Virus record (IMG/VR): IMGVR_UViG_3300012954_000067
Location: 1 to 24,942 of that record
Source of the DNA: a virus
DNA length: 24,942 nt
Reading direction: 5' to 3' (one strand)
Shown here one piece after another: positions 1 through 24,942 of this stretch. The notes under the pieces were generated by a model. That model had not been told where the DNA came from. It ran no database searches and saw only the letters and a program-made list of their open reading frames with translations. The position numbers were made by a program, and so were the translations under genes. Position 1 is the stretch's first letter, and each line of letters starts with the position of its first letter.

Positions 1-159
1 AAAGGTACACTTCCACCTACAAAGGTTGAACCTAAAAAGAAAAAGACTAAAAGAAGAACCAAACAACAAATTCTTCTTGATAGACAAAAAGAGAAAAAGG
101 CGGCTTTGAGGAAGGCAGTACAAAAACAAAAAGATTTTATAAACAAACATACAGGTTAG
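1..159 (+). CDS. C-terminal part of an unrecognised Lys-rich protein (truncated by window start)
   Basis: The frame beginning at base 1 is open until a TAG at 157-159, giving 52 residues of a protein that starts upstream. The tail is very basic, with a Lys/Arg cluster (KKKKTKRRTK) near residues 12-21 followed by a probable amphipathic helix rich in Lys, Gln and Ala. This suggests a nucleic-acid-binding or disordered tail, but no family can be named from the fragment. The next gene starts 3 bases after the stop, so it belongs to the same transcription unit. Confidence 0.6.
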   Translation, partial: KGTLPPTKVEPKKKKTKRRTKQQILLDRQKEKKAALRKAVQKQKDFINKHTG

Positions 160-161
160 TA

Positions 162-344
162 ATGACAAAGAAAGAATGGTTAGAAGAACAGATTATGTGT
201 GATGAGTGGGGAAGACCACCATCATTAGCTGATGTTCCACTTACAATAATGACAAGAAAAGATGCTCTCATCAAACAAGGTGGGGACACTAAATCAATAA
301 ACGAACTATGGGAGAAAAGTAAAAATGTCAAAAAAGAAAAGTAA
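162..344 (+). CDS. small hypothetical protein, 60 aa
   Basis: This is a short soluble protein with no signal or membrane segment. It has an acidic N-terminal half (WLEEQIMCDEWG) and a Lys-rich end. It starts two bases after the previous stop and overlaps the start of the next small gene by 20 bases, as is typical of compact phage operons. I do not recognise the family. A minus-strand ORF across the same bases looks like a shadow. Confidence 0.6.
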   Translation: MTKKEWLEEQIMCDEWGRPPSLADVPLTIMTRKDALIKQGGDTKSINELWEKSKNVKKEK

Positions 345-462
345 GAAAGAAGAGTTTTGGGGTGGATACAAACAATTCACTTTGAAAGATGGTACTAAGT
401 TTTTAGCTCGTGACGAACACGATGCAGAACTATATAGGAGTAAAGTTGAAACCAGTAATTGA
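325..462 (+). CDS. small basic hypothetical protein, 45 aa
   Basis: The ATG at 325 opens a 45-codon frame ending in TGA at 460-462. The protein begins MSKKKSKKEE and continues with FWGGYKQFTLKDGTKFLARD, a charged, aromatic-rich segment. It overlaps the 3' end of the preceding gene and the 5' end of the deformylase gene, so all three overlap. The chain of overlaps and coding-like composition support it. Function is unknown. Confidence 0.5.
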   Translation: MSKKKSKKEEFWGGYKQFTLKDGTKFLARDEHDAELYRSKVETSN

Positions 463-1072
463 TTGTAATAAAAATCACAATCCACTAATAAAAAAGAAAC
501 TACGGGAGGTGTCAGTTGAAGAGGGATTGGCTATCGCAACGGAATTATTTCAGATACATAACGAAAGAAAAGACGGTATTGGGTTGGCAGCTAATCAAGT
601 GGGAATTGATGCACAAGTGGCCATTGTCAATGTTCGTGAACCTTTGGTACTCATCAATCCGAAGATTGTATCAAAGGAAACTCCGATTACTTATTATGAA
701 GGTTGTTTATCTTACCCTGGCAAAGGAATACCCACACAAAGGTATAGGGACATAGTAGTTTCTACTGCACAAGAAGAGAGTCAATGGTACTTTAGTGGTG
801 CTGAAGAAAACTCAGAAGGTAAGAGTGGTTGGGACAAGGGTAATATGCAACAAGACCAAGAGAATAGAATATTGGAATCTGTTTGTATACAACACGAAAT
901 CGACCACTTGAATGGTATAACAATTCACGATAGAAGAATTGACAACACTATTAGAATTGAGAAAAAACCAGGTCGTAATGAAAAGGTAACAATTCAAAAA
1001 GGAAATGAAACTCAAATAATGAAATATAAAAAAATACAAAAGTTTTTGGATGATGGTTGGACTATGGTATGA
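422..1072 (+). CDS. def: peptide deformylase
   Basis: This enzyme removes the N-terminal formyl group from new proteins at the ribosome exit, using a bound metal ion. All three signatures are present: motif I GIGLAANQVG at about residues 52-61, motif II EGCLSYPG at 93-100 (metal ligand Cys96), and motif III QHEIDHLNG at 157-165 (His158 and His162 as ligands, Glu159 catalytic). The spacing between motifs II and III is some 20 residues longer than in E. coli Def because of a Gly/Ser/Glu-rich loop around residues 120-146. There is also a charged tail of about 50 residues after motif III. ATG 422 is chosen. An in-frame GTG at 410 would add four residues. Phage-encoded deformylases are known in marine myoviruses, where they are thought to support protein turnover. 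Identification is secure; the role in infection is inference. Confidence 0.95.
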   Translation: MQNYIGVKLKPVIDCNKNHNPLIKKKLREVSVEEGLAIATELFQIHNERKDGIGLAANQVGIDAQVAIVNVREPLVLINPKIVSKETPITYYEGCLSYPGKGIPTQRYRDIVVSTAQEESQWYFSGAEENSEGKSGWDKGNMQQDQENRILESVCIQHEIDHLNGITIHDRRIDNTIRIEKKPGRNEKVTIQKGNETQIMKYKKIQKFLDDGWTMV

Positions 1073-1248
1073 AATCAAAAATAGACCACATAATAATTGA
1101 CCTAATATTGGAACACTATAATCTGTTATCACTAAAAGGTAAAAAAGAAATACTAACCGCAGAAGAATTTATGACCATAGTCGAAATTGCAGAACATAAA
1201 TATTGGAAAAAAATAATGTCATCTGAACACATAGTAGGAGAATCCTAA
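1069..1248 (+). CDS. small hypothetical protein, 59 aa
   Basis: The ATG at 1069 overlaps the deformylase stop (ATGA), a usual translational-coupling arrangement. An upstream in-frame TTG at 1057 is possible but less likely. The protein looks like a helical, charged soluble domain with no membrane segment. Its stop overlaps the next start (TAATG at 1246-1250). I do not recognise a family. Confidence 0.6.
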   Translation: MKSKIDHIIIDLILEHYNLLSLKGKKEILTAEEFMTIVEIAEHKYWKKIMSSEHIVGES

Positions 1249-1634
1249 TGAAAAAAATAAATCTATCTATACTACATCTACTAATAGTAATTGTTACTTT
1301 TATGTTTACTTTTGCAAAAGGACAAGACAGTTATAGTAGAAGATACGAAACACCAATTCTATTATCGGAACACAATCAATCTACAGACCGACCTGAAATT
1401 ATAGCATATCAGTTAGTACCAGGACGAGATAACTATTGTCATTTTGAAATTCAAATCGTAGAGGGTTTTGGTTGGAATGATATACCAGATTATCAACGAG
1501 AAGAAACAAAAGAAATTATTATAGATAGAATTGTATTTGAAGAAATAAATCCTTGGGCTGTAAATGATATGTTTTACATAGACGAGAAACCATATTATTT
1601 ACTTCGTATACCATTTCAAGGATGGGAGTGGTAA
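1248..1634 (+). CDS. exported hypothetical protein with signal peptide, 128 aa
   Basis: Residues 1-24 form a classical signal sequence: MKK, then a hydrophobic core of Leu, Ile, Val and Phe, ending near FAKG. The mature part of about 100 residues is rich in Glu, Ile and Tyr, has an isolated Cys, and ends in Trp-Glu-Trp. A clear Shine-Dalgarno sequence (TAGGAG, 1234-1239) lies before ATG 1248. An exported phage protein in an accessory region could act in the periplasm on the envelope, on lysis or on superinfection, but nothing in the sequence identifies which. The family is not recognised. Confidence 0.65.
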   Translation: MKKINLSILHLLIVIVTFMFTFAKGQDSYSRRYETPILLSEHNQSTDRPEIIAYQLVPGRDNYCHFEIQIVEGFGWNDIPDYQREETKEIIIDRIVFEEINPWAVNDMFYIDEKPYYLLRIPFQGWEW

Positions 1635-1635
1635 G

Positions 1636-1950
1636 ATGCAAAGAATAGACCATATAGCAATTCAAGTTGATAATGTAAAGGAATCTGTTGCTTGGTATAT
1701 GGACAATTATGATTGTATGATTATATATTGTGATGATACTTGGGCTATGTTACAATGGGATAATATAAAATTAGCACTTGTGGTTGATGATGAACATCCA
1801 TTTCACATTGCTTTTGAAACTGAAGACTTGGGACCATTGGGTGGTGTATTACATCGTGATGGTAGTATCAGTAGATATATTGATGACCCAAGTGGTAATA
1901 AAATTGAACTAATAAAATATCCAATAAAGGTGAATGATGAAAAAAGATAA
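1636..1950 (+). CDS. VOC-superfamily (glyoxalase/dioxygenase-fold) protein, 104 aa
   Basis: The protein has the two half-motifs of the vicinal-oxygen-chelate fold. The N-terminal βαβββ unit begins with the typical IDHIAIQVDNVKESVAWY (residues 4-21). The second half has the usual ending RYIDDPSGNKIELI (residues about 79-93). His6, His58 and Glu91 sit where metal ligands occur in glyoxalase-like members. At 104 residues it is one compact VOC domain that would work as a dimer. VOC proteins include glyoxalases, dioxygenases and resistance proteins that inactivate drugs such as fosfomycin or bleomycin. The substrate cannot be told here. The fold assignment is confident and the reaction open. Confidence 0.8.
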   Translation: MQRIDHIAIQVDNVKESVAWYMDNYDCMIIYCDDTWAMLQWDNIKLALVVDDEHPFHIAFETEDLGPLGGVLHRDGSISRYIDDPSGNKIELIKYPIKVNDEKR

Positions 1951-2209
1951 TGAAAGAAAGATACTAAGATTACTTAGAAATATGGAAGAAACAACTGATA
2001 AAATTTTTGAAGTACTACATAGAATTGAACTAAAATTTATAGATGATGATATAGAAAAAAATTCTAAAAAATGGGAAAAAGATAAAAATAATATTTATGA
2101 GAGTCCAGATAATGGACACACTATTTATAAAAGGAAGTCTGGAGAAGACAAAAGATATTTAATAAATGATGAGGGAATGTACCCTTGGCATAAAAATGGA
2201 GAGGAGTAA
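1937..2209 (+). CDS. hypothetical charged protein, 90 aa
   Basis: Two adjacent ATG codons (1934 and 1937) are possible starts. The second is preferred because the AAGG at 1927-1930 is then six bases upstream. The first 40 residues form a likely coiled-coil helix (ERKILRLLRNMEETTDKIFE). The rest is hydrophilic with Tyr, Trp and Asp. It overlaps the end of the VOC gene by about 14 bases. No family is recognised. Confidence 0.6.
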   Translation: MKKDNERKILRLLRNMEETTDKIFEVLHRIELKFIDDDIEKNSKKWEKDKNNIYESPDNGHTIYKRKSGEDKRYLINDEGMYPWHKNGEE

Positions 2210-2212
2210 GTT

Positions 2213-2362
2213 ATGGGTAGACCAAAGAAAACTACTACTAAAAGAAAGTATACTCGTAGAAAAAATATAGTTGGAAACTTTAGAGGTTCTGAAGATATTT
2301 TTATGACAAAAGTTAGAGATGGGTTACTTGAATTTTTGAAGTCACCATTTACTGGAAAGTAA
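2213..2362 (+). CDS. small basic protein with AT-hook-like N-terminus, 49 aa
   Basis: The ATG at 2213 follows a purine-rich GGAGAGGAG stretch at 2199-2207. The product begins MGRPKKTTTKRKYTRRKN, containing a Gly-Arg-Pro core flanked by Lys/Arg as in AT-hook peptides. A short amphipathic segment (VRDGLLEFLKSPF) follows. In an AT-rich genome a small minor-groove binder is plausible, but this is inference from one motif. It may equally be a small basic protein of another kind. Confidence 0.55.
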   Translation: MGRPKKTTTKRKYTRRKNIVGNFRGSEDIFMTKVRDGLLEFLKSPFTGK

Positions 2363-2365
2363 GAT

Positions 2366-2605
2366 ATGATAATAAAGATATTGAAAGGAATAAAGAATGC
2401 AGTAGACCCAAACTATTGGGCTAGTAGGATAGGTGAAAAGAGTGGTCTATATGATAAGGCTAGAAACTCTAAGACTCGTCAATGGGCTGATAACTTAGAA
2501 GGTTGGAAATGGTGGGTTTGGCAAATAGTCGGTGGTTTAGTAGGTGTAATTATAATAGAGTTCTTACTGAATAAGGTAGGGATGACAATGTTACCTTGGA
2601 GATAA
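2366..2605 (+). CDS. small inner-membrane protein with one TM segment, 79 aa
   Basis: Residues 1-48 are amphipathic and charged. A Trp-rich interface (WKWWVWQ, 47-53) leads into a single hydrophobic segment (IVGGLVGVIIIEFLL, 54-68), and the protein ends PWR. This shape suits a bitopic membrane protein. It heads a series of tiny membrane genes (2366-2761). Holin-related or envelope roles are possible, but nothing specific is seen. Confidence 0.65.
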   Translation: MIIKILKGIKNAVDPNYWASRIGEKSGLYDKARNSKTRQWADNLEGWKWWVWQIVGGLVGVIIIEFLLNKVGMTMLPWR

Positions 2606-2606
2606 A

Positions 2607-2687
2607 ATGAATTTTATAATTTTTATTGTAGTTAGTTTGGCAGTAATATGGGGTATTTTAGAATACTTCGGAGTTGGAGATAAATAA
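2607..2687 (+). CDS. micro-membrane protein, 26 aa
   Basis: The ATG at 2607 has a GGAG (2598-2601) five bases upstream. The product is a single hydrophobic helix (MNFIIFIVVSLAVIWGILEY) with a short polar end (FGVGDK). The stop overlaps the next ATG (TAATG at 2685-2689). It is too short for family assignment. Support comes from the ribosome binding site and the tight chain with its neighbours. Confidence 0.5.
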   Translation: MNFIIFIVVSLAVIWGILEYFGVGDK

Positions 2688-2761
2688 TGGTGTATTTAAT
2701 AGGTGGTATAGCATTATTCAGTTTGATAATGGCAGTTAAATTATTATTGGAGATAAAATGA
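2687..2761 (+). CDS. micro-membrane protein, 24 aa
   Basis: The ATG at 2687 overlaps the preceding stop, with a GGAG at 2676-2679. The product is a hydrophobic helix (MVYLIGGIALFSLIMAVKLL) ending EIK. The ATGA at 2758-2761 overlaps the next gene. It resembles its neighbour in size, polarity and initiation site rather than in residue identity. Function is unknown. Confidence 0.45.
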   Translation: MVYLIGGIALFSLIMAVKLLLEIK

Positions 2762-3348
2762 TATTAGATAGTTTATTAGCAGGTGTAATGTTATTCAGTT
2801 CATTTGCTGCTCGTACACCAAATGTACAACCAAATCCTGATGACTACGAAGTTAGTATTGGAATAAGTAAAGATAACTTTTATTTCAACCGACAATGGGA
2901 AAGAGAACTTGGAGAGTTTTATATAGACGATTTGTTTTGGGTAAAAATTGACAATGGTATATACTTTAAACCAGAGTATATGAATAAAGAAAGTCAAGGT
3001 GTAAGATATCTAAAGATTGACTCAAGACGAAGTTGGAAAGGACTTTCTTTTGGATTCACAAGTCGTAATAGTGATGAGAATGTGTTCAGTAAAAACTTTG
3101 AAACATTCGTATCATTTGGTGGTAGTACGAAGAAAAAGTATTGGGATAAAGTAGATGTTGAATTTTCATTTGATGGATATTTTCCACCAAGTCAAGATGA
3201 TGGTAGAGACACTTTTGAGTTTGAAAACAAATTCAAAACATCATATCCATTGACAGAAAAAATACGATTATATAATACTGGTGAGATTTCCAAACTACAA
3301 GGTAAAGAATTTTATAAAGCTAAAATTGGTATTGAGGTAACATTATGA
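2758..3348 (+). CDS. exported protein, probably beta-rich, 196 aa
   Basis: The first 18 residues (MILDSLLAGVMLFSSFAA) look like a signal sequence with a possible cleavage site after the Ala pair. The mature part alternates polar and aromatic/hydrophobic residues with many Phe, Tyr, Gly and Asp. Examples are FSFGFTSRN-like and FETFVSFGGS-like strands, and it ends KAKIGIEVTL, with a C-terminal pattern of the kind seen in outer-membrane or periplasmic beta proteins. That reading is inference. GGAG at 2749-2752 precedes ATG 2758. It is followed at once by an anchored coiled-coil protein, so the pair may act in the envelope (lysis or superinfection exclusion). The family is not recognised. Confidence 0.65.
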   Translation: MILDSLLAGVMLFSSFAARTPNVQPNPDDYEVSIGISKDNFYFNRQWERELGEFYIDDLFWVKIDNGIYFKPEYMNKESQGVRYLKIDSRRSWKGLSFGFTSRNSDENVFSKNFETFVSFGGSTKKKYWDKVDVEFSFDGYFPPSQDDGRDTFEFENKFKTSYPLTEKIRLYNTGEISKLQGKEFYKAKIGIEVTL

Positions 3349-3890
3349 AGAATGCAATTGTGTTAGTGTTGTCAATCATTGTGTCCGTAATAGTTGGATT
3401 ACAAATGGGATTACAACAAGTAAAGAAACAAACATCTGAATGGGATGTTAGATATAAAGAGATAGATGAAAAGGTATCTGCATTTGTAGATGTCTCGAAT
3501 CCAAAGACTATTCGTTTATACACAAATGAGTTGAGAAGTATATTGGATAATATGACAAGACTATCTAAGATTGTTGATAAAGGACAAGAGATTGATGAAG
3601 CTCTTGATAAGATACTTAGTGGTATTGATGACCTTGAAAAACAATGGGACATTACACTCGACAATGATTTGAAGATGAAAGAAACTATTGAGGTTGTAAA
3701 CAATCATATCAAAGATGTTGATAGTAGAGTTAGTACTCGTTTGGGTAATGTATTGGATAAAGAACTTGATGAAATTGATACGAGAATAGACAAACAATTT
3801 GACCAAATAGAAAATGATTTGAGAGACATCAGAAATATGCTAACTCAAATTGAAAATTCCAAAGTTGGAAAGAAAATATTTAATGATTAG
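3345..3890 (+). CDS. N-terminally anchored coiled-coil protein, 181 aa
   Basis: Residues 4-22 are one hydrophobic segment (AIVLVLSIIVSVIVGLQMG), either an uncleaved anchor or a signal. The remaining 155 residues are strongly heptad-like, rich in Asp, Glu, Lys, Ile and Leu, with only one Pro, so a long coiled coil outside the membrane is expected. The shape recalls i-spanins and other envelope-spanning rods, but no o-spanin lipoprotein is seen next to it. Its start overlaps the exported gene before it (ATGA) and its end overlaps a micro-membrane gene. A spanin-like or tethering role is a guess. Confidence 0.65.
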   Translation: MKNAIVLVLSIIVSVIVGLQMGLQQVKKQTSEWDVRYKEIDEKVSAFVDVSNPKTIRLYTNELRSILDNMTRLSKIVDKGQEIDEALDKILSGIDDLEKQWDITLDNDLKMKETIEVVNNHIKDVDSRVSTRLGNVLDKELDEIDTRIDKQFDQIENDLRDIRNMLTQIENSKVGKKIFND

Positions 3891-4002
3891 AAACTTACCA
3901 GATGATGAAAAAATTCAATACATTATAATCGGTATATGTATCGGTGTAGGGTTAGGATATATGATTGCAATGTGGTTAGTTTCGTTGGAGATGTATGGGT
4001 AG
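3883..4002 (+). CDS. micro-membrane protein, 39 aa
   Basis: The ATG at 3883 lies within the last codons of the coiled-coil gene and the frame runs to TAG at 4000-4002. A short charged N-terminus (MIRNLPDDEKIQ) is followed by one Gly-rich hydrophobic helix (YIIIGICIGVGLGYMIAMWL). No family is recognised. Overlaps at both ends support it. Confidence 0.5.
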   Translation: MIRNLPDDEKIQYIIIGICIGVGLGYMIAMWLVSLEMYG

Positions 4003-4138
4003 ATTAGGAGATTGGGATAAGGTCGATAGAAAAAAACGACCTATAAAATTTACAAAACAAGATGAGTTTTGGGAATACTTTAAAATGTTTATATATATTT
4101 TATTGGCAGGAGTTTATTGTTACTATTTATTTGTATAA
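3995..4138 (+). CDS. small membrane-anchored protein, 47 aa
   Basis: The ATG at 3995 overlaps the previous stop. The first 30 residues are basic and aromatic (MGRLGDWDKVDRKKRPIKF). A hydrophobic Tyr-rich segment follows (MFIYILLAGVYCYYLFV) and the protein ends there, as in tail-anchored proteins. It lies 15 bases before the purine-metabolism block. Function is unknown. Confidence 0.5.
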   Translation: MGRLGDWDKVDRKKRPIKFTKQDEFWEYFKMFIYILLAGVYCYYLFV

Positions 4139-4153
4139 AAATATAAAGGTTAT

Positions 4154-5359
4154 ATGAAAGAAAATCTTACATTTGACGATATAAATATCGTACCAAAATA
4201 TTCAGAGTTGAAATCTCGACAAGATGTAAACCTAAATACAAATTTTACAAAGAAAACAACTCTACATAGAACACCAATAGTTGCAGCACCAATGGATACT
4301 ATTTGTGAATATCAAATGGCAAATCAACTATTAGACCAAGGTAGTGTTGGTGTTTTACATCGATTTCGTAGTATTGAAAAACAAGCAAAAGATATGAAGA
4401 GACTTTGGAATCAATGGGATAGTTGGTACAATATAGGTGGTGCAGATAAAGATAGGACAGACCACGACAGAATATATCAAGAATGGTATAAAAAAATAAG
4501 ACATTGGAACTCACCACCAACCAAATCTGATTTTGAAGATTTACAAGACCATCTTTGGTTTGCCGATGAGGCTCAAAGAGATGAAGACTTTTGGTCTACG
4601 AGACCTTTATGTGCAGCAGTTGGTGTAACTGGTGACTATATGGAGAGAGCTCAAGAATTAGTAAACAATGGTTGTAATGTACTACTTATAGATGTGGCCC
4701 ACGGTCATCATCAATTAGTCAAAGAAGCCATTAGGAGAATAAAAAATGAAACAAATGTGGAAGTGGTCGCGGGAAGTATCGCCACTAAAAGAGCCGCGAA
4801 TGATCTTATTGAGTGGGGAGCGGACGCTCTTAGAGTTGGTGTCGGAAATGGATCTCTCTGCGAGACGAGAATCAGGACTGGTGTCGGAGTACCTCAAGTT
4901 AGTGCTCTTATTGATGTTTGTTCCGTTGCTGACAATCATAGTATTCCTGTCATCGCTGATGGTGGTATTCGGTATGTGGGTGATGTGGCTAAGTCATTGG
5001 GTCTTGGAGCCTCTTCGGTTATGGTGGGTTCGTTACTCTCAGGAACGAAAGAAACACCAGGTGAAATTATAAAACAAGGAGAATGGCCAAATGAAAGACT
5101 TTACAAGAAATATAGAGGAAGTGCCTCACTTGATAGTAAGTTGGACAGAGGAGAATCTTCAAATGTTGAAGGAAACTCTAAAATCATTGAATACAAAGGT
5201 AAGGTCATCCGTATCATATCTGATATTCGTGATGGTCTTCGCTCAGCTTTTTCATATGTTGGCGCGAATGATGTATTGGATTTTCAATCGAAATGTGAAT
5301 TCGTCAGAGTCACATCAAACGGAACAATCGAAGCAAAACCACACTTATTATCACGATGA
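4154..5359 (+). CDS. GMP reductase / IMP dehydrogenase family enzyme, 401 aa
   Basis: This is a TIM-barrel purine-nucleotide oxidoreductase. The N-terminus ([14 protein letters not shown]) and [11 protein letters not shown] (40-50) are family hallmarks. The catalytic loop [18 protein letters not shown] (231-248) holds Cys236 and Thr238. The phosphate-binding parts [16 protein letters not shown] (267-282) and [10 protein letters not shown] (289-298) are intact. The regulatory CBS pair of IMPDH is missing; a 60-residue insert (about 88-148) replaces it. The C-terminal flap is short and lacks the Arg-Tyr pair used by IMPDH to hydrolyse E-XMP, which favours GMP reductase (GMP to IMP). DGGIR and the YKKYRG stretch look more like IMPDH, so the reaction is not settled. 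Codon use changes abruptly from about 4755 onward. It sits upstream of apt and the nucleosidase, suggesting purine salvage. Confidence 0.88.
4746..5072 (+). other. candidate overlapping ORF inside the GMPR/IMPDH gene, 108 codons
   Basis: In the +1 frame relative to the main gene, an ATG at 4746 is preceded by AGGAG (4733-4737) at the ideal 8-base distance. It opens 108 codons with two hydrophobic stretches and a basic end. The same frame reopens at ATG 5091, with GGAG near 5078-5081, and runs to 5390. Against it: the main gene is well conserved, and T-ending codons in one frame make hydrophobic residues in this one by default. It is listed because the ORF coincides with the patch of unusual codon use. 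Confidence 0.2.
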
Positions 5360-5736
5360 AAGAAATACTGATAAAATCACTTTCATCTAACAAATTAGTT
5401 TGGTCTATACTATTTCAATGTCTTGGTGCGATATGTGCATTCTTTCAATTACAGGCACATTATGTTTGGCCTAAATATAAATTTTTATCAAGTCAGATAT
5501 TTGTAATTGGTACAAGTCTGGTTATAGCACCATTATTTTGGTATGCTACAAAATGGTCGTTTGAACATTTTGGATTTTTTTGGAATATGAGATTGATAGG
5601 TTTTGGTATAGGTACTTTGATATTTGGTATTATGACTTGGACATTGATTGGTGAAATACCTACACTAAAAACAATAGTAAGTTTATTATTAGCAGTAGCT
5701 ATTATTTTGATTCAAATAACAAATGTAGTGGAGTAA
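5356..5736 (+). CDS. four-TM membrane protein, 126 aa
   Basis: There are four hydrophobic segments at about residues 13-33, 43-64, 73-96 and 103-123, joined by short loops. This is the size and layout of small drug/metabolite-transporter-type proteins, but I see no diagnostic SMR motif such as the conserved TM1 Glu. It starts within the end of the GMPR/IMPDH gene (ATGA overlap at 5356-5359), and apt follows one base after its stop. A role moving a nucleobase or related metabolite would fit the context but is only inference. Confidence 0.65.
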   Translation: MKEILIKSLSSNKLVWSILFQCLGAICAFFQLQAHYVWPKYKFLSSQIFVIGTSLVIAPLFWYATKWSFEHFGFFWNMRLIGFGIGTLIFGIMTWTLIGEIPTLKTIVSLLLAVAIILIQITNVVE

Positions 5737-5737
5737 A

Positions 5738-6253
5738 ATGAGTTATAAAGATTACATAAAAGAAGTAAAAGACTTTCCTATTGAGGGAGTAAATTTCAAA
5801 GACATATCACCATTGTTGGCAGACGAAGACACATTTAGGTCATCACTTGTTGATATGGGTAAACAAGTTAGGTTACCTAATTATTGGATGGGTATTGATT
5901 CTCGTGGATATTTGTTTGCTTCAGGTTTAGCAACTTACTTTGGTGGTGGTGTGGTATGTGCAAGAAAAGAAGGAAAGACACCAGGTGACTTTGTAAAGAA
6001 AACATACGATTTAGAATATGGAAGTGCCACAATAGAAATACAACCTTGGAGTGGCCCAATAGGTATGAATGAAGTTGTAATTGTTGATGATGTATTGGCA
6101 ACTGGTGGAACACTAAAGGCAGTAAATGAGTTGGCAGAAACTGCTGGATATAATGTGGTTGGTAATTTAGTTTTAGTTGATTTACAATTTGTACCACGAG
6201 TAGAAAATTTTGATTTATCAGTTAGGAGTGTTGTAAAATATAAGGGGCAATAA
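5738..6253 (+). CDS. apt: adenine phosphoribosyltransferase
   Basis: The enzyme joins adenine to PRPP to make AMP and pyrophosphate in the cytoplasm. The APRT-type N-terminus KDFPIEGVNFKDISPLL (11-27) is clear. MGIDSRGYLFASGLA (51-65) is the base-binding hood and PPi loop. VIVDDVLATGGTLKA (114-128) is the PRPP-binding motif with its two adjacent acidic residues. ARKEGKTPG (75-83) matches the flexible-loop start. Length (171 aa) is normal for the family. It is downstream of the GMPR/IMPDH homologue and a few small genes upstream of an adenine-releasing nucleosidase, which could supply its substrate. Confidence 0.93.
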   Translation: MSYKDYIKEVKDFPIEGVNFKDISPLLADEDTFRSSLVDMGKQVRLPNYWMGIDSRGYLFASGLATYFGGGVVCARKEGKTPGDFVKKTYDLEYGSATIEIQPWSGPIGMNEVVIVDDVLATGGTLKAVNELAETAGYNVVGNLVLVDLQFVPRVENFDLSVRSVVKYKGQ

Positions 6254-6456
6254 TGGCAAACATTAGTAAAGGTCGTGATGCAAAACACGGATTTGAAGAA
6301 CACAATATATTACAAAAAGAAAAAATGGACAAAAAAAGATATAAAGATGCTGGTAAAGGAGACAAGTGGAGAGGTGGTTGGAATCAAACATATGCCGACA
6401 ATTGGGATAAAATTTTTGGTAAAAAGAAAACTAAAGAGGAAAAAGAAAATGAGTAA
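6253..6456 (+). CDS. small Lys-rich hypothetical protein, 67 aa
   Basis: The ATG at 6253 overlaps the apt stop (TAATG). The protein is hydrophilic, rich in Lys, Gly and Asp, with a WRGGWNQTYADNWDKIFG segment and a charged tail, so it is probably partly disordered. No family is recognised. Another frame over the same bases, starting at 6275, is treated as a shadow of this gene; only its end, from 6449, is called. Confidence 0.6.
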   Translation: MANISKGRDAKHGFEEHNILQKEKMDKKRYKDAGKGDKWRGGWNQTYADNWDKIFGKKKTKEEKENE

Positions 6457-6559
6457 TTTAGAAAGTTGGGGTGCATTTTTAGCACTTATGTTTGTAGTTT
6501 GGTCTACTGATATAGTAGATTGGTTAGCAGATAAAATAGAAGAGAGGTTCAAGAAATGA
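6449..6559 (+). CDS. micro-membrane protein, 36 aa
   Basis: The ATG at 6449 is preferred over an ATG at 6275 in the same frame, because it follows a GAGGA element (6436-6440) and the upstream part lies wholly over the preceding gene. The product has one hydrophobic helix (WGAFLALMFVVWSTDIVDWL) and an acidic-basic tail (ADKIEERFKK). It overlaps its neighbours at both ends. Function is unknown. Confidence 0.5.
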   Translation: MSNLESWGAFLALMFVVWSTDIVDWLADKIEERFKK

Positions 6560-6639
6560 TAGAAGTACCATTTTATATATTGTTTTGTCTTGTATTCTAT
6601 AATCTAACAAAAGAATTAGAGAGAGATATTTTCAAATGA
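6556..6639 (+). CDS. micro-membrane protein, 27 aa
   Basis: The ATG at 6556 overlaps the previous stop (ATGA) and its own TGA overlaps the next ATG (6636-6639). The product is one hydrophobic aromatic helix (VPFYILFCLVFYNL) plus a charged tail (TKELERDIFK). The double overlap and membrane-like composition support it. It is too short to classify. Confidence 0.45.
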   Translation: MIEVPFYILFCLVFYNLTKELERDIFK

Positions 6640-7229
6640 ACATACTATTAGTTTCTGCATTAGAGATAGAGACAGACAATAAATTAGATAGTTATTTACC
6701 ACATAATCTAATACATACAGGAGTTGGTAAAATAAATGCAACATACCATCTAACAAGAAGATTGTTGGTAGACAGAGCAATAAATTATGAAGCCAGAATA
6801 AATATTGTTATAAATTATGGAACTGCTGGTTCGAGAAAATATGTAAAAGGTAGTCTTGTAGATTGTACCAAATTTATACAACGAGATATGAATGTAACTC
6901 CACTTGGATTTGAATTGGGTCAAACTCCATTTGAAGAAGAACCACATATTATTGAATGTTACCATAATGAGGATTTCAATCCAATAGGTCAAAATACAAC
7001 TTGTGGTAGTGGTGATAATTTTTCTATAGATGAAAGTGATTGGGACAAATGGGATGTTGTTGATATGGAGGCATATTCTTTGGCAAAGGTATGTCGTAAT
7101 TTTGAAGTACCATTTATCTCATTCAAATATATTACAGATGGAGCAGATGATGAGGCGGATTCTGATTGGGAAACAAATGTAAAGAATGGTGTGGAGATAT
7201 TCAAAGAAGAAATCTTAGGAGAGTTATAA
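6636..7229 (+). CDS. MTA/SAH nucleosidase-like (nucleoside phosphorylase superfamily) protein, 197 aa
   Basis: The fold is that of purine nucleoside phosphorylases and 5'-methylthioadenosine/S-adenosylhomocysteine nucleosidases. The N-terminus MNILLVSALEIETDN carries the acidic pair near residues 10-12 used to position water. INYGTAGS (59-66) is the Gly-rich phosphate/water loop. VVDMEAYSLAKVCRNFEVPF (141-160) carries the ribose-binding Met-Glu (Glu145). FKYITDGADDEA (163-174) has the base-protonating Asp168. It is shorter than E. coli Mtn (232 aa). It would split MTA, SAH or a related nucleoside into adenine and a sugar moiety. Phosphorylase activity on another purine nucleoside cannot be excluded. 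Apt upstream could use the adenine, and the methyltransferase downstream makes SAH. Confidence 0.82.
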   Translation: MNILLVSALEIETDNKLDSYLPHNLIHTGVGKINATYHLTRRLLVDRAINYEARINIVINYGTAGSRKYVKGSLVDCTKFIQRDMNVTPLGFELGQTPFEEEPHIIECYHNEDFNPIGQNTTCGSGDNFSIDESDWDKWDVVDMEAYSLAKVCRNFEVPFISFKYITDGADDEADSDWETNVKNGVEIFKEEILGEL

Positions 7230-7357
7230 TGAAATTACCAATACACATAGTAGAAAGAATGGTAAAAGAAAATTCAGATGATAAAGAGTTAGGTCGTAAA
7301 ATAAGATATTATATAAATTGGCTAAGGAATGTAGAGAATAATGGAAACTCAAAATAA
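7229..7357 (+). CDS. small hypothetical protein, 42 aa
   Basis: The ATG at 7229 overlaps the nucleosidase stop (TAATG), with AGGAGAG at 7217-7223 as ribosome binding site. The product is a short basic-helical peptide (MKLPIHIVERMVKENSDD and onward). The frame is open further upstream, to 7166, but the overlap and ribosome site favour 7229. Unrecognised. Confidence 0.55.
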   Translation: MKLPIHIVERMVKENSDDKELGRKIRYYINWLRNVENNGNSK

Positions 7358-7460
7358 AAAAGCATTACTAAATATATTTGTATGGTTGATAGTTCTTCCT
7401 GGTTTTTCTATTTTATCTTGGTATGGACTAATTAAATTCGTACTTTTCTTATTTTCTTAG
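7341..7460 (+). CDS. micro-membrane protein, 39 aa
   Basis: The ATG at 7341 overlaps the end of the preceding gene and the frame ends at TAG 7458-7460. After METQNKK there are two hydrophobic stretches (ALLNIFVWLIVLPGFSIL and YGLIKFVLFLFS), enough for one long or two short membrane segments. Function is unknown. Confidence 0.5.
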   Translation: METQNKKALLNIFVWLIVLPGFSILSWYGLIKFVLFLFS

Positions 7461-7474
7461 ATAGTTACTATAAT
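7446..7474 (+). promoter_or_regulatory. possible sigma70-type promoter upstream of the small gene and tmRNA
   Basis: An exact TATAAT lies at 7469-7474, with a weak -35-like TTCTTA at 7446-7451, spacing 17. It falls in one of the few short gaps (7461-7489) and would drive the 54-residue gene and the tmRNA. Such matches arise easily in AT-rich DNA, so confidence is low. Confidence 0.3.
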
Positions 7475-7489
7475 AAAACGAGGATGATT

Positions 7490-7654
7490 ATGACACCAAG
7501 TCAAGTAGAATTAGTAATGGAAGAATTACAACAGGCATATGATGATAAAGATTGGGATGCCGTTATTCGTGTATTAGAAATGATACAACAATTTGAAGAG
7601 GATGATGGAAATTCTTATTGGATAAATGAGGATGGTCATCCCGAAATAGATTAG
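7490..7654 (+). CDS. small acidic hypothetical protein, 54 aa
   Basis: ATG 7490 is chosen over ATG 7484 because the GAGG at 7480-7483 is then six bases upstream. The protein is acidic and probably two-helical (QVELVMEELQQAYDDKDWDA, then VIRVLEMIQQFEEDDG), ending with NEDGHPEID. The helical pair with a DKDWDAVI turn recalls a TPR-like hairpin. Its stop is only four bases before the mature 5' end of the tmRNA, so both are probably on one transcript. Confidence 0.55.
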   Translation: MTPSQVELVMEELQQAYDDKDWDAVIRVLEMIQQFEEDDGNSYWINEDGHPEID

Positions 7655-7658
7655 ATAT

Positions 7659-8061
7659 GGGGGTGCTTGGTATCGACTGGTATTGTTTGATATAAAGTGC
7701 AACAGAGATTGAGTATGTCTCGTTACAAAAGACTCACAATCCAAATTGGCGAATTATCGCTAGAAGGGTTGGACATTGATTGGCACTTGGCTGAGTATGA
7801 TTACTCGGCTGAGTTACCAATCGGTAATGACCAACCAACTTACGCATACGCTGCATAAGTTACTGAGTTGTCTAACACTCGGTCATAAAATAAGTTAGAC
7901 ACCAACTCGTGTGATAGAGTATAAATTTCATCAGTTAGACCATTCTGTGTAAAATGGGATATGGTGGTTTGTTGATTTCTACCGATTTGAAATCTTACTA
8001 AGTTGTGAATGACTTTGTATTGAAAATAGACAGGACGCGGGTTCGACTCCCGCCACCTCCA
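7659..8061 (+). ncRNA. ssrA: transfer-messenger RNA (one-piece tmRNA)
   Basis: tmRNA rescues stalled ribosomes and adds a degradation tag, working with host SmpB. The acceptor stem pairs 7659-7665 (GGGGGTG) with 8054-8060 (CACCTCC), with discriminator A8061. The T-arm is GCGGG-TTCGACT-CCCGC (8037-8053). The 5' D-loop part GGTATCGACTGG and the 3' GGACGCGGGTTCGACTCCCGCC match the tmRNA consensus. Helix H2 pairs TTTGATATAAAGT (7686-7698) with ACTTTGTATTGAA (8012-8024), 13 bp with G-U pairs. PK1 has stems GAGA/TCTC (7705-7708/7718-7721) and TGAGT/ACTCA (7710-7714/7732-7736). After the tag, GAGTTG and TCTAAC pair with GTTAGA and CAACTC in a PK2-like region (about 7863-7910). The 3' CCA is not encoded (A8061 is followed by CAA), so the host must add it. 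Phage tmRNAs are known but rare. The tag is unusually long. Confidence 0.95.
7748..7858 (+). other. tmRNA tag-peptide reading frame (36 codons plus TAA)
   Basis: PK1 ends at 7736. Eleven bases later, as in E. coli tmRNA, a GGC codon begins a frame open for 36 codons to TAA at 7856-7858. The tag starts GELSLEGLDIDWHLAE and ends GNDQPTYAYAA. The first two residues match Gly-Glu of Bacteroidetes-type tags, and the small nonpolar Ala-Tyr-Ala-Ala end is what ClpXP-type proteases read. The other two frames close within 4 and 10 codons. The usual tag is about 8-15 residues, with some longer ones of 20-30 in mycoplasmas and a few other lineages. Confidence 0.75.
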
Positions 8062-8062
8062 C

Positions 8063-8085
8063 AAAAATTCGATTTTTAGTTTTTT
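8063..8085 (+). terminator. weak terminator-like hairpin after tmRNA
   Basis: AAAAAT (8063-8068) pairs with ATTTTT (8072-8077) around a TCG loop, followed by AGTTTTTT. The stem is all A-T, so it is weak. It may instead be a 3' processing signal for the tmRNA. Confidence 0.35.
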
Positions 8086-8123
8086 AGATGATATTTATAA
8101 CTAATAATGAGAGGAACGAAACT

Positions 8124-8636
8124 ATGAGATTGAGACATAAATTTGGTTTTATGTTTTCATTCACTTTAGTAGTGAATCTTATCTTGACTAAATATTTTTT
8201 GGTCGAGATAACTGATAATTACAAAATGACTATTGAGAAGTTGGTTGTTCATAACAGACAACTCAATGAAAAAATTGAAGAGATAGAAAGCATAGGTTTA
8301 CAGGTAACTGTAACTATGTATGAACCAGTTCCGTATCAAACTGATTCTACACCGAACATTCTCGCGGATGGTACGCGCATAAGGACTCAAAAAGCTTCAG
8401 AGTATCGGTTTATAGCGGTTAGTAGAAATCTTTTGAAACGGTGGGGTGGACCTCTCGATTATGGTGACTTTGTTATATTGAGAAATACTCAAAGCCATAA
8501 AGACGGATTGTATCAAGTAAGAGATACAATGAATCCAAGATGGGTAAATCGTATAGACATTTTGGAGACACCTGGCACGCCACCTTATCGATTAGTAGGA
8601 GAAATACTCATTGCAGATATGGAAAAGAATACATAA
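8124..8636 (+). CDS. membrane-anchored 3D-domain protein (RlpA-like double-psi barrel), 170 aa
   Basis: An N-terminal hydrophobic segment (FGFMFSFTLVVNLILTKYFL, about 7-26) precedes a coiled linker (about 35-60). A C-terminal 3D (Asp-Asp-Asp) domain follows: VTVTMYEPVPYQTDSTPN, ADGTRI, FIAVSRNLLKRWGGPLDYGD, YQVRDTMNPRWVNRIDIL. The aspartates in QTDST, DYGD, RDTMN and RIDIL match the family pattern. 3D domains occur in resuscitation-factor-like and lytic-transglycosylase-like enzymes (YocH, MltA-related) that cut peptidoglycan glycan strands. ATG 8124 is preferred because GAGAGG (8109-8114) lies upstream. An ATG at 8088 would add 12 residues. A function in cell-wall opening at lysis or entry is inferred. 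Codons are less A-ending around 8360-8470 than in the neighbours. Confidence 0.8.
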   Translation: MRLRHKFGFMFSFTLVVNLILTKYFLVEITDNYKMTIEKLVVHNRQLNEKIEEIESIGLQVTVTMYEPVPYQTDSTPNILADGTRIRTQKASEYRFIAVSRNLLKRWGGPLDYGDFVILRNTQSHKDGLYQVRDTMNPRWVNRIDILETPGTPPYRLVGEILIADMEKNT

Positions 8637-8662
8637 TAAAAAATAAATAAAATAGGTTACGA

Positions 8663-10180
8663 ATGAAAAAACCCTTTTACGAAAGGTCAAATATTACGGA
8701 TGAGAACAATCCGATAAACATCACTTATGATGAGTTATTACATAAATCAAATACTGATATAGATACTTGGATTGATGAACTTCGTGATTATGTTATCACT
8801 CAATGGGACGATAACGGCCAACCTCCTGTCATTGGACAAGACGAAAACACAATAATAAAGAATTGGAAAAAGTTATTCGGATATGATGTAGATTCATTTT
8901 TCGATGAAGAAAATTTAGTTGTAAAAAACTTCAATAAATTTGCAAGTGGTGTGAACCAATTCTTTCCTACAATGTTGAAAACCAAAATCAGTACTGGTGT
9001 GAGTAGTGATAATGCCACTTCTATATACGACCACTTCAAAGAAGATGATTTACGAGACCATTTTAGAAAAGCTATGTTGAGAGGATTGTTCAAAGACTCT
9101 ATGTATAGTTTTGGTAAATCTGTTATACGAGATGAGATGGGAATGACCATCGAAGAATTTTTTGTACACTATAATAACAACGAGAAAAAAGGTATTACTA
9201 TTTTACAGATGAGAGACAAAGATGAAAATAGTGATGAGAAATATCTTATACTTACGGCTGATGAATTGAAAGGTTATATAAATAGTGGACATATTGTTGA
9301 ACAAAACTTACGAACAATAGACAATGATATAGAAAGTTTCTACGAACTAAAAAACGGAGAGAAAAGATACTATCATTATTGGGTAAGGTTATACAATAGA
9401 AAACAAAGAATATTTCCAACTGCACTACAAATATTCAGATTGGGATTAGGACAACCTGCAGTAAACTTCCCACCATTGACTGCTAAATTTTTATACGAAC
9501 ACTTTACAAAACACATTGAAGGTGATGAGACATTATATGTTTATGACCCATCAAGTGGTTGGGGTGGTCGTATTCTTGGAGCTATGTCATCACAACGGAA
9601 CTTACATTATATTGGTACAGACCCAAATCCTGATACAACTGGTAGATATGAAATTGTTGCAAATTACTACAACAATAAATGTTTTGAACCAAATCCATTT
9701 TGGGGAAAAGCCGAACCTAACACATTTGAATTATTTACCAATGGTAGTGAAGAGATTGGAGACAATCCAAGTTTCCAAAAGTATGAGGGTAAGTTAGATT
9801 TTGTATTTACTTCACCACCATACTTCAATAGGGAACAATACTCACAAGATGAAAACCAAAGTTTCAAGAAGTTTGGTGCTTACGAAGATTGGAGAGACCA
9901 CTTTTTGAAACCAACATTGACTACTGCTTTTAGTTATCTAAAAAACAACAGATACATTTGTTGGAATATTGCAGATATAAAAGTAGGTAGTGACACATAC
10001 ATTCCACTCGAACAAGACTCTATCGATGTTATAGAATCTTTGGGTGGTAAGTACATTGGAACATACAAGATGTTGATGACTCGTATGATTGGTATTGATG
10101 CCAGTTCTGTGAAGAACTCAGTAATGGTTGATGACCAACATTTCAAGTTTGAACCTATTTTAGTTTTTTACAAAAAATAG
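8663..10180 (+). CDS. DNA amino-methyltransferase (N6-adenine or N4-cytosine), 505 aa
   Basis: The SAM-binding motif I is seen as YDPSSGWGGRILGA (about 294-307, starting with Asp295). The catalytic motif IV is TSPPYFNREQYS (383-394), of the S/TPPY class used by N4-cytosine and some N6-adenine enzymes. The order of motifs (I then IV) and a following DHFLKPTLTTAFSYLKNNRY segment are normal for methyltransferases. The 280 N-terminal residues are not recognised and may read the target site or do something else. It may protect phage DNA from host restriction or mark it for other phage enzymes. SAH from this reaction could feed the nucleosidase upstream. The HNH-motif protein follows after 43 bases. 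Confidence 0.85.
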   Translation: MKKPFYERSNITDENNPINITYDELLHKSNTDIDTWIDELRDYVITQWDDNGQPPVIGQDENTIIKNWKKLFGYDVDSFFDEENLVVKNFNKFASGVNQFFPTMLKTKISTGVSSDNATSIYDHFKEDDLRDHFRKAMLRGLFKDSMYSFGKSVIRDEMGMTIEEFFVHYNNNEKKGITILQMRDKDENSDEKYLILTADELKGYINSGHIVEQNLRTIDNDIESFYELKNGEKRYYHYWVRLYNRKQRIFPTALQIFRLGLGQPAVNFPPLTAKFLYEHFTKHIEGDETLYVYDPSSGWGGRILGAMSSQRNLHYIGTDPNPDTTGRYEIVANYYNNKCFEPNPFWGKAEPNTFELFTNGSEEIGDNPSFQKYEGKLDFVFTSPPYFNREQYSQDENQSFKKFGAYEDWRDHFLKPTLTTAFSYLKNNRYICWNIADIKVGSDTYIPLEQDSIDVIESLGGKYIGTYKMLMTRMIGIDASSVKNSVMVDDQHFKFEPILVFYKK

Positions 10181-10223
10181 CTTGACTTGTATGATAATTT
10201 ATTAGTAATTTATAAGGAGAAAT

Positions 10224-12098
10224 ATGAATAAAAAACAATCAATAAAAACTATACTAAAATCATATCTTGGTAAAAGATATAAATTTTTTCCAAAATGGTT
10301 ATTAGATGATATAACAACTTTTGATGGTCATAAAGAAAAGTTAGATAAAGCAACTTTTGAAATCAAAAGGAGTCAAGAAAAACTTTTGAAAGAAACAATG
10401 GATATTGGTAATGAACAAAGAGGTCAAAGTACAAGTCAAATTCTTTCACCAACACATCCTAGCAAACCATATTGGGATGCTGTTATATATTCTGCAGTCT
10501 GTGGTAATGTAGAATCAGGACCTTTGTTATCCGTAGTTGCTGGATATAAAGATCCATTTTATAGTGATTACTTACATAGAAGACTACTATTTGAGAAGTT
10601 AGTCAATGATGAGTGGATTATATCTACTAATCCCGAATCTAAATTCTCAAAATTTTTTGATACCAAAGAAAAAGAAATAATAGATAAGCCATTTTCAGAA
10701 TGGGATACTGAACATAAAAATGGATTTCTTGAAACTGAAATTCCATCAACGGTAAATGTTTATGGTCATAGTGAACTAAATATAAATCAACAAAATAAAT
10801 CAGATGATTTTGCACAAAGAAATGATAGAATGGATGCATTACAAAGGGTACATTCCATAGAAAGTTCTAACAATCGACATAGTAAAATAAATTCTGGTAT
10901 AAGATTTGATGATTATAATGTAAATAAAAAAACTGGTGAGGTTACAGTAAAAGAAAGTTGGGAACATAATAAGATAAGAGAAAATAGTATTTTACCTTTG
11001 ATTAGGCACAAGAATATGAAAGATATAAAATCAGTAGGTAGAGGATATGATAAAAACTTTCAAAGAAAATTACATACTGGATATGTTTTCAAACATCAAT
11101 CTTGGATAAATTTAGATGTATATAAACTTTTTCACGAAATGAAATATTTGTGGGATAAGATTGATTATAAGTCTGATAAAATTTTAGAAAAAAACTTTGT
11201 TGATGTTAGTTGGACAGATATTGATTTTATCAAGTGGACACGAGATAGAACATTTACAGAAAATGAATTAGATAATCTAAAAAATAAAATGACTACTTTT
11301 GATATGTTTTATACTCGATTACAAGACATAGAAAATCTTAGAGTTACATCTCCAACTAAAAAAATGTTTGGATATGATAGAGTTGATATTCTTCCTATGT
11401 GGGTTATATTCAACAGACTTTATGAGATGGGTACATTTTTTGAATATGAAAAATTATCAAAAGAACAAATAACATTTGGTTTAGAATATCAAATTGCTAC
11501 ACTAATACAAAAATTCAAAGTAATGTACAATGATGATGTAGTACCAAGAGAAGATGAGTTGAATTATTATTCACATAAAAGAAGTTTTACAAATAAAAGT
11601 GGACAATACAAAACTATAAAATCATTTTGGAAAGTTTTTCTTGATGGTCATTTTAGTAAAACTATTGATGGTATTACTTGGAGTTGGACTATAGATAAAT
11701 CAGAATATTACGATTGGACATATAAATTTATAGACCCAAAAAGTACATTTTCTAAATCAATAAAACAACAATCTTTTGATGATATGAATGGTATTGATTG
11801 GGTTGATGGTGAGGATTTATTGTTGAATAACTCCGATGGTCATCACATAGTATATCATAAAAATGGTGGTAGTACTACCAACAAAAAGAATTGTGCAATG
11901 GTAAAAGAAAAATACAACAGAAGTTATTTCAATAAAAGTGATATTAATAAATCAAGTGTTGGTATAAAAGAATTATTGAAATCACCAAATACATTTACAG
12001 ATATAAGACGAAAAGAATGGCAAAATGGTGAAATGGTAAAATTAGAAAAACTTGAAAAAGATATAGAGATGTATTATTGGCCAAACTATGTTAGATAA
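10224..12098 (+). CDS. large protein with C-terminal HNH-like motif, 624 aa
   Basis: Most of the protein is Lys/Asn/Asp-rich and not recognised. At residues 538-556 the sequence DGHHIVYHKNGGSTTNKKNC resembles the ββα-metal core of HNH nucleases (paired His, then G-G-x-T-x-x-x-N). A basic segment follows (KEKYNRSYFNKSD). That suggests metal-dependent DNA or RNA cleavage, but the match is one motif only. A clear AAGGAG (10214-10219) precedes ATG 10224, and a TTGACT at 10182-10187 in the short gap could be part of a promoter. The start of the next gene overlaps its end by 11 bases. Being next to a methyltransferase, it may be its restriction-like partner, a DNA-processing nuclease, or an unrelated accessory gene. 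Confidence 0.6.
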   Translation: MNKKQSIKTILKSYLGKRYKFFPKWLLDDITTFDGHKEKLDKATFEIKRSQEKLLKETMDIGNEQRGQSTSQILSPTHPSKPYWDAVIYSAVCGNVESGPLLSVVAGYKDPFYSDYLHRRLLFEKLVNDEWIISTNPESKFSKFFDTKEKEIIDKPFSEWDTEHKNGFLETEIPSTVNVYGHSELNINQQNKSDDFAQRNDRMDALQRVHSIESSNNRHSKINSGIRFDDYNVNKKTGEVTVKESWEHNKIRENSILPLIRHKNMKDIKSVGRGYDKNFQRKLHTGYVFKHQSWINLDVYKLFHEMKYLWDKIDYKSDKILEKNFVDVSWTDIDFIKWTRDRTFTENELDNLKNKMTTFDMFYTRLQDIENLRVTSPTKKMFGYDRVDILPMWVIFNRLYEMGTFFEYEKLSKEQITFGLEYQIATLIQKFKVMYNDDVVPREDELNYYSHKRSFTNKSGQYKTIKSFWKVFLDGHFSKTIDGITWSWTIDKSEYYDWTYKFIDPKSTFSKSIKQQSFDDMNGIDWVDGEDLLLNNSDGHHIVYHKNGGSTTNKKNCAMVKEKYNRSYFNKSDINKSSVGIKELLKSPNTFTDIRRKEWQNGEMVKLEKLEKDIEMYYWPNYVR

Positions 12099-12846
12099 AT
12101 TTTTAGATTACGGGTATGATAGTATTGAGTGTGACATAGAGTTACCTAAACCAATTATCAACGAATATGACGGTATTAGAGTGGTTCGTGATGATTTATT
12201 GGATGGTGGTACAAAGAGAAGAGCTTTTACCAAATATGTTGCATCGCGTCCTGATGTGAAAGAGTTCGTTTATGCATCACCACGCCAAGGATACGCACAA
12301 TTATCTTTATCGTATGCGTGTAGAGATTTGGATAGGAAATGTACTGTTACAGTTCCAAAAGGTCAGAAGACTTGGCTAACAATTGAGTCTGAGAGATTGG
12401 GTTGTAATATCATACAAGTACCAATGGGTTATTTATCCAACATACAGGCTAAGGCTAAAAAGTATTGTGAAGAGAATGAGGCACACTTGATTCCATTTGG
12501 TGGTGACCATCCAATCATTATTGATGCAATGAGAGATGCGGCTTTATCATTGGAGATAGAACCACCAAAAGAAGTTTGGACGGTTATGAGTAGTGGAGTA
12601 TTGAGTCGTGGATTACAAAAGGCTTGGCCAGATGCAAAAGTATATGGTGTTCAAATTGGACACAACACAACAGAAGAAGAGATGGGTAGGGCAGAAACAT
12701 TTCGTTCTAAATATACATTCCAACAAGAATGTAAGAAAGACGAGAGACCACCATTTCCAAGTTCATTGACTTATGATAGTAAGGCGTGGACTTTCATAAA
12801 AGAAAAGGCAACGGAAGGAGCATTATTTTGGAATGTGGGAAAGTAG
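12088..12846 (+). CDS. PLP fold-type-II-like protein (ACC deaminase/threonine synthase superfamily), 252 aa
   Basis: The N-terminal part GIRVVRDDLLDGGTKRRAFT (29-48) matches the ACC-deaminase/D-cysteine-desulfhydrase pattern in which the Lys of GGTKRR (Lys43) holds pyridoxal phosphate. ASPRQGYAQLSLSYACRDL (63-81) takes the place of the S-N-H substrate loop. IPFGGDHP (135-142) and VMSSGVLSRGLQKAWPDAKV (166-185) follow the same order as in that family. The phosphate-cup GSGGT is replaced by SSGVLSRGL, and the length is well below the usual 330-340 residues, so cofactor binding or the reaction may have changed. It overlaps the HNH-motif gene by 11 bases and the next gene by about 19. The substrate is unknown. 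Confidence 0.65.
   Translation: MLDKFLDYGYDSIECDIELPKPIINEYDGIRVVRDDLLDGGTKRRAFTKYVASRPDVKEFVYASPRQGYAQLSLSYACRDLDRKCTVTVPKGQKTWLTIESERLGCNIIQVPMGYLSNIQAKAKKYCEENEAHLIPFGGDHPIIIDAMRDAALSLEIEPPKEVWTVMSSGVLSRGLQKAWPDAKVYGVQIGHNTTEEEMGRAETFRSKYTFQQECKKDERPPFPSSLTYDSKAWTFIKEKATEGALFWNVGK
12813..12820 (+). promoter_or_regulatory. ribosome binding site deciding the start of the glycosyltransferase-like gene
   Basis: GGAAGGAG at 12813-12820 lies inside the end of the PLP-like gene, seven bases before an in-frame TTG (12828). This supports a non-ATG start there rather than the GTG at 12786. Confidence 0.45.
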
Positions 12847-14099
12847 TTATAACGAGACTACGAAATACAGAATACTATAAAGGTGAACCATTGAATCACA
12901 TTGTTGATTCTATTTACCATTTATTAGATAAGTTTATTGTAACTTATGATAATGAGTTTCCACATTTTATGGATACACATAATTGTTCTTTACCATCAAG
13001 AGAAAAAAATAATAGAACTATACGAGATTATAATAAAATACGAGAAGCTGATACATTGATTATACCAAGTGAAAATGAATTCTCATATAACATTAGTGGT
13101 AGAATGTCAAACATTATGTTGGGTAGAGGTTGGTGTCTTGTACAGAATCTAAAAGAAGCTCTAAATGATAATCCAAAACCAAGAAAAATAATTTTACTCA
13201 CAAGTGATAAAGCTGATAAAGTAGTTTTATATAAAAAAGTTTTTGATGGAGTAAAGAATCTATCTTGGTATAGAATAGATGAAAGTGAATTTCGTGGTGG
13301 TATACATCATTTGAAATATTTGGCTATAGAAAAATTAGATTTAGATAAAACTAAAAAAGTAGACTTTGGATATTGGGGAACTTCAAAAAGACTAAAAGTA
13401 GATTATAGTAGTGAGTTTGTAAAAACTCCAATTCACGATTTTTATGATAGAGATGATTGGATAAACAAAGGTGTGATGACATATACAGGTAAAAGTTCAG
13501 GTGGTATTTTGACAAGATATATGAATCGTAAAAATCCTGGTGAAGAACTTCCATCATATAAAAAACAAAGAGAAACAGGAATAAAACATCCTGATTATCC
13601 TGGTGAACCAAGATTCTATGTTGATTTATATAAAGGAAAAGAATCAAAAGATGAACGACACATTATATTGAAAGAAATTTATGATAGTAAACTAACAAAT
13701 AATATGATTGGTTACTTTGACGATTTCAAATTTACACATAAGTTTGACAAAAAATTTACAAACATTTTACCATTCATTTCTGAATGTAATGCAACTTTAT
13801 GTTTCAATTGGCCAGGTCAAGAGAAACATATTACATCAAGATATAATGAGGCATTAGCTTGTGATGTGATTCCATTAGTTTGGAAAAATTATGATTGTGA
13901 TAATAAATTAGTTGCCACAGATTGGCAAAGATGTTATTCTTTTGAAGATATTCAAAAAAAGTGCTTGACTTTAAGGAAAAAAAGTCGTAAATTAGACCTA
14001 CTAAAAACCATAAAAAAGAAGTACTTGAAAAGTACAGAAAACTTAGAATATTATGAAAAAGAATTCAATAATAAATTATATAATATACTTGAGGATTAA
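12828..14099 (+). CDS. glycosyltransferase-like protein of uncertain family, about 423 aa
   Basis: The frame is open from before 12786. TTG 12828 is chosen because of the GGAAGGAG upstream and because the typical beginning VVITRLRNTEYYKGEPLNH comes right after it. GTG 12786 is the alternative. The middle has IILLTSDKADKVVLYKKVF and FGYWGTSKR. The C-terminal part ECNATLCFNWPGQEKH-ITSRYNEALACDVIPLVW resembles the nucleotide-sugar half of GT-B-type enzymes, where an Arg and Glu-Ala-Leu-Ala-x-Gly/Asp precede IPLV. A transferase acting on glycans or modified DNA bases is possible. The N-terminal half has no recognisable motif. It starts inside the PLP-like gene, so the two are probably translated together. 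Confidence 0.6.
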   Translation: MECGKVVITRLRNTEYYKGEPLNHIVDSIYHLLDKFIVTYDNEFPHFMDTHNCSLPSREKNNRTIRDYNKIREADTLIIPSENEFSYNISGRMSNIMLGRGWCLVQNLKEALNDNPKPRKIILLTSDKADKVVLYKKVFDGVKNLSWYRIDESEFRGGIHHLKYLAIEKLDLDKTKKVDFGYWGTSKRLKVDYSSEFVKTPIHDFYDRDDWINKGVMTYTGKSSGGILTRYMNRKNPGEELPSYKKQRETGIKHPDYPGEPRFYVDLYKGKESKDERHIILKEIYDSKLTNNMIGYFDDFKFTHKFDKKFTNILPFISECNATLCFNWPGQEKHITSRYNEALACDVIPLVWKNYDCDNKLVATDWQRCYSFEDIQKKCLTLRKKSRKLDLLKTIKKKYLKSTENLEYYEKEFNNKLYNILED

Positions 14100-14102
14100 T
14101 AA

Positions 14103-14876
14103 ATGAAACAATTGACACCAGAACAAATAGTAAATAATTGGAATGAACTGATTCAGTTGATTGAAGGTGAATTTGATGGAGAGAGAAAAGAAAAACTCTT
14201 AGAGATGTATAAATACTTTGAGGATAGAATGTCTATCGCACCAGCTAGTGGTAAAGAACATTACCACAATGCATATGTTGGTGGTTATGTTGAGCATGTC
14301 TTGCATGTTTACAGATGTGCAATATCTATCAAACAACAATGGGAAGAGAAAGGTGCCACAATAAACTTCACAGACGAAGAATTGGCAATGGCAGCTATCC
14401 ATCACGACTTAGGTAAAGTTGGTGATTTATACAATGAATATTACACACCAAATGAATCAGATTGGCATCGTAAGAATCAAGGACTAATATTTTCACATAA
14501 TGGTGATTTACAATTTATGACTGTTACTGATAGGGCATTGTTCTTATTACAACACTTTGGAATATCATTGACAGAGAATGAATATATTGGTTTGAGACTT
14601 ACTGATGGACTTTATGAAGAGGCTAACAAACCTTATTACATTGGATATTCTCCTGATAGACAACTCAAAAGTAATATTGCCTATATATTACATCAGGCAG
14701 ACTCTATGGCCACTCACATCGAATATGATATGTGGAAAAGAGGGGAAGAGAAAATAACAAAAAACATCAAACAAGTTGTTGCTAAAGAAGTGAAGAAAGT
14801 AGAAAAAGAAGAAAAAGTTGTGACAAAAGGTGCTAACGATTTATTTGATGAACTATTCGGAGATATGGAGAAATGA
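14103..14876 (+). CDS. HD-domain phosphohydrolase (YhaM-like), 257 aa
   Basis: HD metal ligands are visible: His53/55 and His65 in EHYHNAYVGGYVEHVLHV (52-69), His101-Asp102 in MAAIHHDLGKVGD (96-108), and Asp200 in ILHQADSMATHIEYD. The HNAYVGGYVEH arrangement is like that of the HD 3'-5' exoribonuclease YhaM, though the OB domain of that enzyme is absent. It may hydrolyse nucleotides, cyclic nucleotides or RNA ends. After residue 205 comes a Lys/Glu coiled stretch and a short end DLFDELFGDMEK. That end resembles hydrophobic-acidic C-terminal clamp-binding peptides such as the SLFDMF end of RB69 DNA polymerase. It lies two genes before the late sigma factor. Confidence 0.85.
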   Translation: MKQLTPEQIVNNWNELIQLIEGEFDGERKEKLLEMYKYFEDRMSIAPASGKEHYHNAYVGGYVEHVLHVYRCAISIKQQWEEKGATINFTDEELAMAAIHHDLGKVGDLYNEYYTPNESDWHRKNQGLIFSHNGDLQFMTVTDRALFLLQHFGISLTENEYIGLRLTDGLYEEANKPYYIGYSPDRQLKSNIAYILHQADSMATHIEYDMWKRGEEKITKNIKQVVAKEVKKVEKEEKVVTKGANDLFDELFGDMEK

Positions 14877-15157
14877 TAGAAATACCATTCGTAAATTATA
14901 TCTTCGGTTTACTAATCATAACAAACTCAGCTTTCATCTATAGTTCAATAAACTTGATGAGAAAGAATGAGAAGTTAGAAGATTGGTTGGTAGACCTTGA
15001 AAATGATTTACAACAAATAGAGAACGAAATCACAGAAGCAGACTCATCGGGTGGATTTGCTGCTGATGATGAAGTTGGAACGATTTGGAGAACGATAAAA
15101 ACTTCTCTAAGGAAATTAGAAAAATACACAAAGGGAGATAATATAAATGCCTCGTAA
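14873..15157 (+). CDS. N-terminally anchored small protein with acidic coiled coil, 94 aa
   Basis: One hydrophobic segment (NYIFGLLIITNSAFIYSSINLM, about 8-29) is followed by a coiled coil (KLEDWLVDLENDLQQIENEI). A segment SSGGFAADDEVGTIWRTIK (58-76) then follows, of a kind I recall from small conserved proteins of T4-like marine phages. The family has no known function to me. It overlaps the HD gene (ATGA) and the sigma gene (11 bases). Confidence 0.65.
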   Translation: MIEIPFVNYIFGLLIITNSAFIYSSINLMRKNEKLEDWLVDLENDLQQIENEITEADSSGGFAADDEVGTIWRTIKTSLRKLEKYTKGDNINAS

Positions 15158-15917
15158 AAAAAGTAAAAAGAATATGTACTTCCACGATGGAACGGAAAAA
15201 GCAATCATTCGTTATAATAATTCAACAGACCCAAATCTGAGGAATACAATTTATAATGAACACATCAGATTTGCTTTTGAGAAACTCGCAGAAAATCTTA
15301 TTCATACATTCAAGTTTTATTATTTTGATGTATCGAGTGAAGATGTAAAACACGAAGTTGTTTCTAATCTTGTAAGTAATATACATAAATTCAAAGAAGG
15401 GAAAGGTAAGGCTTTTTCTTACTTCAGTATTGTTGCAAAGAACTATTTGATTCTTCACAATAATAATAACTACAAAAGATACAAACAACACAAAGATGAA
15501 AAGGCTGTTGAGTATGGTAGGAATCTATGGAATGAACATAAGGCTGATTCCTCAAGTAGTTCTAATTTATTGAATGATGAATTTACTGAAGAGTTACTTG
15601 AATATTGGGAAATGAATCTAAATAGAATCTTCAAAAAACCAAAAGATATAAAGGTTGCTGATTCTGTATTGGAACTTATCCGTAGAAGAAAATTCATCGA
15701 GAACTTCAACAAGAAGGCATTATACTTGATGATTCGTGAAATGACATCTGCAAAAACACAACACATCACAAGAGTTGTAAATGTAATGAAGAAACATTTC
15801 AAAAAACTATATTGGGAATATTCCAAGTATGGTGGAATTGATTTGAACTACACAGGTTCTATAATTCAAGAAAGGTCATCGAGTAATTCACAAGTGACAT
15901 ATAATACACTTTTCTAA
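15147..15917 (+). CDS. 55: late-gene RNA polymerase sigma factor, T4 gp55-like, 256 aa
   Basis: gp55 replaces the host sigma factor at late promoters. The region-2-like core is visible at about residues 55-105: FYYFDVSSEDVKHEVVSNLV, IHKFKEGKGKAFSYFSIVAK, NYLILHNN. The GKAFSYFSIVAKN stretch is characteristic of phage sigma factors of this group. The second half (120-225) is helical and basic. T4 gp55 is 185 aa, so this one is longer. The protein ends TYNTLF, a hydrophobic end that could bind the sliding clamp as the gp55 end does, though this is inference. The strong terminator starts four bases after its stop. Late structural genes follow, consistent with its role. Confidence 0.85.
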   Translation: MPRKKSKKNMYFHDGTEKAIIRYNNSTDPNLRNTIYNEHIRFAFEKLAENLIHTFKFYYFDVSSEDVKHEVVSNLVSNIHKFKEGKGKAFSYFSIVAKNYLILHNNNNYKRYKQHKDEKAVEYGRNLWNEHKADSSSSSNLLNDEFTEELLEYWEMNLNRIFKKPKDIKVADSVLELIRRRKFIENFNKKALYLMIREMTSAKTQHITRVVNVMKKHFKKLYWEYSKYGGIDLNYTGSIIQERSSSNSQVTYNTLF

Positions 15918-15921
15918 ATAA

Positions 15922-15949
15922 AAAAAGGGGGAATAACTTCCCCCTTTTT
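15922..15949. terminator. strong bidirectional intrinsic terminator
   Basis: A perfect 12-bp stem, AAAAAGGGGGAA (15922-15933) with TTCCCCCTTTTT (15938-15949), has a TAAC loop and an A/T tract on both sides. It ends the sigma-factor operon on the + strand, and the transcript of the convergent minus-strand gene on the other. Confidence 0.9.
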
Positions 15950-15955
15950 AGTTTC

Positions 15956-15982
15956 TAAGATTACCATAGGCTAGTAATCTTA
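15956..15982. other. second perfect hairpin in the convergent gap
   Basis: TAAGATTAC (15956-15964) pairs with GTAATCTTA (15974-15982) around a 9-base loop. It has no T-run, so it is not a terminator by itself. It lies in the 3' untranslated end of the minus-strand gene, next to the strong terminator, and may protect that mRNA or bind a protein. Confidence 0.6.
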
Positions 15983-15995
15983 TGTTCCATTATGC

Positions 15996-16217
15996 CTATT
16001 TACGGAACAAACCCACCAACACCAATAGTGCGACAAGCCCAGCGAAACCCGACTCGCCGAACCTACTGATAATAGATGTTAGATTTCCAATAACATTGAC
16101 ACCAAAGATACCTGTTCCGAAGATGACTTCACCAACAGCACCAATGGCTACAAAAGATATAAGTAAATGAGCAATGTCATCTACCCATCCCTTTACATCT
16201 GTTATTAGCTCTTTCAT
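15996..16217 (-). CDS. small two-TM membrane protein, 73 aa
   Basis: This is the only convincing minus-strand gene. The ATG (complement of 16215-16217) has GGGAG (complement of 16225-16229) seven bases upstream. A TTG further upstream (at 16244) lacks such a site. The product begins MKELITDVKGWVDDIAHLL, with two hydrophobic segments (about 14-33 and 57-70) separated by a Gly-rich loop with FGVNVIGNLTSIISRFGE, and ends FRK. Size and topology suit a class II-like holin, but T4-like phages also have virion-associated proteins of this type. It lies between the terminator and the divergent structural operon, so it is regulated separately. Confidence 0.75.
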   Translation of the reverse strand: MKELITDVKGWVDDIAHLLISFVAIGAVGEVIFGTGIFGVNVIGNLTSIISRFGESGFAGLVALLVLVGLFRK

Positions 16218-16244
16218 TTGTTTACTCCCGTTTGTTTTTAGCAA

Positions 16245-16356
16245 CTTGGACCCCTCAAACTAAAAAAGGGTCTATAATAACTATAATATATATGGAATTT
16301 ATAGGACAAATGCGGGTTCTCACTATTTATTAACGATAATTCAATAGGTAACCAAA
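16245..16356. promoter_or_regulatory. divergent intergenic region with likely promoters
   Basis: The gap between the minus-strand gene and the structural operon holds two TATAAT boxes on the + strand (16273-16278 and 16282-16287). It also has a minus-strand TAATAAATA (16332 to 16324), which matches T4 late consensus TATAAATA at seven of eight positions. A GACCC...GGGTC inverted pair (16249-16253/16268-16272) lies just before the TATAAT boxes. The transcription starts are not identifiable by eye. Confidence 0.45.
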
Positions 16357-16755
16357 ATGGCAATAGATTTTGAAGTTTTTGAGGGAAAATCCTTATCGGA
16401 TTTGTTCAAAGACATTTATGAAAATACAGAAAAAAATAGAACACAACTTGATGTACTGATGAAAGAAGTAGTTGGTTTCATCAAAGATGGTGATACTGCA
16501 GTTCAAATAATTCCTATGTTGAAAGAGTATTTAGAAATCAATGTAAAGAATGATGAACAATTAGTAAAGATTGCTGCAATCGTACAACGATTAGCAAGTT
16601 CTGATTCAAAAGGTGCTGAGGCTGAGTTTGGATTGTCTGAAGAAGAAAAAGAACAGTTATTAGGTTCACTCGAAAGTGTAGCAAACGACATACAAGAAAA
16701 GAGTGATGAATTACAAAACAAGGTTGAAACAAAAATACCAAGTATCGGAAACTAA
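16357..16755 (+). CDS. conserved phage protein at the head of the structural operon, 132 aa
   Basis: The protein is a helical, acidic protein (MAIDFEVFEGKSLSDLFKDI and onward) with a central amphipathic part (AVQIIPMLKEYLEINVKNDE, about 48-67). A predicted coiled tail ends IPSIGN. This pattern reminds me of a small protein found next to baseplate genes in T4-like marine phages, but I cannot give it a T4 gene number. Three bases separate it from the OB-fold gene. It might be an assembly chaperone or a minor virion part. Confidence 0.65.
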   Translation: MAIDFEVFEGKSLSDLFKDIYENTEKNRTQLDVLMKEVVGFIKDGDTAVQIIPMLKEYLEINVKNDEQLVKIAAIVQRLASSDSKGAEAEFGLSEEEKEQLLGSLESVANDIQEKSDELQNKVETKIPSIGN

Positions 16756-16758
16756 ATT

Positions 16759-18171
16759 ATGAACACAGGACTCAATTGGTATGAGGCTGAGGTTGTAAAA
16801 GTTTATCTTGACGACAAAAAAATTATAAAAGATGTTGGTAAATATCCACTAAAGGATAGACAAGGTAATCTTATAACACCACAAAAAGCTAATCATAGTC
16901 ATTACAATACAATACGAGTACACATACCAAAGATAGATGGTAAATATTCAAATGATAATTCAAGAGTAGTTAGACCACTCGACCCTCATTTGATATTTAT
17001 GCCACTTGTTGGTGAGTCAGTAGTTTGTACTGAAATAAATGGTAGTTGGTATTTCCTAATGGGTGCAGAAAATTTAGGTACACCAAACAATGATATAAGA
17101 AAGAATAGAAGTCGTAGTGGTGAGATGAAAATTAGAGAAGATTCACTAACTGAAAAACAAGTGAACTTTAGTGGTGGTGATTTTTTTCAACCTAAGTTTA
17201 TTAATAAACCACGAATACTTGAAGGTGATACACTTATACAAGGTAGATATGGTAGTTTTATAAATTTTTCAAGTAACATAAATTCTTTTGAAAAACGAAA
17301 TACCAAAATAAGTCCAAAACAAGTTGGTGGTTCTGTAAAAATAGTAAATGGACTTGCTACAGAAGATATAAAAAATAGAGATATAGAATTTTATAGTGAT
17401 GAAAAAGGAAATACAAAATCAGAAAAATTACCAGATTATAGATACTCATCTCCAAAATATAAAGATGATTTAGAAGCTCGTGGTGTTGGTCAATTGATTC
17501 CAATACCAAAGGATATAAATTATGATGGGAGTTCAATTTATTTATTGAGAAACGAACCTACAAATATAAAATTTGGTTCACCTGTACCAAAAGCTGCTGT
17601 TACATCTCAAGGTGGTAACCAAATTATTATGAACTCAGACCATATGATTTTTAATTCTCGTAGACAATCACTTGTATTTTCTGCAAAACAAAATGTATCA
17701 ATACATTCAAACAAAGGAATTAGATTGTATGTGAATGATAAACCATCAGAAGATGATGTGTTGAATGGAAGAATATTCTTAGGTGGATTACCTGGTAGAA
17801 TAGAATTATCAGATGGTAGTATTGCAAAAGGTCAAGTTGGTGATGGTGATAAAGCAAGAAAACCAGAACCCATAGTGAGAGGAGTACAACTTGCAAAACT
17901 TTTGAATCAATTAGGAAAAGCTTTAGATGTATTTGCTACCTCAGGTGAAACATCAAGTGGGGCTCTAGCAAACATACTTGGTGCAGCAGGTCAAGATGTT
18001 GAGTTGAAATCTGCATTTGCAAAACTAAAACAAGAAATAAAATTTTTAAATCATTCAGACCTCATCGAATTAGAAGCAGGTGCACCTGATGTTACAAATT
18101 TCAAAGATGGTGGAGATGGTGAAGCTTCACAAATTGATAGATTATTTAGTAAAAAGGTATTTACGATATGA
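16759..18171 (+). CDS. baseplate hub/spike OB-fold protein (gp5-like), 470 aa
   Basis: The first 105 residues show an OB-fold layout as in gp5/VgrG spike proteins: NTIRVHIPKIDGKY, SRVVRPLDPHLIFMPLVGESVVC, then NGSWYFLMG. A linker and RILEGDTLIQGRYGSFINFS (about 152-171) lead to a repeat-rich stretch, GGNQIIMNSDHMIFNSRRQS and FSAKQNVSIHSNKGIRLYV (about 285-327), of the kind that forms the triple-stranded beta-helix of a tail spike. No lysozyme domain such as that in T4 gp5 is visible. The protein should sit at the tip of the tail and pierce the outer membrane. Its stop overlaps the next ATG. Confidence 0.75.
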   Translation: MNTGLNWYEAEVVKVYLDDKKIIKDVGKYPLKDRQGNLITPQKANHSHYNTIRVHIPKIDGKYSNDNSRVVRPLDPHLIFMPLVGESVVCTEINGSWYFLMGAENLGTPNNDIRKNRSRSGEMKIREDSLTEKQVNFSGGDFFQPKFINKPRILEGDTLIQGRYGSFINFSSNINSFEKRNTKISPKQVGGSVKIVNGLATEDIKNRDIEFYSDEKGNTKSEKLPDYRYSSPKYKDDLEARGVGQLIPIPKDINYDGSSIYLLRNEPTNIKFGSPVPKAAVTSQGGNQIIMNSDHMIFNSRRQSLVFSAKQNVSIHSNKGIRLYVNDKPSEDDVLNGRIFLGGLPGRIELSDGSIAKGQVGDGDKARKPEPIVRGVQLAKLLNQLGKALDVFATSGETSSGALANILGAAGQDVELKSAFAKLKQEIKFLNHSDLIELEAGAPDVTNFKDGGDGEASQIDRLFSKKVFTI

Positions 18172-19328
18172 GTGTATGGTGTGACCCAAATAAAGCAACA
18201 CAATTACGAGTCGATGTACCAGATGGGTATGTCTTAGTATTTGGTGATGAGATAATAAGTGGACAAGTATTGGATAAGAATAGTGGTGCACTTTATAATG
18301 CACCATTTATCTGTCCTGATATAGATGGCCCATTTTGTACGGTTGGTGAATGTGTATTGATACCAACTATGGCAAGAAACTATTTTATTTTTTCAGACCA
18401 AGAAAAACTAAACATACCTGGTATTATGATAAACGGAACTGCGTTTGATGAAAATGGTGAAATGTATCAGGCACCATTTAGTGTTAGTGATTCTGATGCA
18501 AAAGCTGGTAAGTACACATCCAACGGAGAATCTACACTTTCTTCTGATGTGGAAGAAGAAGGAGATGAAGAAAAACACTATTGTCCTCCTGGTACTGCAG
18601 GTGAAGATGATGAGTTAGATTTTCTAAATGAATTTTTGGCAAAACTAACTATGCCAAATATTGACTTTCCACAGATACCAAGTATATTGGGACAAGTCGT
18701 AAAACTAACACAAAAGATTGATAGAGCTACAGGTAAACTAATTGAAAAAGTTCAAAATTTAGCAAACAGAGTTCAGTTCGATCCTGGTGTTGCTTGTGAT
18801 TTGATTCGTGAGGTACAAAAACTTCTGATGATAATACAAAAATTACAAAGGTACATTCCTATAATTTTAGCAATAATAAAAATAATACAAGTTGCTATAA
18901 AGGTAGGTAAACTTGCATTGTTCTTTATAAAGAATAATCCAATCACAGGACCTGCGGTAAGAGCAATGTTAACAGCAATTGCACTAAATATGTTGATACA
19001 AAGTGGTGGTATAATAATTGGGTCAGTAAAAAAGAATGTATCAAAACTAAAACAATCACTACCAGGTTTACAGGCAATATTATTAGGTATTATATCACAA
19101 TGTGATTTCAATCAAGGTGAGGGTGGTGAACCTTGTGACCCAACAGAAAGTTTAAAAGAATTAGGTAGAGTTGCAACTGGTGATGGAGATGGTGATGCAT
19201 CTGATGATTTAGAAGATGAGATAGATAATGATTTTGATGCAAACACAAATGACTTCAATAATCAGTTAGCAACCGCGTTTGATAATCTAAATAAATGTAT
19301 AAATATGTTCGATACATTAGAAATATAA
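18168..19328 (+). CDS. probable virion protein with internal repeat and hydrophobic helices, 386 aa
   Basis: The N-terminal part holds two copies of one motif: SGQVLDKNSGALYNAPF (31-47) and NGTAFDENGEMYQAPF (89-104), about 57 residues apart. An acidic linker (120-150) comes next. A helical region then has strongly hydrophobic parts (YIPIILAIIKIIQVAIKVGKL, about 229-249; AMLTAIALNMLIQSGGIIIG, about 266-285). The tail is again acidic. Four Cys residues lie near residues 50-62, 139 and 210. The hydrophobic stretches look like a tape-measure or membrane-inserting segment. Lying between the spike-like gene and baseplate wedge genes, it is likely a baseplate/hub protein. The family is not recognised. 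Confidence 0.6.
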   Translation: MSVWCDPNKATQLRVDVPDGYVLVFGDEIISGQVLDKNSGALYNAPFICPDIDGPFCTVGECVLIPTMARNYFIFSDQEKLNIPGIMINGTAFDENGEMYQAPFSVSDSDAKAGKYTSNGESTLSSDVEEEGDEEKHYCPPGTAGEDDELDFLNEFLAKLTMPNIDFPQIPSILGQVVKLTQKIDRATGKLIEKVQNLANRVQFDPGVACDLIREVQKLLMIIQKLQRYIPIILAIIKIIQVAIKVGKLALFFIKNNPITGPAVRAMLTAIALNMLIQSGGIIIGSVKKNVSKLKQSLPGLQAILLGIISQCDFNQGEGGEPCDPTESLKELGRVATGDGDGDASDDLEDEIDNDFDANTNDFNNQLATAFDNLNKCINMFDTLEI

Positions 19329-19343
19329 ACGACCTTTTCAAAA

Positions 19344-19351
19344 AATAAATA
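19344..19351 (+). promoter_or_regulatory. possible late promoter (AATAAATA)
   Basis: In the 54-base gap before the next gene, AATAAATA matches the T4 late consensus TATAAATA at seven of eight positions. The predicted start leaves a leader of about 25 bases containing GAGG (19372-19375). A-rich DNA makes chance matches common. Confidence 0.3.
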
Positions 19352-19382
19352 ATTATTATCATACAGAATATAGAGGTTTATT

Positions 19383-19862
19383 ATGACTAAAAAACAATTA
19401 GCATCATACATTAGAAAAATAGTTAAAGAAGAAGTAACTCTTGAGATGAATAAGTTACTAAAAGAAATATTTATTGATGGTAAGAAGAAACAAATTTCTG
19501 AAACTAAAAAACAGAAACCAGTTTCTAAAAAACAATATACCAAAAATAAATCACTAAATGACATCTTGAATGAAACAGTTGCTTTAAGTAAAAAAGATAG
19601 TGGTGATGAAGAGTGGCCAACAATGGGTGGTGGAACATTTGATTCAAGTAGAGCTACAGAACTTATGGGATACGGTGAAGGTTTTGGTGTACCTGCTAGT
19701 AAAGAAGTTCAGAGACAACATTTAGCAGCTCAAACATTGAGAGAAAAGAATGTAAATCCAGAACAGGTCGGTGAGGAAGTAGTAAATGCATTGACTAAGG
19801 ATTACTCGGCAGTAATGAATGCTATGAATCTGAAGAGGTCAGCACCAAATGGCTCTAAATAA
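19383..19862 (+). CDS. hypothetical structural-operon protein, 159 aa
   Basis: The basic N-terminal helix (MTKKQLASYIRKIVKEEVTL) is followed by a Lys/Gln-rich linker, a Gly-rich patch (EEWPTMGGGTFDSSRA) and a helical end (VNPEQVGEEVVNALTKDYSAVM). N-terminal helices of this kind are common in short virion proteins of T4-like marine phages. Function is unknown. It overlaps the next gene by 14 bases. Confidence 0.6.
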   Translation: MTKKQLASYIRKIVKEEVTLEMNKLLKEIFIDGKKKQISETKKQKPVSKKQYTKNKSLNDILNETVALSKKDSGDEEWPTMGGGTFDSSRATELMGYGEGFGVPASKEVQRQHLAAQTLREKNVNPEQVGEEVVNALTKDYSAVMNAMNLKRSAPNGSK

Positions 19863-20358
19863 GAATTATTTAGTACAGAGATTATATCGGTACAAAAATA
19901 GGTATACAATCCAAAAAGACCAACCAAAGAAGTTGAGGTTGAATATTATGAAAAACAATCTCAAAACTGCAACAGAAGAGGCTGATATTTTTATGGATTG
20001 GATTAGTGGAATAGATGGTAGTTTTGGTAGTAAGAAAAAATCACCATCTTTTTTGGAAGTAAATTACGAACAAGATTTACCACCAGCAATTCAGTTTCCA
20101 AATGATGTCAAGGGTGACAATCTTAGGAAACCAGATGAGATACGAGCTGAGGTTTATTCGAGAGGGGAAAGAGACAATAATTTTCGGAACAATAATGAAC
20201 CAAGAAATAGAGTTCGTGTTGGTGTAAGTGGTGAAACAAAAGCATATGTTGGTGTATGTAGATTACCAAACGGTAGAGAAGTACCATCCACATTAGATAA
20301 TTGTGAGAGGTTGAGAGGTAGATTTAGAATGAAACCCAAAAGGGCAAAACTTAGATGA
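19849..20358 (+). CDS. hypothetical structural-operon protein, 169 aa
   Basis: The protein is basic and hydrophilic. Its N-terminus has many Tyr, Arg and Lys, the middle has FMDWISGIDGSFGSKKKSPSF, and the end is very Arg-rich (RGRFRMKPKRAKLR). VCRLPNGREVPSTLDNCERL contains the two Cys of a possible small fold. It is neither membrane-bound nor exported. It lies directly before the gp25-like gene with an overlap (ATGA). A baseplate or neck role is possible. No family is recognised. Confidence 0.6.
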   Translation: MALNKNYLVQRLYRYKNRYTIQKDQPKKLRLNIMKNNLKTATEEADIFMDWISGIDGSFGSKKKSPSFLEVNYEQDLPPAIQFPNDVKGDNLRKPDEIRAEVYSRGERDNNFRNNNEPRNRVRVGVSGETKAYVGVCRLPNGREVPSTLDNCERLRGRFRMKPKRAKLR

Positions 20359-20774
20359 GTACATATGTACAAATAGATAAAAATCCAGATAAATCTGTTG
20401 GTTTAGATTATCCTGTTAGGTTGGGAAACAAAGGATATTTTAAACGAACATCTACTCTAATACAAGCTGCACGAGTAAATATAGAAAGTGTTTTATTGAC
20501 TCGTAAAGGTGAGAGAGTATTTCAACCAGATTTTGGTAGTGGGATATATGATTTTTTATTTGACAACATATCAGATGAAACGATTGAAAATTTGAAAAGT
20601 GAAGTAGAAGAAAATATTTCTACACATTTACCATATGTTCAAATATTAGAACTCAATATTTCTCAAGATGAAAGAAATCTAAATCAACTAAATTGTATAT
20701 TGAAATTTACAGTAGTGTCATCACCAGATGTTTATGATGCTGTAACTTTTTCAGTAGTAAGTAGCGGAGAATAA
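20355..20774 (+). CDS. 25: baseplate wedge protein, gp25-like, 139 aa
   Basis: This is the gp25/GPW family, the sheath-initiating part of contractile tails, related to bacterial TssE. Seen are an N-terminal extended part, the typical IQAARVNIESVLLTRKGERVF (37-57), PDFGSGIYDFLF (59-70), and EVEENISTHLPYVQI (87-101). The E-x-x-L-x-T-x-x-G-E-R-x-F/P-x-F-G pattern is diagnostic. Length is about that of T4 gp25 (132 aa). It binds the wedge next to gp6, whose homologue follows after two bases. Confidence 0.92.
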   Translation: MSTYVQIDKNPDKSVGLDYPVRLGNKGYFKRTSTLIQAARVNIESVLLTRKGERVFQPDFGSGIYDFLFDNISDETIENLKSEVEENISTHLPYVQILELNISQDERNLNQLNCILKFTVVSSPDVYDAVTFSVVSSGE

Positions 20775-20775
20775 A

Positions 20776-22788
20776 ATGCCACAAGGTGGAAATAAAGCAG
20801 ATGAACGAAATATAAATGTAAAATATAATGGTAGAGATTTTGCAACTCTTCGTAAAAATCTTATAGATTTTGCAAAAGAATACTATCCAAATACATATAA
20901 TGATTTCAATGAAGCATCACCTGGTATGATGTTCTTAGAAAGTGCTGCATATGTTGGTGATGTTATGAGTTTTTATACCGACTTATCTTTCAAAGAAAGT
21001 TTATTACCTTTTGCAGAAGAATTAGAAACGGTTTATAAAATTGCACAAACATATGGGTACAAACCATCACTATCATATCCATCACAGGCACAACTCGATG
21101 TTTATGTTGTGATACCAGCAACTGCAGAAGGTAATCCAGATTACGATTATGCACCAAGAATAAAAGCTGGGATGCAGGTTACTGCACAAGGTGGACAAAC
21201 ATTTAGAGTACCAGACCCAATAAATTTTCAGGCATCTGGTTCAAGGTCACCAATCGGTGTTACTATGTATGAACAAGATAGTTCAGGATTGGCTACCAAA
21301 TATCTTTTACAGAAACAGGCAAATGCAATTAGTGGTGAAGTTGTAAGTGAAACATTTACATTCGAGTCACCTAAAAAATATGATAAGGTAACACTTAGAC
21401 AAAGTAATATTTTAGAAATTATATCGTGTATAGATAGTGATGGAAACAATTGGTATGAAGTTCCTTATTTAGCACAAGATACTGTTTTTACTGAAGCACC
21501 GAATACACCAGAGTTTGATACTGAAACTTCCGTGTATGCATCAGATGTACCTTATATGTTGAAGTTACTAAAGACATCAAAAAGATTTACACGATATGTG
21601 AATTCAAATGGTACTACTGAGATTAGATTTGGTGGTGGTACTGCAAATTCACCTGATGAAGAAATAATACCAAATCCAGATAGTGTTGGTTCATCATTAC
21701 CAGGTGGTACATCTAAGTTGGATATAGCGTTTGACCCAACCAATTTTCTAAATACAAAAACTTATGGTGAAGCACCAGCAAACACAACACTAACAATTAG
21801 ATATAGTTATGGTGGTGGTGCAGATGATAATGTTAGAAGTAATACAATAGATGCACCCACAAGAGTAGAGTATGATGATTTTCCAAGTGGATTGGATACA
21901 ACAAAAATAAGTAATATGAAAAATACTCTTGTTACATCAAACAAACAACCATCAACTGGTGGTAGGTCTGGTGAAAGTATAGATGAAATCAAAAAAGAAG
22001 CAGCTGCATACTTTCAAGCACAAGGTCGTGCAGTAACTAAAGAAGATTATATGACAAGAGTTGCATCACTACCGACCAAGTATGGTAATATTGCAAAACT
22101 ATACATCACAAAAGATACAACTTTAGGTGGTAGTGAAAAACAACTTGGATATGATACTATAATCGATACACAATATTTAGATGATAATTTTGGTGGTCAA
22201 ATAACTTTTGGTGATTTGTTGGCACAAAAAGAAAATCCATTAGCATTAAATTTTTATACTCTCGGATATGATAGTAACAAATATTGTATTCCTACAAATG
22301 AGGCAGTAAAACAAAACATAAGAACTTATTTGACACAATACAGACTTATGACAGATGCAGTAAATATAAAAGATGCATATGTGATAAACATTGGTGTTAG
22401 ATTCCAAGTACTTACTTTATCAAATTATAATAAACACGAAGTTGTGTTGGCGTGTATAGAAGAAATAAAAAGATTTTTCCAAATAGACAAGTGGCAAATA
22501 AATCAACCTATAATTGTTGGTGAACTTTCATCTATTATCTCAAAAGTACCTGGTGTGGCTGCCATTGTACCGATAAAGAGTGATGGTAATCCAAACAATT
22601 TACCGATAGTGATTACAAACAAATACGAATCATCTTCTGGATATAGTGGAAATTTGTATGATATAAATGAAGCAACAAAAGGTGGAGTTATTTATCCATC
22701 ACTTGACCCAGCAATTTTTGAACTAAAATTCCCTAATACTGATATTGAGGGTAGAGTTGTAGGCGACATAGAGTCGGCAACGGAGTAA
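20776..22788 (+). CDS. 6: baseplate wedge protein, gp6-like (baseplate J family), 670 aa
   Basis: gp6 forms the ring that holds baseplate wedges together. The N-terminal part RDFATLRKNLIDFAKEYYPN, FNEASPGMMFLESAAYVGDV and FYTDLSFKESLLP (about 16-80) is characteristic. The middle has RYVNSNGTTEIRFGGG (271-286). The later part SGESIDEIKKEAAAYFQAQG and RAVTKEDYMTRVASLP (about 398-434) is the conserved baseplate J region. LGELSSIISKVPG-type residues near the end (VGELSSIISKVPGVAAIVPI) also agree. T4 gp6 is 660 aa, so length fits. It is directly downstream of the gp25-like gene, as in most contractile tail clusters. Confidence 0.92.
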   Translation: MPQGGNKADERNINVKYNGRDFATLRKNLIDFAKEYYPNTYNDFNEASPGMMFLESAAYVGDVMSFYTDLSFKESLLPFAEELETVYKIAQTYGYKPSLSYPSQAQLDVYVVIPATAEGNPDYDYAPRIKAGMQVTAQGGQTFRVPDPINFQASGSRSPIGVTMYEQDSSGLATKYLLQKQANAISGEVVSETFTFESPKKYDKVTLRQSNILEIISCIDSDGNNWYEVPYLAQDTVFTEAPNTPEFDTETSVYASDVPYMLKLLKTSKRFTRYVNSNGTTEIRFGGGTANSPDEEIIPNPDSVGSSLPGGTSKLDIAFDPTNFLNTKTYGEAPANTTLTIRYSYGGGADDNVRSNTIDAPTRVEYDDFPSGLDTTKISNMKNTLVTSNKQPSTGGRSGESIDEIKKEAAAYFQAQGRAVTKEDYMTRVASLPTKYGNIAKLYITKDTTLGGSEKQLGYDTIIDTQYLDDNFGGQITFGDLLAQKENPLALNFYTLGYDSNKYCIPTNEAVKQNIRTYLTQYRLMTDAVNIKDAYVINIGVRFQVLTLSNYNKHEVVLACIEEIKRFFQIDKWQINQPIIVGELSSIISKVPGVAAIVPIKSDGNPNNLPIVITNKYESSSGYSGNLYDINEATKGGVIYPSLDPAIFELKFPNTDIEGRVVGDIESATE

Positions 22789-22791
22789 TAA

Positions 22792-23928
22792 ATGCATTAT
22801 TTTATATATCCAAATTCAGATTCAACCTTATATGAAGGTGGTGCTTCCTCAAGTATAAATTCTGGTAGGGACGAGATTTTAGAAATAGTAAAACATATGA
22901 ACGATGATGGTTCAGTTGTAAATGTTTCGAGAGTTCTTATCAAATTTGATTTGACAAGTATATCACAATCCATAGAAGATGGGTTGATTCCATCTTCCGC
23001 TGATTTCTATCTAAACTTATATGATGCAAATCCAAGTGAATTGACAAGTGAGGATGAGTTATATGCATATCCTGTTAGTCAATCTTGGACAGAAGGTAGT
23101 GGTAAAAGATTTGATAACCCAACAACCACCGATGGATGTTCTTGGAGATACAGAACTAATGAGACTACTGCAGACCAATGGGTAAGTGGTAGTAACGAAA
23201 GTGGTGGAACTTGGTATAGTGGTAGTGTGACTAATTTAGATTCAGTTGCTCGTAGTGTTGAGGCTTCTCAATCATTTACAAATGAAACAGAAGATATGAG
23301 AATGAAAGTTACCAACATAGTACAACATTGGTTATCAGGTTCTCTAAACAATGATGGATTTATGTTGAAGAGAAGTGGTAGTATTGGTAATGAAGACACA
23401 ACTCAACCTGAAGGTAACACTACACATTATGGTAATTTTTCTTTCTTCTCACGACAAACAAATACTGTATTTTCTCCAAGACTTGAATTAGTATGGGACG
23501 ATTCTTCCTTTACTACAGGTTCACTATCTGCATTTAGTTCTTCCGAACTTGATGACATAGTATTTTATATGAAAGGTTTGAGACCTGAATATAAAGAAAA
23601 TTCAAAAGTAAGATTTAGAGTAGCTGCTAGAGACAGATATCCAGCAAGAAGTTTTGCAACTGCATCTGTTGCAAGTGATATAAAATATTTACCACAAACT
23701 TCTTATTACTCAATTAGAGACGCAAAAACTGAAGATGTAATTGTACCATTTGGTAGTGGGTCAAAACTAAGTTTAGATTCTACTGGACATTACTTCAATG
23801 TTTGGTTGAATGGATTACAATCAGAAAGGTCGTATAGGATATTATATAAAGTTGTTAGTGGTAGTGGTACACTTGATGAAACCAATGAAATATATGACAA
23901 CGATTTTCAATTTGATGTTACGAGGTAA
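22792..23928 (+). CDS. DNRLRE-domain virion protein, 378 aa
   Basis: The first 230 residues resemble the DNRLRE/CBM-like beta-sandwich: IYPNSDSTLYEGG, SSINSGRDEILEIV, VSRVLIKFDLTSIS, DFYLNLYDANPS, YPVSQSWTEGSGKRFDNP, SWRYRT and GGTWYSG. The W-T-E-G and G-G-T-W marks are typical. The rest (about 240-378) looks like further beta domains. Such domains in bacteria and archaea bind cell-wall glycans or stabilise surface proteins. Placed directly after gp6, this protein is likely a baseplate part and might touch host glycans. It has no counterpart in T4 itself that I know. Confidence 0.65.
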   Translation: MHYFIYPNSDSTLYEGGASSSINSGRDEILEIVKHMNDDGSVVNVSRVLIKFDLTSISQSIEDGLIPSSADFYLNLYDANPSELTSEDELYAYPVSQSWTEGSGKRFDNPTTTDGCSWRYRTNETTADQWVSGSNESGGTWYSGSVTNLDSVARSVEASQSFTNETEDMRMKVTNIVQHWLSGSLNNDGFMLKRSGSIGNEDTTQPEGNTTHYGNFSFFSRQTNTVFSPRLELVWDDSSFTTGSLSAFSSSELDDIVFYMKGLRPEYKENSKVRFRVAARDRYPARSFATASVASDIKYLPQTSYYSIRDAKTEDVIVPFGSGSKLSLDSTGHYFNVWLNGLQSERSYRILYKVVSGSGTLDETNEIYDNDFQFDVTR

Positions 23929-23930
23929 AA

Positions 23931-24284
23931 ATGCCATATACACAAGAAGAACTAAAATATAGTGCTCTTTATCAAGAAATAACAAGTCGTGATGAAAGAG
24001 CATATAGACAAAACTATGAAAAAGTAGTAGCAGAGTGGATTGCAAAAACTTTTCCATTAGGTAGTGGAGATGATCCAGGTTATCAAATAAATACACAAAC
24101 TTCACTAAGAAGTGATGATGGAAGAATACAATTGTATTCAGAAATTGTTGGTGATTTGGATGTAGATGAAGCACCTCGTTCACAAGATTTTCATCAGTTT
24201 GCGTTTATAAAAAAATCAAAACCAAGATATCGTGGTGGGGACGAAATGAATCTAATTATATCAAGACAATTTGAGGAATTCTAA
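23931..24284 (+). CDS. hypothetical baseplate-region protein, 117 aa
   Basis: The protein is soluble. Its N-terminal half is helical (MPYTQEELKYSALYQEITSR, DERAYRQNYEKVVAEWIAKT) and the rest beta-like (GRIQLYSEIVGDLDVDEAP). It lies two bases after the DNRLRE gene and overlaps the next start (TAATG). It is likely a minor baseplate or assembly protein. The family is not recognised. Confidence 0.6.
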   Translation: MPYTQEELKYSALYQEITSRDERAYRQNYEKVVAEWIAKTFPLGSGDDPGYQINTQTSLRSDDGRIQLYSEIVGDLDVDEAPRSQDFHQFAFIKKSKPRYRGGDEMNLIISRQFEEF

Positions 24285-24942
24285 TGGCATTAGAATATAA
24301 CGAAAAAACAGGTCATTATAGTAGAATACCAAATAGTATTGAAGATTTACTAATTGTAGATTCTGTTGATCCTGTAATTGTAGACCCACCATATGGTACA
24401 CACGAAAATGATTTCATTGAAGTCATCATAAAAGATGAGGATGATAACTTTCTAAAGAGTGTAAAACATTATTGGTTAGACCAAGAAGATAATCCATATA
24501 TGAATATCATACAACCTGATGGTACAGGAGATGCATCTTTTGATGGTGGATTGGAAAAAATCAGAGTGGATATTCATAGAATACTAAATGAGTCTGAATA
24601 TGTTATTGGTAATTATAATGTAGAGGTGTATTTCTTCAGAGCAACTGGTGGTAGAGATGAATTCATATTAGTTGATTCGAGTGATACTCCATATGATGGA
24701 GAGTATTGGGTAGATGTTGATGGTAGAATATATGCTGGTATAAAACCAGAAATAAGTTTTGAGTTATTTCTAAAACCTTATGCATATATGATTCACGAAG
24801 TTTCACCAAACCAAACTGAAGCACGAATAATACCACACTTTATAAACGATGATAAATTCAAAGAAGATTTTAGACTACTTGGATACACTTGTGTTTACTA
24901 TGAGGGTCTTGGTAAACCTGATTTTGGTGGTGGTAGATTCGA
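24284..24942 (+). CDS. virion structural protein, N-terminal part (truncated by window end)
   Basis: The ATG at 24284 opens a frame that stays open for 219 codons to the end of the window. It has acidic beta-rich parts (EYNEKTGHYSRIPNSIEDLL, DDNFLKSVKHYWLDQED). The middle VIGNYNVEVYFFRATGG and the later YMIHEVSPNQTEARIIP resemble the Y-x-x-x-N-F-F and I-S-P-S-R-T-E-x-R pattern of large structural proteins in T4-like marine phages. It is probably a baseplate or tail-fibre-attachment protein. The exact identity needs the missing C-terminus. Confidence 0.7.
   Translation, partial: MALEYNEKTGHYSRIPNSIEDLLIVDSVDPVIVDPPYGTHENDFIEVIIKDEDDNFLKSVKHYWLDQEDNPYMNIIQPDGTGDASFDGGLEKIRVDIHRILNESEYVIGNYNVEVYFFRATGGRDEFILVDSSDTPYDGEYWVDVDGRIYAGIKPEISFELFLKPYAYMIHEVSPNQTEARIIPHFINDDKFKEDFRLLGYTCVYYEGLGKPDFGGGRF

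Follow-up and report, generated by a model that had tools for sequence, protein, structure and literature searches.

What could a chain of overlapping nuclease-like, PLP enzyme-like and glycosyltransferase-like genes do next to a DNA methyltransferase gene in a viral genome? The question is raised by a marine phage sequence, the IMG/VR virus record IMGVR_UViG_3300012954_000067, of which positions 1 to 24,942 were analyzed here (the window, 24,942 nucleotides; Table 1), and for which a preliminary description had suggested the hypermodification of DNA bases with an amino acid and a sugar. We consider it reasonably probable that the chain falls within a cassette for the hypermodification of DNA bases, with the methyltransferase and the PLP enzyme (PALP) as its core, the glycosyltransferase (GT) as a capping enzyme, and the first gene of the chain, a 624-aa ORF, as a passenger. 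The combination of methyltransferase-like, M6-related PLP and BGT-fold genes makes chemically decorated phage DNA the most likely explanation. The M6-family PLP enzyme, the BGT fold and a recurring methyltransferase-PALP pair give good support to the hypermodification idea as such, but the nuclease-like gene falls outside it, and the methyltransferase, a bystander in the preliminary description, is the main partner of PALP.

Table 1. Genes of the putative cassette and its surroundings, in window positions.
Feature	Length (aa)	Coordinates	Strand	Evidence and remarks
Adenine phosphoribosyltransferase		5738..6253	+	NF002636 161.8 bits, over cut-off 125
MTA/SAH nucleosidase-like protein		6636..7229	+	PF01048 53.3 bits; TIGR01705 67.5 bits, below cut-off 152.2
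SPPY-type DNA methyltransferase homologue	505	8663..10180	+	PF01555, phrog_12517, phrog_498; presumed base-modifying transferase of the cassette
Replaceable passenger ORF	624	10224..12098	+	HNH-like motif by eye only; 11-nt overlap with PLP gene
PLP enzyme, fold type II (PALP)	252	12088..12846	+	PF00291, phrog_7093; assigned to M6 gp052 family
T4 BGT-like glycosyltransferase (GT)	423	12828..14099	+	TTG start; 19-nt overlap with PLP gene
HD-domain phosphohydrolase-like protein, conserved cassette neighbour		14103..14876	+	PF01966 17.2 bits, below cut-off 22; phrog_28876 E 1.9e-12

The ORFs at 10224-12098 and 12088-12846 and the frame open from 12786 to 14099 are present as first described, and the overlap chain stands: the 624-aa ORF shares 11 nt (12088-12098) with the PLP gene, which in turn shares 19 nt with the GT gene when the latter starts at TTG 12828. 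Of 19 related loci with a homologue of the third gene, 17 have this TTG in register (15 distinct contigs, since L056 and L057 repeat L004 and L006); L035 starts from an ATG of its own, placed 4 nt ahead of where the PLP gene ends, and the L058 sequence is truncated. Because the TTG sits within Phe-Trp codons of PALP, the fact that it is conserved is by itself weak evidence, and it is the conserved open frame that supports the start and frame of the third gene. An earlier in-frame start is absent in nine of the 17 loci. Conserved frames and gene order together rule out a chance overlap of unrelated ORFs.

The first gene had been labelled HNH-like, and the motif GHHI..H..GG.T...N is visible in it by eye, but Pfam (E 0.1), PHROGs (E 5) and PADLOC returned no match. 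Neither a close relative in the viral_contigs collection nor a match among 12 other ORFs of the same island was found. The ORF is a passenger that has no known relatives and is rich in AT, with a GC content of 0.27 (GC3 0.15) vs. 0.38 (0.28) for the PLP gene. Elsewhere the slot between the methyltransferase and PLP genes holds unrelated ORFs, several of them unclassified, or is empty, which rules out the nuclease-like protein as a member of the pathway. The slot ORFs of L006 and L008, for example, are distant kin of a downstream ORF in L016 with a match (E 2e-8) to phrog_314, a family of homing endonucleases, and the slot ORF of L078 is GmrSD_C-like (24.4 bits, cut-off 23).

For the second gene, the fold-type-II PLP-like label is supported by a match to PF00291 (37.6 bits, cut-off 35) and by an AF2 model (pLDDT 92) that resembles an ACC deaminase homologue (Z 24.5) and D-Cys desulfhydrase (Z 24); a profile search of PDB sequences gave marginal matches only. 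The lysine predicted to form the Schiff base is K43, which is the same in all of 25 rows. Judged by sequence, PALP belongs to the family of the phage M6 PLP enzyme gp052: it matches phrog_7093 with 129.9 bits over profile positions 15-279 of 279 (gp052: 530 bits), and in the reverse test a profile built without M6 found gp052 with 63.4 bits (E 2e-16), whereas the E. coli proteins CysK, CysM, DcyD and TdcB reached at most 18.1 bits (best E 0.015). Just three records were matched by the PLP protein in the phage-record search, and the Vincenzo PALP, searched among viral contigs, matched Vincenzo itself only. With the thymidine-hypermodification (5-NedU) system of the Pseudomonas phages M6/YuA the protein shares the full-length enzyme family, the C-terminal motif PFP..YD.KAW...FWN.G and the aligned lysine. 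In the M6 pathway, as reportedly described by Lee et al. in 2022, the PLP enzyme decarboxylates a DNA-bound amino acid. The DNA of M6 contains the aminoalkyl base 5-(2-aminoethyl)dU, according to PMC6449724, and in phage SN1, which is 96.8% identical to M6 over 91%, the PLP enzyme is listed in the thymidine-hypermodification cassette. M6 differs in having ADDT, a thymidylate-synthase-like gene, a kinase for 5-hmdU and, with a score below cut-off, a radical-SAM-like gene. ADDT and the kinase were found in none of the 15 viral records with the methyltransferase or PALP, nor in R6L, ZS04 and Mae-JY30, with the M6 control positive. An M6-type route through 5-hmdU and amino-acid ligation was rejected on the absence of these two genes, and of PF00303 in the near relatives G001 and G002, from records that may be fragments.

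The DNA methyltransferase reported next to the chain is an SPPY-type homologue: it has the SPPY motif, scores 23.8 bits with PF01555, under the cut-off of 26.7, and matches phrog_12517 (E 1.2e-14) and phrog_498 (E 1.1e-10), both of which also match the PALP-fused protein of R6L. The PPY of its TSPPY motif is invariant in 15 rows; relatives from R6L, P2559S, Pam4, HCTV-2 and B054 pass the PF01555 cut-off and Vincenzo's falls below it. Many of these methyltransferases are fused to a ParB/Srx-like domain, which in R6L, L062, Vincenzo and B054 lies ahead of the methyltransferase part. With 16-19% identity to such ParB-type members and a very long branch in the tree, into which it was put by hand, the window's protein is a distant member of its family. 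The tree (a motif-anchored core of 154 columns; 56 of the 76 rows remaining after near-copy removal) was used solely for the observation that the methyltransferases with the two partner types, PALP and AdoMet decarboxylase (AdoMetDC), cluster apart, and rows below 100 bits with the ParB-type profile had been dropped beforehand, which left out other marine methyltransferases. Many marine and freshwater relatives of the window's methyltransferase have no PLP gene nearby.

PALP has the methyltransferase as its main partner, and conservation suggests that the two form the cassette core; the pair recurs in unrelated phages. Among 51 PALP loci, a methyltransferase lies upstream in 20 (abutting in 11), downstream only in 12, and was not seen in 19; the two genes abut in seven of 13 genome loci. 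PLP-type genes that lie beside phage methyltransferases and bear the annotation threonine dehydratase or DNA methylase are widespread (525 viral-contig stretches matched in one scan). These patterns bear on the foremost rival, which we regard as unlikely, namely that the methyltransferase does no more than methylate C at N4 or A at N6 in the usual way, that PALP is an auxiliary metabolic enzyme unrelated to it (e.g., a deaminase or lyase of a free amino acid) and shares the operon by chance, and that the GT glycosylates something else. In favor of this rival, a motif IV of the SPPY type fits amino-methyltransferases, and PADLOC labels the protein as a Type II methyltransferase. PALP was found in 18 of the 52 loci with the window's methyltransferase (six in the methyltransferase-to-HD island, 12 several kb off) and is absent from 34; nine close relatives (L081-L086, L089, L091, L123) lack it, and other relatives have neither PALP nor AdoMetDC nearby. 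Against ordinary methylation, however, 77 of the best 80 of the 525 matches abut, which is not an unbiased rate because eight of the 10 query-profile rows came from PALPs that abut a methyltransferase or are fused to one, and in three proteins (R6L, ZS04, Pam4) PALP is located between the methyltransferase halves. The kinship of PALP with gp052 and the BGT fold of the GT speak against it as well.

The glycosyltransferase-like label of the third gene is upheld by its modelled fold (AF2; pLDDT 77, pTM 0.80), which is GT-B and closest to T4 BGT. The best structural match is 1nzd (Z 18.5 over 292 residues), followed by T4 AGT (Z 15.3) and the next, non-T4 entry (Z 14.1), and ranks 1-6 in Foldseek are all T4 BGT (E 1.2e-5). 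D127, R338 and E341 are invariant in 15 rows and stand in sequence contexts like those of BGT D100 (the catalytic Asp), R269 and E272 (the UDP-binding Arg/Glu), of which they are putative equivalents. A significant sequence match to BGT is absent (13% identity in the structural alignment; hhalign E 0.15, probability 0.4 per cent; no match in a profile search of PDB sequences). In the phage-record search HTVC008M alone was matched (two records), and its homologue has no PALP beside it. The proposed conservation of a PLP-GT pair holds in part: the genes adjoin wherever both match in one locus, and in marine loci the GT comes immediately after PALP whenever the sequence includes its start, but many PALP loci lack this GT.

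BGT-like enzymes normally need a hydroxyl, and a source for it was not found in the PF00303 and PF00145 searches described below, which counts against the hypermodification reading. As a rival, the GT may act like its T4 counterparts on a 5-hydroxymethyl-pyrimidine, independently of the PLP gene. We consider this less likely still. Besides the nearest folds, T4 BGT and AGT, and the PALP-free HTVC008M homologue, it is favored by TAGT (PF20691), which occurs in the same island in two of 16 records (G002 and G011) and in G002 matches the beta-glucosyl-HMC alpha-GT family; the presence of TAGT counts for the hypermodification reading too. It is opposed by the position of the GT directly after PALP and by the lack of PF00303 in eight of 10 records, including G001 and G002 (weak matches in the other two), and of the C5-methyltransferase PF00145 in all of 15 viral records, again including G001 and G002, in both cases with records that may be fragments. 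The locus would have a T4-type DNA glucosyltransferase, yet a gene of the dCMP-hydroxymethylase family, present in T4, was not found in these near relatives. A 5mC-TET-glucoside route was dropped as no C5-methyltransferase was found in these 15 viral records, which may be fragments; the TET profile search was uninformative, since its controls were silent too.

A second partner of ParB-type methyltransferases is AdoMetDC, found in 71 of the best 80 of 87 loci matched; eight AdoMetDC loci in the best 80 have no methyltransferase. PALP and AdoMetDC are mutually exclusive, each being absent from the loci of the other (0/80 and 0/152), and neither lies beside the ParB-type methyltransferases of Listeria B054 and HCTV-2. 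The AdoMetDC equivalents of S63, H68 and C83, positions taken from the published paper, are kept in 61 of 61 rows. In P2559S the gene for AdoMetDC, an enzyme proven active by the authors of PMC9992855, overlaps the gene of a ParB-type methyltransferase from this family, and no PF01564 spermidine synthase was detectable in this phage. P2559S on Croceibacter atlanticus is an isolated phage-host pair with the methyltransferase-AdoMetDC combination. The window differs in carrying PALP instead, and the SpeD profile is silent in it and in G001 and G002. Phage AdoMet decarboxylases without spermidine synthase were previously read as polyamine genes, and some SpeD homologues of phages act on ornithine or arginine rather than on AdoMet, a point against the hypermodification reading; PMC9992855 treats AdoMetDC as polyamine metabolism, with "methyltransferase" and "methylase" absent from its main text. 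Since the window's methyltransferase is a distant family member, the AdoMetDC argument is carried over from its cousins. The suggested "amino acid plus sugar" is unproven, and this alternative partner makes a group of the aminopropyl type more plausible than an amino acid attached by ligation. If true, orphan phage AdoMet decarboxylases would serve DNA, not polyamines.

PALP and AdoMetDC alike plausibly act on SAM or amino acids and might instead consume SAM, starving SAM-dependent defences of the host, while the methyltransferase protects the phage DNA in parallel. The Discussion of PMC12783734 cites SAM lyases with which phages disrupt BREX. The phage's own methyltransferase, fused to or overlapping these genes, would starve as well, and we judge this explanation to be quite improbable.

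For the preferred hypermodification reading, the homologies, folds, gene coupling and partner exchange described above are observed; the chemical steps, their order and the target base are what we infer. The methyltransferase-fold protein would flip out a base and attach a SAM-derived group, probably to an exocyclic amine. PALP may be a decarboxylase (or related alpha-amino-acid enzyme) acting on the attached group or on its donor, with a 3-amino-3-carboxypropyl or 3-aminopropyl base as the favored product, and the BGT-fold GT would glycosylate this modification or one close to it. Tentatively, we propose a new modification class, in which the methyltransferase-fold enzyme aminopropylates or aminocarboxypropylates the base, AdoMetDC (via dcSAM) and the M6-family PLP enzyme are unrelated decarboxylases that replace each other at the same position, and the product is possibly glucosylated, in the window's group, by a T4-type enzyme. 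Carboxymethylcytosine formation by CmoX/CmoY of Synechococcus phage S-B43, as presented in PMC12783734, similarly involves a methyltransferase homologue, a modified SAM and a handle for decoration; CmoX, however, is a C5-MTase with SPPC that uses Cx-SAM, in contrast to the SPPY amino-MTase type with PALP or AdoMetDC seen here. According to its authors, a preliminary search for CmoA-associated candidates of the N6 or N4 type found none. If true, the reading proposed here would tie together the PLP-type genes beside methyltransferases, the AdoMet decarboxylases without spermidine synthase and the T4-type glucosyltransferase, and to the hydroxymethyl and carboxymethyl handles already known from phage DNA it would add a SAM-derived alkyl-amine one. 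PF08003 (CmoB family) is silent in 19 of 19, which says nothing on Cx-SAM, as PF08003 is, we presume, not CmoA.

Very improbable is a beta-replacement by PALP with O-phosphoserine from the ParB/Srx domain, in the manner of a serine kinase with SbnA-type enzymes, which would leave an alanyl group on the base: SbnI and SerK are ParB-fold serine kinases and such domains precede the four methyltransferases named above, but they also occur on AdoMetDC-linked and partnerless methyltransferases, and Pfam and PHROGs gave no ParB match in the window's protein.

The surroundings of the cassette recur as well. The HD gene is present in 44 of 51 PALP loci, either downstream or upstream of PALP. The nucleosidase-like gene precedes the methyltransferase-PALP pair in L041, L043, L044 and L046, and its product could recycle a SAM by-product; the adenine phosphoribosyltransferase gene does so in L041, L043 and L044, and its product could salvage released adenine.

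The three overlapping genes between the methyltransferase (MT) and HD-domain genes of the window lie where the preliminary description had placed them, as borne out by an ORF check, and the claimed overlaps of 11 nt (first and second) and 19 nt (second and third, with the TTG as start) are also found. This TTG is in register in 17 of the 19 loci with a third-gene homologue (15 distinct contigs among the 17), and nine of the 17 have no earlier in-frame start; of the remaining two, L035 starts at ATG and L058 is truncated. Conservation of the TTG alone is weak proof, because the PLP protein reads it as part of its Phe-Trp codons, and the conserved frame of the third gene, rather than the TTG, is the evidence for the gene.

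Features of the window and of related loci (L) and large contigs of near relatives (G)
Feature	Positions	Remarks
IMP dehydrogenase homologue	window 4154-5359	PF00478, 342.7 bits; among phage nucleotide-metabolism genes
tmRNA gene	window 7659-8062	tag GNDQPTYAYAA; just before cassette
MT	window 8663-10180	
First gene	window 10224-12098	
PLP gene (PALP)	window 12088-12846	predicted Schiff-base lysine K43
Third gene	window 12828-14099	TTG start
HD-domain gene	window 14103-14876	
ORF after MT, sister cassette	L081:6375-7697	440 aa
ORF after MT, sister cassette	L079:9515-10801	
MT and AdoMet decarboxylase, Croceibacter phage P2559S	L233:2856-4497	
PALP homologue, other setting	L066:3503-9051	
PALP homologue, other setting	L069:2-3084	
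Three MT-related ORFs (L135, L136)	G001:78374-84255	replication region
Run of sugar-related genes	G001:55097-75809	
HTVC008M gp104	L075:5998-7005	

The first gene is a passenger: Pfam, PHROG and PADLOC assign it to no family, no close relatives were found in viral_contigs, and it matches none of the 12 other ORFs of this island (MT to HD) with which it was compared. Its composition is AT-rich, with a GC of 0.27 overall and 0.15 at third positions, like that of the third gene (0.275 and 0.16), and the GC of the MT, PLP and HD genes is 0.33, 0.38 and 0.34. Among the 20 loci of a 51-locus set in which the MT lies upstream of PALP, the two abut in 11 and are separated by 1.6-2.2 kb in nine; the gap is a single ORF running to the PALP start in all six of these nine that were examined. 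The ORF in this slot of the related locus L078 differs from that of the window although the MT of L078 is 98% identical. Two large contigs of near relatives break at the cassette, G001 (with L078) stopping within PALP and G002 (with L005) beginning at the ORF that precedes it, as though assembly failed on the variable slot.

The MT and PALP recur as neighbors. In the 51 PALP loci, an MT of this family is upstream in 20, downstream only in 12, and not seen in 19, several of which hold little upstream sequence; it abuts PALP upstream in 7 of 13 genome loci. Three phages (R6L and ZS04 of Erythrobacter, Pam4 of Pseudanabaena) have the PALP domain between the two MT halves, and R6L is identical to the L062 ParB-methyltransferase at 297 of 506 positions, with residues 380-637 as the main insertion. 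A wider PALP scan gave 525 matching stretches, and in the best 80 of these the MT abuts upstream in 77, is adjacent on the other strand in one, and two loci are cut; 77/80 is not an unbiased rate because 8 of 10 query rows came from MT-PALP pairs. In Mycobacterium phage Vincenzo, a ParB-methyltransferase overlaps a different PALP (PF00291 40.6 bits, phrog_3650 357 bits, phrog_7093 45 bits). The reverse search with the window MT yielded 52 loci, and PALP is present in only 18 (six in the MT-to-HD island, 12 several kb off); the MT therefore also occurs without an adjoining PALP. PALP homologues are seen in another setting in L066 and L069, where shared upstream ORFs resemble amino acid:DNA transferases by eye (no Pfam match for those of L066) and the second gene downstream in L066 encodes a C5-cytosine methyltransferase (PF00145). 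The further MT-related ORFs of G001 have neighbors that look, by eye, clamp-loader-like and polymerase-like.

The PLP protein matches phrog_7093 over its whole length at 129.9 bits, far above its PF00291 score (37.6 bits). The PLP enzyme gp052 of Pseudomonas phage M6, which has thymidine hypermodification, reaches 530 bits with phrog_7093, and a profile from which M6 was left out gives gp052 a score of 63.4 bits with E 2e-16 and CN2 gp11 one of 52.3 bits, the E. coli enzymes CysK (E 0.015), CysM, DcyD and TdcB scoring 18.1, 13.4, 6.8 and 5.0 bits. The lysine and C-terminal motif of the window protein align with those of M6, and its predicted structure (pLDDT 92) resembles, with Z 24, those of D-cysteine desulfhydrase and a homologue of ACC deaminase. 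The M6 enzyme is reportedly a decarboxylase. It is included in the thymidine-hypermodification cassette of SN1, a close M6 relative (PMC9476957), and 5-(2-aminoethyl)deoxyuridine is present in M6 DNA (PMC6449724). M6 chemistry requires ADDT and a 5-hmdU kinase; neither was found in 15 viral records or in R6L, ZS04 and Microcystis phage Mae-JY30, with a positive M6 control.

Other partners were found for this MT family. PALP was not found with nine close MT relatives (L081-L086, L089, L091, L123), and sister cassettes carry an ORF of ~430-440 aa after the MT. That of L081, at the place of PALP, contains an Asp/Asn beta-hydroxylase domain (PF05118) and is possibly another DNA-decorating enzyme; its N-terminal half appears GNAT-like by eye. 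In P2559S, the MT and an AdoMet decarboxylase (PF02675, 70.3 bits) overlap by 38 nt. In the best 80 of 87 viral decarboxylase relatives (L238-L317), a ParB-type MT abuts in 71, lies elsewhere in one and is lacking in eight; a search of the 80 for PALP, and of 152 PALP loci for a decarboxylase of this kind, found none. All 61 rows that span the positions retain equivalents of residues S63, H68 and C83, which are essential in T. maritima AdoMetDC according to PMC10407285 (PDB match 1tlu). In PMC9992855, an E. coli speD mutant is reported to regain spermidine with the P2559S enzyme, and on that account the enzyme is a genuine AdoMet decarboxylase; a profile search of P2559S found no spermidine synthase (PF01564), for which decarboxylated SAM is the aminopropyl donor (PMC9992855). 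Phage AdoMet decarboxylases, published as polyamine genes, may serve DNA modification.

The simplest joint reading of the MT-PALP and MT-AdoMetDC pairs would be that the MT family moves an aminopropyl chain to a DNA base or, alternatively, an aminocarboxypropyl chain that PALP would then decarboxylate. However, some phage SpeD homologues use ornithine or arginine (PMC9992855), some MTs adjoin neither PALP nor AdoMetDC, and the window MT is distant from the ParB-type MTs (16-19% identity, very long tree branch), all of which speak against this reading. Two further genes of the window code for an MTA/SAH-nucleosidase-like protein and for an adenine phosphoribosyltransferase; the nucleosidase directly precedes the MT-PALP pair in four loci, three of them with the phosphoribosyltransferase. 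Both would suit heavy SAM use whichever chemistry applies and do not tell the two apart. Among published ideas, the nearest is CmoX, a methyltransferase homologue using modified SAM, whose authors mention a preliminary search without N4 or N6 candidates (PMC12783734). No report of either pair in DNA modification was found by title and start of abstract in the open-access collection that was searched.

On its structural model (pLDDT 77), the third gene encodes a glycosyltransferase (GT). The top structural match is T4 beta-glucosyltransferase (BGT; Z 18.5, 3.9 A, 292 residues), followed by T4 alpha-glucosyltransferase (Z 15.3) and generic GT-B enzymes (Z <=14.1), and Foldseek places six T4 BGT entries on top (E 1e-5 to 1e-4). 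Invariant D127, YWGTSK and R338..E341 stand in contexts resembling D100, YGGSFRSGQR and R269..E272 of BGT; every sequence search made lacked a significant match between the two. PF00303 gave weak matches in 2 of 10 records and is absent from G001 and G002, and C5-methyltransferase is absent from 15 viral records, R6L and ZS04 each having one elsewhere in the genome. With the M6-route result, no source was therefore found for the hydroxyl of a BGT-type transfer; a TET search was silent, also in its own controls. A TAGT gene (PF20691) lies in the same island in 2 of 16 records, and that of L005 is homologous to beta-glucosyl-HMC alpha-glucosyltransferase. The pelagiphage GT homologue HTVC008M gp104 has no adjacent PALP and a 2OG-Fe(II) oxygenase two genes away. 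G001 also carries a long run of genes that by eye are glycosyltransferase-, sugar epimerase- and aminotransferase-like, possibly a glycan or nucleotide-sugar island.
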